64,000 nt of DNA from Advenella kashmirensis W13003 (lineage in GTDB: Bacteria > Pseudomonadota > Gammaproteobacteria > Burkholderiales > Burkholderiaceae_B). The stretch lies in NCBI RefSeq assembly GCF_000506985.1, contig NZ_KI650983.1, positions 124,001-188,000 of the forward strand, written 5' to 3'. Shown here piece by piece: positions 1-64,000 of this stretch. Below the pieces are notes generated by a model. That model was not told where the DNA came from. It did not search any database and worked only from the letters and a program-made list of their open reading frames with translations. Position 1 is the stretch's first letter; each line of letters begins with the position of its first letter. Both the position numbers and the translations under genes were made by a program.

Positions 1-488
1 TCCTGCGGATGCTGGACCACGATGGATTCGACGACAACGAAGGGGGCATCGAGGCATGGACGCGCCTGGGCGAGGCGGTCGGCATCAGCCGCGAAGAGTT
101 GTGGTCACTGAAACGCGTCGTTCCGGGCGTGCGCTTTGCGGTGGACGCCTACGTCAATTTCGCCCGCCAGGCGCCATGGCAGGAGGCGGTCTGCTCGTCA
201 TTGACTGAAATGTTTGCGCCCAAAATTCACAAAGATCGACTGGCCAACTGGCCCGGTCATTACCCCTGGATCGAAAGTGATGGGCTGGCATATTTCCGCA
301 GCAGGATTTCGCTGGCCGAGCGGGATGTCGAGCACGGCCTGGAAGTCACGCTGGATTACTTTACCACTCGCTCACAACAGGCACGGGCACTGGAAATCCT
401 GCAATTCAAACTGGATATTCTCTGGTCCATGCTGGATGCGATAGAAAAAGCCTGCGACCTGAGCCACAGCGAGGTGGACCATGCCTGA
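1..488 (+). CDS. pqqC: Pyrroloquinoline-quinone synthase PqqC, 3' part
   Basis: C-terminal part of PqqC, the cofactor-free oxidase that closes the ring and oxidises the last intermediate of PQQ synthesis. The frame is open to the left edge of the window, so the true start lies outside. The family is about 250 residues and about 160 are present here. The segment is helical and carries family-typical stretches such as [20 protein letters not shown] and the C-terminal [14 protein letters not shown]. The stop codon overlaps the pqqD start by 8 bases, as expected for a translationally coupled pqq operon. pqqA and pqqB presumably lie upstream. Identification is from family recognition plus the following pqqD and pqqE. 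Confidence 0.93.
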
Positions 489-753
489 TTCAGCTCCTTT
501 GCCTGAAAAGCCGCTGCTATCCCGCCTGTTTCGCCTGCAGTATGAAAAGGCGCAAAATGCGTACGTCCTGCTGTATCCTGAAGGCATGGTCAAACTCAAC
601 GACAGCGCCGCAGAAATTTTGCGTCGATGCGATGGCGAGCGCACGCTTGCGCAGATTGTTGCCGATCTGGAAAACAGTTTTGCCACGACAGGCCTGCAGA
701 ATGATGTAGAAGCGTTTCTGCAAGCGGCCCAGGAGCGTGGCTGGATCAAATAG
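481..753 (+). CDS. pqqD: PQQ peptide chaperone PqqD
   Basis: Small 90-residue PqqD, the RiPP recognition chaperone that binds the PqqA precursor peptide and presents it to the radical SAM enzyme PqqE in the cytoplasm. The length is that of the family. The core [21 protein letters not shown] followed by an acidic/helical C-terminus is typical. It starts inside the end of pqqC (8-base overlap) and ends 8 bases before pqqE, so the three genes are one operon. Nothing unusual is seen. Confidence 0.94.
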
Positions 754-761
754 AGGTCATC

Positions 762-1943
762 ATGGATATGCCCCAAGCCGTTCAGGCCAAACCACCGGCC
801 AGCGTTGCCCCGCCACTCTGGCTGCTGGCCGAGCTGACCTACCGCTGCCCGCTGCACTGCGTGTTCTGTTATAACCCGGTAGACTACGCCAGCAATACGC
901 ACGAACTGACCACGGCACAGTGGATCGATGTCATGCAGCAGGCGCGCGAATTGGGCGCGGCACAACTGGGTTTTTCAGGCGGTGAGCCCCTGTTGCGCGA
1001 TGACCTGGAAATATTGATTGCCGAAGGCCGCCGGCTGGGTTTCTATACCAATCTGATTACCTCGGGCGTGGGCCTGAAACGTGAACGCCTGGCGGCATTC
1101 CGGGAGGCCGGACTGGACCATATCCAATTATCCTTCCAGGATTCGACCCGGGAGATGAATGATTTTCTGTCGCACACCAAAACGTTTGATCTGAAATCGC
1201 GCGTCGCCGCCATGATCCGTGAATTCGAGTATCCCATGGTTTTGAATGTGGTACTGCATCGCTATAACCTGGATCATATCGAACGCATTATCGACATGGC
1301 CGATCAGATGGGCGTCGAATACCTGGAATTGGCCAACACCCAGTATTACGGCTGGGGGCTGATCAATCGACAACAGCTTCTGCCCGACCGGGCGCAATTG
1401 GAGCGCGCCGAAGCCGCGGTCAACCGCTATCGTGAAAAGCACGGCAACCGCATGCGTGTTTTGTTTGTCGTGCCCGACTATTTTGAAACCCGGCCCAAGG
1501 CCTGTATGAACGGCTGGGGTTCGGTTTTTCTGGCGGTTTCGGCCGATGGCTCTGCCCTTCCCTGCCATGCGGCCAAAACCATTCCCGGCCTGCAATTTCC
1601 CGATGTCACGCAGACGCGCCTGCATGATATCTGGTATCACAGCGACGCTTTCAACCAGTTTCGCGGCGACGACTGGATGAAAGACCCCTGTCGCAGCTGC
1701 CCGGAAAAAAACCGTGATTTCGGCGGCTGTCGCTGCCAGGCCCTGGCGCTTACAGGAGACGCTGCCAACGCGGACCCGGTCTGCGACAAATCGCCCCATC
1801 ACCATGTCATCACCGATATGATCACTCAGAAATCAGCCGTGGCAATCGAGGAAAAGCCACTGGTATTTCGTAACGACGCCAATTCACGAGCGCGTTCAGG
1901 GTTACACAATGCCACGGCCACCGGCGACAAATTGTCACACTGA
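762..1943 (+). CDS. pqqE: PqqA peptide cyclase PqqE (radical SAM)
   Basis: Radical SAM/SPASM enzyme that forms the Glu-Tyr carbon-carbon crosslink in PqqA, the first step of PQQ synthesis. The radical SAM cluster motif CPLHCVFC is at residues 29-36 (CX3CX2C), followed by the GGEP motif near residue 70. Auxiliary-cluster cysteines lie around residue 248 and at about 309-330 (CRSC...GGCRC). The protein has 393 residues, slightly long because of an unconserved tail after the final SPHHHV segment. It sits 8 bases after pqqD and is the last pqq gene visible. PQQ serves periplasmic quinoprotein dehydrogenases, which are not in this window. Confidence 0.95.
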   Translation: MDMPQAVQAKPPASVAPPLWLLAELTYRCPLHCVFCYNPVDYASNTHELTTAQWIDVMQQARELGAAQLGFSGGEPLLRDDLEILIAEGRRLGFYTNLITSGVGLKRERLAAFREAGLDHIQLSFQDSTREMNDFLSHTKTFDLKSRVAAMIREFEYPMVLNVVLHRYNLDHIERIIDMADQMGVEYLELANTQYYGWGLINRQQLLPDRAQLERAEAAVNRYREKHGNRMRVLFVVPDYFETRPKACMNGWGSVFLAVSADGSALPCHAAKTIPGLQFPDVTQTRLHDIWYHSDAFNQFRGDDWMKDPCRSCPEKNRDFGGCRCQALALTGDAANADPVCDKSPHHHVITDMITQKSAVAIEEKPLVFRNDANSRARSGLHNATATGDKLSH

Positions 1944-2083
1944 TAGGGGCAAACCAGACGCGCACAGCGCGCCAGCTGATATACAATCAGATTAAAAGAT
2001 ATAAACATATGTATCAAAAACGCAAAACAAAAATCCCGCCCCGGCCATGACCAGGACGAGGCTGGTGCACAGCAGGAGGAGAC

Positions 2084-4114
2084 ATGTACTCGTTGGAGGT
2101 GAGCAATCACATTGAACGGATCAACCAGATCGTCCATCATGGCGCCATGGTGCCGGATATCGACCCAGCGGTCGCATCCTCATGGGGACGCTGCGTCAAC
2201 GATTATGGTCTGGACCCGGAAAGCCGGCGACTGCCGCCGGTCCTCACACATGCCGAGCGCATTGAGCGCGCCGAGCAAAAACGGGTACTGATTACCGAAG
2301 CCAAACACGAAATGAATATTCTGTATCAGCAACTGGCTGATCCGGAGCTGGCCGTTGTTCTGGTGGACACCGACGGTTGTATTCTGCATATGGTGGCGGC
2401 AGATCATCTGGAAAGCGACCTGTCCAGCCTGGGCCTGCGCCTGGGCGCGGTCTGGAGCGAGGAAGAAGTCGGCACCAACGGCATGGGCACCTGCCTGATT
2501 GTCGGCGAGCCGATCGCGATCCGCCAGACAGATCATTTCCTGTACAAACATATTTTGCTGACCTGTTCGGCCGTACCCGTGATGGACCACACCGGCAAAA
2601 TGATTGCCGTGCTGGACGTCACCAGCCGTTCATCCCTGTTGCAGCAGCACTCCCTGGTGCTCATAGGCATGACAGCACGCATGATCGAAAACCGTCTGCT
2701 CACGGTCAACTGCAAGCATGCGCATCCGGTTCATTTTCACAGTCGGCCGGAAAGCATCAATACTGTACACGATGGCAAGCTGATGGTCGAAGACGATGGC
2801 ACCATTGTCGCAGCCAACCAAAGCGCCCTGGTCCAGTTGGGATTTCCCGGCATGAAAGAGTTGCGTCGTTACCGCTTCGATGAAATCTTCCAGTCGACGC
2901 TCGAGGCGCTTTTGCAGCGCAGTATGCAAAGTTCGTTTCATCCGGTCCCCATTTATCGGGCAGGCGCTTCCAGCCGCTTTTTCGCTGTGGCCCAGCTGCC
3001 GCCTGCAGGTTCCACTCATGTCCAGAACCAGGCCAGCCCTGCCCGCCCAGTGCAACTGGCTTCTGAGAAAGCCACCGAGCTGACAACGCTCCCATGCAAG
3101 AGCACCCGCGGAACGCCGCAATCGCGCATTGAATTGGGCGACACGTTCCTGCGTGAACAATTTGAACTGGCCCAGCGCGTGGTGAGCAAGGGCGTACCGG
3201 TATTGCTTTACGGAGAAACCGGCTCAGGCAAAGAGGTGCTGGCGCACGCGGTTCATCATCGCAGTCCACGCCATGAAGGCCCGTTTGTAGCCGTCAACTG
3301 CGCTTCGCTGCCAGAGAGTCTGATCGAGTCCGAACTGTTCGGTTATCGCGCCGGCGCATTTACGGGCGCCCAGCGTCAGGGGCGCAGCGGCAAAATACTG
3401 CAGGCCCACGGCGGCACGCTGTTGCTGGATGAGATTGGTGACATGCCCCTGGCCCTGCAGGCGCGCCTGCTGCGGGTACTGGATGAACGCAAGGTAACAC
3501 CACTGGGGGCCGATACCTCGGTCGACGTCGATATTCAACTGATCAGCGCCAGCCATCGCAATCTGAGCGATCTGGTGGCGCGTGGCCAATTCCGTGAAGA
3601 CTTGTATTATCGGCTGAACGGCGTGGAAATCCGCCTGCCGCCGCTCAGGGAGCGCCAGGATAAACGACAACTGATCGACCTGATTCTTGAAGAAGAAGCC
3701 GGCCAACGGGTGCCGCTGGCAGATGACGTCCTGATGGTTCTGATGCAGTACGCCTGGCCCGGCAATCTGCGACAGATGCGTCATGTGCTGCGCACCATGG
3801 CGGTCCTGGCCGATGGCGCAACGATCGGCATGCAACACCTGCCGGGCCCGCTTGCCGCTGCGCAAAACCAGAGCGTACAGAATGGCGCACCCGCATCGTG
3901 CTATCTGGAGAGCATGACCGAGGCAGAAGAGCATGAGCCGGTCAATCCCCTGCAGGAGAGCGAGCGGATCACCCTGATTCAATTGCTGGAGACCCATCGC
4001 TGGAATATCAGCGACGTGGCCCGCACGCTGGGTGTGAGCCGCAATACGCTTTATCGCAAATTGCACCGGCACAACATTACCCTGTCTACGCAGGGTAACC
4101 CCACCGTGACCTGA
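2084..4114 (+). CDS. AcoR-type sigma-54-dependent transcriptional activator
   Basis: A 676-residue enhancer-binding protein. The N-terminal part (about 1-210) has the GAF-type sensor seen in AcoR-like regulators, with the stretch EEEVGTNGMGTC. A PAS-like segment follows at about 225-300. The AAA+ domain (about 345-580) has the Walker A GETGSGKE near residue 377 and the sigma-54 contact loop GAFTGA near 424. A Fis-type helix-turn-helix (ISDVARTLGVSRNTLYRKL) closes the protein. The start is preceded by a strong AGGAGGAG site. It lies 140 bases after pqqE on the same strand. AcoR-type regulators often control alcohol, acetoin or aldehyde oxidation, so control of a PQQ-dependent dehydrogenase is a reasonable inference but is not shown here. 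Confidence 0.9.
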   Translation: MYSLEVSNHIERINQIVHHGAMVPDIDPAVASSWGRCVNDYGLDPESRRLPPVLTHAERIERAEQKRVLITEAKHEMNILYQQLADPELAVVLVDTDGCILHMVAADHLESDLSSLGLRLGAVWSEEEVGTNGMGTCLIVGEPIAIRQTDHFLYKHILLTCSAVPVMDHTGKMIAVLDVTSRSSLLQQHSLVLIGMTARMIENRLLTVNCKHAHPVHFHSRPESINTVHDGKLMVEDDGTIVAANQSALVQLGFPGMKELRRYRFDEIFQSTLEALLQRSMQSSFHPVPIYRAGASSRFFAVAQLPPAGSTHVQNQASPARPVQLASEKATELTTLPCKSTRGTPQSRIELGDTFLREQFELAQRVVSKGVPVLLYGETGSGKEVLAHAVHHRSPRHEGPFVAVNCASLPESLIESELFGYRAGAFTGAQRQGRSGKILQAHGGTLLLDEIGDMPLALQARLLRVLDERKVTPLGADTSVDVDIQLISASHRNLSDLVARGQFREDLYYRLNGVEIRLPPLRERQDKRQLIDLILEEEAGQRVPLADDVLMVLMQYAWPGNLRQMRHVLRTMAVLADGATIGMQHLPGPLAAAQNQSVQNGAPASCYLESMTEAEEHEPVNPLQESERITLIQLLETHRWNISDVARTLGVSRNTLYRKLHRHNITLSTQGNPTVT

Positions 4115-4143
4115 AACACAGTACAATCAGTTTACTGCACCGC

Positions 4144-4176
4144 AACACCGGCGCGCAACGCCGGTGTTTTTGTTTT
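4144..4176 (+). terminator. Rho-independent terminator of the sigma-54 regulator gene
   Basis: Perfect 10-base inverted repeat AACACCGGCG / CGCCGGTGTT with a 5-base loop, followed by a T-rich tail (TTTGTTTTT). It lies 30 bases after the regulator stop codon. Confidence 0.88.
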
Positions 4177-4339
4177 TGCACGATCTGCACAGCAAGCCGG
4201 GTCCCAGGTTTACCGGCCTGTCCGCCCCCAGTCGGTGATTCGCCCCATACACTTACCCGTCGTGACACCCGCCCTCTGTGGCCTCATCCTCCCGATGGTG
4301 GTCAGACAAGCGCTGCACGACGTTATCACAAGGAATTTC

Positions 4340-5308
4340 ATGATGCAGGCCATTGCCCGCCTGAGCCAATTCGTTGGCAAAACATTTGTCATATGGGTAT
4401 TGCTGTTCGCAATACTGGCTTTTTTCAATCCCTCTGCCTATACCTGGCTGGGCCAATACATCGTTCCGCTGCTGGGCATTATCATGTTCGGCATGGGTCT
4501 GACCATTTCAAAAAAAGACTTTGCCGAGGTGTTCACCCGCCCCGGAACGGTTGCCATTGGCGTGCTAGGCCAATTTATTATCATGCCGGGGCTGGCCTGG
4601 CTGCTGGCAACCGGACTGAACCTGAGTCCTGAAGTGGCGGTCGGTGTGATTCTGGTCGGCTGCTGCCCCGGCGGCACCGCCTCCAACGTCATGACCTTTC
4701 TGGCTCGCGGCGATGTTGCGCTATCCGTTGCCATTACGTCGGTCACAACACTGCTGGCACCCATCGTGACACCCGGACTTATTTATCTGATGGCCAGTCA
4801 ATGGCTGGACGTCAGCGCTGCCGCCATGTTCTGGTCTATCGTACAGGTTGTGATTGTGCCGATCGCGCTGGGCCTGATCGTTCAGGCAATCCTCAAGGAC
4901 AAAGTGAAGGCCGGCGTTGCCGTGCTGCCTCTGGTTTCGGTGGTGGCGATTGTCGCCATCGTGGCTGCTGTCGTTGCCGGCAACCAGGAAAAAATTGCCA
5001 GCAGCGGTCTGGAAATCTTTGCCGTCGTCATACTGCATAATGGCCTTGGCCTGCTGCTGGGCTATTGGCTGGCCAAACTGTCTGGTCTGAGCGTGGCGCA
5101 GCGCAAAACGCTTTCGATTGAAGTGGGCATGCAAAACTCCGGGCTGGGTGCCGCACTGGCGACTGCACATTTCTCACCGGCGGCAGCCGTGCCCAGCGCG
5201 ATTTTCAGCGTCTGGCACAATATCACGGGTCCACTGGTTGCGACGTTATATCAGCGCTTCAAAAATGATGAGGCGAACGAACATTCTGGTTCCGACAGGA
5301 GCAGTTGA
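4340..5308 (+). CDS. Bile acid:sodium symporter (BASS) family transporter
   Basis: Integral inner-membrane carrier of the BASS family (YocS/PanS-like), about 322 residues with 8-10 hydrophobic segments. The conserved stretch GCCPGGTASNVMTFLARGD and the N-terminal GMGLTISKKDF are characteristic. Members carry organic anions such as pantothenate precursors, pyruvate or bile acids with sodium; the substrate here cannot be told. An upstream frame extension to 4235 exists, but the ATG at 4340 is preferred: it has an AAGGA site just upstream and matches where the family begins. It is monocistronic between a terminator and a convergent gene. Confidence 0.88.
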   Translation: MMQAIARLSQFVGKTFVIWVLLFAILAFFNPSAYTWLGQYIVPLLGIIMFGMGLTISKKDFAEVFTRPGTVAIGVLGQFIIMPGLAWLLATGLNLSPEVAVGVILVGCCPGGTASNVMTFLARGDVALSVAITSVTTLLAPIVTPGLIYLMASQWLDVSAAAMFWSIVQVVIVPIALGLIVQAILKDKVKAGVAVLPLVSVVAIVAIVAAVVAGNQEKIASSGLEIFAVVILHNGLGLLLGYWLAKLSGLSVAQRKTLSIEVGMQNSGLGAALATAHFSPAAAVPSAIFSVWHNITGPLVATLYQRFKNDEANEHSGSDRSS

Positions 5309-5357
5309 AATCAGCGGTTCCGGCCCTGATCTCACCGCCTGATACAGGCGCTCCGGG

Positions 5358-5387
5358 GACGGCGCGTGATTGACAGTACGCGCCGTC
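5358..5387. terminator. Hairpin between convergent genes
   Basis: Perfect 10-base stem GACGGCGCGT / ACGCGCCGTC with a 10-base loop, between the BASS gene (+) and ypeA (-). There is no U-run, so it may be an RNA 3'-end stabiliser or a weak terminator used from either side. Confidence 0.45.
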
Positions 5388-5455
5388 TCACATACAGAAG
5401 GCGATTCGGCGCTGTCAACCCCGCGCCCATACACTCACCCAACTCATTATCTACT

Positions 5456-5881
5456 CTACTGATCTGCAATCAGCCGCTTGCCGAGCACCACCACGTCTGC
5501 CGGTTCGTAGCCCAGTGTCTGATAGAACGCGCTGACAGCAGTGTTTTCCTGCCGGATCATCAACTGGATCTTGGGGCAGCCGATCGCATGCAATCGTGCC
5601 TCCGCATCCTGCACCAGCCGCTTTCCCAGTCCACGGGATTGATATTGCGGGAGTACGGCCAGATAATAAATCCAGCCACGATGGCCGTCAAAGCCCGCCA
5701 TCACCGAACCAATTACCTGTGTATCGTACACAGCCACCCGGAACAGCAACGGGTCTTCATCCAGTTTGCGCCGGATATCCTTGTAAGGATCGTTCCAGGG
5801 TCGGGTCAGGCCACAGGCCTGCCATAAGGCAACAGTCTGATCGGTATCATCTGCCTGAAACGGTCTGAGTTCAATCTGCAT
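5456..5881 (-). CDS. ypeA: GNAT acetyltransferase YpeA
   Basis: A 141-residue acetyltransferase that closely resembles E. coli YpeA in length and in conserved blocks: RPWNDP near residue 27, GFDGHRGW near 63, the acetyl-CoA loop QSRGLGKRL near 82, and the C-terminal LGYEPADVVVLGKRL. The protein substrate of YpeA is not firmly known. A GTG start six codons upstream (5899) is possible, but the ATG at 5881 gives exactly the family length. It is convergent with the BASS carrier and divergent from the dioxygenase operon. Confidence 0.9.
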   Translation of the reverse strand: MQIELRPFQADDTDQTVALWQACGLTRPWNDPYKDIRRKLDEDPLLFRVAVYDTQVIGSVMAGFDGHRGWIYYLAVLPQYQSRGLGKRLVQDAEARLHAIGCPKIQLMIRQENTAVSAFYQTLGYEPADVVVLGKRLIADQ

Positions 5882-6030
5882 GGTGTGTTCGTATCCCACG
5901 TTCGGTCATCTGAAAGCAGAAAGAATATCACAGGCGATCATGCGCCGTCATGGGGCTGTCCCTGCGCCCCATCCATCAAGACCCGCTATCCAAAACAAAC
6001 TCCTGCGCGTGCAGGACCCGGGATAAGTAT

Positions 6031-6047
6031 ATTTCCTCACAGGAAAT
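6031..6047. promoter_or_regulatory. Palindrome upstream of the dioxygenase-transporter operon
   Basis: ATTTCCT-CAC-AGGAAAT, a perfect 7-3-7 inverted repeat 74 bases before the dioxygenase start codon. The size and symmetry suit the operator of a dimeric regulator. No regulator gene lies beside it, so the role is inferred. Confidence 0.4.
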
Positions 6048-6120
6048 TTGGTCATGCGTATGTTGTATTTCCATCCCGGCTTGCGCTTGCTTACTATCGT
6101 CAGACACTTGGGAGAAAAAC

Positions 6121-7101
6121 ATGAGCAACAGTCAGGCTGACACTAATGAATCCACTTACTCGGCCTTTACCGTGCACCGCGCGGCCGGCCATATCGGCGC
6201 AGAAATTGCCGGGCTTCGCATTTCGGGCGATCTGCAGCAGCACATTATCGACGATATCGAACAGGTTCTGCTGAAGCATAAAGTGGTTTTTTTTCGCGGA
6301 CAGGATCATCTGGACGATACCATTCACCAGGCATTCGGTCAGCGATTTGGCAATACCGAGCCCCATCCAACGGTTCCTTCTCGACAAGGCACACGCCTGT
6401 TTGAACTGGACGCATCCAAGGGAGGCGGACGCGCCGATTCATGGCATACGGATGTGACCTTCAAGGCGCATTATCCGAAGATCTGCATTTTGCGCGCCGT
6501 GACGGTTCCAGAATTCGGTGGAGACACCGTGTGGGCCAACACCGCCCGTGCCTATGACAAGTTGCCGGCGGAACTGAAAGCACTCGCAGAACAATTGTGG
6601 GCCGTTCACAGCAATGATTATGACTACGCAAAAGATCGTCAGGAGCTGGACAAGACACGAATCGAACATCACAAAAACGTGTTCATCTCCGAGCTCTACG
6701 AGGCTGAACATCCGGTGGTGCATGTACATCCGGTCACGGGCGAGCGCGCGTTGCTGCTGGGCCATTTCATCAAATCGCTGACTCATTTTTCCACAACCGA
6801 ATCAGCTCGTCTTTTTGAATTACTGCAAAACCGGGTCACGCGACTGGACAACACAGTGCGCTGGCAGTGGCGACAACACGATGTGGCCATGTGGGACAAC
6901 CGCGCGACACAACATTACGCCGTCAACGACTACGGCAATCAGCCACGCGTGGTGCGACGCGTCACCGTGCAGGGTGGGCCGGCCACATCGATCGACGGGC
7001 GTTCCAGTCGCACCAGAACATCTCCACACGATGTGCCGGACGAATCTGTTAAGGCCGTCACGGGTGTCAACGATGAGCAACAACAGGTTGAGACTGTATG
7101 A
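6121..7101 (+). CDS. TauD/TfdA-family 2-oxoglutarate-dependent dioxygenase
   Basis: A 326-residue non-haem iron dioxygenase. The iron-binding facial triad is visible as H109-x-D111 in SWHTDVTF and H265 in TQHYAVNDYG. R276, 11 residues after the distal His, fits the 2-oxoglutarate-binding Arg of TauD. Members hydroxylate next to a sulfonate, sulfate ester or aryl ether, releasing sulfite, sulfate or an alcohol (TauD, AtsK, TfdA, SqoD). The ATG at 6121 has GGGAGAAAAAC upstream, so the longer open frame from 5950 is rejected. Its stop overlaps the start of the binding-protein gene (ATGA), so it is co-translated with a sugar-type ABC importer, which suggests that the transported compound is its substrate. 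The substrate is unknown. Confidence 0.9.
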   Translation: MSNSQADTNESTYSAFTVHRAAGHIGAEIAGLRISGDLQQHIIDDIEQVLLKHKVVFFRGQDHLDDTIHQAFGQRFGNTEPHPTVPSRQGTRLFELDASKGGGRADSWHTDVTFKAHYPKICILRAVTVPEFGGDTVWANTARAYDKLPAELKALAEQLWAVHSNDYDYAKDRQELDKTRIEHHKNVFISELYEAEHPVVHVHPVTGERALLLGHFIKSLTHFSTTESARLFELLQNRVTRLDNTVRWQWRQHDVAMWDNRATQHYAVNDYGNQPRVVRRVTVQGGPATSIDGRSSRTRTSPHDVPDESVKAVTGVNDEQQQVETV

Positions 7102-8471
7102 ACACAAAAAACGCAAAAATAAAATCCACGCTTCCAGTAAACAGACAGTCCCGACGCCACGCTCTACGCACGCTCACGGCTGCCGGCATGTCGCTGGCCC
7201 TGCCGGGCCGGTCTGTCGCCGCAGGTAAAAAGCCACTGAACGGCGTGACGCTCAATGTGTCCACGTTCAGCGCCGCATTTCCTTCTCTTCTAAGAAAATG
7301 GATTCCGGAATTTGAAGCGCAGACAGGCGCTAAAGTCAATTTCGACACACCGTCGTTTCCCGTCTACAACCAGCGTACCGATCTGGAACTCTCCACAAAG
7401 GGTGCTGCCTACGATGTTGTCAATGTCACGTTCATCTACTCCAGTCGCTGGATCAACTCGGGCTGGCTGACGCCGCTGGATGACTACATTGCCGATCGCA
7501 ACGTCACCCCTGCCGACTGGGACATCAATGACTTTGTCAAAGGCGCCCGCGACGCCGAAACCGGACGGGATGGCAAACTGTATGGCGTGCCGTGGACATC
7601 TGAAGCGCTGTTACATGTTTCCTCCCGATTCGATCTGGTACAGGAGGCTGGCCTGGATTTTCCGGACACGACCGATGATCTGCTCAAGGTTCTGCGCGCG
7701 GTCAACCAAAAGGAAAAGGTGGCAGGGTTTGTCGCTGACAATCATTATGGCTGGACATTCGTGCCCTATCTTCATGCTTTTGGCGCCGATGTTTTCCGCT
7801 ACGTGCCAGATGATCTCACGCCAGCACTGACCACACCGGAAGCAACCGCTGCAGTTGAGTATTATGCCAATCTGATTCGCGAATTCGGCCCCAACGGCGC
7901 GGTCAGCTATACCCCGGATCAGGTGATACAGGCTCTTAAGCTGGGACGCGTGAATTTCTCTGACCAGGGCCAATTGTATTTGGCCCAATTGGGCGATGCT
8001 GCTTCAAGCAGGACCGTAAAAACAGTCAAGTTCGGATTACCGCCCAGGGGTCCGGCAGGCCGCTTCCCGGGGACCAGCGTGCATGGCCTGGGCATACCTG
8101 CTGGCTCGAAAAACAAGGACGCGGCCTGGGCATTTATCCAATGGGCGCTGTCGAAACAAACCACGGCTAAAGCCGTTGCTGCAGGATATGGCTCCCCGGC
8201 GCGGCTGTCGGACATCAAATCCGATACGTTTCGCAAGCGGCAGTTAATCAATGGCTCCGATCTTGCCCAGCTATCGCTCGATGCCATTGACATGGCGGCA
8301 ACCACCGGCCACATGAAATATCGCACAGTATCAGTCTACCCCCAGATTGACCAGCAGTTGAATAAGGTCATTGCACTGGTTGTCACCGGACAGATGACAG
8401 CCAGGCAAGCGCTGGAGCAGGCTCAGGCGCAATCGATCGCACAATTGCGCCGTTCAGGCATCAAACTGTAA
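7098..8471 (+). CDS. ABC transporter extracellular solute-binding protein (CUT1 type)
   Basis: A 457-residue periplasmic binding protein of the family-1 (MalE/UgpB-like) fold. The N-terminus has a twin-arginine-like motif SRRHALRTL at residues 18-26, then a hydrophobic stretch ending near AAG, so Tat export is likely. The mature part shows family features: an early TLNVSTFSAAFP strand, GKLYGVPWTSEALLHV near 155-170, and a C-terminal domain with KDAAWAFIQWALS. It overlaps the dioxygenase gene by 4 bases and is followed 11 bases later by the first permease. CUT1 systems usually carry oligosaccharides, polyols or glycerol phosphates. The actual ligand cannot be read from the sequence. Confidence 0.9.
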   Translation: MNTKNAKIKSTLPVNRQSRRHALRTLTAAGMSLALPGRSVAAGKKPLNGVTLNVSTFSAAFPSLLRKWIPEFEAQTGAKVNFDTPSFPVYNQRTDLELSTKGAAYDVVNVTFIYSSRWINSGWLTPLDDYIADRNVTPADWDINDFVKGARDAETGRDGKLYGVPWTSEALLHVSSRFDLVQEAGLDFPDTTDDLLKVLRAVNQKEKVAGFVADNHYGWTFVPYLHAFGADVFRYVPDDLTPALTTPEATAAVEYYANLIREFGPNGAVSYTPDQVIQALKLGRVNFSDQGQLYLAQLGDAASSRTVKTVKFGLPPRGPAGRFPGTSVHGLGIPAGSKNKDAAWAFIQWALSKQTTAKAVAAGYGSPARLSDIKSDTFRKRQLINGSDLAQLSLDAIDMAATTGHMKYRTVSVYPQIDQQLNKVIALVVTGQMTARQALEQAQAQSIAQLRRSGIKL

Positions 8472-8482
8472 CGGAAACGATC

Positions 8483-9397
8483 ATGACCGCAACTGCTCTA
8501 TACAAACCCGTGTCATGGGAGCGCGCCCGCAACCGGGCCTATGCATGGGGTCTGTTACCGGCCCTGGCCGTCCTGTTGCTGATCACACTCGTGCCGTCGC
8601 TGGCGCTGATCATCAGCAGCCTCACGCCGCTCAGTCTGGTCGACCCGGCAGCATCCTTCAATTTTGCAGACCCGCTCATCAACTTTCGTCAACTTATGCA
8701 TGATGAACGTTTTTTGAATTCAGCCACAACGCAATTGCAGCTTTCGTTCCTGACTGTTGCCATGCAACTGGGCACGGGCGTGAGTCTGGCTCTTCTGCTC
8801 AATGGGGCGTCACGACAGTTGCAATACCTGCGCAGTCCGTTTCTGATTCCCATGCTGATTCCTCCGGTTGTCGTGGCCCTGATATGGAAAATCATCTACT
8901 CGCCCGATATCAGCCCTTTGCACCGATTGATCGAGTCCGCCGGCTTTTCACTGGATGCCCTGACAGCCAATCCTCACACTGCCCTGTGGGCGATTGCCGT
9001 TGCCGATACCTGGCAGTGGTTCCCGTTTACGCTACTGATGATCCTGGCCTCACTGCAAATGCTGCCGAGTGAACCGCTGGAAGCCGCCCGCATAGACGGC
9101 GCCAATCGCTTGCAGATTCTCAGATACATTGTGTTTCCGCACATCCGCCCCGTTCTGCTCGTGTGCGGGCTGTTTCGATTGATCGACAGCTTCAAGGCCT
9201 TTCCGCTGATCTATATTCTGACCGACGGCGGACCAGGTAATGTGACGGAAGTCAGCAACTATTACGGCTTCACTCAAGCCTTCAATTTTTCCTATTGGGG
9301 TTACGGCAGTGCGATCGCTGTTCTTATTCTTCTCGGCGTATTTGCGCTGAGTCTTATCGTCTCCCGATTTGGCCGGAGCCGCCATGAACAACACTAA
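8483..9397 (+). CDS. CUT1-type ABC transporter permease (MalF/UgpA-like)
   Basis: A 304-residue inner-membrane permease with about six membrane segments. The EAA loop that contacts the ATPase is seen as EPLEAARIDGANRLQILRYI around residues 194-213. It is the first of two permeases in the operon and corresponds to the MalF/UgpA position. Its 3' end overlaps the second permease by 14 bases, implying translational coupling. Confidence 0.92.
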   Translation: MTATALYKPVSWERARNRAYAWGLLPALAVLLLITLVPSLALIISSLTPLSLVDPAASFNFADPLINFRQLMHDERFLNSATTQLQLSFLTVAMQLGTGVSLALLLNGASRQLQYLRSPFLIPMLIPPVVVALIWKIIYSPDISPLHRLIESAGFSLDALTANPHTALWAIAVADTWQWFPFTLLMILASLQMLPSEPLEAARIDGANRLQILRYIVFPHIRPVLLVCGLFRLIDSFKAFPLIYILTDGGPGNVTEVSNYYGFTQAFNFSYWGYGSAIAVLILLGVFALSLIVSRFGRSRHEQH

Positions 9398-10292
9398 AAC
9401 ATTTGAACGGGATTTGGTGCCGGCGATGCGGCAAAGGTCCCCTGTCCGGCGCAATACCAGCGAGGTAATTTTCTCCGCAGCAAGACAAGTGCGCCTGCAG
9501 GCAAGAACAATTCTGGCGGCTGGTATCATGATTATCGTGCTGATGCCGGCCATCTGGCTGGTGCATCTGGCGTTCAAACCCGCACTCGACATATTCGATA
9601 CCACACTACTGTTCACTCCGACACTGGATAACTTTTACGCCCTGTTGGCTGATGGCAGTTTTTGGAAAGCGCTGGGCAACAGTCTGGCGGTCAGCCTTAT
9701 GTCGACCTTTTTTTCAATGCTGGTGGGTGTGCCGGCTGCGTATGTGCTTGCCCGCTGGCGTTTTAAAAACCGCAGGCACGTCATATTGTGGGTCCTCGTC
9801 ACTCGCATGGCACCTCCGATTGCGTTTACCATCCCGTTTTTCCTCGCTTTCCGCTGGCTCGGCCTGCAGGATACGCTGATCGGGCTCACATTGATTTACA
9901 TGACGTTCAATCTTGCCATTGTGATATGGCTCATGCAATCTTTTTTTGAATCGGTTCCTGCCAGCCTCGAAGAGGCCGCATGGCTGGACGGCTGCAGCAT
10001 CTGGTCGGCGTTCTGGCGGATTACCCTGCCCCTGGTCACGCCCGGCCTGGCCTCCACGGCTATTTTGTGTTTCATTTTTGCCTGGAGTGATTTCTTTTAC
10101 GCGCTGGTCCTGACCCGTACCCAGGCCGTCACGGCCACCGTAGCCATCGTCAACTTTCTGCAGTATGAGGGCTGGGAATGGGGAAAAATCGCAGCAGGCG
10201 GCACGCTGGTCATGCTGCCGGTGCTACTGTTCATGCTCATCATCAGGCGTTATCTGGTCAACGGCCTCACCGCAGGCGCAATCAAGGACTGA
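9384..10292 (+). CDS. CUT1-type ABC transporter permease (MalG/UgpE-like)
   Basis: A 302-residue permease with about six membrane segments and the EAA loop SLEEAAWLDGCSIWSAFWRI near residue 195. Corresponds to MalG/UgpE. The ATG at 9384 has a GGAG site upstream and is preferred over a TTG five codons earlier. An N-terminal cytoplasmic extension of about 35 residues precedes the first membrane segment. Confidence 0.92.
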   Translation: MNNTKTFERDLVPAMRQRSPVRRNTSEVIFSAARQVRLQARTILAAGIMIIVLMPAIWLVHLAFKPALDIFDTTLLFTPTLDNFYALLADGSFWKALGNSLAVSLMSTFFSMLVGVPAAYVLARWRFKNRRHVILWVLVTRMAPPIAFTIPFFLAFRWLGLQDTLIGLTLIYMTFNLAIVIWLMQSFFESVPASLEEAAWLDGCSIWSAFWRITLPLVTPGLASTAILCFIFAWSDFFYALVLTRTQAVTATVAIVNFLQYEGWEWGKIAAGGTLVMLPVLLFMLIIRRYLVNGLTAGAIKD

Positions 10293-10309
10293 CACGGCGT
10301 TTCATTACT

Positions 10310-11380
10310 ATGTCTGCAATCAAACTACATCATATTGTCAAACACTACGATAACCGCACCATCCTGCATGGAATCGACCTGGATGTGAACGATGGCGAAT
10401 TTGTCGCGCTGGTCGGCCCGTCCGGTTGTGGCAAATCGACGCTGCTGCGCACCATTGCCGGCCTGGAACCCATGTCGTCGGGTACCATCACCCTCGGTCA
10501 GCGTGTGCTGAATGACGTGGCGCCCAAAGATCGTGATATGGCCATGGTTTTCCAGAATTACGCGCTCTACCCGCATATGACTGTCCGGGACAATCTCGGA
10601 TTTGCGCTTAAAATAAAAGGCGTCGACAAACACGCCCGGGCAGAACGGGTGGCTCAAATCGCCGCCACGCTCGGGCTGGCTCAGGAACTGGATCGCTACC
10701 CGCGCCAGCTCTCCGGCGGTCAGCGCCAGCGGGTTGCCATGGGACGCGCGATTGTCCGCCAACCCGCCGCATTTCTATTTGACGAACCCCTGTCCAATCT
10801 GGACGCAAAACTTCGCATACAGATGCGCACCGAGATCAAGGCACTGCATCAGAAGCTGCGTGCAACCACAATCTATGTTACGCATGACCAGGTTGAGGCC
10901 ATGACCATGGCAGACCGCATCGTGGTGCTGCGCAATGGCAGGATAGAGCAACAAGGTACGCCGCTGCAATTATATGATCGGCCTGTCAATACCTTTGTTG
11001 CTGGATTCATTGGCTCTCCGGCAATGAACTTGATTCAGGGGACCATGCGGAACGGCGAGCACCCTTGCGTTCTGAGCAACGATGGAATCCAGTTGCCGGT
11101 TGGCCCTGTCCCGTCCACGGTTCAACCGGGACAACCTGTCATCTATGGTATCCGGCCCGAGCATTTGCACATCGTATCCGAACCCGGTATTGAAGCCCGG
11201 GTCACGGTAGTCGAACCGACAGGCGCAGAAACCCATGTGGCTGCCCGGCTGGGCACAACTGCCCTTCTGATATCGCTTCGTAATCGCTTTACACAAGCAC
11301 CGGATAGTCCCCTGTTCATCATGCCTGAGGTCAAACAGGTACATTTGTTCGATGCAGATACCGGATATAGATTGAACTGA
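10310..11380 (+). CDS. CUT1-type ABC transporter ATP-binding protein (UgpC/MalK-like)
   Basis: A 356-residue ATPase with Walker A GPSGCGKST near residue 38, signature LSGGQRQR near 134 and Walker B FLFDEPLSNLDAKL near 154. The C-terminal 120 residues form the OB-type regulatory domain of MalK/UgpC/MsmX proteins (TFVAGFIGSPAMN onward). Shared ATPases of this type can serve several transporters. It starts 17 bases after the second permease and completes the importer. The longer open frame from 10178 lies inside the permease gene and is rejected. Confidence 0.93.
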   Translation: MSAIKLHHIVKHYDNRTILHGIDLDVNDGEFVALVGPSGCGKSTLLRTIAGLEPMSSGTITLGQRVLNDVAPKDRDMAMVFQNYALYPHMTVRDNLGFALKIKGVDKHARAERVAQIAATLGLAQELDRYPRQLSGGQRQRVAMGRAIVRQPAAFLFDEPLSNLDAKLRIQMRTEIKALHQKLRATTIYVTHDQVEAMTMADRIVVLRNGRIEQQGTPLQLYDRPVNTFVAGFIGSPAMNLIQGTMRNGEHPCVLSNDGIQLPVGPVPSTVQPGQPVIYGIRPEHLHIVSEPGIEARVTVVEPTGAETHVAARLGTTALLISLRNRFTQAPDSPLFIMPEVKQVHLFDADTGYRLN

Positions 11381-11440
11381 TGGCCCGACCCGGAGCCCCT
11401 GCACCGCGACCCGCTTATTTTTTAGAGGGCTTTCGCGCAA

Positions 11441-11638
11441 CTACCAGCGTACGCGTGCCGGGTCTTTCCATTCACTGGTCAGAGCGGCGACGCTGACCGG
11501 CGGTTTCGAGGAGAATTTGAGCTGTTTGAACAGCGCCAGCGAGGCGCGGTCAAAATCAAAGGCGCGATTTACAATTCGCGTGGTGATTTGTTGAGATTTA
11601 TTCAAAGCCGCCACTGTTTTTCTCCTGTTCGACGTCAT
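11441..11638 (-). CDS. Small protein of unknown function
   Basis: A 65-residue basic product starting MTSNRRKTVAALNKSQQI and ending EWKDPARVRW. I do not recognise a family. The frame could begin at a TTG at 11734 (97 residues), but that codon falls inside a good-looking -10 element (TATATT), which favours the ATG at 11638. No strong Shine-Dalgarno site is seen. It sits alone between the ABC ATPase (convergent) and lldP. Confidence 0.45.
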   Translation of the reverse strand: MTSNRRKTVAALNKSQQITTRIVNRAFDFDRASLALFKQLKFSSKPPVSVAALTSEWKDPARVRW

Positions 11639-11732
11639 CCTGTTGATGAAGGAACCCTGCTGCCAGTTGACTGCTTCTTTCAACGCCGGTCTGATGCCGC
11701 GGTCAGCTGACGAATTCCTGTTTGATGTGCTC

Positions 11733-11762
11733 AATATAGCACCGTCAATGCAAGCGCATCAA
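11733..11762 (-). promoter_or_regulatory. Putative sigma-70 promoter for the small gene
   Basis: Reading on the minus strand: TTGATG, an 18-base spacer, then TATATT. A TGAT-AAAA-ATCA palindrome in AT-rich sequence lies just upstream (around 11772-11783) and could be a regulator site. Inferred by eye only. Confidence 0.4.
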
Positions 11763-11843
11763 GCACGAAAGTGATAAAAATCATTCATTATTTTCATATC
11801 GTTATTATGAATAAACTATTGGAGAACATGAGCGATCAAGCGT

Positions 11844-11875
11844 AAAAAAAGGGCTGCGAGCAACCTCGCAGACCC
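11844..11875 (-). terminator. Rho-independent terminator of lldP
   Basis: On the minus strand a stem (GGGTCTGCGAG / CTCGCAGCCC, one bulge) with a 4-base loop is followed by seven Ts. It lies 44 bases beyond the lldP stop codon. Confidence 0.85.
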
Positions 11876-11918
11876 TTCTCAAAAATACCGGACCGGGTCT
11901 CAGGACCCGGCCGTCCGC

Positions 11919-13556
11919 CTATTCAAACAGATGCAGTGACCACGGAAATACATAAGCCATCAACAGCGTCAGTATTCCGACGAACGTGCAAAACACAACG
12001 CTGTGTCTCACGGTAAAACGGAACAGCTCGGACTCGCGTCCCGTCAGGCCTACCGCCGCGGTAGCCACCGCGATCGATTGCGGTGAAATCATTTTCCCGG
12101 TCACGCCACCGGTCGTATTAACGGCGACCAGCAGGTGAGGATCGACGCCAATCTGATGGGCCGTATTGGCCTGCAGCGAGGCAAACAGCGCGTTGGATGA
12201 CGTATCGGAACCGGTCAGGAAGACACCGAGCCACCCCAGGAATGGCGCAAAGAACGGGAACGCTGCACCCGAACTGGCCAGCACCAGCGCCAGTGTGGTC
12301 GACAACCCGGAATAATTGGCCACGAAGGCAAAACCGAGCACTGCACCAATGGACAGAACCGGATAGCGCAATTCATAAAGCGTTTCGCCAAACAGGCGGA
12401 TCGCCGCTGCAGGTTTCAATTTCAAATAAAAAACCGACAAAATGGCGGCAAGCAAAATCGCTGTACCCGTCGCACCCAGCAGATCCAGTTTGAAAATGGC
12501 TTCATAGGGCGTGGTCTGGGCAACCACGGGAGCCACCTTGCCTACCGCGTTATGCAAAAGCGGGACAGGGAAAGAAAAGGTACCGACGCTCAAGAGACTC
12601 TTAATCCCCTTGACCGTCCAGAGCGAGACGAAAATCGTCAGAAACACAAATGGCATCCAGGCACGAATCACCTGCGAGCCGGAATATTTCTTGGCCGATT
12701 CATCCCGTGCATACGGACGCATGCCCTCAAACGTAAATACCTCTTTGGGATGCCATACTTTCAGGAACAACGACAGGCAAACGAGACTGACCAGGGCTGA
12801 TGTAATATCGGGCAACTCTGGTCCGATGAAATTTGAGGTCAGAAACTGCGTGATCGCGAATGACACGCCACCGACCAATACGGCCGGCAACGTCTGGCGA
12901 ACACCGCGCATGCCATCCATCATGGCGACAAGCCAGAGCGGCACGATCACCGACAAAATGGGCAACTGACGGCCCGCGATCTGGCCCACGTGGTAGGGGT
13001 CAAGCCCGGACACGGTACCTGCCACAATGACCGGGATACCCATTGCGCCGAAAGCCACTGGCGCAGTATTGGCAATCAGGCATAAACCGGCAGCATAAAG
13101 CGGGTTGAATCCCAGACCGACAAGCAGGGCCGCCGTAATCGCAACCGGAGCGCCGAAACCGGCCGCCCCTTCCAGAAACGCACCAAAACAAAACCCAACA
13201 AGCAGCATTTGCAAGCGCTGGTCGGCAGTCAGGGATGTGACCGAGGCTCGAATGATTTCAAACTGGCCCGTCTTGACCGTGATTTTGTAAAGAAATACGG
13301 CGGTAATAATAATCCACGATATCGGCCAAATACCATATGCAAATCCATATATGGCAGACGTAATGGCCAGACCTGCCGGCATCTGATACGCAAAAATCGC
13401 CACGAGAATGGCGATCAGCAAGGTCAGCAATCCGGCGACATGGCCCTTGAGTTTAAGAACGGTCAGCGCCAGAAAAAAGAAAACAATAGGTATAACGGCC
13501 AGCAAAGCGGTATAGGCAAGGCTTCCCCCTACCGCTGTATAATTCTGTAACCACAT
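11919..13556 (-). CDS. lldP: L-lactate permease LldP
   Basis: A 545-residue proton-coupled L-lactate/glycolate permease of the inner membrane with 12 or more hydrophobic segments. Long blocks match my memory of the E. coli protein, for example [20 protein letters not shown] near residue 130, [28 protein letters not shown]-like sequence, and [17 protein letters not shown]. The ATG at 13556 is preferred over 13589: GGAG lies about 11 bases upstream and MWLQNY matches the family N-terminus. No lactate dehydrogenase gene is adjacent. Confidence 0.95.
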
Positions 13557-13689
13557 GGTACACAACTCCTGAAATACGACTGGGGCCATATCTTCAGGCT
13601 TTCATTGTTGCGCAACAAGCGGGAATACCCTATGGGGGCTTTGACCCTTGCTCAGACTCACTTGTAGAAAACATATCAAGAGCAGATAG

Positions 13690-13768
13690 AAATAAATATC
13701 ACAGTTGTAATATTTATTTCTTACCCAAACCTGAATGAAAAATAACGGACATATTACAATTATAATAT
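13690..13768. promoter_or_regulatory. Two AT-rich inverted repeats upstream of lldP
   Basis: 13690-13719 is a perfect 10-base inverted repeat AAATAAATAT / ATATTTATTT around a 10-base centre. 13751-13768 is ATATTA-CAATTA-TAATAT. The word TTGTAATAT occurs at 13705-13713 and inverted at 13751-13759. The pair is 130-210 bases upstream of lldP and beyond the ppk2 stop, so operator sites for lldP are plausible. The pattern does not match the E. coli LldR site I know. Confidence 0.35.
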
Positions 13769-13812
13769 TCAGGCTTTTGTACCTTGTCTGGCGCGTTCCC
13801 CAAAACCGGGGA

Positions 13813-14700
13813 TTATTTTGACTCCAGTTCCAGCTGGGTTTTATAGGCGCCAAGATTCTTCTTCTCTTCTTTTTCCAGCGTCGGGTAATTCAGGTCGAGC
13901 GACTGCAGGGTTTGCAGAACTGCATCGGCGACGACAAGACGGGCATAGGATTTATCGTTACCAGGAATAACGTACCAGGGCCCCTCTGCGGTGGCGGTAT
14001 TTTTTATTGTCTCTTCATAAGCGTGCATATACTCGTCCCAGAACTTTCTTTCCTCCAGATCGGCACTTTCAAATTTCCAGTTTTTTTCAGGATTATCCAG
14101 CCGTTCCATAAAACGCTTCTTCTGTTCATCACGGGAAATATGCAGAAAGAATTTCAGCACCCGGGTGCCATTGCGGTCCATATGCTTTTCGAAATGACGA
14201 ATGTCTTCGAAGCGTTCATCCCAGATATGTTCGGTCAGACAAGCCTTGGGCAAATGCTGCCCGTCCAGTATCGTTGGATGAACGCGCACCACCAGTGTTT
14301 CTTCGTAATAGGATCGGTTAAACACGCCGATATTGCCACGCTGGGGCAGACACTCGCTCGTACGCCACAAGAAATCGTGACCGAGCTCTTCTTCCGATGG
14401 GCGCTTGAACGAATATACTTCGCAACCCTGGGGATTGACACCCGATAGCAGATTTTTGATGGTGGAATCTTTTCCTGCCGCATCCATCGCCTGGAAAATC
14501 AGCAGCAGCGACCAGCGATTATCGGCATAAAGAATGTTTTGCAAATCGGAAATGTCTTCTACATATTGACCCAGGCGCTTCTCCGCGTCCTTTTTATCAA
14601 CTTTGCTACCAGGATCGGTATCATATTTTTTCAGGCTGAACTTTTTTCCGTCGCTGATGCGAAACTGTTCAGAAAAACCTGCCTTGGGCAAATCCGCCAT
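13813..14700 (-). CDS. ppk2: Polyphosphate kinase 2 (PPK2)
   Basis: A 295-residue PPK2-family kinase that phosphorylates nucleotides with polyphosphate. The Walker A-like AMDAAGKDSTI lies near residue 74, the lid region contains the NRSYYEE block, and FFLHISRDEQKKRF follows. These are hallmarks of single-domain PPK2. The class (ADP or AMP specific) cannot be assigned with certainty. The ATG at 14700 has AAGGAG 8 bases upstream, so an 18-residue longer frame is rejected. It is preceded by a long regulatory region and followed by lldP on the same strand, 256 bases away. Confidence 0.92.
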   Translation of the reverse strand: MADLPKAGFSEQFRISDGKKFSLKKYDTDPGSKVDKKDAEKRLGQYVEDISDLQNILYADNRWSLLLIFQAMDAAGKDSTIKNLLSGVNPQGCEVYSFKRPSEEELGHDFLWRTSECLPQRGNIGVFNRSYYEETLVVRVHPTILDGQHLPKACLTEHIWDERFEDIRHFEKHMDRNGTRVLKFFLHISRDEQKKRFMERLDNPEKNWKFESADLEERKFWDEYMHAYEETIKNTATAEGPWYVIPGNDKSYARLVVADAVLQTLQSLDLNYPTLEKEEKKNLGAYKTQLELESK

Positions 14701-14774
14701 CAAACACTCCTTGTGTTGTTTATCATCCGTCCCTTGCGGGAGGTCAGTATCCACGCTGTCAGAACTGGCTCTCG

Positions 14775-14819
14775 CTGAATCAACTCCAGCTGAATCAACT
14801 CCAGCCGAATCAACACCAC
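14775..14819. repeat. Three tandem 15-base repeats upstream of ppk2
   Basis: Unit CTGAATCAACTCCAG: two identical copies (14775-14789, 14790-14804) and a third with mismatches (14805-14819). They lie in the presumed 5' leader or promoter of ppk2. An open frame reads through them on the plus strand (PAEST repeats), but it is antisense to ppk2 and not credible as a gene. Confidence 0.8.
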
Positions 14820-14996
14820 TTTAGCATGCGGTATCGCTCGCGTCCGCATTGCTTGAGCACCCCTCTTGAGCAATTTTCGGATGCAGCATGTCCAATCGAC
14901 CCATGTGTATAAGTCCGATTGGTCATTTTTTGATCATAAATCGAAAACGCTTTTGATATCATCAGCTTGGCAATGTTTTACAGAATTATTAAAATA

Positions 14997-15092
14997 CTGT
15001 CCACATCATTCTCAACATATTCTGTTGATAAGCGGGTGTTCTTTCCACATTGGGATAAAGTTGTGGGTAACATGTGTTCAACATGTGATTAA
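14997..15092. promoter_or_regulatory. Cluster of DnaA-box-like 9-mers in an AT-rich intergenic region
   Basis: The gap 14701-15105 has no gene. Against TTWTNCACA, near matches with one mismatch are TTATCAACA (15023-15031, minus), CTTTCCACA (15041-15049, plus), TTACCCACA (15062-15070, minus) and TTAATCACA (15084-15092, minus). Two further sites with two mismatches are CTGTCCACA (14997-15005) and TTATCCCAA (15050-15058, minus). AACATGTG is also repeated at 15069 and 15081. The density is unusual, but no exact box is present and no dnaA, dnaN, rpmH or gidA is near. Confidence 0.4.
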
Positions 15093-15105
15093 CAAATGAA
15101 TAACT

Positions 15106-15309
15106 ATGGCCACAGTCATTAAATTGTTTTTGATCGTTCTCATTGTTTGGTGGATCGGTCGGTTTTTCAGCGCAACGCTTTATCGTCTATGGGCTCAGAC
15201 CATTGGTACGGGCTTGCACTGGATTACGCACAACGGGTCAATCATGATGCGCTGGGTGCTCATCGTCGCGCTGCTGCTCGGCCTGCTGGTCGTCTATCAA
15301 TGGCCATAG
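15106..15309 (+). CDS. Small putative membrane protein
   Basis: A 67-residue product with two hydrophobic segments, about residues 5-20 (LFLIVLIVWWIG) and 48-65 (WVLIVALLLGLLVVY), separated by a short polar loop. Family unknown to me. No clear Shine-Dalgarno site precedes the ATG. It is the only reasonable gene between the DnaA-box-like cluster and the terminator shared with typA. It may be real because both hydrophobic helices are well formed. Confidence 0.45.
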   Translation: MATVIKLFLIVLIVWWIGRFFSATLYRLWAQTIGTGLHWITHNGSIMMRWVLIVALLLGLLVVYQWP

Positions 15310-15386
15310 CCCTGGCCGTGAACCGGCAGGGGCAACGTTGGGACGCCATTGTGCCCAACGTTTCCATACCCATTCAGCCGCAAGCC

Positions 15387-15430
15387 AAAAAAAGAACCGC
15401 GCCCGGTTAAACGGAGCGCGGTTCTTTTTT
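15387..15430. terminator. Bidirectional terminator between the small membrane protein and typA
   Basis: Stem GAACCGCGC / GCGCGGTTC with a 13-base loop, flanked by seven As on the left and six Ts on the right, so it can stop transcription from both strands. It ends 45 bases from the typA stop. Confidence 0.88.
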
Positions 15431-15475
15431 CAGAGCCGATACTGCGTCAGCAGACCGGCCTGACCCTGACAACAA

Positions 15476-17296
15476 TCAGGGATTTTCACGTGCAGCGCGT
15501 TTGCGCTCATGTTCCAGCAGATGACGTTTGCGCAGACGAATGGTCTTGGGCGTGACTTCTACCAGTTCGTCTTCATCAATGAACTCGACCGCATATTCCA
15601 GATTGAGTTTGATCGGAGGAACCAGGCGTACGGCTTCATCGGTACCGGATGCCCGCACGTTGGTCAGCTGCTTGCCCTTGATCGGATTGACGACCAGATC
15701 GTTATCACGACTGTGAATACCGATGATCATGCCTTCATACAGTGCTTCGCCCGGAGAGACGAACATACGACCCCGATCCTGCAATTTCCACAAGGCGTAG
15801 GCCACGGCATCGCCATTGTCCTGGCTGATCAGCACACCGTTACGGCGTTCACCGATACTGCCTTCGCGCACAGGTGCGTAGTCATCAAAAATATGACTCA
15901 TCAAGCCGGTGCCGCGGGTCATGGACAGGAATTCACTCTGAAAACCAATCAGGCCACGGGCAGGAATGCGATATTCCATACGAGTGCGGCCACGACCATC
16001 CGATTGCATGTCCAGCAGCTCACCCTTGCGACGACCCAGCTCTTCCATGACGCCACCCTGATGATCATCTTCCAGGTCAACCGTCAGCAGCTCCATTGGT
16101 TCGTGACGAACGCCGTCAATTTCCTTGTAGACTACGCGGGGACGCGACACTGCCAGTTCAAAACCTTCCCGGCGCATGTTTTCAATCAGAATCGTCAGAT
16201 GCAGCTCACCACGACCCGATACTTCAAAAACCGTATCGTCACCGGTATCGCGTACACGCAGCGCCACGTTGGATTTGAGCTCCAGGTTCAGGCGATCACG
16301 AATCTGGCGGCTGGTCACGAATTTGCCTTCGCGGCCGGCCAGTGGCGATGTGTTGACCATGAAATTCATGTTCAGGGTCGGTTCGTCAATTCTGAGCATA
16401 GGCAGTGGCTCAGGCTGATTGGGATCGCACAGCGTGCAGCCGATACCGATCTCTTCGATGCCGTTGATCAAAACGATATCGCCTGCTTCCGCACTTTCAA
16501 CCTGTTCGCGCTCAAGGCCCTTGAACTTCAGAACCTGATTGACGCGTCCCTTGCTTTGCTCGCCCTCTTCGCCAAACCGGACCACGACTTCCTGTCCCGG
16601 GCGAATACGGCCACGGTTGATACGGCCTACGCCGATTTTGCCGACGTAGCTGTTATAGTCCAGCGAAATAATCTGCAACTGCAGTGGCGCCTCTTTATCA
16701 TCGTCACGCTGTGGAACATACTTCAAAATAGCGTCAAACAACGGACGCATATCACCTTCGCGAACGTCATCGGTCAGACCGGCATAACCACTCAGGCCGG
16801 ATGCGTACACAATCGGAAAATCCAGCTGCTCTTCGGTCGCGCCGAGTTTGTCGAACAGATCGAATGTGGTATCGATGGCGAAGTCCGGACGGGCGCCGGG
16901 TCGGTCGATCTTGTTGACGACCACGATCGGTTTCAAGCCCAGCGCCAGGGCCTTCTTGGTCACAAAGCGCGTTTGCGGCATCGGACCTTCGACGGCATCG
17001 ACCAGCAATAATACGCCGTCTACCATGGACAGAACGCGCTCGACTTCACCACCGAAGTCGGCGTGTCCGGGCGTATCGATAATATTGATGTGCGTGCCTT
17101 CGTATTCGACCGCACAGTTCTTGGACAGAATCGTGATGCCACGTTCTTTTTCGATATCGTTCGAGTCCATGACGCGCTCGGCAACCTGCTGGTTGTCGCG
17201 GAACGTACCGGACTGGCGTAACAGCTGATCGACCAGCGTTGTTTTTCCATGGTCAACGTGCGCAATAATGGCGACGTTACGGAGCGCTCGGCTCAT
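15476..17296 (-). CDS. typA: Ribosome-associated GTPase TypA/BipA
   Basis: A 606-residue translational GTPase that binds the 70S ribosome and assists 50S assembly and stress growth. The G1 motif HVDHGKTT is near residue 14, the switch [14 protein letters not shown] near 74 and the G4 NKIDRPGAR near 128. The rest follows EF-G-like domains II, III and V plus the BipA-specific C-terminus ([11 protein letters not shown] near 437). Length is normal. It overlaps truB by 4 bases and is the last gene of the rimP-nusA-infB-rbfA-truB cluster. Confidence 0.96.
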
Positions 17297-18051
17297 AATG
17301 TATCTTCCTTTTGTCGTATATTGGACGGCAGCAGGCCGTCCGGTATTTCATTGAGCGGTATCAGGCATGTCTGCCTGTTTTCCATCTGTTCGAGCTGGTC
17401 TATCGTGGTGGCATCATCCAGACTGAAAGGCCCCACCTGGGTTCGGCGCAGCGCAGTCAAATGGGCAAAACAACCCAGCGCCCTGCCGATGTCCTGCGCC
17501 AGCGTACGGATATAGGTCCCCTTGCTGCAGTGAACATCCAGTACCATTGAGGTGTCGTCCAGCGACCGAACCTGCAAATCATGGATGATCACGTTGCGCG
17601 ATTCTCTTTCGAGAACGATGCCCTGTCGGGCGTATTCATAAAGCGGGCGCCCGTCACGCTTGAGCGCCGAATGCATGGGTGGAATCTGTGATATTGGACC
17701 GCGAAACTGTGGCAATACCATGTCGATCCGCTCGCGGCTGACGTCTTGCGGCGTCAACTGTGCCTGCTGAACAACAGTTCCGGTCAAATCACCGGAATCG
17801 GTTTCAGTACCAAACTGCAAGGTGGCCGTGTAGGATTTGTCGGCATCCAGCATGGCACCGCATATTTTTGTTGCCTTGCCGAAACAGCACACAAGCAGCC
17901 CCGTAGCGAAAGGATCAAGCGTGCCGGTGTGTCCGCCTTTTTTTGCATCCAGCATGCGGCGAACGCGCTGCAAAGACTGGTTACTGGAAAAGCCGAACTG
18001 CTTGTCCAGCAAAAGGACGCCATCGATTTCCTGCCCGCGTTTTCTTCCCAT
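17293..18051 (-). CDS. truB: tRNA pseudouridine(55) synthase TruB
   Basis: A 252-residue enzyme that makes pseudouridine 55 in the T-loop of tRNAs. Catalytic Asp46 is in [11 protein letters not shown], preceded by the basic loop DAKKGG. The [14 protein letters not shown] motif is near residue 181. It is somewhat shorter than E. coli TruB (314) because the C-terminal PUA-like domain is reduced or missing. Its start is 14 bases after rbfA and its stop overlaps the typA start. Confidence 0.95.
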
Positions 18052-18065
18052 CGCTTACCCTGATC

Positions 18066-18476
18066 TTATTTGCGATCGTCTTTGGTGTCCGGCAAAGGAT
18101 CCACGCTATCCGGATAATCTTCAGGACGATTGGCGCGATCAATCAGTTGTGTCATTTCAATGCCACGCGCCAACTGGTCATCATGGAAAAAGCGCAGCGT
18201 CGGTACTGTGTGGATATGCAGCATCTTGAACAGCAGAGAATGCAGCCAGCCGGCTTTTTCGTTGAGCGTGGCGGCAGCCGTTTCCGGCTCGGCACCCAGA
18301 ACGGTAAACCACACTTTGGCGTGAGCATAATCGGCCGACAAATCCACGCCAGTCAGCGTAATCAGTCCTGAGCGCGAAACATCAAATTCGCGCTGGATCA
18401 GGACTGCCAGATCTTTCTGGATCTGCTCTGCCAGACGGACGTTCCGGTTGGCACCGGAGGATTTGTGACGGTTCAT
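18066..18476 (-). CDS. rbfA: 30S ribosome-binding factor RbfA
   Basis: A 136-residue KH-like maturation factor for the 5' end of 16S rRNA and the 30S subunit. The family opening [18 protein letters not shown] and the central ALGA-type region are present. A charged tail ends PDTKDDRK. It is located 6 bases after infB, the conserved order in proteobacteria. Confidence 0.94.
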
Positions 18477-18482
18477 AATAAT

Positions 18483-21400
18483 TTACAGTGTACGGGCAAT
18501 TTCTTTGATTTCAAAAATTTCAAGCTGGTCGCCAACTTCGATATCGGAATTGCCGCGTAAGGTGATACCGCAATCGAACCCGGATTTGACTTCCTTGACG
18601 TCATCCTTGAAGCGCTTGAGCGATTCAAGATGGCCAGACCAGTGGACAACGTTGTTGCGCAACAGGCGAACCTGGGAATCGCGCCGGACCACGCCTTCGG
18701 TGACCATACAACCGGCAACCTTGCCGATACGGGAAATGCTGTAAACCTCACGGATTTCAACCATACCGATGACTTCTTCACGCTCTTCCGGCGCCAGCAT
18801 GCCGGACATGGCATTGCGAACGTCATCAACCGCATCGTAGATGATGTTGTAGTAGCGTACGTCAATATCATTGGCTTCGGCCAGTTTTCTCGTGGTCTGG
18901 TCAGCGCGGACATTGAATCCGATCACAACCGCATTGGAGGCGATGGCCAGATTGATATCGCTTTCGGAAATACCACCAACGGCAGCGTGAACGACCTGTA
19001 CCCGGACTTCGTCCGTGGACAGCTTGGTCAATGACTGCACAAGCGCTTCCTGTGAGCCCTGAACGTCGGTCTTGACGATCAGCGACAGGGTTTGCAGGCC
19101 TTCGCCGATATTGTCGAACATGGACTCCAGTTTTGCTGCCTGCTGTTTGGCCAGTTTTACATCACGGAATTTACCCTGGCGGAACAGCGCGATTTCGCGC
19201 GCCTTGCGCTCATCGCCCAGCACCAGAACCTCATCACCCGCGCGTGGCACCTCGGTCAGACCCTGAATTTCAACAGGGATGGCCGGACCTGCCTTGTTGA
19301 TCGGCTTGCCGTTTTCATCGAGCATGGCGCGTACACGGCCAAAGCTTGCGCCGGCCAGCAATGCGTCTCCACGATGCAACGTGCCGCTTTGAACCAGAAT
19401 CGTTGCAACCGGTCCGCGTCCCTTGTCAAGACGCGCTTCGATCACAATACCTTTGGCTGGCGCGTCAACTGGTGCTTTCAGTTCGAGAATCTCGGCCTGC
19501 AGCAAGACGTTTTCCAGCAGTTCGTCAATGCCGGCACCGGTTTTGGCAGACACGGGGACAAACGGAACATCGCCGCCGTACTCTTCAGGTACGACTTCTT
19601 CTGAAACCAGTTCCTGCTTAACGCGCTCCGGATTGGCTTCGGGTTTGTCGATCTTGTTGACGGCCACGACCATGGGCACACCGGCCGCTTTCGCGTGGTG
19701 AATGGCCTCTTTGGTCTGTGGCATCACGCCGTCGTCGGCCGCTACCACCAGAATAACAATGTCGGTCGCCTTGGCACCACGGGCACGCATGGCGGTAAAC
19801 GCTTCGTGCCCCGGAGTGTCCAGGAAGGTAACCATGCCACCTTCGGTCTGAACATGGTAGGCGCCGATATGCTGCGTAATGCCGCCCGCTTCGCCAGACG
19901 CTACCTTGGCACGGCGTATATAGTCCAGCAGCGACGTTTTACCGTGGTCAACGTGGCCCATGACGGTCACAACCGGTGCACGCGGCAGCAATTCAGCGTC
20001 CGTACCCGTATCGCCAATATCCAGGAAGGCTTCGGGATCGTCCAGCTTGGCCGCGATCGCGTGGTGTCCCAGTTCCTCGACGACAATCATCGCGGTTTCC
20101 TGATCCAGCACCTGGTTGATGGTGACCATCTGACCCAGCTTCATGAGTTCCTTGATGACCTCGGCTGCCTTGACCGACATTTTGTGCGCCAGATCGGCCA
20201 CGGTGATCGTTTCGGGAACATGCACCTCACGGGCAATAAATTCGGGGGTCGCCGGCTGATGAACCTGCGTATTCTGGTTCCTGTTGCGACCACGTGAACC
20301 ACGACCACCACTGGAGCGCCAGCCATCTTCCTGCTTGGCAGGACCGGCGCGTTTATCGGCGGCAGGCTTTTTGCCACGGGACTGGTCGTCAGACCATTTA
20401 CCTTCCGTTTCGCCGGGCTTGCGGGCGCCGCTCGCAGCCACTGTCTTGACGTCTTTTTTGCCTGCCTTTTTAGTCGCATCCGCGCCTTCTGTGGTCGGCG
20501 TGGCACGCAGCACCTTGCGCGGCTTGTTCAGCATGTCGCGCAACGCAGCGGCTTCGGCTTCGGCCTGACGGCGCGCTTCATCGCGACGGGCATCGGCTGC
20601 TTCGTTGCGTGATTCGGCGGCCCGGCGAACGGCAGGCGCAGGACGCGACGCGTCGGCCGTGCGGGGTCGGGCTGGCGTGCCCCGCGGCGCATCGGACTTA
20701 CCCTGATCACGGCCGGAGGCAACGCGGGTATCGTCTGCGCGCGCAGTGCTGGTGTTAGGTTGGCTGGCTGGTTTGGGTGTCGCTGGTGCGACAGCTTCTT
20801 TCGTTTCGGGCAATTGAGTCGCTGTTGTATCGGTAGTTGTGACATCCGCCTCTGGTGCCGGCGCGGCTGCCGTTGCATTGGCGTCCGACGGGGCATCAGA
20901 TACAGGTGGTTTGTCGTCAGAATCGGCGGCTGCAGGCGATTGCGTCGCAGCGGGCGTTGCCGTTTGTTCCGGTTCCGCATTTGCTGGCTCGGCATTGGCC
21001 GCCTTATCGCTCCCGGCCTTGACTGCGTCAGATTGCGCAGGGGCCTGTTGAGTCGCAGACTCAGTGGCCGTCACGGTGTCGGCTGCAGCCTGCTGGCCAG
21101 TTTCGTTGGTGTCGGTTCCCGCAGTGCTTGCGGTTGCCGGGAAATTCTGCTCGGCAGCAGCCGGCGCGGGCGCTGCGGCCTCGTTCGCTTCGGGCGCTGT
21201 CGCTGCTTCGGGCTTGCCTTCAGTCACATCCCGTTTGACGAAGACGCGTTTCTTGCGTACTTCGACCTGAATTGTCCGTGAACGGCCGGAGCCATCCGCC
21301 TGGCGGATTTCTGATGTTTCGCGACGAGTGACGGTGATTTTTTTTCCATCTTTTGCACCATGCGCACGACGCAGTGAATCCAGAAGTTTCGCTTTGTCGC

Positions 21401-21521
21401 TTTCTGTCACGACATCATCCACCGATTTCAGATTCACGCCAGCCGAGCGAAGCTGTTCAAGCAACACATTCGCTGGCATTTTGAGTTCGACGGCAAACTG
21501 GTTTACGGTATTACTGGGCAT
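18483..21521 (-). CDS. infB: Translation initiation factor IF-2
   Basis: A 1012-residue initiation GTPase that delivers fMet-tRNA to the 30S subunit. An N-terminal IF2_N domain (residues 1-50) is followed by a long low-complexity Ala/Pro/Glu/Thr segment (about 95-330) and a basic linker. A second IF2_N-like segment ([19 protein letters not shown]) lies near 440. The G domain starts near 510 with [13 protein letters not shown], then DTPGHEAF and [10 protein letters not shown]. The ATG at 21521 has GGAAGAGAG upstream and gives the standard [10 protein letters not shown]-like start; a longer frame to 21569 is rejected. The length exceeds E. coli IF-2 (890) through the low-complexity region. Confidence 0.96.
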
Positions 21522-21682
21522 TAAGTTCTCTCTTCCCTTACAACGTTTCAATAACTGGCTGATGACCACTGAGCAAAGCGCAAACTTCGTTATTCAGGGC
21601 TGGATCAACAAAGCCGTTGTACCCGCTTTGCCTGCGGTGGCCATCCGCAAGCTGACACGCACACAACGGTCCTGCCTTGTTG

Positions 21683-23167
21683 TCACTTTTCTTCGTCATC
21701 AAACCAGTGCGCCCGGGCGCGCATGATCATCTCGCTGGCCTGCTCATCTGTCATACCGGTGATTCCGGCCAGCTCATCGGTCGCAAGTTCGGCCAGATCG
21801 TCAAGCGTCGCCACGCCGGCATCGCCCAAAGCGGCGATCAGTTCCGGGGTCATGCCTTCCAGATCAAACAGGTCTTGCGCTGTTTCAACCCGCTCTTCCT
21901 GGGCAATGGCCTCGGTCAGCAGGGCAGTACGTGCGCGGTTGCGCAATTCGTTGACGGTTTCTTCATCGAAACCATCAATTTCCAGCAATTCCTGGATGGG
22001 CACATAAGCCACTTCTTCCAGTCCGGTAAAGCCTTCATCGATCAGGATGTTGGCGACTTCTTCGTCTACGTCCAGGCGCTCCATGAACATAGAGCGCTGG
22101 CCCGTACGTTCCTCTTCCTGGCGGTTCTGATTCTCTTCAGGCGTCATGATGTTGATTTGCCATCCGGTCAGATCGGAGGCAAGACGCACGTTCTGGCCAC
22201 GCGATCCGATCGCCTTGGGCAGATTCTCGCCGTCGACCACGACGTCCATGGCGTGCTTGTCTTCGTCCACAACAATGGATTCGACCGCAGCCGGTGCCAG
22301 TGCGCCGATCACAAACTCGGCCGGCTCATCGGCCCACAGAACGATATCGACCTGCTCGCCACCCAGTTCATTACGGACAGCTGTCACACGCGAACCGCGC
22401 ATGCCGACGCATGTGCCGATGGGATCAATACGCTTGTCATAGGCCACAACTGCAATTTTAGCGCGAAGTCCGGGATCACGGGCAGCAGCCTTGATTTCAA
22501 GCAAACCTTGCTCGATTTCCGGCACTTCATTCTCAAACAGTTCACGAATGAATTCAGGCGCGGTGCGCGACAATAGAACCTGCTGGCCCCTTGCCGTACG
22601 ATCCACCTTGGCCACCCAGGCCCGAACCCGATCGCCAACGCGCAGGTTTTCCTTGGGGATCATTTCGGAACGAGGCAAACGCGCTTCGATCTTGCCGGTT
22701 TCAATAATCGCATCGCCTTTGTCGAGACGCTTGATCGTGCCAGAAATAATGGTTTCGCCACGATCCAGGAAGTCATTGAGCACCTGCTCTCTTTCAGCAT
22801 CACGGATTTTCTGGATAATGGCCTGCTTGGCCGCCTGGGCGCCAATACGACCGAACTCTACCGGCTCCAGGGGGTCTTCCAGATACTCACCCACCTCGAT
22901 GCCGGGCTGAATTTCCTGTGCTTCGGACAGCAGTTCCTGACGATCCGGCTCCTGCAGGCCCGCATCATCGGGCACCACAAGCCAGCGCCGGAACCCTTCG
23001 TGCGAGCCATTTGAGCGATCAATCACGACACGAATATCGGCGTCGTCCTTAAAACGCTTTTTCATGGCCGAGGCAAGCGCATTTTCAAGCGCGCCAAACA
23101 CGACTTCACGCGATACGTTTTTTTCACGTGCCAATGCATCTACAAGCAGAAGAATTTCGCGACTCAT
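21683..23167 (-). CDS. nusA: Transcription termination/antitermination protein NusA
   Basis: A 494-residue RNA polymerase-binding factor. Order: N-terminal polymerase-binding domain (1-130), S1 domain (about 135-200), KH1/KH2 (about 210-345, with [19 protein letters not shown]), then two acidic repeats of the E. coli type (about 360-490, both with helix-hairpin-like LGDAGV and GFTGLEEVA). It overlaps rimP by 4 bases (ATGA). An intergenic stretch of about 160 bases separates it from infB. An intrinsic terminator lies directly upstream of the rimP-nusA pair. Confidence 0.96.
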
Positions 23168-23652
23168 CGCTTTTTACCCTTGAAATCAAGAACCGGATCC
23201 AGCTTTGCCTTTTCGACGTCGTCAAAGGCAAATTCAATTATCTGTGTCTCGTTCTTTTTAATGTCAAATTCCAGGCAGAACATCTCTGCCGGCGTACCAT
23301 CTGAACTATCTTTGTGCCGCAGAATGCCGGTAAAAACCTTGCGATTGTCCTGCGCTTCACGTAATTTTACTTCTACACGCGCCTGCTGCGCGGCAAAGCG
23401 ATCGAAATCGCGTCGCGTACGCAGCGGCCGGTCAACCCCGGGAGAGCCAACTTCAAGCCGTTTATATTCAATGTTTTCCACTTCGAATACGCGCGACAAT
23501 TGCCGCGACACCTGTTCGCAGTCTTCGATGGTGGCTCCGCCCTCGCGATCAATCGTGACCCGCAACAAACCAAGCGCAGCGCGTTCGACATCAACGAGTT
23601 CAACACCAAGGCCGGCAATGGCCTGTTCGGTAAGCGTGTATAAATCAGTCAT
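23164..23652 (-). CDS. rimP: Ribosome maturation factor RimP
   Basis: A 162-residue 30S assembly factor. The family pattern [18 protein letters not shown] and [17 protein letters not shown] near residue 80 are clear. The ATG at 23652 matches the family start. The open frame continues 39 codons upstream, but that region runs through a terminator hairpin and has no family similarity. No good Shine-Dalgarno site is present: the bases just before the ATG are the U-run of the hairpin. First gene of the operon. Confidence 0.93.
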
Positions 23653-23657
23653 ACAAT

Positions 23658-23684
23658 AAAAAAATGGGCCCTTTCCAGCCCATT
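23658..23684 (-). terminator. Intrinsic terminator/attenuator abutting the rimP start codon
   Basis: On the minus strand AATGGGC-8 bases-GCCCATT runs straight into TTTTT, only 6 bases before the rimP ATG. It would stop transcripts before rimP-nusA-infB or mask the start region. Since NusA itself promotes pausing and hairpin termination, autoregulation is a possible role (inference). Confidence 0.65.
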
Positions 23685-24005
23685 GTTGTTGACAGCCTAG
23701 CGCGCAAAAAAAACCGCAGATGCAACAATTTGCAGATGCAGCCATTTTTTGGCAGCCTACCCTGCACATTCAGACCCCCGCACCCGCGAAGGTCGTTTGC
23801 CTGTAAAAACAAGGTATTCATAGCTGTTTCTGGTTTGTGTTGTCTTTGCTGGCGCCCGAAGGTGATCAATAAAGGCGGCCAATACATAAAGCCCCTCAGG
23901 CAAAAACCCAAAAAAGGCGAAAACAAACCAGGCAATTAGTTAATCCAAAATTATAACAGAATAATCAATACTTTACTATTTACTCTGACACAGCAATCAT
24001 TTTGT

Positions 24006-24036
24006 GGCAGCGGAAAAATCACAGTTGTCCGCTGCC
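24006..24036 (-). terminator. Hairpin after rluB
   Basis: Nine-base stem GGCAGCGGA / TCCGCTGCC with a 13-base loop, 14 bases beyond the rluB stop. The tail is not U-rich on either strand, so termination strength is uncertain. The remainder of the gap to rimP (23685-24005) shows only the direct repeat TGCATCTGC (minus strand, around 23719-23745) and probably holds the rimP promoter. Confidence 0.45.
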
Positions 24037-24049
24037 CGCCCAATTACCA

Positions 24050-25708
24050 TCAGCGTCCGTTACGATTACGCCCGATAAAACCCAATTGGGATTCGTGCGC
24101 AGACGGGCCGGACGGCTGCCATTCGTCACGATTACGCGAAGAAGCGCCCCGGGTATTATTGCCACGAGCGCCTTTATTACCAGGCGTGCGCGCGCCATTT
24201 TTGCCTCCACGCGAATGCTCTGCCGGCTTATCGCCCTGCCTTGCACCGGGGCGGCCATTTCTTCCCTCGGCAGCCGCAGCCGGACGCCGGTTATTGTACA
24301 GGCCGCCGCCAGCCCGGGCCGGACGCGCCGCGCCCGTCCCATTTGTCCGGCCGTGCCCGTTGCGCTCGTGACCGCCCGCGCGACCGCCAAGCCCGTTCGC
24401 GCGCGGCCTGGCCGGCGCCTCAAAACCAGGCGGCATCGCATTATCGTGAGAGATGGGCTGACGTGGACGACGGTTACCCGCCCCCTCTTCTTCCTTGACC
24501 AGGCCAATCTGGATCATCAATGCGGTGACTAGCGTCGGCTCCAGCTCTTCCCAGCGACCGCGCTTCAGATTACGGGGCAGTACAATATCGCCAAAGCGGG
24601 TACGAATCAGCCTGCTGACCGTCACACCCACCGCCTCGAACATGCGCCGCACCTCGCGATTGCGCCCTTCCTGCAAAGTGACCCGGTACCAGCGATTACT
24701 GCCCTCGCCCCCGATAAACTCCATACTGGTAAAGGAAGCCGCGCCGTCATCCAGCACAATTCCGTTGACCAGACTGTCACGCTGTGCGTCAGTCATGTCA
24801 CCCAGAACCCGTACTGCATACTCGCGTTCGTTGCCAAAGCGCGGATGCATGAACCGATGCGCCAGATCACCCGAGGTCGTAAAGATCAACAAACCCTCGG
24901 TGTTCAGATCCAGCCTGCCGACGGAAATCCATTTGCCGGTACGCATTTTCGGCAGACGTGAAAAGACAGAAGCGCGACCCTCGGGGTCATCGTGACTGAC
25001 AATCTCTCCGGCCGGCTTGTGATACAGAATGACACGCGGCGGACGTTTGGCATTAGGTCTTGTGACCAGTTGCCCATTGACCCGAACCTGATCCTGGGGG
25101 CCGACCCGCTGCCCGATATGAGCAGGCTCGCCATTGACCGACACGCGTCCGGAGATAATCAGCTCTTCCATATCGCGGCGCGAACCGACACCGGCATCCG
25201 CAAGCACCTTGTGCAACTTGGGATTGACCGCATCGCTGTTTAATATCTTGTTCAGTTTCTGCTCAAGCCGCGCCGTGCCGTCAAGATAAGCCAGCGCACG
25301 ATCTGCGTCCTGCTCATCCTGCGCAGGCGTAAACGGGCTGACCGCTTCGCCGCCAGACTGACGCTGTTGCGATGCCCGAGGTTTGCCGCCAGCAGTCCGC
25401 GCTGCGGGGGTCCGACGAGGGCGCGCCGGCGCCTTGGCCTTTGGCGCGGCCGCTTCGGCCTGAGGGTTCGCCTCGGCAGGTTGTTCTGTCTTTTCTACGA
25501 CAGCATCGGCGCGACGGCGACGAAAAGGTGTTCGCAATTTGCGACCCTTGCCTTTCTGACGCGGATCGGCATCAGGCGCCGCGCTGGTCTCATCTGCCCC
25601 CTGGATGGTAATCACCCGCGTGGCTGAATCATTGTCGTATTCGTTTGAACGGTTTGAACGCGCTTCATTTGAATTGTTTTCCGCATCAACGTGATCCGAA
25701 CTATTCAT
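24050..25708 (-). CDS. rluB: 23S rRNA pseudouridine(2605) synthase RluB
   Basis: A 552-residue protein whose middle (about 155-400) is a complete RluB: S4 domain ([21 protein letters not shown] near 165), then the synthase with catalytic Asp near 267 in [16 protein letters not shown]. It makes pseudouridine 2605 in 23S rRNA. E. coli RluB is about 290 residues. Here there is an acidic/basic N-terminal extension of about 150 residues and a Gly/Arg/Asn-rich C-terminal extension of about 140 residues. Such disordered tails may bind RNA. It lies 21 bases after scpB, probably co-transcribed. Confidence 0.93.
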
Positions 25709-25729
25709 TATGTTTGTAACTCCAAAAAA

Positions 25730-26782
25730 CTATGTTTTATTTTTTAAATCGTCGTTTTGATTATCATTCGCCTCCCACTCTGATGATGGTTCACCAGCAG
25801 GATCAGCATTATGATCGTCTGTTTGTTCATTTTGTGCCGTATCGGCCAAATCCGCTTCGGCTTTCTCCGAGTCGGTCAACATCCCTTCGATAACCGGCGC
25901 TGTCTCGCGCGCATCAATCGTCCGGGACACGCCATCGGAATCAGCAACCGACTCCTGCACATCATCCGCATCCGATATGTCCGCCTCAACCGCGGGCAAC
26001 ATTACAGGCTCATCCACACCTGCCTGCACCGCGTCGGACTGGTCTGACGCAAAAGACGCATCCTCAACCTGCTCCGCGTCTGCATCTGGCGATTCCTGTT
26101 CGGCAATGTCCAAATTGATTTCATCCGAGAGGTCGGCATCCGGCGCGGCAACTTCGACCACCTGCCCGACTGCTTGCCCATCATCTGATTCTATCTGGTC
26201 CTGAGCGCCTTGCGCTGATACTGTGATATCCATACCCAGCTCGGACAAATCCGGCAAGCCGGCTTCGCCGCTTTCCAGAGCAGGCAGATCATCCAGCGCC
26301 TTGAGCCCAAGATCATCAAGAAATTGCTTGGTAGTCCCCAATAACGCGGGACGCCCCGGAGCATCACGATGCCCTAGCACGTCTATCCAGCCGCGCTCTT
26401 CTAACGTTTTGATGATTTGTGATGAAACCGTAACGCCGCGGATGTCTTCTATGTCTCCGCGGGTAACCGGCTGACGCCAGGCAATAATTGCCAAAGTTTC
26501 CATCACCGCCCGCGAATATTTGGGCGGCTTTTCAGGATTCAGGCGTTCTAAATACTTTTGCATCTCGGGCCGACTCTGAAAACGCCAGCCACTTGCCAAT
26601 TCCGATAATTCTAAACCTTTCTCTGCCCATTCGTCTTGCAATACCTGTAACTGTTGTTTAATTACGTCATTATCAACTTCTTCCAGATCAGTGAATAATT
26701 TGCGCAAATCTCCGATTTTCATGGGCTCATCGGCGCAAAGCAAGGCGGTTTCTAGGATTTTTAGAGATAAATTCTGGTCCAT
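25730..26782 (-). CDS. scpB: Segregation and condensation protein ScpB
   Basis: A 350-residue subunit of the SMC-ScpAB condensin complex. The two winged-helix domains occupy about residues 1-165 (LKILETALLCADEPM at the start, KYSRAVMETLAIIAWRQPVTRGDIEDIRG split over the second). The remaining 180 residues are an acidic Asp/Glu/Ala-rich tail, which is longer than in most ScpB proteins. scpA is not next to it. It is divergent from the initiator tRNA gene. Confidence 0.92.
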   Translation of the reverse strand: MDQNLSLKILETALLCADEPMKIGDLRKLFTDLEEVDNDVIKQQLQVLQDEWAEKGLELSELASGWRFQSRPEMQKYLERLNPEKPPKYSRAVMETLAIIAWRQPVTRGDIEDIRGVTVSSQIIKTLEERGWIDVLGHRDAPGRPALLGTTKQFLDDLGLKALDDLPALESGEAGLPDLSELGMDITVSAQGAQDQIESDDGQAVGQVVEVAAPDADLSDEINLDIAEQESPDADAEQVEDASFASDQSDAVQAGVDEPVMLPAVEADISDADDVQESVADSDGVSRTIDARETAPVIEGMLTDSEKAEADLADTAQNEQTDDHNADPAGEPSSEWEANDNQNDDLKNKT

Positions 26783-26807
26783 GATATTTCACTTGGGGTT
26801 ATCAGAC

Positions 26808-26836
26808 TTGCATGATAACTCAAATTGGATTACTAT
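26808..26836 (+). promoter_or_regulatory. Promoter of the initiator tRNA gene
   Basis: TTGCAT, 17 bases, TACTAT, with the -10 ending 14 bases before the first tRNA base. Spacing and position fit a sigma-70 promoter. Confidence 0.6.
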
Positions 26837-26850
26837 TCTTTTTTACCAGA

Positions 26851-27392
<542 letters not shown>

Positions 27393-27459
27393 ACCATACC
27401 CGGCATTGACTATGCACAGGCAATATCGTATAGTTACGGTATACGATTTAGAGCCTGAA

Positions 27460-27738
27460 ATGATTAAAAGTTTTGTTCACAAAGGGTTAGAAGCGTTTTT
27501 CAAAACTGGCAGTAAAGCTGGCATACGGCCCACACACGCAGCTAAATTACACACATTACTATCCGCTTTGAATCGCGCCGAAAGCGCGCTGGACATGAAT
27601 GCACCTGGTTGGGACTTGCACACCTTGCATGGGGATCTGGCTGGCTATTGGAGCGTCAAAGTAAATGCAAATTGGCGGGTGATCTTTAAGTTTGTTGAGC
27701 AAAACGCCGAAGTTGTTGATTATCTGGACTATCACTAG
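27460..27738 (+). CDS. higB: HigB-family toxin (RelE superfamily mRNA interferase)
   Basis: A 92-residue toxin of the HigB/killer-protein family, which cleaves mRNA at the ribosome. The opening MIKSFVHKGLEAFF, the central LDMNAPGWDLHTLHGDLAGYWSVKVNANWRVIF and the C-terminal VVDYLDYH match the family closely. The ATG at 27460 gives the usual 92 residues; an upstream frame extension to 27406 is rejected. The toxin gene precedes the antitoxin gene by 9 bases, the typical reversed higBA order. It lies inside the tRNA-associated island remnant. Confidence 0.92.
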   Translation: MIKSFVHKGLEAFFKTGSKAGIRPTHAAKLHTLLSALNRAESALDMNAPGWDLHTLHGDLAGYWSVKVNANWRVIFKFVEQNAEVVDYLDYH

Positions 27739-27747
27739 GAGTACATC

Positions 27748-28029
27748 ATGCGTATGCACAATCCCGCACACCCAGGAATCGTATTGCGCGAATATCTGGG
27801 TCAAACAAGTGTCACTGAAGCTGCACAACGGCTCGGAGTAACCCGCGCAGCACTGTCTCGTATCCTGAACGGAAAAGCCGCCATTTCAGCAGATATGGCG
27901 GTGCGCCTTTCAATTCTGCTTGGCACCAGCAGTGGCATGTGGGCAGGTATGCAATCGGACTACGATCTATGGCAGGCAGAACAACTACGCCACGATTTCG
28001 TAGTACCGCTAAACCGAGCTTTGGCATGA
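27748..28029 (+). CDS. higA: HigA-family antitoxin (XRE-type HTH)
   Basis: A 93-residue antitoxin with an XRE helix-turn-helix (TEAAQRLGVTRAALSRILNGKAAIS split around residues 28-50). It neutralises HigB and represses the higBA promoter. An AGGAG site lies 8 bases before the ATG. NPAHPGIVLREYL at the start is typical of the VapI/HigA family. Confidence 0.92.
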   Translation: MRMHNPAHPGIVLREYLGQTSVTEAAQRLGVTRAALSRILNGKAAISADMAVRLSILLGTSSGMWAGMQSDYDLWQAEQLRHDFVVPLNRALA

Positions 28030-28124
28030 TTGATAGAGCCTTGTTATTTTGGATAACGCAACCATAGATGATTGATTTCCACAAGACACCTGAGCTGTTG
28101 CAGCTGCTGGTTGTAGATAGCAGA

Positions 28125-28186
28125 CCCGCAACCAGTTACACAAAACGGTCCGGTCGCATTGTTCAATGCCCGGGCCGTTTTTATTT
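28125..28186 (+). repeat. Second copy of the tRNA 3' end plus terminator (repeat copy B)
   Basis: CCCGCAACCA at 28125-28134 equals the last ten bases of the tRNA gene. After 9 bases comes a hairpin (28144-28186, AACGGTCCGG / CCGGGCCGTT, tail TTTTTATTTA) that is a near copy of the one after the tRNA. Together copies A and B bracket the recombinase remnant and higBA, as the ends of an integrated element would. It also serves as a good plus-strand terminator for higBA. Confidence 0.65.
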
Positions 28187-28237
28187 ATAGTGTACTGATC
28201 TTGGCGCAGTTCCGGGCGTCACGTTCGCTCCTGCCTA

Positions 28238-28771
28238 TCACGGATTGTCGTTCCATGTTGTATCGGATATCCCGACCGCCTCGCCGTCATTGTCTGCCTT
28301 GATAACGCTCATTTCACCATTGGATTCGAGATAGGCACGCCTGACTTGCGCCAATTGGCTCACGCCATTGAGCCGCAACTGTTCCATCAGTTCAGTCCGC
28401 GTGACATATTCTCGTCGCATATTGTTCAGTTGCAGGACCCCATCCTTGATCAGAAGCAGCCTGTCCGGCTCAAGAATCCGGTTCACGATGGGAAAAAAAT
28501 AGCCAAGGCGATCCACGAGAAAAGACCATAGTACTATCCCTGCTGCCACCATCAGGCCGTCGGTCACGGTATCCGACGGCCCTGACAGCCCGTTTCCGAC
28601 CGCTTCCGACACAAGAATGACAACAACGATGTCCGCAAAACCCAGTGAACCGATGTTGCGCCGACCGCCCAATCTGAACAGCAGATAAATACACCAGTAA
28701 ATGGCCGTGCTGCGCAAAAAAGCCTCCCCTACCGATTGCTGCATCTGGAATACGTCACTTAGCATGCTCAT
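28238..28771 (-). CDS. DUF421 (YetF-family) membrane protein
   Basis: A 177-residue protein with three N-terminal membrane segments (about residues 18-90) and a cytoplasmic C-terminal domain. Family marks are RLGGRRNIGSLGFADIVVV near 33, and DGVLQLNNMRREYVTRTELMEQLR near 110 in the soluble domain. Function of the family is poorly known; in Bacillus YetF-like proteins are linked to spore and membrane properties. It stands alone just outside the island repeat. Confidence 0.85.
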   Translation of the reverse strand: MSMLSDVFQMQQSVGEAFLRSTAIYWCIYLLFRLGGRRNIGSLGFADIVVVILVSEAVGNGLSGPSDTVTDGLMVAAGIVLWSFLVDRLGYFFPIVNRILEPDRLLLIKDGVLQLNNMRREYVTRTELMEQLRLNGVSQLAQVRRAYLESNGEMSVIKADNDGEAVGISDTTWNDNP

Positions 28772-29046
28772 GATGATGACCCCTCCGAAAGTTCACCTGG
28801 CTATTTCATTTGTGTTGATTTTGAGTATACTGCGCAACCTTGCAAGACCGGCGTTCACCCTGCTCCAGAAGCACTGTTACCAGACGTATCGGGGACGGCC
28901 TTAACCTTTACGGTTCAGGATGAATGGGCTAAATTGTATTTAAGCTTCGGGCAATGACGGTGCGACACCCTTGATCGCAGAAGCAGTAAAGCGAAGTATG
29001 TTTTCCAGGGATCCGGTTTCCCGAGGCTCTTTTCAAGGAGATACTC

Positions 29047-29571
29047 ATGGAACGACCACCCTGTATCCCGTCCCCGCCATGCGGCGCGCCCCTTCAGACC
29101 ATGCGTGTCGCGTTGCGGGTGAACGGCCTCGAACACCAAATGGATATTGCGCCTTGGGTCACGCTGCTTGACGCTTTGCGCGACAGACTTAACCTCACCG
29201 GTACAAAAAAAGGATGCGATCACGGCCAATGCGGCGCATGCACCGTCCTGGTCAACGGCGTTCGGATCAATTCCTGTCTCACGCTGGCTGTCATGAACGA
29301 CGGCGCAGATATCACGACAGTCGAAGGCCTGGAGACGGACGGAAGTCTTCACCCTCTGCAGGAAGCCTTCGTTAAACACGATGCGTTTCAGTGCGGTTAT
29401 TGCACGTCGGGACAGCTGCTCTCAGCCATGGGGGTGATCGCTGAAGGACATGCAAAAACAAAAAGTGATATTCGCGAGCTGATGAGTGGCAATTTATGCC
29501 GCTGTGGTGCCTATCCCAACATTGTCGCAGCCGTCCACGAAGTACTGCAGGGCAGGGACGATGCCCTATGA
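29047..29571 (+). CDS. PaoA-like [2Fe-2S] subunit of a molybdenum hydroxylase
   Basis: A 174-residue iron-sulfur subunit of the xanthine oxidase family. Plant-type cluster cysteines are in CDHGQCGACTVLVNG with a later INSC, and the second cluster in CGYCTSGQ and LCRCGAYPN. It is closest in arrangement to E. coli PaoA (YagT), the aldehyde oxidoreductase small subunit. PaoA has a Tat signal and is about 229 residues; no signal peptide is seen here, so the enzyme is probably cytoplasmic. The ATG at 29047 has a strong AAGGAG site. Its stop overlaps the next start (ATGA). Confidence 0.88.
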   Translation: MERPPCIPSPPCGAPLQTMRVALRVNGLEHQMDIAPWVTLLDALRDRLNLTGTKKGCDHGQCGACTVLVNGVRINSCLTLAVMNDGADITTVEGLETDGSLHPLQEAFVKHDAFQCGYCTSGQLLSAMGVIAEGHAKTKSDIRELMSGNLCRCGAYPNIVAAVHEVLQGRDDAL

Positions 29572-30584
29572 CACCATTCACTTACATGCAAGCCCGTACC
29601 GTCGAAGAAGCAGTACGGGCAGCAGCGTCGGACAACGAGGCCAGATACATTGCCGGTGGCACGAATCTTCTCGATTTGATGAAGGAAAATGTCGAGCGAC
29701 CATCACATCTGATTGATGTGACCCATCTGCCTTTGAAGACGATCGCCGATACGCCAGACGGGGGATTGAGGATCGGCGCACTAACGACCAACAGTCAGGT
29801 CCAGTACGATGACCGGGTACGCCAGCGCTACCCTCTTCTGGCCAGTGCCATTGCTGCCGGCGCATCACCCCAGTTGCGCAATGCCGCCTCGACGGGAGGC
29901 AACTTGCTGCAGCGCACCCGTTGTTTTTATTTCTATGACACAGGCGTGGCCTGCAACAAACGTGTGCCCGGTTCAGGTTGTAGCGCCATTGGGGGCAAAA
30001 ACCGCGCCCATGCCATTCTCGGGGCCAGTGATCATTGCATTGCCACGCATCCCTCCGACATGTGCGTTGCTCTGGCTGCACTGGATGCAACCGTGCAAGT
30101 AACCGGCCGCGAGGGCAATCGCACCATCGCCGTTGCCGATTTTCATCGTCTGCCTCAGGCGCAGCCGCATATTGATACCACGTTGTTGCCCGGAGAATTG
30201 ATCACCGCAGTGGTCCTGCCTGCGGAAGGTTTCGCGGCACATTACAGTTATCTTAAATTGCGCGACCGATTATCGTACGCCTTCGCATTGGTCTCGGTGG
30301 CCGCAGCATTGCGAATGAAAGAAGGAACCATCACAGAAGCGCGTCTCGCGCTTGGCGGCGTGGCGCATAAACCATGGCGTAATTTATCGGCAGAGAAGTT
30401 CCTGAACGGCAAGAAATCGGATCGCACGGTCTTCACTCAAGCAGCCGATCTGCTGCTGAGCGAGGCCCAGGGACAGGGCGACAATGACTTCAAGATCCCG
30501 CTTGCCCGACGCGCCATCGTACGTGCGCTGGAACAGGCCGCAGCAGGAACACCGCAGTCGCAGATAAACAAACGCATCACGTGA
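29568..30584 (+). CDS. PaoB-like FAD subunit of a molybdenum hydroxylase
   Basis: A 338-residue FAD-binding subunit. The FAD loop YIAGGTNLLDLMK is near residue 25, and AASTGGNLLQRTRC near 107. An insertion with several cysteines (TRC, ACNKR, GSGC, HC, DMC in about 118-165) matches the extra [4Fe-4S] cluster known in PaoB-type subunits, which ordinary xanthine dehydrogenases lack. ATGA overlap with the small subunit and 13 bases before the large subunit. Confidence 0.88.
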   Translation: MTPFTYMQARTVEEAVRAAASDNEARYIAGGTNLLDLMKENVERPSHLIDVTHLPLKTIADTPDGGLRIGALTTNSQVQYDDRVRQRYPLLASAIAAGASPQLRNAASTGGNLLQRTRCFYFYDTGVACNKRVPGSGCSAIGGKNRAHAILGASDHCIATHPSDMCVALAALDATVQVTGREGNRTIAVADFHRLPQAQPHIDTTLLPGELITAVVLPAEGFAAHYSYLKLRDRLSYAFALVSVAAALRMKEGTITEARLALGGVAHKPWRNLSAEKFLNGKKSDRTVFTQAADLLLSEAQGQGDNDFKIPLARRAIVRALEQAAAGTPQSQINKRIT

Positions 30585-30597
30585 GGGAGCATAGCGA

Positions 30598-32910
30598 ATG
30601 AATAAACACACTGACAAAGCCGTCTCCCAACACCGGACCCTGCAAGCATGCCATGTGGGACAGGGTATCGCCCGCGTGGATGGGCGGGCCAAGGTCACAG
30701 GAGCCGCCAAATACTCAGCCGACTTCAATGCACCGGATCTGGTCCACGGATACGTCGTCAACAGCACGATCGCCAGGGGCCGTATCGTCAGCATTGATGC
30801 CGCCGGCGCGCTCGACTTCCCCGGTGTCATTGCCGTTTTCACGCATGAAAACCGGCCTGATCTGGCCTGGTTCCACCGCGACCATAAGGACAAAGACACG
30901 CCGACTGCACATTTTCGCCCATTGGCCGACGCAGTCATCAGATACAGCGGCCAGCCGATCGCCCTCGTGGTCGCTCAAGACGCCGAGACCGCGCGCTATG
31001 CGTCCACGCTCCTGCACGTGCAATACGAGATGGAACGTCACCAGACGAATCTGTCGGCGTTGTGTGACGATCCCGATCTGTCCCTGGATCAAAAGATGAT
31101 TGTAAAAAAAACACCAAAGCCGCGCGGCGATGCGCCCCATGCCTTCGCCGGGGCGTCGATTCGCAATTGCACGCAATACCGTTTCCCGATTGAACATCAC
31201 AACCCGATGGCACCGCACGCATCCACGGTCCTGTGGCATAGCAACGGCAAAATAACGGTACATGACAAGACACAAGGCTCCAGGCAGACACATGATTATA
31301 TCTGCGAGGCTTTTGAATTGGACAAGGCCGATGTGCAGGTGGTGTCGCCCTATGTGGGCGGCGCCTTTGGACTGGCGATACGTCCTCAATATCAGCTTTT
31401 CCTGGCCGTCATGGCAGCGCGCGAGCTCAGGCTTTCGGTTCGTGTCGTGCTCTCCCGCGAGCAGATGTTTACGCTTGGTTATCGACCGGAAGCACTGCAG
31501 ACGATTTCGCTGGCTGCTGAGTCAAACGGTGCATTGAACGCCGTTATGCACGACGCCATTGGCAATACGTCGCAACTCGAAGACTTCACCGAGTCCACCG
31601 TTAAATGGAGCGGTCTGCTCTATCAGTGCCCCAACGTGAAGCTGAACTACCGGCTCGCCCGCCTGGACCTTTATACACCGACAGACATGCGCGCACCCGG
31701 CGCCGCCAGCGGCGTGAACGCGCTGGAGCAGGCAATAGACGAAATGGCCTATCTGCTTGATATGGATCCCCTGCAATTTCGGCTGAAGAACTATGCCGAA
31801 TGTGATCAAATTGAAAGCAGGGACTTTACCAGCAAGGAATTGAGAGCTTGCTATGCGCAAGGCGCAGAACGGTTCGGCTGGGCACGACGCCTGCACGCAC
31901 CGCGCTCGATGCGCGAGGGGCGCGAACTCATTGGCTGGGGACTTGCCACCGGCGTCTGGGAAGCGTTCCAGCAGAAAGCCAGCGCACGTGCAACGCTGTC
32001 GCCCGACGGCCACCTCGACATCGCCACGGCCGCCGCCGATATCGGCACGGGAACGTACACTATTCTGACCCAGATTGCTGCCGATACGCTGGGGCTGCCT
32101 TTGTCGAGTGTGACGACCACCCTTGGCGACTCGTCCCTGCCGTGGGCCCCGGTCGAAGGCGGCTCATCGGGCGCGGCGTCTTTCGGCTCTGCCGTCAAAG
32201 CAGCCTGCGAAGCGCTCAAAAAACGCATTGCGAAGCACGCCATCGCCATGTCCGGCCCTGCTTTCGGACACGTGACCGAAGACGATCTTGTGTTCACCGG
32301 TGGTCAAATTTGCCTGAAAAGCGATCCCGACAAGCGCGTACATCTTAAGGAAGTCATTAAACGCATCAACATCAATCAGTTGACCGTCGACTGCTCTGCC
32401 GAACCAGACGCGGCAAGTAAAAAGCGATATTCACGCAATGCACATTCTGCGGTCTTTGTCGAAGTCCGGGTGGATGAGGAGCTCGGACAAGTCCGCGTCA
32501 CCCGCGTAGTCAATGCCGTCGCGGCCGGCAGAATCCTCAATCCGAAAACGGCGGCAAACCAGATACTCGGAGGCATCGTATGGGGCATCAGCAAGGCATT
32601 GTATGAGGAAGGCATACTGGACCATCGTATCGGGCGATTCATGAATCATAATTTCGCCGACTATCACATTGCGACAAGTGCAGACATTGATGATCTCGAA
32701 GTCATATTCGTAGAAGAACATGACAGCGAAGTGAACCCGCTGGGGATCAAGGGCGTTGGAGAGATTGGCATTGTGGGTACGACAGCCGCTGTGGCCAATG
32801 CGATCTTTCATGCGACCGGCAAACGGATTTACGCATTACCGATTACAATGGATAAGATCCTGAGCAACGCGAAAGCGCAACAGGAATCAAATAACATTGG
32901 AAAAAAGTAG
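30598..32910 (+). CDS. PaoC-like molybdenum cofactor subunit
   Basis: A 770-residue catalytic subunit of the xanthine oxidase/aldehyde oxidoreductase family. The N-terminal small domain begins with GIARVDGRAKVTGAAKYSAD. Mo-cofactor blocks include YVGGAFGLAIRPQ near 250, GGSSGAASFGSAV near 520 and the catalytic Glu in IKGVGEIGIVG near residue 722. A PaoC-like aldehyde oxidising role is the best guess; the substrate is not readable. No paoD-type cofactor-insertion chaperone follows; instead a QueD-like gene starts 5 bases later. Confidence 0.88.
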   Translation: MNKHTDKAVSQHRTLQACHVGQGIARVDGRAKVTGAAKYSADFNAPDLVHGYVVNSTIARGRIVSIDAAGALDFPGVIAVFTHENRPDLAWFHRDHKDKDTPTAHFRPLADAVIRYSGQPIALVVAQDAETARYASTLLHVQYEMERHQTNLSALCDDPDLSLDQKMIVKKTPKPRGDAPHAFAGASIRNCTQYRFPIEHHNPMAPHASTVLWHSNGKITVHDKTQGSRQTHDYICEAFELDKADVQVVSPYVGGAFGLAIRPQYQLFLAVMAARELRLSVRVVLSREQMFTLGYRPEALQTISLAAESNGALNAVMHDAIGNTSQLEDFTESTVKWSGLLYQCPNVKLNYRLARLDLYTPTDMRAPGAASGVNALEQAIDEMAYLLDMDPLQFRLKNYAECDQIESRDFTSKELRACYAQGAERFGWARRLHAPRSMREGRELIGWGLATGVWEAFQQKASARATLSPDGHLDIATAAADIGTGTYTILTQIAADTLGLPLSSVTTTLGDSSLPWAPVEGGSSGAASFGSAVKAACEALKKRIAKHAIAMSGPAFGHVTEDDLVFTGGQICLKSDPDKRVHLKEVIKRININQLTVDCSAEPDAASKKRYSRNAHSAVFVEVRVDEELGQVRVTRVVNAVAAGRILNPKTAANQILGGIVWGISKALYEEGILDHRIGRFMNHNFADYHIATSADIDDLEVIFVEEHDSEVNPLGIKGVGEIGIVGTTAAVANAIFHATGKRIYALPITMDKILSNAKAQQESNNIGKK

Positions 32911-32915
32911 CACAG

Positions 32916-34010
32916 ATGAAATCGTACCCTCCTCTTTTCAGAGCGACCTCTCGGTTTGAGGCAGCCAGGCAATTGGACTTTCCCGGCTTGAACCCTTCCC
33001 TGGGTGCCTTGCATGGTCATGGGTTTATTGTGTCGGTTCTGGCCGATTTGCCTGAAGACGCAGGCGGCTATCCTGGCGGCCAGGCTTTGCAGCTGCAGCA
33101 ATCCGTGCAAGATCATGCTTCCACTTTGGACTACGGTTTTCTGAACGATACGATAGCGGATCCGACCGATGCAAATATCGGCCGGTGGATGCACGATAAG
33201 CTGGCGCAGTTGAATGTGAAGCGCATCCTGGTACAAAGCACGCCTGCAAGTGGGGTGGAAATCGACGCAGATAAAACGGTTTTTCTCTGGCGGAAATACC
33301 GCTTCCATGCCGCCCATCAACTGCCGAACGTACCCGCCGGCCATAAGTGCGGCCGCATGCATGGCCATGGTTTTCAGGTCGTTCTCCATGCGCAGGAACA
33401 AGACCACCAGGGCGTCAGACTGACACACGACGATCTGGATACGTGCTGGGCTCCGCTGGCAAGTCAGCTTGATTATCACTGCCTCAATGACATTCCAGGC
33501 CTCTCGAACCCCACAAGCGAGATCCTCTCTTCCTGGATTTGGGACAAGTTGTCCCCTGCTCTACCGCAATTGAAATGGGTGATGGTTTACGAGACAGCCA
33601 GCTGCGGTTCAATTTTTGACGGTAAACAGTACCGGATATGGAAGGACACCACAATCGACAGCGCCGTTCAATTTCAATGCGCGCCTGCCGGCGACCCAAG
33701 GGCTGCCATCCATGGCGATACCTATACCGTCCGATTGATGTTGTCGGCGCCACTGGACAGCAAAATGGGCTGGACTATTGATTTTGGCGACGTCAAAACA
33801 CTGTTTGATCCCATCTTTAAATCGCTGGATCACCAGGCACTCTATGAAAGAGTCGAATTCAGGGAAGGCGATACCACATCAATTGGCAATTACGTCCTTC
33901 TTCAAATGAAAGCAGAATGTCCACACATAACCGGTGTACAAGTAATGGGTTCGGACGGGGTTGGTACAATACTTGATAGCAACTCACTGGGACCCGGTCT
34001 GCCCGACTGA
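32916..34010 (+). CDS. Three-domain QueD-like protein (triplicated 6-pyruvoyl-tetrahydropterin-synthase fold)
   Basis: 364 residues built from three tandem PTPS/QueD domains (about 1-122, 123-238, 239-355); normal QueD is about 120 residues. Domain 2 has the zinc ligands H134, H149 and H151, the catalytic C145 in HKCGRMHGHGF and the pterin Glu E226 in VYETASCG, but Tyr replaces the triad His (LDYH). Domain 3 has lost the zinc ligands and Cys but keeps D305-H306 (SLDHQALY). Domain 1 has H33 and H35 only. In this family the triad is formed between subunits, so domains 2 and 3 may make one composite site. Queuosine/deazapurine synthesis is suggested by queE starting one base after its stop; the upstream Pao-like operon is 5 bases away. 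Confidence 0.85.
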   Translation: MKSYPPLFRATSRFEAARQLDFPGLNPSLGALHGHGFIVSVLADLPEDAGGYPGGQALQLQQSVQDHASTLDYGFLNDTIADPTDANIGRWMHDKLAQLNVKRILVQSTPASGVEIDADKTVFLWRKYRFHAAHQLPNVPAGHKCGRMHGHGFQVVLHAQEQDHQGVRLTHDDLDTCWAPLASQLDYHCLNDIPGLSNPTSEILSSWIWDKLSPALPQLKWVMVYETASCGSIFDGKQYRIWKDTTIDSAVQFQCAPAGDPRAAIHGDTYTVRLMLSAPLDSKMGWTIDFGDVKTLFDPIFKSLDHQALYERVEFREGDTTSIGNYVLLQMKAECPHITGVQVMGSDGVGTILDSNSLGPGLPD

Positions 34011-34011
34011 T

Positions 34012-34653
34012 ATGACATACTCGATAAAAGAAATTTTCTACACCTTGCAAGGCGAAGGGATTCAGGCTGGCATGCCCGCGGTATTCTGTCGCGTTGCCGG
34101 ATGCAATTTATGGTCGGGCCGGGAATCGGATCGGTCCACTGCAATCTGTCAGTTTTGCGATACAGATTTTGTCGGCACCGACGGCACGTTCGGCGGCAAA
34201 TTCAGGACTGCCGAGGCCCTGGCGGACGCAATAGAAGCGCAATGGCCAAAACACGATGACACATCGCGGCTGGTGGTGGTCACAGGCGGAGAGCCCCTTC
34301 TGCAACTTGACGGGGCACTTATTGACGCCCTGCACGACCGAAAATTCAGGATTGCCGTTGAAACCAACGGCACAGTCGCAGCGCCGCCCGGTATTGACTG
34401 GATTTGTGTCAGCCCGAAACAGGGTGCGCCCCTTGTTCAGACAACAGGCAATGAACTCAAGCTTGTTTTTCCGCAGGAACAATTACGCCCGGAAAGCCTG
34501 GACAGATCGATTCTTCGATTTGATCATTATTTGCTGCAGCCGATGGATGGGCCGCTTTTGAACGACAATACGCAGGCTGCGATCCGTTATTGCCAGGACA
34601 ATCCGCAATGGCGACTATCTGTGCAAACCCACAAAATAATCGGGATACGCTGA
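34012..34653 (+). CDS. queE: 7-carboxy-7-deazaguanine synthase QueE
   Basis: A 213-residue radical SAM enzyme converting carboxytetrahydropterin to 7-carboxy-7-deazaguanine for queuosine. The cluster motif is C31-X14-C46-X2-C49, the variant known from Burkholderia QueE rather than CX3CX2C. IFYTLQGEG near residue 8, the VVTGGEPLLQ block near 90 and VETNGT near 119 are family marks. It begins one base after the QueD-like stop, so the two steps are coupled. queC and queF are not in the window. Confidence 0.94.
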   Translation: MTYSIKEIFYTLQGEGIQAGMPAVFCRVAGCNLWSGRESDRSTAICQFCDTDFVGTDGTFGGKFRTAEALADAIEAQWPKHDDTSRLVVVTGGEPLLQLDGALIDALHDRKFRIAVETNGTVAAPPGIDWICVSPKQGAPLVQTTGNELKLVFPQEQLRPESLDRSILRFDHYLLQPMDGPLLNDNTQAAIRYCQDNPQWRLSVQTHKIIGIR

Positions 34654-35116
34654 GTTCAAACGAAACGCCCCGGCCGAGGCCAGGGCGACGCAATGATTCA
34701 CCTATCCAAAATTATAAATATCTCTGTTCTAAACATTGCGTGTCATGATATTACCGATTTATGCGAATGTTCATTATCAGGGATAACCCTTGTTTACAAC
34801 ATCAAATTGTAAAAAAAATCCCCGGTCATTGCTGACCGGGGCAAAAGTACGATGGATAGGTGAATATCATTCGTACGGCGCGAATTCTACACCGATTGCC
34901 AGGGTTAATCGTTGATTGGAAACATATAATTAACAAAAATTTGTAATTATCCCGTTATTGAAAGCCCTTGTTTAACAGAGACTTGTGAATACGGGTACCG
35001 CGATTTCCGATGTGCAGACAGCGACCTGCGCATCAAAGATCAGCATCAGGCGTCGGCCATCAGACTTCAGCGGCAGCTTGCCCGCCGGTATTCTTGCTAC
35101 AAGGTGACCCGCCGCA
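34654..35116. other. Intergenic region between queE and the adhesin gene
   Basis: About 460 AT-rich bases without a credible gene. It contains the minus-strand terminator at 34811-34841, an imperfect GC-rich hairpin just after queE (around 34669-34690), and CCCTTGTTTA repeated near 34787 and 34966. Confidence 0.6.
34811..34841 (-). terminator. Rho-independent terminator, minus strand
   Basis: Perfect nine-base stem CCCCGGTCA / TGACCGGGG with a 4-base loop; eight As on the left give a U-run for minus-strand transcripts. It would end the adhesin transcript about 275 bases beyond its stop. Confidence 0.82.
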
Positions 35117-36055
35117 CTACCAGGCCAGGTTATAGCCCGCAGCAAGGCCGACACCACCCGCGGTATCCCAGGACGTGTTCACCCGCAGATGGCTGTTTTT
35201 GCCCGTTCTGAACGCCATGCCGGAAGCGAGCGCCATTTGGCCGCCATAGGAGCCCATGGACACCCCAAACGCAGTATTAGCGCCGGCTGGCGGCGGGGTC
35301 AGGGTTGTCATTGCCATTGCGCCTGAAATACCCCCGAGCGCCCGTTTGCGATATCTCTTGATTTGCGACTGCACTTGATCAATCCGCCTGTCGGTATACT
35401 GACGTGACCGGGTCACAGCACTGTTTTCAGCCTGCTGAGTACGCATTTCGGTAAAGTTGTTGGCGCCGGCAAGAACGGCGCGACCGACGTTTTCGGTGTA
35501 ATAATCCAGGTCGTCGCTGCGGGTTTTGTCCGTATACGCCCTGGCCAGCTCAAGTACCTTTATATCGGCCGCATCGCTATGCGCAGCGGCTGCTGCAACC
35601 GCTTCGGCTTTTGCCTTTGCCTGGGCCGGCCCGATCAGATTGACAAGGTCATGTCTGACATTGTCGGTATAGGCCTGTGCGGCTTTCATTTGCCGGACAG
35701 TGACGGCCTCGTCATCTTTTGCCCCATCCTTCAGGCCAGACAACTTGCGGGACCCGAAATTCACGTCACCTGCCGTGGTTGAACGGGAACCGGTTCCGAT
35801 GGCAATCCCACCGTTGGCGGCGTAGGCTTCATCCAGTCCGAAATGCCCGCTCTTGGCCCCGATGGCGATACTGGAGGTGCCGTGGGCCCGGGCATCCCAG
35901 CCAATCGCAATGCCGCTATGTGTTGCCACGGCCCCCAGACCCACGTCGACAGACACCGGCTCGGACGGTTCTGCCAGCGCCTGTGAACCACACACTGTGA
36001 ATGAACTTAACACCAGCAGCGTGGCGCGCCGGTATGTTTTCCCTTGTCTACACAT
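35117..36055 (-). CDS. Short YadA-like trimeric autotransporter adhesin
   Basis: A 312-residue complete trimeric autotransporter. A signal peptide (about 1-28, ending SQALA) is followed by a short head with two or three YadA-type repeats (GIAIGWDARA, SSIAIGAKS, GGIAIGTGS). Then come a neck-like segment (NFGSRKLSGLKDG), an Ala/Lys/Gln-rich coiled coil (about 120-235) and the C-terminal membrane anchor (ALGGISGAMAMTTL ... AAGYNLAW, about 240-312). Such anchors insert in the outer membrane as a trimer. It is very short for the family, with almost no stalk, but no frameshift is visible. Confidence 0.87.
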   Translation of the reverse strand: MCRQGKTYRRATLLVLSSFTVCGSQALAEPSEPVSVDVGLGAVATHSGIAIGWDARAHGTSSIAIGAKSGHFGLDEAYAANGGIAIGTGSRSTTAGDVNFGSRKLSGLKDGAKDDEAVTVRQMKAAQAYTDNVRHDLVNLIGPAQAKAKAEAVAAAAAHSDAADIKVLELARAYTDKTRSDDLDYYTENVGRAVLAGANNFTEMRTQQAENSAVTRSRQYTDRRIDQVQSQIKRYRKRALGGISGAMAMTTLTPPPAGANTAFGVSMGSYGGQMALASGMAFRTGKNSHLRVNTSWDTAGGVGLAAGYNLAW

Positions 36056-36391
36056 ACAAAATATCTCTCAGAGTAAATCAGTTTTTGCCATGCTCCTCAA
36101 ATGGCTGCCTGGTGAATACCTCACGCGACGCAGACCAGATGACAGCAAAAATATTCTAGTGATTCAGGGCGACTGAAAATATTCGTAAATACCGAGAAAA
36201 TCGCAATTTGACCGCGCAAAGAGGATGGATTTAGCACAGATGTGGCAAGCAAGCCAAAAAGCATGAAGTGCGTTCAAACACGTGCGCAGCATGCCGGCCA
36301 CAGGAAAAATGCGCTACATTGACAGCACATTGTCCGGGTGTTGAGTCTGATTGTTGCCGGTACCTGGTTCTGATTTCAAAGGTGATTCGAT
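36056..36391. other. Divergent intergenic region, adhesin / HAD gene
   Basis: About 335 bases holding the two divergent promoters. AAAATATTC is repeated near 36150 and 36174, close to the adhesin. A TTGACA at 36319-36324 could be a -35 for the HAD gene but has no good -10 at the right distance. An AAGGTG site precedes the HAD ATG. Confidence 0.45.
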
Positions 36392-37132
36392 ATGACAAAA
36401 GCAATACAGACAGATTTGCAAGCGCTCGTCTTCGATGTGTTTGGGACAGTCGTGGACTGGCGCAGCGGCGTGACCAGGGAAGTGGCGCAATTTACCCAGG
36501 CCTGTGGACTGGAAGACAAAATCGATCCTGCTGCCTTTGCCGACACCTGGCGCAGCCATTACGCCCCCGCCATGCAGGAAGTACGCGCCGGCAGGCGCCC
36601 CTTCACCCGTCTGGATATCCTGCACCGGGAAAATCTTGAAAAAACGCTGCAGTCGCACGGCGTGACGCCGTCCGCTCTGCCCGCCGATGCCCTGGATCAG
36701 CTCAATCTGGCCTGGCACCGACTGGATCCCTGGCCAGACTCAGTGGCCGGACTGACGCAATTGAAGGCTCATTACATTATTGCGCCGCTATCGAATGGCA
36801 ATATCCGGCTGATGCTTGATATGGCCAAGCGGGCAGCGCTGCCCTGGGATGCGATTCTGGGTGCAGAAACGGCCCAAGCCTATAAGCCGTCACCTGAAGC
36901 CTACCTGCGAACGGCTGATATTCTGGGACTGGCACCGGAACAAATAGCGATGGTGGCAGCCCATAACAATGACCTGGCGGCAGCGCGCCGTTGCGGCCTG
37001 AAAACGGCATTTGTGGCGCGTCCTGCCGAGCATGGGCCGCAGCAGAAAACCGACCTTGTCGCTGAAGACGACTGGGATGTTGTCGCGACAGATATGATTG
37101 ACCTGGCACGCAAACTGACCGGTTCCTTCTAG
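36392..37132 (+). CDS. HAD-superfamily haloacid dehalogenase type II-like hydrolase
   Basis: A 246-residue HAD hydrolase. The nucleophile Asp is in VFDVFGTVVDW near residue 15, the second motif in PLSNGN near 134, the Lys in AYKPSPEAYLRTAD near 169 and the acidic loop near AAHNNDLAAAR. The layout is that of L-2-haloacid dehalogenases (HAD type II), which hydrolyse 2-haloacids. Related proteins act on other phosphates, so the substrate is unproven. Confidence 0.87.
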   Translation: MTKAIQTDLQALVFDVFGTVVDWRSGVTREVAQFTQACGLEDKIDPAAFADTWRSHYAPAMQEVRAGRRPFTRLDILHRENLEKTLQSHGVTPSALPADALDQLNLAWHRLDPWPDSVAGLTQLKAHYIIAPLSNGNIRLMLDMAKRAALPWDAILGAETAQAYKPSPEAYLRTADILGLAPEQIAMVAAHNNDLAAARRCGLKTAFVARPAEHGPQQKTDLVAEDDWDVVATDMIDLARKLTGSF

Positions 37133-37477
37133 TGCATCTGGACAAAATGCTCGCCCGGTCGGTGCATGGCGGGTCTGAGTCATCATTTAGCCATTGAGCT
37201 GTAACGGAATACAACAGCATCGTCGACACGATGCTGTGTCAGCCAATCCAAACCCACCGAAAGAACGATATATCGCTATCTTGCGGCCATTTTTGGGGAA
37301 TGTCCGATATGCATGATGAGGCAGTCGTCGCATCGCGTGATTTTGCGCATTACCCGCGCCCGATTACCTGGGGTTACATCCATGACAGAAAACGGTCATG
37401 GGTCCATGCTACGCTTTAATCTCGTGTGGTCGACATATCACACACGCAATTTCACATTAACTGAACAGGAGCAAACT
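37133..37477. other. Intergenic region before csbD
   Basis: About 345 bases without a credible gene. It includes a strong hairpin at 37214-37237 (ACAGCATCGT-CGAC-ACGATGCTGT, perfect 10-base stem, no U-run) that may mark the end of the HAD transcript. The csbD promoter should lie near 37400-37450, but no clear elements are seen. Confidence 0.55.
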
Positions 37478-37687
37478 ATGAATAAAGACATTGCAGCCGG
37501 TAAATGGGAACAGGTCAAAGGTTCTGTCAAACAGACATGGGGTGAATTGACTGACGACGACGTGGCTCAGGTTAATGGCAACGCGCAGAAACTGGCAGGC
37601 ATCCTGCAGGAAAAATATGGCCGCACCAAAGAAGAAGCGGAAAAGCAAGTTGATGAGTTCTGGACTCGCCATAATAACGATGTCTGA
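37478..37687 (+). CDS. CsbD family stress protein
   Basis: A 69-residue CsbD/YjbJ-type protein, hydrophilic and helical. The pattern MNKDIAAGKWEQVKGSVKQ, then WGELTDDD and the C-terminal YGRTKEEAEKQVDEF is typical. Expression in this family is induced by general stress, and its mechanism is unknown. The ATG at 37478 has CAGGAG 7 bases upstream, so the longer frame from 37313 is rejected. Confidence 0.92.
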   Translation: MNKDIAAGKWEQVKGSVKQTWGELTDDDVAQVNGNAQKLAGILQEKYGRTKEEAEKQVDEFWTRHNNDV

Positions 37688-37801
37688 AGCCGGTCAGCTC
37701 TCTGTATTACGGTCGATTGCAGAAAGATAAATCGATCGCTGGTAAAGCTGGGTAATACCAGCAGACCAGACTGACAGAAGCACATTCTTCCAAGCAGATC
37801 G

Positions 37802-37825
37802 CGGCGCCCGTCAGGGGCGCCGTTT
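37802..37825 (+). terminator. Terminator after csbD
   Basis: GC-rich stem CGGCGCCC / GGGCGCCG with a short loop, followed by TTT. It lies about 115 bases after the csbD stop. Confidence 0.6.
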
Positions 37826-37910
37826 CATGTGCACTGCTTAAAACTCGATCTGCAGTCACCCGCTTTTCGCCCGATTGATGATCAATCGCCTGGCACCCGG
37901 TACCCGCAGA

Positions 37911-38996
37911 TCAACCTTCATAAAAATCGGCTGACTGGGGCAGTTCCATCTCGTCGGTCACGCCATCCAGGAACAACACCATGGCCATCTGCTGCGCCTG
38001 GGCTTCTTTCCCCAGTCGCTGAGCAGGATAGCGTTGGGCATGGACGATATTGAACAGATACGCATCTTCATCACCCTGAAAACGCAACAATGCCTTGGCG
38101 CGTAGCAGCGTTGCACCCAGGCGTTCAAGCATGCGCTCCAGTACCCGATTGAAAACGCTGCGCCGCAAAGGTTCAGCAAATTCGAGCGTCACGATGCGTA
38201 TGGATGAATGCATCTGCACTGGTGCCAGAGAAATGACAGGACGCTGCCGCGGCACCTCTGCTGTGTTGGTCAATGTACTGGACGACGATGTCTGCGCGCC
38301 ATGTTCAAGATGCCGGCTCAGAAAAGGCATGCTGGCACCTGCCTTTCTCGGCATAGGCGATACACTCATCAGCCGCAGCCGGCTATCGGGCGCATGCGCA
38401 GACAGAAATGCGGGTATGTCCATCAGTGGCGCATCCGTAACCATGGCAATGTGACGCACACTGCGGCACGTTTGCTCATCAGAGGCAATATCGGTGTGTG
38501 ACAACAAAACCAGATCGGCCTGCACCAATTGCCGCGACCATTCGACAAAGCCAGCCTGCTTTTGTGCATTGACCACATCCACGATACAAATACAGCCGTT
38601 ATAGACAAACCGTTCTTTCAAAAAGAAATCCGTATGGAGGGTAAAACGCAGCGCCGACGGATCGGCGAGCCCGCTGGTTTCAACAAGAATCTGACTGAAA
38701 CGGGGAATTTTGCGTGCCAGTGCGTCGGTAAAGAGCCGCTGCAGGGTCACGCTCAGGGAACCCTGCATCTGACAGCACAGGCATCCGCCTTCAAGTAGAA
38801 TAACGGAAGGCTGCACAAACGACCAGCTTGCCTGATCAATACCCAGCTGGCCGATTTCATTTACGATCACAACTGTATTTGCGCCATCGGTTTGTTGCAG
38901 CAACTGGTTAATATAGCGGGTTTTTCCGCTACCCAGAAACCCGGTGATCGCAGTAACGGCAATTTTGGTGTCTGAATCGGTATTGGTCACGTGCAT
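37911..38996 (-). CDS. CobW/COG0523-family GTPase (putative metal chaperone)
   Basis: A G3E-family GTPase of about 361 residues. Walker A TGFLGSGKTRYINQLL is near residue 18, the metal-binding GGCLCC motif near 69, VETSGLADPSALRF near 105, and the CobW C-terminal domain covers about 260-361. Members deliver zinc, cobalt or other metals to target enzymes. Here the usual NKxD guanine motif is replaced by a LLSHTDI stretch, which is divergent. The ATG at 38996 is chosen by homology; an ATG at 39056 would add 20 residues. Divergent from the COG3146 gene. Confidence 0.83.
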   Translation of the reverse strand: MHVTNTDSDTKIAVTAITGFLGSGKTRYINQLLQQTDGANTVVIVNEIGQLGIDQASWSFVQPSVILLEGGCLCCQMQGSLSVTLQRLFTDALARKIPRFSQILVETSGLADPSALRFTLHTDFFLKERFVYNGCICIVDVVNAQKQAGFVEWSRQLVQADLVLLSHTDIASDEQTCRSVRHIAMVTDAPLMDIPAFLSAHAPDSRLRLMSVSPMPRKAGASMPFLSRHLEHGAQTSSSSTLTNTAEVPRQRPVISLAPVQMHSSIRIVTLEFAEPLRRSVFNRVLERMLERLGATLLRAKALLRFQGDEDAYLFNIVHAQRYPAQRLGKEAQAQQMAMVLFLDGVTDEMELPQSADFYEG

Positions 38997-39063
38997 ACAA
39001 GGAGTGTGAAGTGGTGGTCGCAATAAAAACGGGGCAGCGGTATCTGCAGGAGTCATCAAAAAC

Positions 39064-40200
39064 ATGCAGGTAGAGCTGTTGCACTCGCTGGCAGACCTGC
39101 CGGATCTGGACTGGCGTGACTGGTCTGACGACAATCCTTTTGTCGCTCCTGCCTTTTTGCGCGCCATGGAAAGCACCGGCTGCACCACAGAAGAAACAGG
39201 CTGGCAACCCAGCCACCTGATTCTATACGATGAGCGCCATGAGCCCGCCGGTTTCATGCCCATGTATTTGAAAACCCATTCACAGGGCGAGTTCGTTTTC
39301 GATATGGCCTGGGCCCACGCCTTCAACCAATATGGCCTGCAATACTACCCTAAACTGTTGTGTGCGGCACCGTTTTCTCCGGTGACCGGACCGCGTCTGA
39401 TCGGCCGCGACCGGCAGGCAAGACAGGTGCTGGCCAAGGCAGCCATCGAGGTGGCCAGGCGCATGCAAGTGTCGTCTGTCCATGTACTGTTCCCCGCGCA
39501 GCGCGATCTGGACATTTTGCGTGAATCGGATTATATGATCCGCGAAAGTGTACAGTTTCACTGGAAAAACGAAGGTTACGCTGATTTTGACCAATTCATG
39601 GCGAGCCTGCAATATGACAAACGCAAGAAACTTAGGCAGGATTCACGCAAGGTTGCCCGAGCCGATATTACATTTGAGTTCAGGCGCGGCCACGAGATTA
39701 GTGCCGAGACACTCTCTTTTTTCTATGCCTGCTACTGCAATACTTATTATGAACGTGGCAGGCAGCCTTACCTGACGCAAGCCTTCTTCACCCGGTTGCT
39801 GCATGAATCGCCCGACAGCCTGCTGCTGGTCATGGCGCTGCGCCACGGAGAACCGATCGCCTGCGCCATGAACATGATCGGCAACAACATCATGTACGGT
39901 CGTTATTGGGGTGCGCAGCAGTATATTCCAGGACTGCATTTTGAGACCTGTTACGTCCAGGGTATTCGCTATTGCATTGAACACGGCATTGCCGTGTTTG
40001 AAGGCGGCGCGCAGGGAGAACACAAGCTGTCCCGCGGCCTGTTGCCGCAAGCGACCTATTCCGCCCACTGGATAGCGCGGCCCGAGTTTGCCGATGCCAT
40101 CGACCGCTTTCTGAATGAAGAAAGCAGGCACGTTCAGGCTTATCTGGACGAGTTAAACGAACACTCGCCCTTCAAAGATCAGGAAACCAATCGCAACTGA
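39064..40200 (+). CDS. COG3146/DUF482 GNAT-like protein
   Basis: A 378-residue protein of the DUF482 family, related to FemAB/GNAT acyltransferases. Visible marks are WQPSHLILYD near 43, MASLQYDKRKKLRQDSRKV near 180 and FEGGAQGEHKLSRGLLP near 315, the strongest family signature. The family is annotated as putative N-acyltransferase or peptidogalycan biosynthesis, but no reaction is established. Its start lies 67 bases (or 7 with the alternative start) from the divergent GTPase. Convergent with phaR, 8 bases apart. Confidence 0.86.
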   Translation: MQVELLHSLADLPDLDWRDWSDDNPFVAPAFLRAMESTGCTTEETGWQPSHLILYDERHEPAGFMPMYLKTHSQGEFVFDMAWAHAFNQYGLQYYPKLLCAAPFSPVTGPRLIGRDRQARQVLAKAAIEVARRMQVSSVHVLFPAQRDLDILRESDYMIRESVQFHWKNEGYADFDQFMASLQYDKRKKLRQDSRKVARADITFEFRRGHEISAETLSFFYACYCNTYYERGRQPYLTQAFFTRLLHESPDSLLLVMALRHGEPIACAMNMIGNNIMYGRYWGAQQYIPGLHFETCYVQGIRYCIEHGIAVFEGGAQGEHKLSRGLLPQATYSAHWIARPEFADAIDRFLNEESRHVQAYLDELNEHSPFKDQETNRN

Positions 40201-40208
40201 CCGTCCAA

Positions 40209-40787
40209 TCACTTGTCTTCTTTGTCCTTATCTTTGTCTTTGTCCACGATCGGGCTGAACGGGAAGGCACCGAACATATTGCTGGTCTGGTTCTGCATTT
40301 GTTCCTGCATCTGGACAAACATGTTTTTAGACTGTTCGACGTAATTATTCATCACATTATTGAGCAGCGGCGCCTGAATGTTCATGAACTGCGACCACGC
40401 TTCGGCGCTAAATTGCGGGTTGTAGACGCCTTTTGACTGCTCTGCCAGTTTGTCCTGGATATCAACAAATGCCTGCATGTTTTTTTCAAGATAGGAACCC
40501 ATCACGCCCTGCATGGCATGGCCATAAAAACGGATGATATGCGCCAGCATGTTCGAGCTGAACATGGGCACCCCGCCCGATTCGGCCTCCAGAATAATCT
40601 GCAGCAGAATACTGCGCGTAAGTTCTTCGCCCGACTTGGCATCCAGCACCTGAAAACGAACATTGTCCAGCACCAGTTGCCTGACATCCTGCAACGTAAT
40701 GTAGGTACTGGTCTGCGTATCGTAGAGCCGACGGTTGGGATATTTTTTAATTGTGCGGACGACGTCCGTATCAGTAGCTTTAGCCAT
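40209..40787 (-). CDS. phaR: Polyhydroxyalkanoate synthesis repressor PhaR
   Basis: A 192-residue PHA-binding repressor that represses phasin genes and itself and is released by growing PHA granules. The N-terminal DNA-binding domain IKKYPNRRLYDTQTSTYITL and the two PHB accumulation regulatory domains (about 70-155) are clear. A Lys/Asp-rich tail closes the protein. It follows phaB by 45 bases in the phaC-phaB-phaR cluster. Confidence 0.95.
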   Translation of the reverse strand: MAKATDTDVVRTIKKYPNRRLYDTQTSTYITLQDVRQLVLDNVRFQVLDAKSGEELTRSILLQIILEAESGGVPMFSSNMLAHIIRFYGHAMQGVMGSYLEKNMQAFVDIQDKLAEQSKGVYNPQFSAEAWSQFMNIQAPLLNNVMNNYVEQSKNMFVQMQEQMQNQTSNMFGAFPFSPIVDKDKDKDKEDK

Positions 40788-40832
40788 TGCCTGTTTAACC
40801 TTTAATGAACTGTCTTTGTCCCGGTGACGGAC

Positions 40833-41570
40833 TTAACCCATGTGCAAACCGCCGTTGACCGAGAAGTCAGCGCCGGTTGAAAAGCCGGATTCATCTGAAG
40901 CCAGCCATGACACAATCGAGGCGATTTCATCGGGCGTGCCCAGGCGCCGGACCGGAATGGTTCCCACAATCTGCTCCAGCACTTCAGGACGAATGGCGCG
41001 AACCATGTCTGTCCCGATATAGCCGGGAGAGACGGTGTTGACGGTCACGCCACGGCTGGCCACTTCCTGCGCCAGCGCCATGGTAAAACCATGAATACCG
41101 GCTTTGGCCGTGGAATAGTTGGTCTGCCCGAACTGCCCTTTCTGACCGTTGACCGAACTGATGTTAATGATACGCCCCCAGCGCTTTTCGTACATATGTT
41201 CAATAACCTGTTTAGTCACATTGAACAGACTGTTCAGATTGGTGTCCATGACCGCGCGCCAGTCGTCAATGGACATTTTACGAAATACGCCATCACGGGT
41301 AATACCGGCGTTATTGACCAATACGTCAATGGGCCCGTGTTCGTTTTTTACCTTGTCAAATGCCGCGACCGTCGATTCCCAGTCCGATACATTCCCGGCC
41401 GACGCATAAAAGGTATAGCCTTGAGCAGCCTGTTCGTCAATCCATTGCTGTGCATTGCGCTGCGGCCCGCAACCGGCGATAACAGTGAAACCGTCCTTGT
41501 GCAGGCGCTGGCAGATGGAGGTCCCGATACCACCCATCCCTCCTGTTACATATGCTATTTTTTGTGTCAT
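40833..41570 (-). CDS. phaB: Acetoacetyl-CoA reductase PhaB
   Basis: A 245-residue SDR enzyme reducing acetoacetyl-CoA to (R)-3-hydroxybutyryl-CoA with NADPH for PHB synthesis. The cofactor motif TGGMGGIGTSI is near residue 9, NNAGITRDG near 89 and the catalytic pair in YSTAKAG near 153. Length and C-terminus (SVNGGLHMG) are typical. It follows phaC by 51 bases. The usual intervening phaA thiolase is absent. Confidence 0.95.
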   Translation of the reverse strand: MTQKIAYVTGGMGGIGTSICQRLHKDGFTVIAGCGPQRNAQQWIDEQAAQGYTFYASAGNVSDWESTVAAFDKVKNEHGPIDVLVNNAGITRDGVFRKMSIDDWRAVMDTNLNSLFNVTKQVIEHMYEKRWGRIINISSVNGQKGQFGQTNYSTAKAGIHGFTMALAQEVASRGVTVNTVSPGYIGTDMVRAIRPEVLEQIVGTIPVRRLGTPDEIASIVSWLASDESGFSTGADFSVNGGLHMG

Positions 41571-41621
41571 GTTGAACTCCTTAGGCTACTCAACTGTAAT
41601 AAAGTGATGAAAAGACCTGTT

Positions 41622-43289
41622 TCAGGCCCTGACTTTGACATATTGACCGGGTGCGGCCTGCAGCACAGGGAACCCCGCTGCCCCCTGTTCTGACCTGGCC
41701 TTGACCTTGCGTCCGCTATGGCCACCAAGCCAGGCCGCCCAATCCGGCCACCAACTGCCTGGCACTGACCGGGCCTGATCGAACCAGGCTTGCGGCTCGC
41801 TCTGCCTGGGCTCAACGGCCTCGTTTGACCAATAGTTGCGGCGATTCCTGGCCGGCGGATTGATGACCCCGGCAATATGGCCCGACGCGCCCAGGACATA
41901 CCTGACAGGGCCCGACAATAATCTGGCTGAGGCAAACGATGCCTTCCACGGCACGATATGATCGTCTTTCGAACCATACACGTAGGCCGGCATATCCAGA
42001 TCGGACAGATCAACCGGTTCGGAACATACTTTCAGTACACCGGGACGACACAATTTGTTCTCCAGGTACATATTTCGGAAATACCAGGTGAAAAACGGAC
42101 CGGGCAAATTCGTCCCATCGGCATTCCAGAACAGCAGGTCAAACGCCGGCGGCGCATTGCCTTTCAGGTAATTGCTGACGACATAGTTCCATACCAGTTC
42201 GTTGGGTCGCAGGAATGAAAACGTGGTGGCCAGTTCGCGCGCGGTCATCAGCCCGCCTTGTCCCAGCAGTTGCTCCCGATAGGCTGCATGCGCCTCGTCA
42301 ACAAACACGTCCAGAATGCCGGTGTCGTCAAAGTCGAGCAGCGTGGTGAGCAATGTGACGCTGGCCACGGGATTGTCCCCACGTGCACGTGCCACCGCCA
42401 GCGCACTGCCGAGCATCGTGCCGCCCACGCAAAACCCCAGGGCATTGATCTGTTTCTGGCCGGTAATCTGTTGCACCGTGTCGATTGCCGTCAGCACCCC
42501 TTTTTCGATGTAATCGTCCCAGCTTGAGGCCTGTATGCCATCGGTATCGGTCGCCATGGGATTACGCCAGGAGATCATAAAGACCGTAAACCCCTGGCTG
42601 ACCGCATACTCAACAAGCGAATTGCCCGCCTGCAGATCAAGAATGTAATATTTATTGATGCAGGGCGGCACCATCAGCAAAGGGCGTCGATAGACCGTCG
42701 GCGTTTGCGGTGCATATTGCAGCAACTGAAACCAGGGATTTTCGAAAACCACCGACCCCGGCGTGGTTGCCAGATTGTGGCCTACTTCAAATGAGGACTC
42801 GTCGCTTTGTGAAATCTGCCCTTTGCGCAAATCGCCCAGCAAGTTCAGAAAACCCTTTTGCAGCGATTCGCCACCGGTGTCCGAAAAAGCCTGTAGCGCA
42901 TCGGGATTGGTCAGAAAATAGTTGGCCGGCGACATGGCGTCGTTCCACTGCTCGACAGAGAAACGCAGGCGCTCCCGAACCGGGCCCGGCGGCGTGGTTT
43001 CTTCGATCATTTTTTTCAGGGTCTCGGTCGACAGCAAATACAGGTGTGCCATCATGAAATGCTGCGGACTGTTCTGCCACGCCGGGCTGCTGAAACGCCT
43101 GTCGGTCAGGGGGGGTAATGTACCCTGTTGCGCGGCCTGGGCGATCTGCTGCCAGTGCGCCATAAATTCAGCCTGCAACTGATGCAGCGCGTTTCCGTTC
43201 AATGCCGGATCAGGCTGGGGCCACTTTGCTTGCTCAGTCTTCTGGGTCACTCTGGTCTCCGGCTGTGGTCCGATTTTCAAACCTGGCAT
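41622..43289 (-). CDS. phaC: Class I poly(3-hydroxyalkanoate) synthase PhaC
   Basis: A 555-residue class I PHA synthase. The lipase-like box GFCVGG holds catalytic Cys287, with the Asp in YGSKDDHIVPW near 443 and the His in GASGHIAGVINPP near 472. The N-terminal domain with WQNSPQHFMMAHLYLLS near 71 is typical. It polymerises (R)-3-hydroxyacyl-CoA on granules. The upstream gap to pgeF (43290-43416) holds its promoter; no obvious Shine-Dalgarno site precedes the ATG. Followed by phaB and phaR. Confidence 0.95.
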   Translation of the reverse strand: MPGLKIGPQPETRVTQKTEQAKWPQPDPALNGNALHQLQAEFMAHWQQIAQAAQQGTLPPLTDRRFSSPAWQNSPQHFMMAHLYLLSTETLKKMIEETTPPGPVRERLRFSVEQWNDAMSPANYFLTNPDALQAFSDTGGESLQKGFLNLLGDLRKGQISQSDESSFEVGHNLATTPGSVVFENPWFQLLQYAPQTPTVYRRPLLMVPPCINKYYILDLQAGNSLVEYAVSQGFTVFMISWRNPMATDTDGIQASSWDDYIEKGVLTAIDTVQQITGQKQINALGFCVGGTMLGSALAVARARGDNPVASVTLLTTLLDFDDTGILDVFVDEAHAAYREQLLGQGGLMTARELATTFSFLRPNELVWNYVVSNYLKGNAPPAFDLLFWNADGTNLPGPFFTWYFRNMYLENKLCRPGVLKVCSEPVDLSDLDMPAYVYGSKDDHIVPWKASFASARLLSGPVRYVLGASGHIAGVINPPARNRRNYWSNEAVEPRQSEPQAWFDQARSVPGSWWPDWAAWLGGHSGRKVKARSEQGAAGFPVLQAAPGQYVKVRA

Positions 43290-43416
43290 ATTCGCCGATT
43301 ATCTTACAAATCATTCTATATAAAAACGCACAGCTCGTCAGACAGTATCTACCCCACTAAGGGAAACCCTGAGCGGCTGGAGGCAATGATCTGCAATCGC
43401 TATAAAAGTTGCAAAA

Positions 43417-44157
43417 TCAACCGTTAATCCAGATAACCGTCGCGATTCTGCCCGTGACAGGACTACGGCGATAGGAATAAAAAAGATCCTCCTGTGTGTA
43501 AGTGCACAGGCCACTTTGTTCTATATGTGGCACGCCAAGCAACGCCAGGCGCCAGGCCGCGATGCCCGACAGGTCGGCCAGCCATTTTCCGGCATGCGCC
43601 GGATGCGGCTCAAAAAAGCGGGCCACTTGCGGGTCGTCTTCCAGAAACACCTGGCGAACCTCAGGGCCGACTTCAAAAGCCAATTGGGAGATCGCCGGAC
43701 CGATCCAGGCAAAGTCAGGCAGTCTACCGTAATCAGCTTGCATTTTTTTGACAGTGTTTTCCAGCACGCCGCCTACCAGCCCCCGCCAGCCGGCGTGCGC
43801 GGCGCCCACCGCTTTGTCCGAGCCAAATACCACCGGCAGGCAATCGGCGGTCAGGATGGCCAGCACCCGTCCGGGCGTAGCAGTCACGCTGGCATCATAC
43901 GGTTGAGCGTCGCGCCCGATGGCCGCATCGGCGTCCAGCACGGCCGTGCCGTGAACCTGGTTCAGCCATACCGGCTGGCCCGGCAGCGAGTCGCACAAGC
44001 GCGCCCGGTTCTGCTGCACCGCTTGCGGATCGTCATTCACATGAAGCCCCAGGTTCATGCTGTCGTAGGCCCCAGCGCTGACGCCGCCGTGGCGGGTCGT
44101 GCAAAAATAGCGGATGCCCGGCCAGATCTTCCCGGTTACCTGAGTCGGTTTGGTCAT
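43417..44157 (-). CDS. pgeF: Purine nucleoside phosphorylase/polyphenol oxidase family protein (YfiH/PgeF)
   Basis: A 246-residue YfiH/PgeF family protein. Active-site features are LNQVHGTAV near 65, LTADCLPVVF with the conserved Cys near 105, and AAHAGWRGLVGG near 120. Members have been described as laccase-like, as adenosine deaminase/phosphorylase and as peptidoglycan editing factor. The ATG at 44157 forms an ATGA overlap with the end of rluD, so the two are coupled, a common proteobacterial order (bamD/rluD/yfiH). Confidence 0.92.
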   Translation of the reverse strand: MTKPTQVTGKIWPGIRYFCTTRHGGVSAGAYDSMNLGLHVNDDPQAVQQNRARLCDSLPGQPVWLNQVHGTAVLDADAAIGRDAQPYDASVTATPGRVLAILTADCLPVVFGSDKAVGAAHAGWRGLVGGVLENTVKKMQADYGRLPDFAWIGPAISQLAFEVGPEVRQVFLEDDPQVARFFEPHPAHAGKWLADLSGIAAWRLALLGVPHIEQSGLCTYTQEDLFYSYRRSPVTGRIATVIWING

Positions 44158-45119
44158 ATGGGCTCCCATTCAATGCTTGCCAGCACCTGCGCCATATCGT
44201 CCGGAGGTGCTACCTCGAAGGTACGGGCCTGCTCCGAGGCCGGGTCGATAAAGGTCAGCCGCCGTGCGTGCAGCATCTGCCGGTGGACCCGTTCCAGCGT
44301 CTTGCCGTTATAGAGCGTATCGCCCAGCAGCGGATGACCCAGACTGTGCAGATGTACCCGGATCTGGTGCGTTCTGCCGGTTTCAAGCCGGCATTGCACA
44401 TGACTGACCGGCGCCTCGGCGATATAGCCGAAATTGATTCGTTTAAAATGTGTAATGGCCTCTTTGGGCGCAATCGGATGCACGGTGGACATGCGTACCG
44501 GCACATGCCGATCCCGTCCGATAGGCAGGGTCACAGACCCCTCTTTGGGAATATGCCCCATGACCAGCGCTTCATATTCGCGTCCCATGCTGCGCGATTG
44601 CAATTGCCGGACAAAATGGGTCTGGGCGATTTCATTGCGCGCAACGACCAGCAGCCCGTCGGTATCCTTATCCAGCCGGTGAACAATGCCGGCACGCGGC
44701 ACATGGGCCAGTTCCGGATAACGGTACAGCAGGCCGTTGAGCAGCGTGCCGGACCAGTTGCCCGCGCCCGGATGGGTCACCAGACCGGCGGGTTTGTTGA
44801 CCACGATCCAGTCGACCGAGTCGGCAACCACTTCAAAATCCACGTCCCCGGGCGTATAGGCGGTCTGTTCCGGCGCCAGTTGCATGCTGACGGTAATCAG
44901 ATCGTCGGCGCCCACATTCTGACGGACTTTGCCCGGCTCACCATTGACCAGAACATGGCCGTCTTCGATCCATCCCTGCAGGCGACTGCGCGAATGGTCG
45001 GGCAGCAAACCCGCCAAAACCTTGTCCAGACGCTCCCCTTTCATAGACATGGGAAGACGGAACTGCCGCTGATCACTATCGGGAATTTCGTCGGTATCGT
45101 GTAAAGTTGAGTCAGACAT
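44154..45119 (-). CDS. rluD: 23S rRNA pseudouridine(1911/1915/1917) synthase RluD
   Basis: A 321-residue RluD. An N-terminal S4 domain (about 28-75, GERLDKVLAGLLPDHSRSR) precedes the synthase with catalytic Asp150 in IVHRLDKDTDGLLVVA and the ETGRTHQIRVHL block near 250. It modifies helix 69 of 23S rRNA, important for ribosome assembly. The ATG at 45119 is used instead of a TTG one codon earlier. Divergent from bamD, as in many proteobacteria. Confidence 0.95.
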   Translation of the reverse strand: MSDSTLHDTDEIPDSDQRQFRLPMSMKGERLDKVLAGLLPDHSRSRLQGWIEDGHVLVNGEPGKVRQNVGADDLITVSMQLAPEQTAYTPGDVDFEVVADSVDWIVVNKPAGLVTHPGAGNWSGTLLNGLLYRYPELAHVPRAGIVHRLDKDTDGLLVVARNEIAQTHFVRQLQSRSMGREYEALVMGHIPKEGSVTLPIGRDRHVPVRMSTVHPIAPKEAITHFKRINFGYIAEAPVSHVQCRLETGRTHQIRVHLHSLGHPLLGDTLYNGKTLERVHRQMLHARRLTFIDPASEQARTFEVAPPDDMAQVLASIEWEPI

Positions 45120-45220
45120 CAATAGAAAACACTGTAAAATCGTATAATGCTCTCATCATAACGCGGCAATGGTATTATCAGATTGCTTTTTAAACTTTAA
45201 CTAACAGTCACTTCCAAATT

Positions 45221-46048
45221 ATGCATAAACGTTTGCTTCGAACTTCTCTCATCGCGCTCAGCTGCCTGACTATCGCAGGCTGCGGCAGCATGATGACCCG
45301 AGAAGCTGACAGAACAGCCGGAATGTCAGCGCCCCAGTTATATCAGGAAGCTCGCGACAACGTTCGCAGTAATGACTACAAAACCGCGCGCACCTATCTG
45401 GAAGCAGTCGAATCGCGCTATCCCTATTCCAGTTTCGCCCAGCAGTCCCTGATTGACCAGGCGTACGTCAACTGGAAAGACAATGAGCCGGAAAAAGCCG
45501 TTGCCGCCATCGACCGCTTCCTGCGCCTGTATCCCAGCCATCCTGGCACCGATTACATGCTGTATCTGAAAGGCCTGGTCACCTTTACCCCGCCCAGCTC
45601 CTATCTGCGCAGCCTGACCGGCCAGGATCCCAGCGAACGGGATCCAAAAGGTCTGCGTCAGTCCTATGATGCCTTCAACGAACTGGTCGAGCGCTTCCCT
45701 GACAGCCGTTACAGCCGCGATGCCCGTCAGCGCATCACCTGGCTGGTAAGCACCATTGCCGACAACGAAGTCAATGTAGCGAGATATTATTACACGCGTC
45801 ATGCCTATGTGGCCGCCATCAATCGCAGCCAGGCTGTCCTGCGGGACTTTTCGGGTGTGGCCGCGGCCGAGCCTGCCCTGTATATTATGATGCAGTCATA
45901 CCAGCAACTGGGCATGCAGGATCAGGCCAGCGATGCCAAACGGGTACTGGACCAGAATTATCCTAATAGCAAATATTATGAATTGGGAGTAGATGGTCAG
46001 AAAGGCGGCTGGTTGTCCTGGCTGAGCCCGGCCCGCGTATTTAATTAA
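45221..46048 (+). CDS. bamD: Outer membrane assembly lipoprotein BamD
   Basis: A 275-residue lipoprotein subunit of the BAM complex. The signal peptide ends in lipobox LTIAG-C with lipidated Cys21. Five TPR-like repeats follow, with family stretches ARTYLEAVESRYPYSSFAQQ and WLVSTIADNEVNVARYYY. It works with BamA to insert beta-barrel proteins, which would include the adhesin encoded at 35117-36055. Divergent from rluD and followed by a strong terminator. Confidence 0.95.
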   Translation: MHKRLLRTSLIALSCLTIAGCGSMMTREADRTAGMSAPQLYQEARDNVRSNDYKTARTYLEAVESRYPYSSFAQQSLIDQAYVNWKDNEPEKAVAAIDRFLRLYPSHPGTDYMLYLKGLVTFTPPSSYLRSLTGQDPSERDPKGLRQSYDAFNELVERFPDSRYSRDARQRITWLVSTIADNEVNVARYYYTRHAYVAAINRSQAVLRDFSGVAAAEPALYIMMQSYQQLGMQDQASDAKRVLDQNYPNSKYYELGVDGQKGGWLSWLSPARVFN

Positions 46049-46069
46049 TACTGAAAGTATCTGACGGTC

Positions 46070-46105
46070 ACAAAAGGCGGTGCAGCAATGCCCGCCTTTT
46101 GTTTT
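46070..46105 (+). terminator. Terminator after bamD
   Basis: Eleven-base stem ACAAAAGGCGG / CCGCCTTTTGT with an 11-base loop and a TTTT tail, 21 bases after the bamD stop. The A-rich left arm could also let it act on the minus strand. Confidence 0.85.
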
Positions 46106-46170
46106 GCACCGTCTTTTGAAAACCCCTACCCCACCCTATGTTTTGGCGCCTTGATGAAAGCGGTGGTGCG

Positions 46171-48318
46171 CTATGCGGCGTTGTCGGCATCCGGCAAGGC
46201 GATCTGTCTGGTGTGCGTTTGCAGAAAAGCGGCCGCCTCGTCCAGCTTGCGCGTGCGACGAAACGGCGGCAAACCGCGCCACAGCAATTTGCCGTATGGC
46301 TTTTCGACCAGCCGGCGATCCCCGACCACCAGCAGCCCCCAGTCTTTTTCAGTTCGAATCAGGCGGCCGGCGCCCTGCTTTAATGCGATGGCTGCGCTGG
46401 GCAGCTGAAATTCAAAAAAGGGATTGCCGCCCGCCTCGCGGCAGGCCTTGATGCGGGCTTCCAGAACCGGGTCATCGGGCGGCGCAAAAGGCAGTTTGTC
46501 GATTGCCACTAGCGTGAGCATATCGCCAGGCAAATCGATTCCCTCCCAGAAACTGGCGCTGCCGACAAGGACGGCATTTTTCAATTGACGAAACTGTTCA
46601 AGCAGCACGCCGCGCGAGCTTTCGCCCTGACGCAGGACCGGACGCTCGATGAAATGCGTATCAAACGCTTCCAGCAGCAGGGTCGAAATATTGTCCACGG
46701 CACGCAGCGTGGTACACAGTACCAGCACGCCGCCGGGGCTGGCCTGAATCAGCGGAATCAATGTCTTGACGAATTGTTTTTGAAAATCGGGCGACTGTGG
46801 TTGCGGCAGATCATCGGGAACATACAGCATGGCATGATCCTGATAGTCAAAGGGAGATTCCCAACGCTCGGTCCGGGCCCCATACAGGCCAAGCTGGCGC
46901 GTGTAATGCGAAAAGTCCTTGTAAACAGACAGGGTGGCGGAAGTAAAGATCCAGGCCTGTTCCTTGCGACGCTGACGCGAAAAGGCATCTGCAACCGACA
47001 ATGGTGCCATTTGCAGGCGAAAATGGTGCAGGCCGACCTCGACCCAGCGTACCAATTGTTCGGGCAACGTCGCTGCTGCCTGTTGTTCGACGCGTGCTGC
47101 TGCCGGTGACGGGCTGGCTGTCTGCGCGGCACCGGTCGATTCCGCATCTTGCGGGCGCGCGGCGTCCTGCGGCAGAATGACCGGCTGGGACCAGCGATAG
47201 AGCCTGGCACACAGTTCCGTTCCTGCCTTGGCTGCCGTCGCCAGATCCGGATGACGTTCCTGTACCGCCGTCAACATGCCGGTGAGCGTGACCAGTTCGT
47301 CGTAAAGCTTGTTCAGAATATCAAAAAAACGTTCGGCTTCGGGAATCTGGTCAAACGTCGCCTTGCGACCGGGCATCGCCTCGATGGGCGCGGCCGCCAG
47401 GCGCAAATCCTTGACGTAATACGACACCCGCTGACAGGCGTCAGTCCATTTGGCGCTATCGCGTGCATAGGCCAGCGCAGCCACTTCGGCAGCCTTCAGA
47501 AAATCAGTAATATGGCCCGAGTACACCACATCCCCCATGAAACGGGTCGCCGTCTCGGGTAACTGGTGCGCTTCGTCAAACACCACGGCATCTGCCGCCG
47601 GCAGCAGATCGGTAATGCCCTCTTCACGCAGCATCAGGTCAGCAAAGAACAGGGCGTGATTGATCACGACCACGTCCGCTTCCTGCGCCTGGCGGCGCGC
47701 TTTGAGCAGAAAACATTCCTTGACGTCGGGGCAGTCCTGGCCCAGGCAGTTTTCCCTTGTGGACGTTACCCGATTCCAGATATCGGCGTCCTCGGGTACC
47801 TGGCCGCAATCGGTTTTATCACCCGAACGCGAGCGCGTGGCAAACACCCGGATCTGCCTCAATTGGCTGATTTCGTCTTTGGATTTGAGACCACGCTCGT
47901 CCTGTTCGAGACGGTCAAGGTGATAATGACAGACATAATTGCTACGCCCTTTGAGAAGCGCCACCTGGACCGGCAGCGCCAGGGCTTTGCGCACGCGCGG
48001 TACGTCTTTGTTGAACAGCTGGTCCTGCAGGGTGCGGGTCCCGGTGGAAATGAGCACCTTGCGGCCCGACAGAAAGGCCGGAATCAAATAAGCCCAGGTT
48101 TTACCGGTCCCCGTGCCGGCTTCGGCGACCAGCACAGCATGTTCATTAATGGTCTCATCGACCGCCTGCGCCAGTTGAACCTGCGCGTCGCGCAGGGTAT
48201 AGCCAGGCACGGCCGCAGCCAGCGGCCCGTCCTGAAGAAACCAGTCAGAAATATCAAAGTCAAGTACTCGCACAACCCTTCCCACACCTCGCCTTGCGGC
48301 AATTACATGTGGCATCAT
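46171..48318 (-). CDS. DinG/YoaA-family ATP-dependent DNA helicase
   Basis: A 715-residue XPD-like superfamily 2 helicase. Walker A EAGTGTGKT is at residues 66-74, the DEAH box in VVFDEAHQLP near 255, and the four iron-sulfur cysteines in YVCHYH, NCLGQDC and KECFL. Helicase C-terminal motifs include VGSASFWEGIDLPG and KQGAGRLIR near 670. YoaA and DinG unwind damaged or R-loop-containing DNA. GGAG lies one base before the first ATG, so the second ATG (48315) may be the true start. Divergent from tex by 73 bases. Confidence 0.9.
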   Translation of the reverse strand: MMPHVIAARRGVGRVVRVLDFDISDWFLQDGPLAAAVPGYTLRDAQVQLAQAVDETINEHAVLVAEAGTGTGKTWAYLIPAFLSGRKVLISTGTRTLQDQLFNKDVPRVRKALALPVQVALLKGRSNYVCHYHLDRLEQDERGLKSKDEISQLRQIRVFATRSRSGDKTDCGQVPEDADIWNRVTSTRENCLGQDCPDVKECFLLKARRQAQEADVVVINHALFFADLMLREEGITDLLPAADAVVFDEAHQLPETATRFMGDVVYSGHITDFLKAAEVAALAYARDSAKWTDACQRVSYYVKDLRLAAAPIEAMPGRKATFDQIPEAERFFDILNKLYDELVTLTGMLTAVQERHPDLATAAKAGTELCARLYRWSQPVILPQDAARPQDAESTGAAQTASPSPAAARVEQQAAATLPEQLVRWVEVGLHHFRLQMAPLSVADAFSRQRRKEQAWIFTSATLSVYKDFSHYTRQLGLYGARTERWESPFDYQDHAMLYVPDDLPQPQSPDFQKQFVKTLIPLIQASPGGVLVLCTTLRAVDNISTLLLEAFDTHFIERPVLRQGESSRGVLLEQFRQLKNAVLVGSASFWEGIDLPGDMLTLVAIDKLPFAPPDDPVLEARIKACREAGGNPFFEFQLPSAAIALKQGAGRLIRTEKDWGLLVVGDRRLVEKPYGKLLWRGLPPFRRTRKLDEAAAFLQTHTRQIALPDADNAA

Positions 48319-48391
48319 ACTCCAGTTCTGCTGTGCCGACCCGGATGCTTATGGCACAATGTCGCGTTTGGTTTATTTCCTATCGTGAAGC

Positions 48392-50770
48392 ATGAACGCA
48401 TCTACCCCTACCGTTACCGCTACATCGCCGCTGGTTGATCCGGCACGCATCATCGCATTGCTGGCCGCTGAACTCAATATTCGCGCCAGCCAGATCGCAG
48501 CGACCGTCTCGCTGCTGGATGATGGCGCAACCGTCCCGTTTATCGCCCGCTACCGCAAGGAAGTGACCGGCGGTCTGGATGACACCGTCCTGCGCAATCT
48601 CGAATTGCGCCTGACCTATGTCCGCGAACTGGAGTCGCGCCGGGCAGCCGTGCTGGAGTCCATCAGCGGCCAGGGCAAGCTGACGCCCGAGCTGAACGAA
48701 GCCATTGCCGCCGCCGATACCAAGCAGCGCCTGGAAGATCTTTATGCTCCCTTCAAGCCTAAACGCCGCACACGTGCGCAAATCGCGCGTGAGGCGGGGC
48801 TGGAGCCGCTGGCCGATCTGCTGCTGACCGATCGCGCGGCCGACCCGCAAGCGGCCGCCCAGGCCTATATCAATGAAGAACTGGGCGTGAAGGACGAGCG
48901 TGCCGCCCTTGATGGCGCGCGCGATATCCTGGCCGAGCGCTTCTCGGAAAATGCCGACCTGGTGGCCGATATGCGTGACTACCTGGGTCAACACGGCTTT
49001 CTGTATTCCAAAGTTATCGAAGGCAAGGAAGAAGAAGGCGCCAATTTCCGCGACTGGTTTGATTTTCGTGAATCCATCCGCAGTCTGCCCTCGCATCGCG
49101 TACTGGCGCTGTTGCGCGGACGCCAGCAGGGCGCGCTTGATCTGCGCATCGGTCTGAGTGATGAGCAGGATGCGCTGGTGCCACATCCGTGTGTCGAACG
49201 CATCAGCCGTTTCCTTGAACTGGACGCCGATTACTCGCCCTCGGCCAATGCCCGCGGCAAATGGCTGGCCGATGTGTCCCGCTGGACATGGCGCGTCAAA
49301 ATGCTGACGGCCTTCGAATCCGAATTCATTACTAAACTGCGCGAAGAAGCCGAAGCCGAAGCCATTCGCGTGTTTGCCGCCAATCTGAAAGACCTGCTGC
49401 TGGCGGCACCCGCCGGACCCAAATCGGTGCTGGGCCTGGACCCGGGCATCCGCACGGGCGTCAAGGTCGCAGCCATCGATAAAACCGGCAAAGTGCTCGA
49501 TACCGCCACGATTTACCCGTTCGAGCCGCGACGTGATCGCAATGGGTCACTGGCAACCCTGGCCGCACTGGTCAACAAACATAAAATTGAGCTGATCGCC
49601 ATCGGTAACGGCACGGCCTCTCGCGAGACCGAGAAACTGGCCGCCGAACTGATCGAAGCACTGCCCAACGCCGGGTTGCGCAAAGTCGTGGTTTCCGAAG
49701 CCGGTGCGTCAGTCTACTCGGCGTCGGAGTTGGCCGCCAAAGAATTTCCGGAGATGGACGTGAGCCTGCGTGGCGCCGTATCCATCGCCCGCCGCCTGCA
49801 GGATCCGCTGGCCGAACTGGTGAAAATCGAACCCAAGGCCATTGGCGTCGGCCAGTATCAGCACGACGTGAACCAGCGCGAACTGGCCCGCTCCCTGGAT
49901 ACGGTCATTGAAGACTGCGTGAATGCGGTCGGCGTCGATGTCAACACGGCCTCGGCCGCCCTGCTCTCGCGCGTATCAGGCCTGAATGCCACACTGGCAC
50001 GCAACATTGTAGACTGGCGCGATCAAAACGGCGCATTCCCCACCCGCAAAACCCTGATGGATGTCTCGCGTTTCGGCGCCAAGGCCTTTGAACAGGCCGC
50101 CGGTTTTCTGCGCATTCAGAACGGCGACAATCCGCTGGATGCCTCCGCTGTGCACCCTGAAGCCTACCCGCTCGTGGAGCGCATTCTGGATAAAATCCGC
50201 AAGGATGTCAAAACCGTCATCGGCAATAAGGAAGCACTCAGTGGCGTGTCTCCGGCAGAGTTTACCGATGAGCGTTTTGGCCTGCCGACCGTGAAGGATA
50301 TTTTCCAGGAACTGGAGAAACCCGGCCGCGACCCGCGCCCGGAATTCAAAACCGTGACTTTCCAGGAAGGCGTCGATACCATCAAGGATCTGAGCGAAGG
50401 CATGATTCTGGATGGCGTGGTTACCAACGTGGCCAATTTCGGCGCGTTCATCGACATCGGCGTCCACCAGGATGGTCTGGTGCATATTTCCGCCCTGTCA
50501 GAGACGTTCGTGAAAGACCCGCGCGACGTGGTGCGCGTCGGCCAGACTGTGAAAGTCAAAGTGCAGGAAGTGGACGTCGCGCGCAAACGCATCGGCCTGA
50601 CCATGCGCCTGAAAGACGACACGGGTCCGGCACCTCGTCGCGATTCACGGCCAGGCGCGGCCGCACCGCGCGCGGGTGGTGCCGGACGGGGACCTGCCCG
50701 CAATCAGTCTCGTGAAGAAGCATCGTCCATGAATGCCATGGCAGCGGCCTTTGCCAAACTCAGGAAGTAA
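48392..50770 (+). CDS. tex: Transcription accessory protein Tex
   Basis: A 792-residue Tex protein, an RNA-binding factor related to Spt6. The N-terminal helical region has [15 protein letters not shown] near 50. The YqgF-like nuclease fold starts near 345 ([16 protein letters not shown]), the helix-hairpin-helix part is at about 500-560 ([18 protein letters not shown]) and the S1 domain at about 668-738 ([21 protein letters not shown]). The tail is Gly/Arg/Pro-rich. In Bordetella Tex is essential and affects toxin expression; here no operon partner is seen. Confidence 0.95.
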
Positions 50771-50779
50771 ACGCACCAC

Positions 50780-50811
50780 GCCGGCGGCCCACGTTTTGAG
50801 GGGCCGCCGGC
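50780..50811. terminator. GC-rich hairpin between tex and the Bug gene
   Basis: Perfect 11-base stem GCCGGCGGCCC / GGGCCGCCGGC with a 10-base loop, between convergent genes. No long U-run, but the stem is very stable, so a bidirectional stop or an RNA end stabiliser is likely. Confidence 0.6.
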
Positions 50812-50848
50812 ACTCTTCAATCGGTTCGCTTCCATCGGTACATTTCAA

Positions 50849-51817
50849 TCAGTCTGCGCTGACACCCAGCTTGGTAATCAGTGCTCCCCAGCGATCAACC
50901 TCTTCGTTGATAAAAGCGGAGAACTGTTCAGGTGTCATATTTTGCGGCACCGCGCCCTGATCCGCCAGCTGCTTTTGCACCTCCGGCTTGGCCACGACTT
51001 TCAAAATGGCTTTGTTCAGCAAGGCCACGTCTTCCTTGGGCATCGCGGCCGGTGCAAGCACGCCGAACCAGGATGAAATATCGAAGTCCTCGAACCCTTC
51101 TTCGATCATGGTCGGCAGTTTTGGAGCGACTGCCGATTTTTCCTTGCTGGTCACCGCCAGGGCCTTGAGCTTGCCAGAGCTGATGAACGGCCACGCCGAG
51201 GGCATGTTATCGAACTCCATCAGCACGTCGCCGGCCATGACTGCCGTCAGCCCGGGTGCACTGCCCTTGAACGGCACATGCAGAATTTGCGTGCCGGCGT
51301 CCTGGTTAAGCTGTTCGCCACAAAGAAATTGCGAAGAGCCGATACCGGATGAGGCATATGTGGCCTTGTCCTTGTTCTTCTTCACATATTCAACCAATTC
51401 CTTGACATTATTGACCGGCAGTTTGGGATTGACGACGAGCACATTGGGCACTTTGGCAATAAGGGCAACCGGCGCAAAATCTTTCTTCAGATCGTAGTTC
51501 AGTTTCTTGAACATGGTCGCGTTCACCGAACTGGCAATAGTGGTCACGATCAAGGTGTAGCCGTCGGGCTTGGCGCGGGCTACTTCGGTCATGGCAATAT
51601 TGTTGCTGGCCCCCGGTTTATTTTCCACCACAAAGCTTTGCTTGAGTTCATCGCTCAGCCCCTTGGCGACAATCCGGGCCACCAGATCGGTTGTGCCGCC
51701 CGGCGTATATCCAACCAGCACCTTGACTGGCTGGGCTTCCGGATAAGCTGCCAGGGCATTGCCCGCCATCCCCAAAGCCAGCACCATGGCGCCGACCGTT
51801 TTGCTCACATTCATCAT
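50849..51817 (-). CDS. Bug-family periplasmic solute-binding protein
   Basis: A 322-residue Bug/TctC-type binding protein. Signal peptide about 1-24 ending NALAA, then the family opening KVLVGYTPGGTTDLVAR, NKPGASNNIA near 66 and YASSGIGSSQF near 155. Bug proteins bind carboxylates such as citrate, amino acids, nicotinate or aromatic acids, mostly without a transporter gene nearby, as here. GGAG sits 6 bases before the ATG at 51817; an ATG two codons earlier touches the GGAG directly and is less likely. Divergent from a second Bug gene across 440 bases. Confidence 0.92.
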   Translation of the reverse strand: MMNVSKTVGAMVLALGMAGNALAAYPEAQPVKVLVGYTPGGTTDLVARIVAKGLSDELKQSFVVENKPGASNNIAMTEVARAKPDGYTLIVTTIASSVNATMFKKLNYDLKKDFAPVALIAKVPNVLVVNPKLPVNNVKELVEYVKKNKDKATYASSGIGSSQFLCGEQLNQDAGTQILHVPFKGSAPGLTAVMAGDVLMEFDNMPSAWPFISSGKLKALAVTSKEKSAVAPKLPTMIEEGFEDFDISSWFGVLAPAAMPKEDVALLNKAILKVVAKPEVQKQLADQGAVPQNMTPEQFSAFINEEVDRWGALITKLGVSAD

Positions 51818-52053
51818 ACTCATCTCCGTTGTTGGCGGGCCCGTAGCCCACTTGTTGTGTGGAACAAAATTATTGCGACTGCATGTTCATTGATGCCGCA
51901 GTTGTCTTTACAACCCGACTCACGCAAGCTTAGCGCAATTGAGGCGCTAATAGTCCGGCGCGATCCCGACTGCGGGCTATCCCGCATCGGTCACAGCTGC
52001 GTTTCCTTACCCCGATACCCGCAGTAATGCCGAGTTCCAGAGCTGCCGACTTG

Positions 52054-52125
52054 TATCTGTACCCTGCTATCTGTACATCCTGATATCTGCACTCGATTAT
52101 CCGCACCCTGCTATTTACACCTGAC
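52054..52125. repeat. Degenerate tandem repeats of 14-16 bases between two divergent Bug genes
   Basis: Five units beginning TATCTG/TATCCG/TATTTA: TATCTGTACCCTGC (52054), TATCTGTACATCCTGA (52068), TATCTGCACTCGAT (52084), TATCCGCACCCTGC (52098) and TATTTACACCTGAC (52112). Consensus TATCTGYACCCTGM. The rest of the gap 51818-52256 shows no gene. The array could bind a regulator or be a simple repeat relic. Confidence 0.6.
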
Positions 52126-52256
52126 ATCGGTGCCTGCCGACAGTAATTCGATAATTGAATTGACAAGATAACGCCGCCTTTATATAGTTGTCATACAAGC
52201 TGAAATAAAGTCAGACATCTTATCTTACCAGAATAATGTTTGTGGAGACAAAACGT

Positions 52257-53219
52257 ATGATTCAACGAATGATTGCAGGTGTATTGCTCACGGGATTGAC
52301 TGCATGGGGACCGGCAATGGCCGCCTATCCCGATAAACCGGTACGGGTCATCGTACCCTTTGTGCCGGGCGGCTCGTCGGATATCACCGCACGCACCATC
52401 GCGCCGGGAATGGAAAAAGTGCTGGGCCAGACAGTGATCGTAGAAAACAAGCCCGGTGCCAATGGTGCCATTGCAGCACAGGAACTGAAAAACGCCAAGC
52501 CCGATGGCTACACCCTGATGGTCGGCTCCATCGGGACGTTTTCGATTAACGAAGGCCTCTACAAAAAGCTCTCCTATAACCCGAGCCAGGATTTTGACTA
52601 TGTCAGTCAGATCGTCCGTAATCCCAATGTCCTGGTCGTATCATCAAAAATTCCCGTCAAGACAGTAGCCGAACTGGTCGAATATGCCAAACAGCATCCC
52701 GATCAGGTCTCCTATGCCTCTTCCGGCACTGGTTCATCAGATCATCTGTCTGCAGTCATGTTCCGTCAGCGCAGCGGCACGACGGGCATCGACGTCCCGT
52801 ATAAGGGCGGCGGCGCGGCCATTGCCGATCTGCTGGGGGCCCAGGTGGATGTATCCTTCCAGAATCTTGGTGCGGTGCTCACGCATGTGCAAAGCGGCAA
52901 ACTGCGGGCACTGGCCACCACAGGTTCAGAACGGGCGCCAGAGCTGCCCGATGTACCGACCATGGCCGAGTCCGGTATGAAAGATATGGTTGTCTATTCC
53001 TGGCAGGGCGTGGCAGCCCCCAAGGGAACCCCGAAGGAAGTAATCGATAAACTGCACCAGGCCATCGCTGAAAGCCTGAAGCAGCCCCGAACCCAGGAAA
53101 CCATGAAAAAACTGGGCTTCACAATCGTGGGCAATGACCCGCAGGCGTTCACCCAGTTTCAGAAAGAGGAAGTAAGCAAATGGAAAGGGGTCATCAAGGC
53201 GGCAGGACTGAGCCAGTAA
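52257..53219 (+). CDS. Bug-family periplasmic solute-binding protein
   Basis: A 320-residue second Bug/TctC-type protein. Signal peptide about 1-22 ending AMAA, then KPVRVIVPFVPGGSSDITAR, NKPGANGAIAAQEL and YASSGTGSSDHLSAV. The ATG at 52257 has GGAGA about 10 bases upstream and is preferred to an ATG seven codons earlier. It differs clearly from the divergent Bug protein, so the pair is not a recent duplication. Ligand unknown. Convergent with the exporter gene. Confidence 0.92.
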   Translation: MIQRMIAGVLLTGLTAWGPAMAAYPDKPVRVIVPFVPGGSSDITARTIAPGMEKVLGQTVIVENKPGANGAIAAQELKNAKPDGYTLMVGSIGTFSINEGLYKKLSYNPSQDFDYVSQIVRNPNVLVVSSKIPVKTVAELVEYAKQHPDQVSYASSGTGSSDHLSAVMFRQRSGTTGIDVPYKGGGAAIADLLGAQVDVSFQNLGAVLTHVQSGKLRALATTGSERAPELPDVPTMAESGMKDMVVYSWQGVAAPKGTPKEVIDKLHQAIAESLKQPRTQETMKKLGFTIVGNDPQAFTQFQKEEVSKWKGVIKAAGLSQ

Positions 53220-53250
53220 CTTCGTAACGGACACACCGCCACAATGAAGA

Positions 53251-53276
53251 TTCGGCGAAGACCCGCGTCCGCCGAA
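53251..53276. terminator. Small hairpin between convergent genes
   Basis: Seven-base stem TTCGGCG / CGCCGAA with a 12-base loop between the second Bug gene and the Atm1-like exporter gene. No U-run. Confidence 0.35.
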
Positions 53277-53299
53277 GGACTCAGTAAAGCCGCTGCGTC

Positions 53300-55102
53300 T
53301 CAGACGTCGGTGCCTTCTTCGGTGGCGGCAAACTGCATGGCCCACATGCGGGCATACACACCATTGGCCTGCAGCAATGCTGTGTGTGACCCGTGCTCCA
53401 CCACCCTGCCCTGATCCATGACCAATACACGATCCGCATCCACAATCGTAGACAAGCGATGCGCAATAATCAGGGTCGTCCGGTCTTTGGTAATTTTGTA
53501 CAGTTCGTCCTGAATTGCTCTTTCGGTGCGGGTATCAAGGGCGCTGGTGGCTTCGTCCAGCACCAGGATCGGCGGGTTTTTCAAAACGGTGCGGGCAATC
53601 GCCACCCGCTGTTTTTCGCCACCGGACAATTTCAGGCCGCGCTCGCCCACCTGGGTGTCATACCCTTCGGGCAGGGACATCACAAAATCATGAATACTGG
53701 CAGCCCGGGCAGCCTCAAGCACTTCTTCGTGGCTGGCGTCGGGGCGACCATAGGCAATGTTGTAATAGATACTGGCATTAAATAGCACAGTGTCCTGCGG
53801 CACGATGCCTATATGCTGACGCAAACTCAATTGCGTGTACTGGCGGATATCGTGGCCATTGATGGTAATGCGCCCCTCTGTCACATCGTAAAAACGGAAT
53901 AGCAGACGCGACAGGGTAGACTTGCCGGCGCCCGAGGTACCGACCACGGCAACCGTTTCACCGGCGCCAATGGTGAAACTGACATCATGCAGAATTTGTC
54001 TGTCGGGCTCATACGCGAAGCCGACATGTTCAAAGCGAATTTCCGCAGACCGGGTATCCAGTGGCGTGGCTTGCGGCACATCTTCAATCTCCTGATTCTG
54101 GTCCAGAATCCCGAACATGCGCTCCATATCGGACAGGGAATTTTTGATCTCGCGATAAATGAATCCCAGAAAATTCAGGGGCGCATACAGTTGGGTCAGA
54201 TAAGCTGAAATCAGGACAATATCGCCCACGGTCATTGCGCCGGTAGTCACACGGTCCGCGGCCATCCACAGCAGGATAATCATGCCAAGTGTAATAATCA
54301 CGCCCTGGCCTGCATTGAGCAGATTCAGCGAGATCTGGTTCTTGACTGCCGAATCCACCCAGCTGCCCAAATTCGTGTCATAACGGTTGATCTCATATGC
54401 TTCATTGTTGAAGTATTTAACGGTTTCGTAGTTGATCAGGGCGTCGATTGCCTGGGTGTTTGCCATACTGTCCAGGCTGTTCATGCGTCTTCGCATCACC
54501 ATGCGCCGTTCCGTCACCACCAGAGTGAACACGATATAGGCCGCGATGGTGGCCACAATGACAACAGCAAACCAGACATCGTAGCGAACCAGCAGAATGG
54601 TCATGACCATCGCCAGTTCAAGTAGTGTAGGCAATATGTTGAACAGCGTGAAGTTCATCAAAAAGCCGATGCCCTTGGTGCCACGATCCATGTCGCGGCT
54701 TAAGCCGCCTGTCTGGCGCTCCAGATGATAGCGAATGGACAGGCCAAACAGATGCGTGAAAATAGTGGTCGCGATCCGCTGTATTGACCCTTGCGTCACT
54801 TTTGAAAAAAGGGCATCGCGCAGCTCGGCAAAGACGCTGCTGGAGATCCGTGCAAAACCATAGGCCAGCAGCGCGGCCACGGGCAGCATCATGGCGGTCG
54901 CGGGCAGGCTGAGCTGATCGACGATCTGCTTCAGATATACCGGCAACATGACGCTGGCCACCTTGGCGATCACCAGACAGGCCAGCGCGGCCATGACCCG
55001 CCACTTGAACAGCCACACGTAAGGCAGCAGGGAAATAATGACGCCAAATCCCTTTTTTCTAGCTGACCGTGCCTGATCTGTCTGCATCTTTTTATTTTCC
55101 AT
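53300..55102 (-). CDS. Atm1/HMT1-type ABC exporter (fused membrane and ATPase domains)
   Basis: A half-transporter of about 600 residues: six membrane segments (about 20-310) then the ATPase with Walker A VGTSGAGKST near 385, signature LSGGEKQR near 487 and Walker B ILVLDEATSALD near 507. The INYETVKYFNNE stretch near 225 is characteristic of Atm1/HMT1 proteins, which export glutathione- or sulfur-linked compounds and metal complexes. The start is uncertain: the ATG at 55102 (GATGAG upstream) is chosen over 55111, 55114 and 55138. It overlaps the end of ddpF by 11 bases, so it may be transcribed with the ddp operon though its role differs. Confidence 0.88.
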   Translation of the reverse strand: MENKKMQTDQARSARKKGFGVIISLLPYVWLFKWRVMAALACLVIAKVASVMLPVYLKQIVDQLSLPATAMMLPVAALLAYGFARISSSVFAELRDALFSKVTQGSIQRIATTIFTHLFGLSIRYHLERQTGGLSRDMDRGTKGIGFLMNFTLFNILPTLLELAMVMTILLVRYDVWFAVVIVATIAAYIVFTLVVTERRMVMRRRMNSLDSMANTQAIDALINYETVKYFNNEAYEINRYDTNLGSWVDSAVKNQISLNLLNAGQGVIITLGMIILLWMAADRVTTGAMTVGDIVLISAYLTQLYAPLNFLGFIYREIKNSLSDMERMFGILDQNQEIEDVPQATPLDTRSAEIRFEHVGFAYEPDRQILHDVSFTIGAGETVAVVGTSGAGKSTLSRLLFRFYDVTEGRITINGHDIRQYTQLSLRQHIGIVPQDTVLFNASIYYNIAYGRPDASHEEVLEAARAASIHDFVMSLPEGYDTQVGERGLKLSGGEKQRVAIARTVLKNPPILVLDEATSALDTRTERAIQDELYKITKDRTTLIIAHRLSTIVDADRVLVMDQGRVVEHGSHTALLQANGVYARMWAMQFAATEEGTDV

Positions 55103-56054
55103 CGAACTCATCATGATCAAAACGGTGGCATCGAACATAGTGCGCCGATGTCCCGGAGGGGACGCTGGTCAGCGATTGGCGTTGCTCGCACCCCTGCTTG
55201 CGATAGGCGCAACGATCCAGGAAAAAACAGCCTTGGGGTAAAACACGGTTGCCCGGCAACTCCGGGATGGCCGCCACATCGGTATCGGGCAACGGCGTGC
55301 CCAGTACAGGCACGGCATCCAGCAACATCCGGGTGTAAGGATGTCGTCGCTGCGCCAGCACGGTGGCGGTCTCTCCCAACTCGACGATCTGCCCCAGATA
55401 CATGACCGCGATACGGTTGCTCATATGACGAATCACCGACACATTATGGGAGATCAGGATGTAGGTGAGCTGGTGGTCCCGTTGCAAACTGAACAGCAGG
55501 TTGATAATTTGCGCCTGCACCGAAATATCCAGGGCCGAGGTCGGTTCATCAAGCACGATCACATCCGGACTGGATGCCAGTGCGCGGGCAATGGCAATAC
55601 GCTGGCGTTGTCCTCCCGAAAATTCATGCGGATATCGTTTCAGGGACTGCGGCGCCAGGCCGACCTGTTCGGCCAGGCGCGCAGCGTGGGCCCGCATGGC
55701 GGCCTCGGCGCTCTGGCCTTTCACATAGGATGGTTCAGTGATGATTTTCCAGACCGGCAGGCGCGGGTCAAGCGAGGACTGGGGATCCTGGAACACAATC
55801 TGCACATTGGGACGACCGTTCTTTTGGCTCCATCGTAACTGGCCCTGCGTCGGCTGCTGCAGGCTTAACAACACCTGAGCCAGCGTCGTTTTACCACAAC
55901 CGGATTCGCCCACTACCCCCAGCGTTTCACCACGCCGCACCGTCAGGTCCACACCGTTGAGCGCATGCGCCCAGGCGCGCGGGTGTCCGCGCCAGTTACG
56001 ATTCAGGGGGAAACGGACATGAATATTATCAAGGGTTAACACAGTGTCAGACAT
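55092..56054 (-). CDS. ddpF: Dipeptide ABC transporter ATPase DdpF-like
   Basis: A 320-residue ATPase of the oligopeptide (OppF/DppF) class: Walker A GESGCGKTT near 50, signature FSGGQRQR near 147, Walker B VIVLDEPTSALD near 167, and the C-terminal oligopeptide domain RRHPYTRMLLDAVP with the cysteine region (CFFLDRCAYRKQGCEQ). Overlaps ddpD by 8 bases. Named by operon position with ddpX; related Dpp/Opp ATPases look alike. Confidence 0.83.
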   Translation of the reverse strand: MSDTVLTLDNIHVRFPLNRNWRGHPRAWAHALNGVDLTVRRGETLGVVGESGCGKTTLAQVLLSLQQPTQGQLRWSQKNGRPNVQIVFQDPQSSLDPRLPVWKIITEPSYVKGQSAEAAMRAHAARLAEQVGLAPQSLKRYPHEFSGGQRQRIAIARALASSPDVIVLDEPTSALDISVQAQIINLLFSLQRDHQLTYILISHNVSVIRHMSNRIAVMYLGQIVELGETATVLAQRRHPYTRMLLDAVPVLGTPLPDTDVAAIPELPGNRVLPQGCFFLDRCAYRKQGCEQRQSLTSVPSGTSAHYVRCHRFDHDEFDGK

Positions 56055-57099
56055 GCGCTGCCTCCCCGGCCGTCATCCAGCAGGCAGCAGTATGGCCAGG
56101 CTGATCCGCAAGCGGCATCAGTGGCGGGATCTGGCTACAGGGCTCGCCCTGCAACGGACAGCGATTGCGAAACGCGCAGCCGCCAGGCAGGTCGGCCAGA
56201 TTGGGAACCTGCCCCGCAATGGCCTGCAAGGGCGATCCTGGTTCGGCGTTTTCCGGCAGCCCCCCAAGCAGGCCGCGCGTGTAGGGATGCGCAGGCCGAT
56301 CAATTACCTGTGCCGTGATGCCCTGCTCGACCACACTGCCCGCATACATGACGTAAACGCGCTCACAGAATTGGGATACCACGGCCATGTCATGTGTAAT
56401 AAGAAGGATAGCCGTGCCGGTTTTTCGGGCCCGTTCGCGCAGTAGCATCAAAACCTGTTTTTGAACAGTGACATCCAGTGCCGTGGTGGGTTCGTCAGCA
56501 ATCAACAATGACGGTTCACAGGAAAACGCCAGAGCAATCATAACCCGTTGCCGCATGCCGCCCGACAGCTCGAACGGATACGCATCAAAAATCTGTACGG
56601 GGTCGGCGATATGCATGTCACGCAACAACGCAATGGCGCGCTCGCGCGCCTGCCCTGCCGACAGCGATGTATGCCGGCGGATCACATTTGTGATCTGACG
56701 ACCCACCCGCATGGTCGGATTCAGGGCTGTCATGGGCTCCTGGAAAATCATGGCCATATCCTTGCCACGTATATGGCGCATCTCCTTTTCAGTGGCTTGC
56801 AGAATATTCCTGCCTGACTTGCGAACACTGCCGGTACGAACACGATAGCTGTTTTGCGGAATCAACCGCATGCTCATCATGGCCGTAACGGATTTGCCCG
56901 AACCGGACTCTCCCACAATCCCCACAATTTCACCTGGCATAACCTGAATGGTGACGCCGTTGAGAACGCGGATCGCCCCCTTGTAAACCGGGAATTCAAG
57001 ATACAGATTGTCAATATCCAGCACAGGCAGAGCAGCCTGCCCCAGGGACGGCGTCATCGCTGTACTAAGCATGGTGTCGGACTGGTGTGCAGGCATCAT
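56047..57099 (-). CDS. ddpD: Dipeptide ABC transporter ATPase DdpD-like
   Basis: A 350-residue ATPase of the OppD/DppD class: Walker A GESGSGKSVTAM near 61, FQEPMTALNP near 118, signature LSGGMRQR near 175 and Walker B LIADEPTTALD near 194. The C-terminal domain has RPAHPYTRGLLGGLP and the CAFRNRCPLQGEPC cysteines. It starts at the ddpC stop (TAATG, one base shared). Confidence 0.85.
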   Translation of the reverse strand: MMPAHQSDTMLSTAMTPSLGQAALPVLDIDNLYLEFPVYKGAIRVLNGVTIQVMPGEIVGIVGESGSGKSVTAMMSMRLIPQNSYRVRTGSVRKSGRNILQATEKEMRHIRGKDMAMIFQEPMTALNPTMRVGRQITNVIRRHTSLSAGQARERAIALLRDMHIADPVQIFDAYPFELSGGMRQRVMIALAFSCEPSLLIADEPTTALDVTVQKQVLMLLRERARKTGTAILLITHDMAVVSQFCERVYVMYAGSVVEQGITAQVIDRPAHPYTRGLLGGLPENAEPGSPLQAIAGQVPNLADLPGGCAFRNRCPLQGEPCSQIPPLMPLADQPGHTAACWMTAGEAAHV

Positions 57100-57971
57100 T
57101 ATTTCACCTTCTGTTTGGGATCGAGCATATCACGAACGCCATCGCCCACCAGATTGAAGCCGATCGCCGTAATCAGGATCGCCACGCCCGGGAAAGTGGA
57201 ATACCACCACTGATCCAGCAGATAATTGCGGCCGGATGCAATCATGGCGCCCCATTCGGCCGTCGGCTGCTGCGCGCCCAGCCCGATGAAGCCCAGTGCC
57301 GCAGCCATGAGTATGGCATTACCGATGTCCAGTGTCATCTGCACAATCACGGGCGGCAGCGCGTTGCGCAAGACATGCCAGCGCACAATATGCGGTTTGC
57401 CAGCGCCGAAGGTCTCGGCAGCCCGTACGTAGGCCATCTCGCGAATACTCAGCGTCTGGCCGCGCGCCAGCCGGACATAGTAAGGAATACGCACCACGGT
57501 GATGGCGATCATCGCGTTGAACAGGCTGGGCCCCAGCGCCGCCGCCAGCGCCATGGTCAGCACCAGCGACGGGACAGACAGCACGATATCCATCAGCCGC
57601 ATAATGAGGGTATCGACCATGCGACCGATAATGCCTGAAAAGCAACCGATAATCGATCCGATCACACTGGCCATGAAGGCGACAAAAATACCGACACCGA
57701 TCGATTGGCGACCGCCATATAATACACGGCTGAACAGATCACGCCCGACTTCGTCTGTACCGAACAGATGAGCCGCAGACGGCGGCAGCAAACGGCTGCC
57801 CAGGTCAATGGCGTCAGGGTCATGCACAGCCAGCAGCGGCGCCAGCGCAGCGGCCAGGCACATGAATGTAATCAGGACCAGCCCCAGCAGCATCATGGGG
57901 CTGCGTCGTAGCTGATACCATAAATAGGAAAGAGAAGAAAACAGAGGAGACACTGCGGTCGTTGTTGCCAT
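57099..57971 (-). CDS. ddpC: Dipeptide ABC transporter permease DdpC-like
   Basis: A 290-residue permease of the OppC/DppC class with about six membrane segments. The opening LRRSPMMLLGLVLITFM and HLFGTDEVGRDLFSRVLYGGR near 75 are family marks. The EAA loop is around AYVRAAETFGAGKPHIVRWHV near 185. Shares one base with ddpB (TGATG), so the two permeases are coupled. Confidence 0.86.
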   Translation of the reverse strand: MATTTAVSPLFSSLSYLWYQLRRSPMMLLGLVLITFMCLAAALAPLLAVHDPDAIDLGSRLLPPSAAHLFGTDEVGRDLFSRVLYGGRQSIGVGIFVAFMASVIGSIIGCFSGIIGRMVDTLIMRLMDIVLSVPSLVLTMALAAALGPSLFNAMIAITVVRIPYYVRLARGQTLSIREMAYVRAAETFGAGKPHIVRWHVLRNALPPVIVQMTLDIGNAILMAAALGFIGLGAQQPTAEWGAMIASGRNYLLDQWWYSTFPGVAILITAIGFNLVGDGVRDMLDPKQKVK

Positions 57972-58984
57972 CAGCCAGCATCCTTGATCCGAGGGTCCAG
58001 CACGCTGTAGAGCAAATCGACCAGCATGTTGAGCAGAACATAAACGAACGACACCAATACGGCAAATCCCATCACAGCGGGAAAGTCGAGTGCCTGAATG
58101 GATTCGACCACATACAATCCCATGCCCGGCCAGCTGAACACCGTTTCAGTCAGCACCGCGCCGTAAAGCAAATCACCCATGGCCAGGCCCAGCACCGTCA
58201 CAGAAGGGATCAGCGCATTGGGCAAGGCATGGCCCAGAAGAATCTTCCAGCGCCCCAGCCCATAGGCCTGGGCGGTTCGAATGTAATCCTCCGAAAGCTG
58301 CTCAAGCATGGACGAGCGGATCTGGCGCGCCACCACGCCCAGGTGCACGAAACTCAGGGTAAAGGCCGGCAGCACCAGGTGCTCGACCGCACTCCGGAAT
58401 TGATCCCAATCGCCTGCAATCAGTGAATCGATCAGGAAGAATCCGGTCACGGTCGACGGATCGCCCAGCAGGCCATCGATCCGCCCGCCTGACGGAAACC
58501 AGGACAAATGTCCGTAGAAAATAATCAGCAAACCCAGGCCCAGCCAGAAGGCCGGCATGGAAATGCCCGTGACCGCCAGCGTACGGGCGATCTGGTCGAT
58601 CCAGGAATTTTTATAGACAGCGGACAGCACGCCTAGCGGAATGCCGACAAGCATGGAAAAAATCAGGGCGACAATCGCCAGCTCCAGCGTCGCCGGGAAA
58701 AAAGACAGCAGATCGTCAATGACGGGCCGGCCGGTACGGATCGACGTACCCAGGTCCCCGTGCAATAACCCTTTCAGATACAACCAATACTGTTCGTACA
58801 GCGGCAGGTCCAGGCCGAGCTTGCTCCTGATCCCGGCCACAATCTCGTCAGTCGCCCGGTCTCCCGCGATGAGCCTGGCAGGATCGCCCGGGATGAGGTG
58901 GGACACGATGAACGTGATGATCGACACACCCAGCATGACCACGATCAGCCACGGCAGGCGCTTGCGTATGATCTGAAAAAACAA
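57971..58984 (-). CDS. ddpB: Dipeptide ABC transporter permease DdpB-like
   Basis: A 337-residue permease of the OppB/DppB class with six membrane segments. Typical N-terminal SIITFIVSHLIPGDPARLIAG near 20 and the EAA-loop region EDYIRTAQAYGLGRWKILLGHALPN near 240. Separated from ddpA by 189 bases that hold a hairpin. Confidence 0.86.
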   Translation of the reverse strand: MFFQIIRKRLPWLIVVMLGVSIITFIVSHLIPGDPARLIAGDRATDEIVAGIRSKLGLDLPLYEQYWLYLKGLLHGDLGTSIRTGRPVIDDLLSFFPATLELAIVALIFSMLVGIPLGVLSAVYKNSWIDQIARTLAVTGISMPAFWLGLGLLIIFYGHLSWFPSGGRIDGLLGDPSTVTGFFLIDSLIAGDWDQFRSAVEHLVLPAFTLSFVHLGVVARQIRSSMLEQLSEDYIRTAQAYGLGRWKILLGHALPNALIPSVTVLGLAMGDLLYGAVLTETVFSWPGMGLYVVESIQALDFPAVMGFAVLVSFVYVLLNMLVDLLYSVLDPRIKDAG

Positions 58985-59060
58985 AATAATCCTTCATTCT
59001 TGCGCGGCGCTGCGACGGCGCGCCTTCGCGTTTTTTGCACAGGCCCAGCGGGCTTGTACA

Positions 59061-59091
59061 GCCCCTGCCATTGCTGACAGCAATGTGGGGC
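59061..59091 (-). other. Intergenic hairpin between ddpA and ddpB
   Basis: GCCCC/GGGGC outer stem and an 8-base inner stem CATTGCTG / CAGCAATG. Lies just after the binding-protein gene and before the permeases, where such structures often stabilise the upstream message so that binding protein is made in excess. Role inferred from position. Confidence 0.55.
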
Positions 59092-59173
59092 ACCGCCAGC
59101 AAGGCGACGGGGCCCGCCCGGTTACAACCCCCCACAGGCGGCCTACGGTCTGATAAGGCCGCCTGCCTGACCA

Positions 59174-60724
59174 TCACTCTTTAGTAATGTCGGCTACGTT
59201 GTAGACGTCATGCAGCATCGGATTATAAGCATAGCCTTTTACATTGTCGCGCAGGCCCATTTCGTTACTGTGCTGGAACAGATATACATAAGCGTAGTCC
59301 TTCAGTACCTGTTTCTGGGCTGTCTGATACAGTTCAGTCCGCTTGTTCTGATCGGTCTCTTCGGCCGCCTGGCGCACCAGTTTGTCGACTTCAGGATTGG
59401 AATAGAAAGAACGGTTGCCCGGCAATCCCTGTTTGGCCGAGTCGAACCAGTAGTTCATGAACATGAACGGATCGGCGAAGTCAGGCGACCAGTTGCCAAT
59501 GGAGATATCGAAGTCACCCTTGCCAAGGCGGTCACGCATGGTGGCGTTGGCCAGTTTTTCCAGCCGGACCTTGATGCCGATTGCCTGCAGGCTGGCCTGC
59601 ACGGACAGCACGATGGGTTCCCAGTAGGATTCTTTGGTCGAGTACAGCAGGGTCAGCGGTTTATCGGGAATGGCCTGAGCGACGCTGGCTTTGGCTGCTG
59701 CTACATCGGTTTTGAAGGCAGGCGCTGTTTTGTCATGCGCCCACATGCCGTCCGGAATGGGTCCGTTGAGCGGTTTGGCTTCGCCATTCATAATGCCGTT
59801 GATGATGCCGCTGTAATCGACCGCTTCGCTGATACCCTTGCGCAACGCCACGTTGGACAGCGGACCGGTCTTGTTGTTCAGGTACAGATACGAGACCAGT
59901 AGCGACGGCACTTTCTTGAACACGACGCCTTTGGCATCCTTCATAGCCTTGACCTGATCGGTCGGCAGACTGCCGACAATATCCAGGTCGCCATTTTGCA
60001 ATTGCAGGCGACGGGCCGATGCCTCGGGCACGATCTTGAAGGCGACTTTCTCAAGGGCCGGTTCCTTGCCGCCATAATGCGGGTTGCGCTCCAGAATCAG
60101 GCTCTGGCCTTTATTCCATTTGGCCAGCTGGTAAGGCCCCGAGCCGGCCGTATGGCCTGCCAGGTACTTGTCGGCGCCTTCCGCCTGCTTTTCAACTGCA
60201 GGATTGACAATGCCCGCGCCGTTGTTGGCCAGGATATTGAGAAACGGGGCAAATGGCTTGTCCAGTTTGAATTCGACGGTCATGGGGTCTTTGACCGTGA
60301 TCTGCAGGCCGGCCGGAAACGGTTCCGAGGGCCCCTGCTTCATTTTCATCAAACGGTCAAAGCTATACTTGACAGCTTCGGCATTGACGGGCGTGCCATC
60401 GGCAAACTTCTGACCATCGTTCAATGTGAAGGTCCAGGTCAGTTTATCAGGCGACGTGGTCCAGCTTTTAGCCAGCTCGCCTTCCACCTCGGTCGACCCG
60501 CCTGCTTTATATTTGATCAGCCGTTGATAGCTGGGATAGGTGATGGACCAGTCATTGTTATCCATGGTCACCGCGATATCCAGCATTTGCGGATCAGCGC
60601 TTTTGGAAATGACCAGCATGTTTTTGGGGGTCGCTGCGTGAGCCGCGACGCCGAGCGACAGGCCCAGCGTGGCAGTACAGGCAAGCGAAAAAGCATTTTT
60701 TATAAACTGACGGCGAACTGACAT
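59174..60724 (-). CDS. ddpA: Dipeptide-binding protein DdpA-like
   Basis: A 516-residue periplasmic protein of the family-5 (DppA/OppA) fold. Signal peptide about 1-30 ending AAHAA, with RR near the start (SVRRQFIKNAFSLA) that resembles a Tat motif. Family blocks include YLAGHTAGSGPYQLAKWNKGQ near 190 and a late NYWFDSAKQGLPGNRSFY segment. Placed between ddpX and the permeases, so D-Ala-D-Ala or related dipeptides are the likely ligand. Confidence 0.85.
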   Translation of the reverse strand: MSVRRQFIKNAFSLACTATLGLSLGVAAHAATPKNMLVISKSADPQMLDIAVTMDNNDWSITYPSYQRLIKYKAGGSTEVEGELAKSWTTSPDKLTWTFTLNDGQKFADGTPVNAEAVKYSFDRLMKMKQGPSEPFPAGLQITVKDPMTVEFKLDKPFAPFLNILANNGAGIVNPAVEKQAEGADKYLAGHTAGSGPYQLAKWNKGQSLILERNPHYGGKEPALEKVAFKIVPEASARRLQLQNGDLDIVGSLPTDQVKAMKDAKGVVFKKVPSLLVSYLYLNNKTGPLSNVALRKGISEAVDYSGIINGIMNGEAKPLNGPIPDGMWAHDKTAPAFKTDVAAAKASVAQAIPDKPLTLLYSTKESYWEPIVLSVQASLQAIGIKVRLEKLANATMRDRLGKGDFDISIGNWSPDFADPFMFMNYWFDSAKQGLPGNRSFYSNPEVDKLVRQAAEETDQNKRTELYQTAQKQVLKDYAYVYLFQHSNEMGLRDNVKGYAYNPMLHDVYNVADITKE

Positions 60725-60862
60725 AACAAGACTCCCGTAGACTGTCCTGACGGCCGTCAGTATCGGGGTTCGATGCTGCCCGGCATATCACGCTCCGATC
60801 TTAGCAAATGTATGTCGAATAGGAAATAGTCATCTATCCCTATCCCACAGCCGGGGCGATAA

Positions 60863-61426
60863 TCACACCGTGACCAGTGCGCTGTCGATAACTGGATAGC
60901 TTTTTGAGTCAGGCAGCTCATAGTGCCACCATTCTGACTTGATGCCCCGGAACCCGGCATGCAGCATGATTCCCAGTAATAACAGGCGGTTTTTCTGCAC
61001 GGTGGCGGGCAACGCTGCGTAATCGTGGTGCGACGCATCTTCCATCGCGTCAAAGCCCGTGCCCATATCCAGTTCGGCACCCGTTTCATCCAGCAGGGTT
61101 ACATCAACAGCCGTTCCGCGCGAGTGATGCGAGCCCTGTGACGGATCCGCAACATACTGCGCATCGGGTAGCGCCGCCCAGAAAATCGCTTGTGCTGCGG
61201 GCGGCCGATAGCAATCGAATACTTTCAGGCGGTAACCGGCAGAACGGGCCAGCGCCGCCGCCCGCAACAGACAGGGCGCGGCGTCCCGATGCAGCGCGCA
61301 TTGCGCCGTCTGGTAAACGATGCAGCCGGCAATGTTGTCCACGGTCGCGTAAACCAGGTCAATGACGACGCCGTATTGCGCTTCGTCGATAATAACCAGG
61401 CCCTGATCGTCCGTTCGTGTGTCCAT
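60863..61426 (-). CDS. ddpX: D-alanyl-D-alanine dipeptidase DdpX/VanX
   Basis: A 187-residue zinc dipeptidase hydrolysing D-Ala-D-Ala. Zinc and catalytic residues are visible: His and Asp in SHHSRGTAVDVTL near residue 98-110, and Glu-His in SEWWHYE near 164-170. VFDCYRPPAAQ near 69 holds the conserved Arg. No signal peptide, so cytoplasmic. The order ddpX-ddpA-ddpB-ddpC-ddpD-ddpF equals the E. coli cell-wall peptide scavenging operon, which lets the cell use D-Ala-D-Ala as nutrient. No van regulator or ligase is present, so this is not a vancomycin resistance cluster. Confidence 0.92.
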   Translation of the reverse strand: MDTRTDDQGLVIIDEAQYGVVIDLVYATVDNIAGCIVYQTAQCALHRDAAPCLLRAAALARSAGYRLKVFDCYRPPAAQAIFWAALPDAQYVADPSQGSHHSRGTAVDVTLLDETGAELDMGTGFDAMEDASHHDYAALPATVQKNRLLLLGIMLHAGFRGIKSEWWHYELPDSKSYPVIDSALVTV

Positions 61427-61576
61427 CTGTTTTCCTTTCTCTACGGCTACCCATCGGGGGGGTCATCTGCGTCCCCCCTATGGCCCGTCGGGGTCATCAT
61501 CGGTATTGCTGTCTCTGCGGCTGCACATGCGTCGGGGTCTCCCCTGGTATTTCTGCCCCCAGGACAGTGTACCCGC

Positions 61577-62989
61577 TTATACCTGGGCTTCATCGGCCGG
61601 ACGCATGGCGTCGACCGTCTGCAGCAAACGAACAATCAATGCCTCGCGCTCCATTTCCGATTGCATGGCGGGGCTCACGCCCAGCACGTCTTCGTCGAGC
61701 ACAACACTGACGCTATAGTCCGGATTACGGCGAATCAGGGAACGGATGTCCAATGATTGCAACTGTGATGCGAACTGCCCTGCCCGTTTGGGGTCGTCAT
61801 AGGCCCCTGAAAGCAGCAGGGTTTCGCCATCAGCATCAACCAGCCGATTACGGAAAGTCCCGGCCTCATCGCGGAAACTGACAAAGCGCGCCGCCTTGCC
61901 CGCTTTCTTTTTGACCGGCGCGGCACTTGCCACGCGCGCGCCGTTGCGCAACCCCACTGCTTCGCGGATCTGCTGCATAAAAGGCGTCGCCAGTTTGCGC
62001 GCCTTTGCCGCACCGGCCTGCAGTACGTCTTCGATCCGATCGGGATTGTCCATGAGCGAGACGTACTGTTCCCGCAGTGGCGCCAGAATACTTTCCAGAT
62101 GGCTGGCCAATTTTTTCTTGGCGTCGCCCCAACCCATACCGTCGGCCAGTTCACCCCGGAACTCAGCCGCCTCTTGCGGACTGGCAAACGCCTTGTAAAT
62201 CAGAAACAGATGCGACGCATCGGCGTCCTTGGCTTCGCCCGGCGCGCGCGAATCGGTCACAATGCGTGAAATCGCCTGCGGCAGCGCTTTGGCGCCGCCT
62301 TCAAACAAAGGAATCGTATTGTTATAACTCTTGGACATCTTGCGTCCATCCAGTCCGGGCAGCGTCGCCACTTCCTCGTCGATCTGCACATCGGGCAATA
62401 CAAAATACTCGCGCCCGCCGCCATATTGGTGATTGAAGCGCTGCGCAATATCGCGCGCCATCTCCAGATGCTGGATCTGATCCCGGCCCACCGGCACCCG
62501 ATTGGCATTGAACATCAGGATATCAGCCGCCATCAGGATGGGGTAGGAAAACAGCCCCATATTTATGCCATCATCGGGCTCCTCATTTTTGGCTACGTTC
62601 TGATCGACTGACGCCTTATAGGCATGAGCCCGGTTCATCAGCCCCTTGGGGGTCACACATGTCAGGATCCAGCTTAACTCCGGAATTTCCGGTACATCCG
62701 ACTGGCGATAAAAAGTGACTTTTTCCGGATCCAGTCCGGCAGCCAGCCAGGTGGCGGCAATTTCCAGTCGTGAGCGCGCGACCCGCTGAGGATCATCACA
62801 CTTGATCAGCGCATGGTAGTCGGCCAGGAAAAAGAACGCATCGACATCGGGTTCGCGGCTGGCCAGGATGGCCGGGCGGATGGCGCCCGCATAATTGCCC
62901 AAATGCGGTGTCCCGGACGTGGTGATTCCGGTCAATACACGTACATTCTGTTTGGCGCCCTTGGCCTGACGGGTTTGTTCAGCACTCAT
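61577..62989 (-). CDS. trpS: Tryptophanyl-tRNA synthetase with C-terminal YegP-like domain
   Basis: A class I synthetase charging tRNA-Trp. The HIGH-type motif is in [13 protein letters not shown] near residue 26, the KMSKS loop in [10 protein letters not shown] near 220. The catalytic core ends near 345. The remaining 120 residues include a stretch (about 375-420: [20 protein letters not shown] then [17 protein letters not shown]) that resembles the DUF1508/YegP fold, and a final helical tail. Typical E. coli TrpRS is 334 residues; this is 470. The ATG at 62989 has GGAAAAG upstream; a TTG six codons earlier is less likely. zapE lies 23 bases upstream. Confidence 0.93.
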
Positions 62990-63012
62990 AATCTTTTCCA
63001 GCTTCAATTAAT

Positions 63013-64000
63013 TTAAAGTTTCACCGACAACCGTCTCTCGGTTTCGAGATACTCTTTGGACTGCATTTCCGTAATACGCGAAACGGTCCGGTGAAATTCG
63101 TTGGCCAGCACGCCTTCGGTATACAGTTCTTCGGGCGGACATTCGGCCGACATGATCAGTTTGACATGGTGATCATACAGCACATCGATGAGCCAGGTAA
63201 AACGCCGGGCTTCGGAAGAGTGCCGGGGCATCATGCGCGGCACGCCCGACAAAATAATCGTTTGATAGCGGTTGGCCAGTTCCAGATAATCGTTCTGCGA
63301 ACGCGGCCCGCCGCACAACTGGTCGAAACTGAACCAGACAACCGAGCCGGCCACGGCAACCGCCCTGATCACGCGGTTTTCAATATGCAGATTGGTGTCC
63401 TGCAAAGCCGTTTCCGCCAGCCGGTCAAATGCTTCGCGCAGTTGCGCATCCGTCTCTTCGTTCACCGGCGTCAGATACATGCGCACCTGCTCCAGGGTCC
63501 GATGGCGATAATCCACGCCTGTATCCACATTGAGTACATCCATGCGTTTTTCGATCAGCGCGATGGCAGGCAAAATACGATCCCGATGCAGTCCGTCAGG
63601 ATAGAGCGTAGCGGGCTCATAATTGGACGTCATGACAAAGCTGGTACCGTTTTCAAACAGGTTGAGCAGCAGCTTGTAAAGAATCATGGCATCTGCAATA
63701 TCCGACACGTGAAATTCATCAAAACAGATCAGCTTGTATTTCTCGCTGATCTGGCGTGCCACTTCATCCAGGGGATCGCTTTTGCCCCGCAGCTCCTGCA
63801 ACTGATGATGTACGCTGCGCATGAATTCATGAAAGTGGATCCGTGTTTTGCGTTCGATGGCAACCGTCATATAAAAGGAGTCCATCAGAAAACTCTTGCC
63901 ACGGCCGACGCCGCCCCACATATACACACCGCGCGGCGGCTCGGGTTTGCGGAAGAACCGTCGAAAAGGCCTGGCCAGCTCCTGCTGATAGGCGATCAGT
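63013..64000 (-). CDS. zapE: Cell division ATPase ZapE (AFG1-like), partial
   Basis: AFG1/ZapE-type AAA ATPase, cut by the right edge of the window: about 328 residues are present and the N-terminus is missing. Walker A GGVGRGKSFLMD is seen close to the edge (about 63883-63918), Walker B LICFDEFHVSD near 63695-63730, and TSNYEPATLYPDGL further on. ZapE interacts with FtsZ and aids Z-ring constriction at low oxygen. Upstream of the first internal ATG (63927) the frame continues to the edge with AYQQELARPFRRFF, confirming it is incomplete. Confidence 0.94.
   Translation of the reverse strand, partial: LIAYQQELARPFRRFFRKPEPPRGVYMWGGVGRGKSFLMDSFYMTVAIERKTRIHFHEFMRSVHHQLQELRGKSDPLDEVARQISEKYKLICFDEFHVSDIADAMILYKLLLNLFENGTSFVMTSNYEPATLYPDGLHRDRILPAIALIEKRMDVLNVDTGVDYRHRTLEQVRMYLTPVNEETDAQLREAFDRLAETALQDTNLHIENRVIRAVAVAGSVVWFSFDQLCGGPRSQNDYLELANRYQTIILSGVPRMMPRHSSEARRFTWLIDVLYDHHVKLIMSAECPPEELYTEGVLANEFHRTVSRITEMQSKEYLETERRLSVKL

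Follow-up and report, generated by a model that had tools for sequence, protein, structure and literature searches.

A family-wide three-domain variant of QueD with a predicted composite active site in a single chain

Results

A trimodular queD gene next to queE in Advenella kashmirensis W13003

The window analysed here, the whole stretch of 64,000 nucleotides from the Advenella kashmirensis W13003 genome, carries a trimodular queD gene at 32916-34010 on the forward strand, which runs from ATG to TGA in the list of open reading frames and comprises 364 codons. The ATG of the following gene (34012..34653, +) lies one base after the queD stop codon. The initial annotation had named this gene queE, and its match to TIGR04508 confirmed the name; the product is of the Cx14CxxC type. 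Upstream, the genes of a molybdenum hydroxylase, whose three subunits Pfam assigns as Fe-S, FAD and Mo, occupy 29047-32910, and since they stop 5 bases before queD, queD and queE may be co-transcribed with them. In the closest relative by identity within the order, class and phylum set (L013, see below), the upstream gene is unrelated and on the opposite strand. Farther upstream, the region 26851-28029 holds a tRNA-Met gene and then two small genes (27406-27738 and 27748-28029), which we take to be a toxin-antitoxin pair of the HigB/HigA type. On the other side of the locus, an ORF of 312 aa on the reverse strand (35117-36055) presumably encodes a short trimeric autotransporter of the YadA type.

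Across the entire 4.85 Mb genome, which is rated 100% complete, a PTPS search gave two matches, both within the trimodular queD gene. A second, ordinary queD gene, which had been named beforehand as an observation that would speak against an active trimodular protein, was thus not found. The same genome also encodes folE, queC, queF, tgt and queA, with tgt and queA adjoining each other. Across 47 loci of the family longer than 3.3 kb, tblastn placed queE or queC beside the trimodular gene in 40, and neither was found beside it in the remaining 7.

Catalytic residues are divided between domains 2 and 3

Pfam PTPS matched three stretches of the 364-aa protein (whole-protein E 1.4e-42, best stretch residues 125-235) and was its sole Pfam match, the QueF domain giving none. 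The NCBIfam QueD model TIGR03367 matched two stretches with 126.6 bits, above its curated cut-off of 89.25, and E. coli QueD aligned to residues 123-236 in a sequence search of the PDB (E 7.8e-34). The Pfam and TIGR03367 matches bear out the earlier description of three tandem PTPS/QueD domains in 364 residues. An AlphaFold2 monomer, predicted with 79 aligned family members including the window protein, reached a pLDDT of 95.0 and a pTM of 0.92, and its best Foldseek match was E. coli QueD (4ntn_B), which aligned to a single domain at 50% identity with a target TM-score of 0.90 and an rmsd of 2.5.

Domain 2 (about residues 121-237; 33276..33626, +) contains the full set of three zinc His, catalytic Cys and pterin Glu. 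These are H134 as the first zinc ligand (33315..33317, +), C145 as the catalytic Cys of CGRMHGH (33348..33350, +), H149-G150-H151 with zinc ligands two and three (33360..33368, +), and E226 (33591..33593, +), the counterpart of the Glu that anchors the pterin in PTPS. The CxxxHGH signature of QueD is present in this domain (C145-GRM-HGH) and absent from domains 1 and 3. At the Asp-His position, domain 2 carries the decayed pair D186-Y187 (33471..33476, +), with Tyr for the triad His. The Asp-His pair of the triad is found in domain 3 (about residues 239-354; 33630..33977, +) at D305-H306 (33828..33833, +), the proposed partner of C145. The residues that the initial annotation had listed for domains 2 and 3 all lie at the positions it gave.

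Domain 3 had been described as having lost its zinc site and Cys while keeping the Asp-His pair. This stood for the first zinc His and the Cys at the CxxxHGH place, both gone, and for D305-H306; it did not stand for Cys in general, because the domain has C255, 11 residues before H266 and off the CxxxHGH place. The window protein also has D268 in place of the second His of HxH, a His kept in 130 of the 137 three-domain proteins described below. Domain 1 (about residues 5-118 by the AlphaFold2 secondary structure; 32928..33269, +) retains the HGH with H33 and H35. In this domain R18 replaces the first zinc His, the CxxxHGH place is without a Cys, and the Asp-His position reads D72-Y73. Judged from its sequence, the window protein is a QueD variant with predicted activity and not an ordinary single-domain QueD, since it has three domains, a Cys in domain 2 together with a D-Y pair, and an intact pair in domain 3.

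Collection of three-domain relatives

We scanned 399 genomes from the order, of which 64 matched at E 1e-30 or better. After setting aside G046 and G359 (one-domain), G350 (gene in two frames) and G410 (broken by contig ends), 60 genomes with a three-domain gene in one frame were left, the window's genome among them; L005 from a separate search and a second copy in G136 brought these to 62 proteins. A scan of 369 genomes from the class gave 17 more proteins, and 398 genomes from the phylum gave 11 more three-domain genes, of which 8 were used (G842, G924 and G806 were full-length but left out), making 87 proteins with the window protein included. A further scan of named genomes was run with an alignment as the query, a single-protein query having matched no relative. 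Its best 80 loci comprised 58 three-domain, 1 partial and 21 single-domain loci; eight of the 58 were identical over the core to earlier proteins, and the other 50 were added. The final collection therefore held 137 three-domain proteins, all distinct, in 121 clusters at 90% identity. Rows left out were L003 (the window again), L001 and L002 (the window's domains), L012 (part of L006), L168 (partial), L008-L011 and L073 (single domain, with L008 and L009 reused as controls), L072 (a repeat of L038), L106 and L107 (repeats), L069 (two separate frames), L070 (a one-domain match in a 343-aa frame), and L074 and L075 (broken by contig ends). L069, from G350 C61, is a three-domain QueD spread over two frames, one of 209 aa and one of 167 aa. 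Neither match covers the middle region, and L069 is maybe a decaying or misassembled copy.

The 137 proteins come from Beta- and Gammaproteobacteria and from Magnetococcales. Named holders include Rubrivivax, Paucibacter, Ramlibacter, Roseateles, Pelomonas, Chromobacterium, Aquitalea and Vogesella, and further Thiocystis, Halochromatium, Lamprocystis, Thiothrix, Methylolobus and two Magnetococcales.

The Asp-His pair is invariant in domain 3 and variable in domains 1 and 2

H134, C145, H149, H151 and E226 of domain 2 together with D305-H306 of domain 3 were present in 87 of 87 proteins of the first set and in 50 of 50 of the named-genome set, the latter having been picked by domain 2 peptide patterns, so that selection contributes to its count of Cys/HGH in domain 2 and not to its domain 3 count. 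The complementary loss proposed from the single sequence, with zinc ligands, Cys and Glu kept in domain 2 and Asp-His in domain 3, was thereby recovered in 137/137 proteins, the window protein among them. A chance arrangement or an assembly artefact was ruled out, the layout being common to 137 distinct proteins.

The Asp-His pair was confined to domain 3 in 99 of the 137; another 30 had it in domain 2 as well and 8 in domain 1 as well, and no protein had it in all three domains. When each 90%-identity cluster was counted once, the pair was present in domain 3 in 121/121, in domain 2 in 29 and in domain 1 in 6. The first zinc His was found in 0/137 in domain 1 and in 0/137 in domain 3. A Cys at the CxxxHGH place was seen in domain 2 in all 137 proteins, in domain 1 in 4 and in domain 3 in 0, while ten of the 137, including the window protein (C255), had a Cys elsewhere in that stretch of domain 3. 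Of the four proteins with a residual Cys in domain 1, one kept an intact domain 2 pair, leaving a coupling between the two unsupported.

The mean column entropy was lowest, and conservation thus highest, in domain 2 (1.48 bits), followed by domain 3 (1.66 bits) and domain 1 (2.09 bits). The columns of the pair itself had entropies of 1.68 and 2.13 bits in domain 2 and of 0 in domain 3. Many members had L, G, Q, E, K, N or other residues in place of the domain 2 pair; the Tyr noted initially for the triad His of domain 2 holds for the window protein and some relatives, and elsewhere the position reads HH, NH, HL, HQ, HG, NY and more. A tree from which the pair columns had been omitted required a minimum of 57 state changes for the domain 2 pair (18 of them between intact and not intact), 31 for the domain 1 pair and 0 for the domain 3 pair. 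Because of this difference, the alignment indicates that the Asp-His motif is frozen in domain 3 and free in domains 1 and 2, and domain 3 has no site of its own for the motif to serve.

As controls we used 36 single-domain proteins, namely L008, L009, 13 of the 42 one-domain matches of the class scan and 21 rows of the named-genome scan. Cys and Asp-His stood in one domain in 35 of these 36 (for the named-genome controls the Cys was part of the selection and the Asp-His was not), and the exception was L104, with Glu for Asp. The contrast between single-domain and three-domain proteins gave a Fisher p of 1.7e-17 with relatedness ignored. L104 is a single-domain QueD-like protein that has Arg for the first zinc His and Glu-His for Asp-His.

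A single old triplication and a patchy spread

The domains of 28 three-domain proteins were placed in one tree with 14 single-domain QueDs, built from only 119 columns. Domains 1, 2 and 3 each fell on one side of a branch (SH-aLRT 100, 97 and 99), as did the single-domain proteins (82). Since each domain forms one group, the simplest history suggested by the sequences is a single old triplication before the spread of the family, and the gene triplication postulated at the outset is supported. A recent fusion confined to W13003 was ruled out by the same tree. The spread, which may reflect loss or transfer, is patchy: of the 399 genomes from the order, 335 gave nothing at E 1e-30, and nine other genomes of the window's genus had no match at E 1e-3. 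A mobile origin was also rejected, with no plasmid or phage record covering 80% of the 364-aa protein.

We rescanned 60 trimodular genomes for extra PTPS genes. Among the matches listed, G050 and G035 had one each outside the trimodular gene (L201 and L202) and G136 had a second trimodular gene; further, weaker matches may exist. L201 combines CxxxHGH and DH in one domain. L202 (351-887) encodes a PTPS-domain protein that lacks HGH and does not resemble QueD, alongside the trimodular QueD of the same genome.

Discussion

A composite site in one chain

The title of a 1995 paper by Burgisser et al. reportedly calls the PTPS triad intersubunit. PTPS is described in PMC7546909 as a dimer of trimers with the sites buried between monomers. 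For trimodular QueD, we consider it very probable that the protein is a one-chain pseudo-trimer derived from triplication, with one composite site built by domains 2 and 3, where the contact between these domains, the site count, the oligomeric state and the enzymatic activity are predictions. Each site of the ordinary enzyme draws zinc, Cys and Glu from one subunit, while the adjacent subunit contributes Asp-His. Tandem triplication of the gene for QueD (6-carboxytetrahydropterin synthase) would have put one chain in place of the ring of three identical subunits, and this fused chain would have retained a single site, made of H134/H149/H151, C145 and E226 of domain 2 and D305-H306 of domain 3, with domain 1 and the unused half-sites drifting as scaffold. 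The product would be 6-carboxytetrahydropterin, for queE and queuosine, and the protein would probably form a head-to-head dimer with two sites, compared with six in the QueD hexamer.

Such a chain would pair the Cys of domain n with the Asp-His of domain n+1. The domain 2 pair would then serve the dead site of domain 1 and the domain 1 pair the dead site of domain 3, and for this reason both would be free to change. The counts point in the same direction: because the Cys common to all members is that of domain 2 and domain 1 lacks the pair in 129 of 137, only domain 3 could complete the triad in all 137 proteins, which argues against a pairing of domain 2 with domain 1 and for the n to n+1 rule. 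Given that an intact domain 2 pair persists in 30/137, a second partial site is possible in those members.

A further observation counts against this explanation. H33 and H35 of domain 1 were present in 137/137 proteins, which plain scaffold drift does not predict, and the first ligand position of this domain was R in 96 and C in 32. The initial statement that domain 1 keeps two His and little else is right as to their presence; being invariant, the two His are no decaying remnants. From the residues at hand, a C-H-H arrangement in domain 1 could bind metal and an R-H-H arrangement probably does not, and it is possible that H33/H35 have a structural role or belong to a second ligand site. In a fuller form of the latter idea, an obligate homo-oligomer was converted a single time, across Beta- and Gammaproteobacteria and Magnetococcales, into a one-chain pseudo-trimer with one site, and domain 1 took on a new task: H33/H35 with R18 or C18 would bind a ligand or metal at a second site without catalysis, serving either to regulate the enzyme or as a docking point for QueE or QueC. 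This seems to us rather unlikely.

Alternatively, domain 2 might pair with the domain 3 of a second chain within a larger oligomer, which would place the composite site between chains. Conservation shows which domains pair and not whether they do so within one chain, and to that extent suits this arrangement equally; however, three tandem copies of the subunit of a trimeric ring fit one closed ring, and the AlphaFold2 monomer was confident overall, so we regard trans pairing as improbable. We give still less credit to the proposal that the protein has left QueD chemistry and makes another pterin product, or is a binding protein, outside queuosine synthesis. The absence of zinc ligand and Cys from two of the three sites would suit it, but no other PTPS gene was found in its genome, which also encodes folE, queE, queC, queF, tgt and queA; queE or queC adjoins the gene at most loci of the family; and the CxxxHGH motif, given for QueD in PMC5041015, is present. 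That catalysis is the work of domain 2 by itself, with the triad His substituted by Y187 or some other residue and domains 1 and 3 as scaffold only, is hardly credible: all remaining catalytic residues lie in this domain, and the Pfam, TIGR03367 and PDB matches are best there, yet its own pair is replaced in many members, and D305-H306 is invariant despite the overall variability of domain 3 and its lack of the first zinc His.

Comparison with known systems

No description of a three-domain QueD was found in the literature searched, which covered titles and abstracts, with subscription papers mostly outside its coverage. If the composite-site reading is right, the family would provide a natural case of a homotrimeric ring turned into one asymmetric chain, in which the fate of each half-site can be read in 137 sequences. 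From the pattern of decay by itself one could then predict the domain that completes each site and the sense in which the pairing runs around the ring. The family also raises the question of why a chain three times longer is kept with, on the composite-site reading, a third of the sites. For annotation there is a warning: a single 'QueD' match may stand for three domains, two of them without zinc ligand and, except for domain 1 in 4/137, without Cys.

Urate oxidase likewise has more than one T-fold per chain, with two domains and without zinc or a triad of this kind; its Foldseek matches to the window protein were weak (E 6.2e-5 and above). Single-domain QueD/PTPS-I (E. coli QueD, PDB 4ntk, 4ntm, 4ntn and 3qn0) resembles domain 2 in sequence, fold, catalytic residues and CxxxHGH. 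It has one domain with all residues in each copy, whereas the family of the window protein has three domains and one complete set divided over two of them.

A clear precedent is bimodular QueF, an enzyme of the same pathway and the same T-fold superfamily as QueD. The W13003 genome itself encodes a QueF of bimodular length (280 aa), whose Cys we presume to lie in the second half. Its first half contains the QueF motif as given in PMC5372742. According to that paper, bimodular QueF of the V. cholerae and E. coli type consists of tandem T-folds with an interdomain site, one domain carrying the motif and the other Cys/Glu, and the central tunnel is absent from V. cholerae QueF (PMC5372742). The sequences support well a view of trimodular QueD as a family-wide QueD variant, with bimodular QueF as its precedent. 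Both have tandem T-folds in one chain with the functional residues divided between domains, and both stand in the same pathway, although QueF has two modules where trimodular QueD has three and carries out other chemistry.
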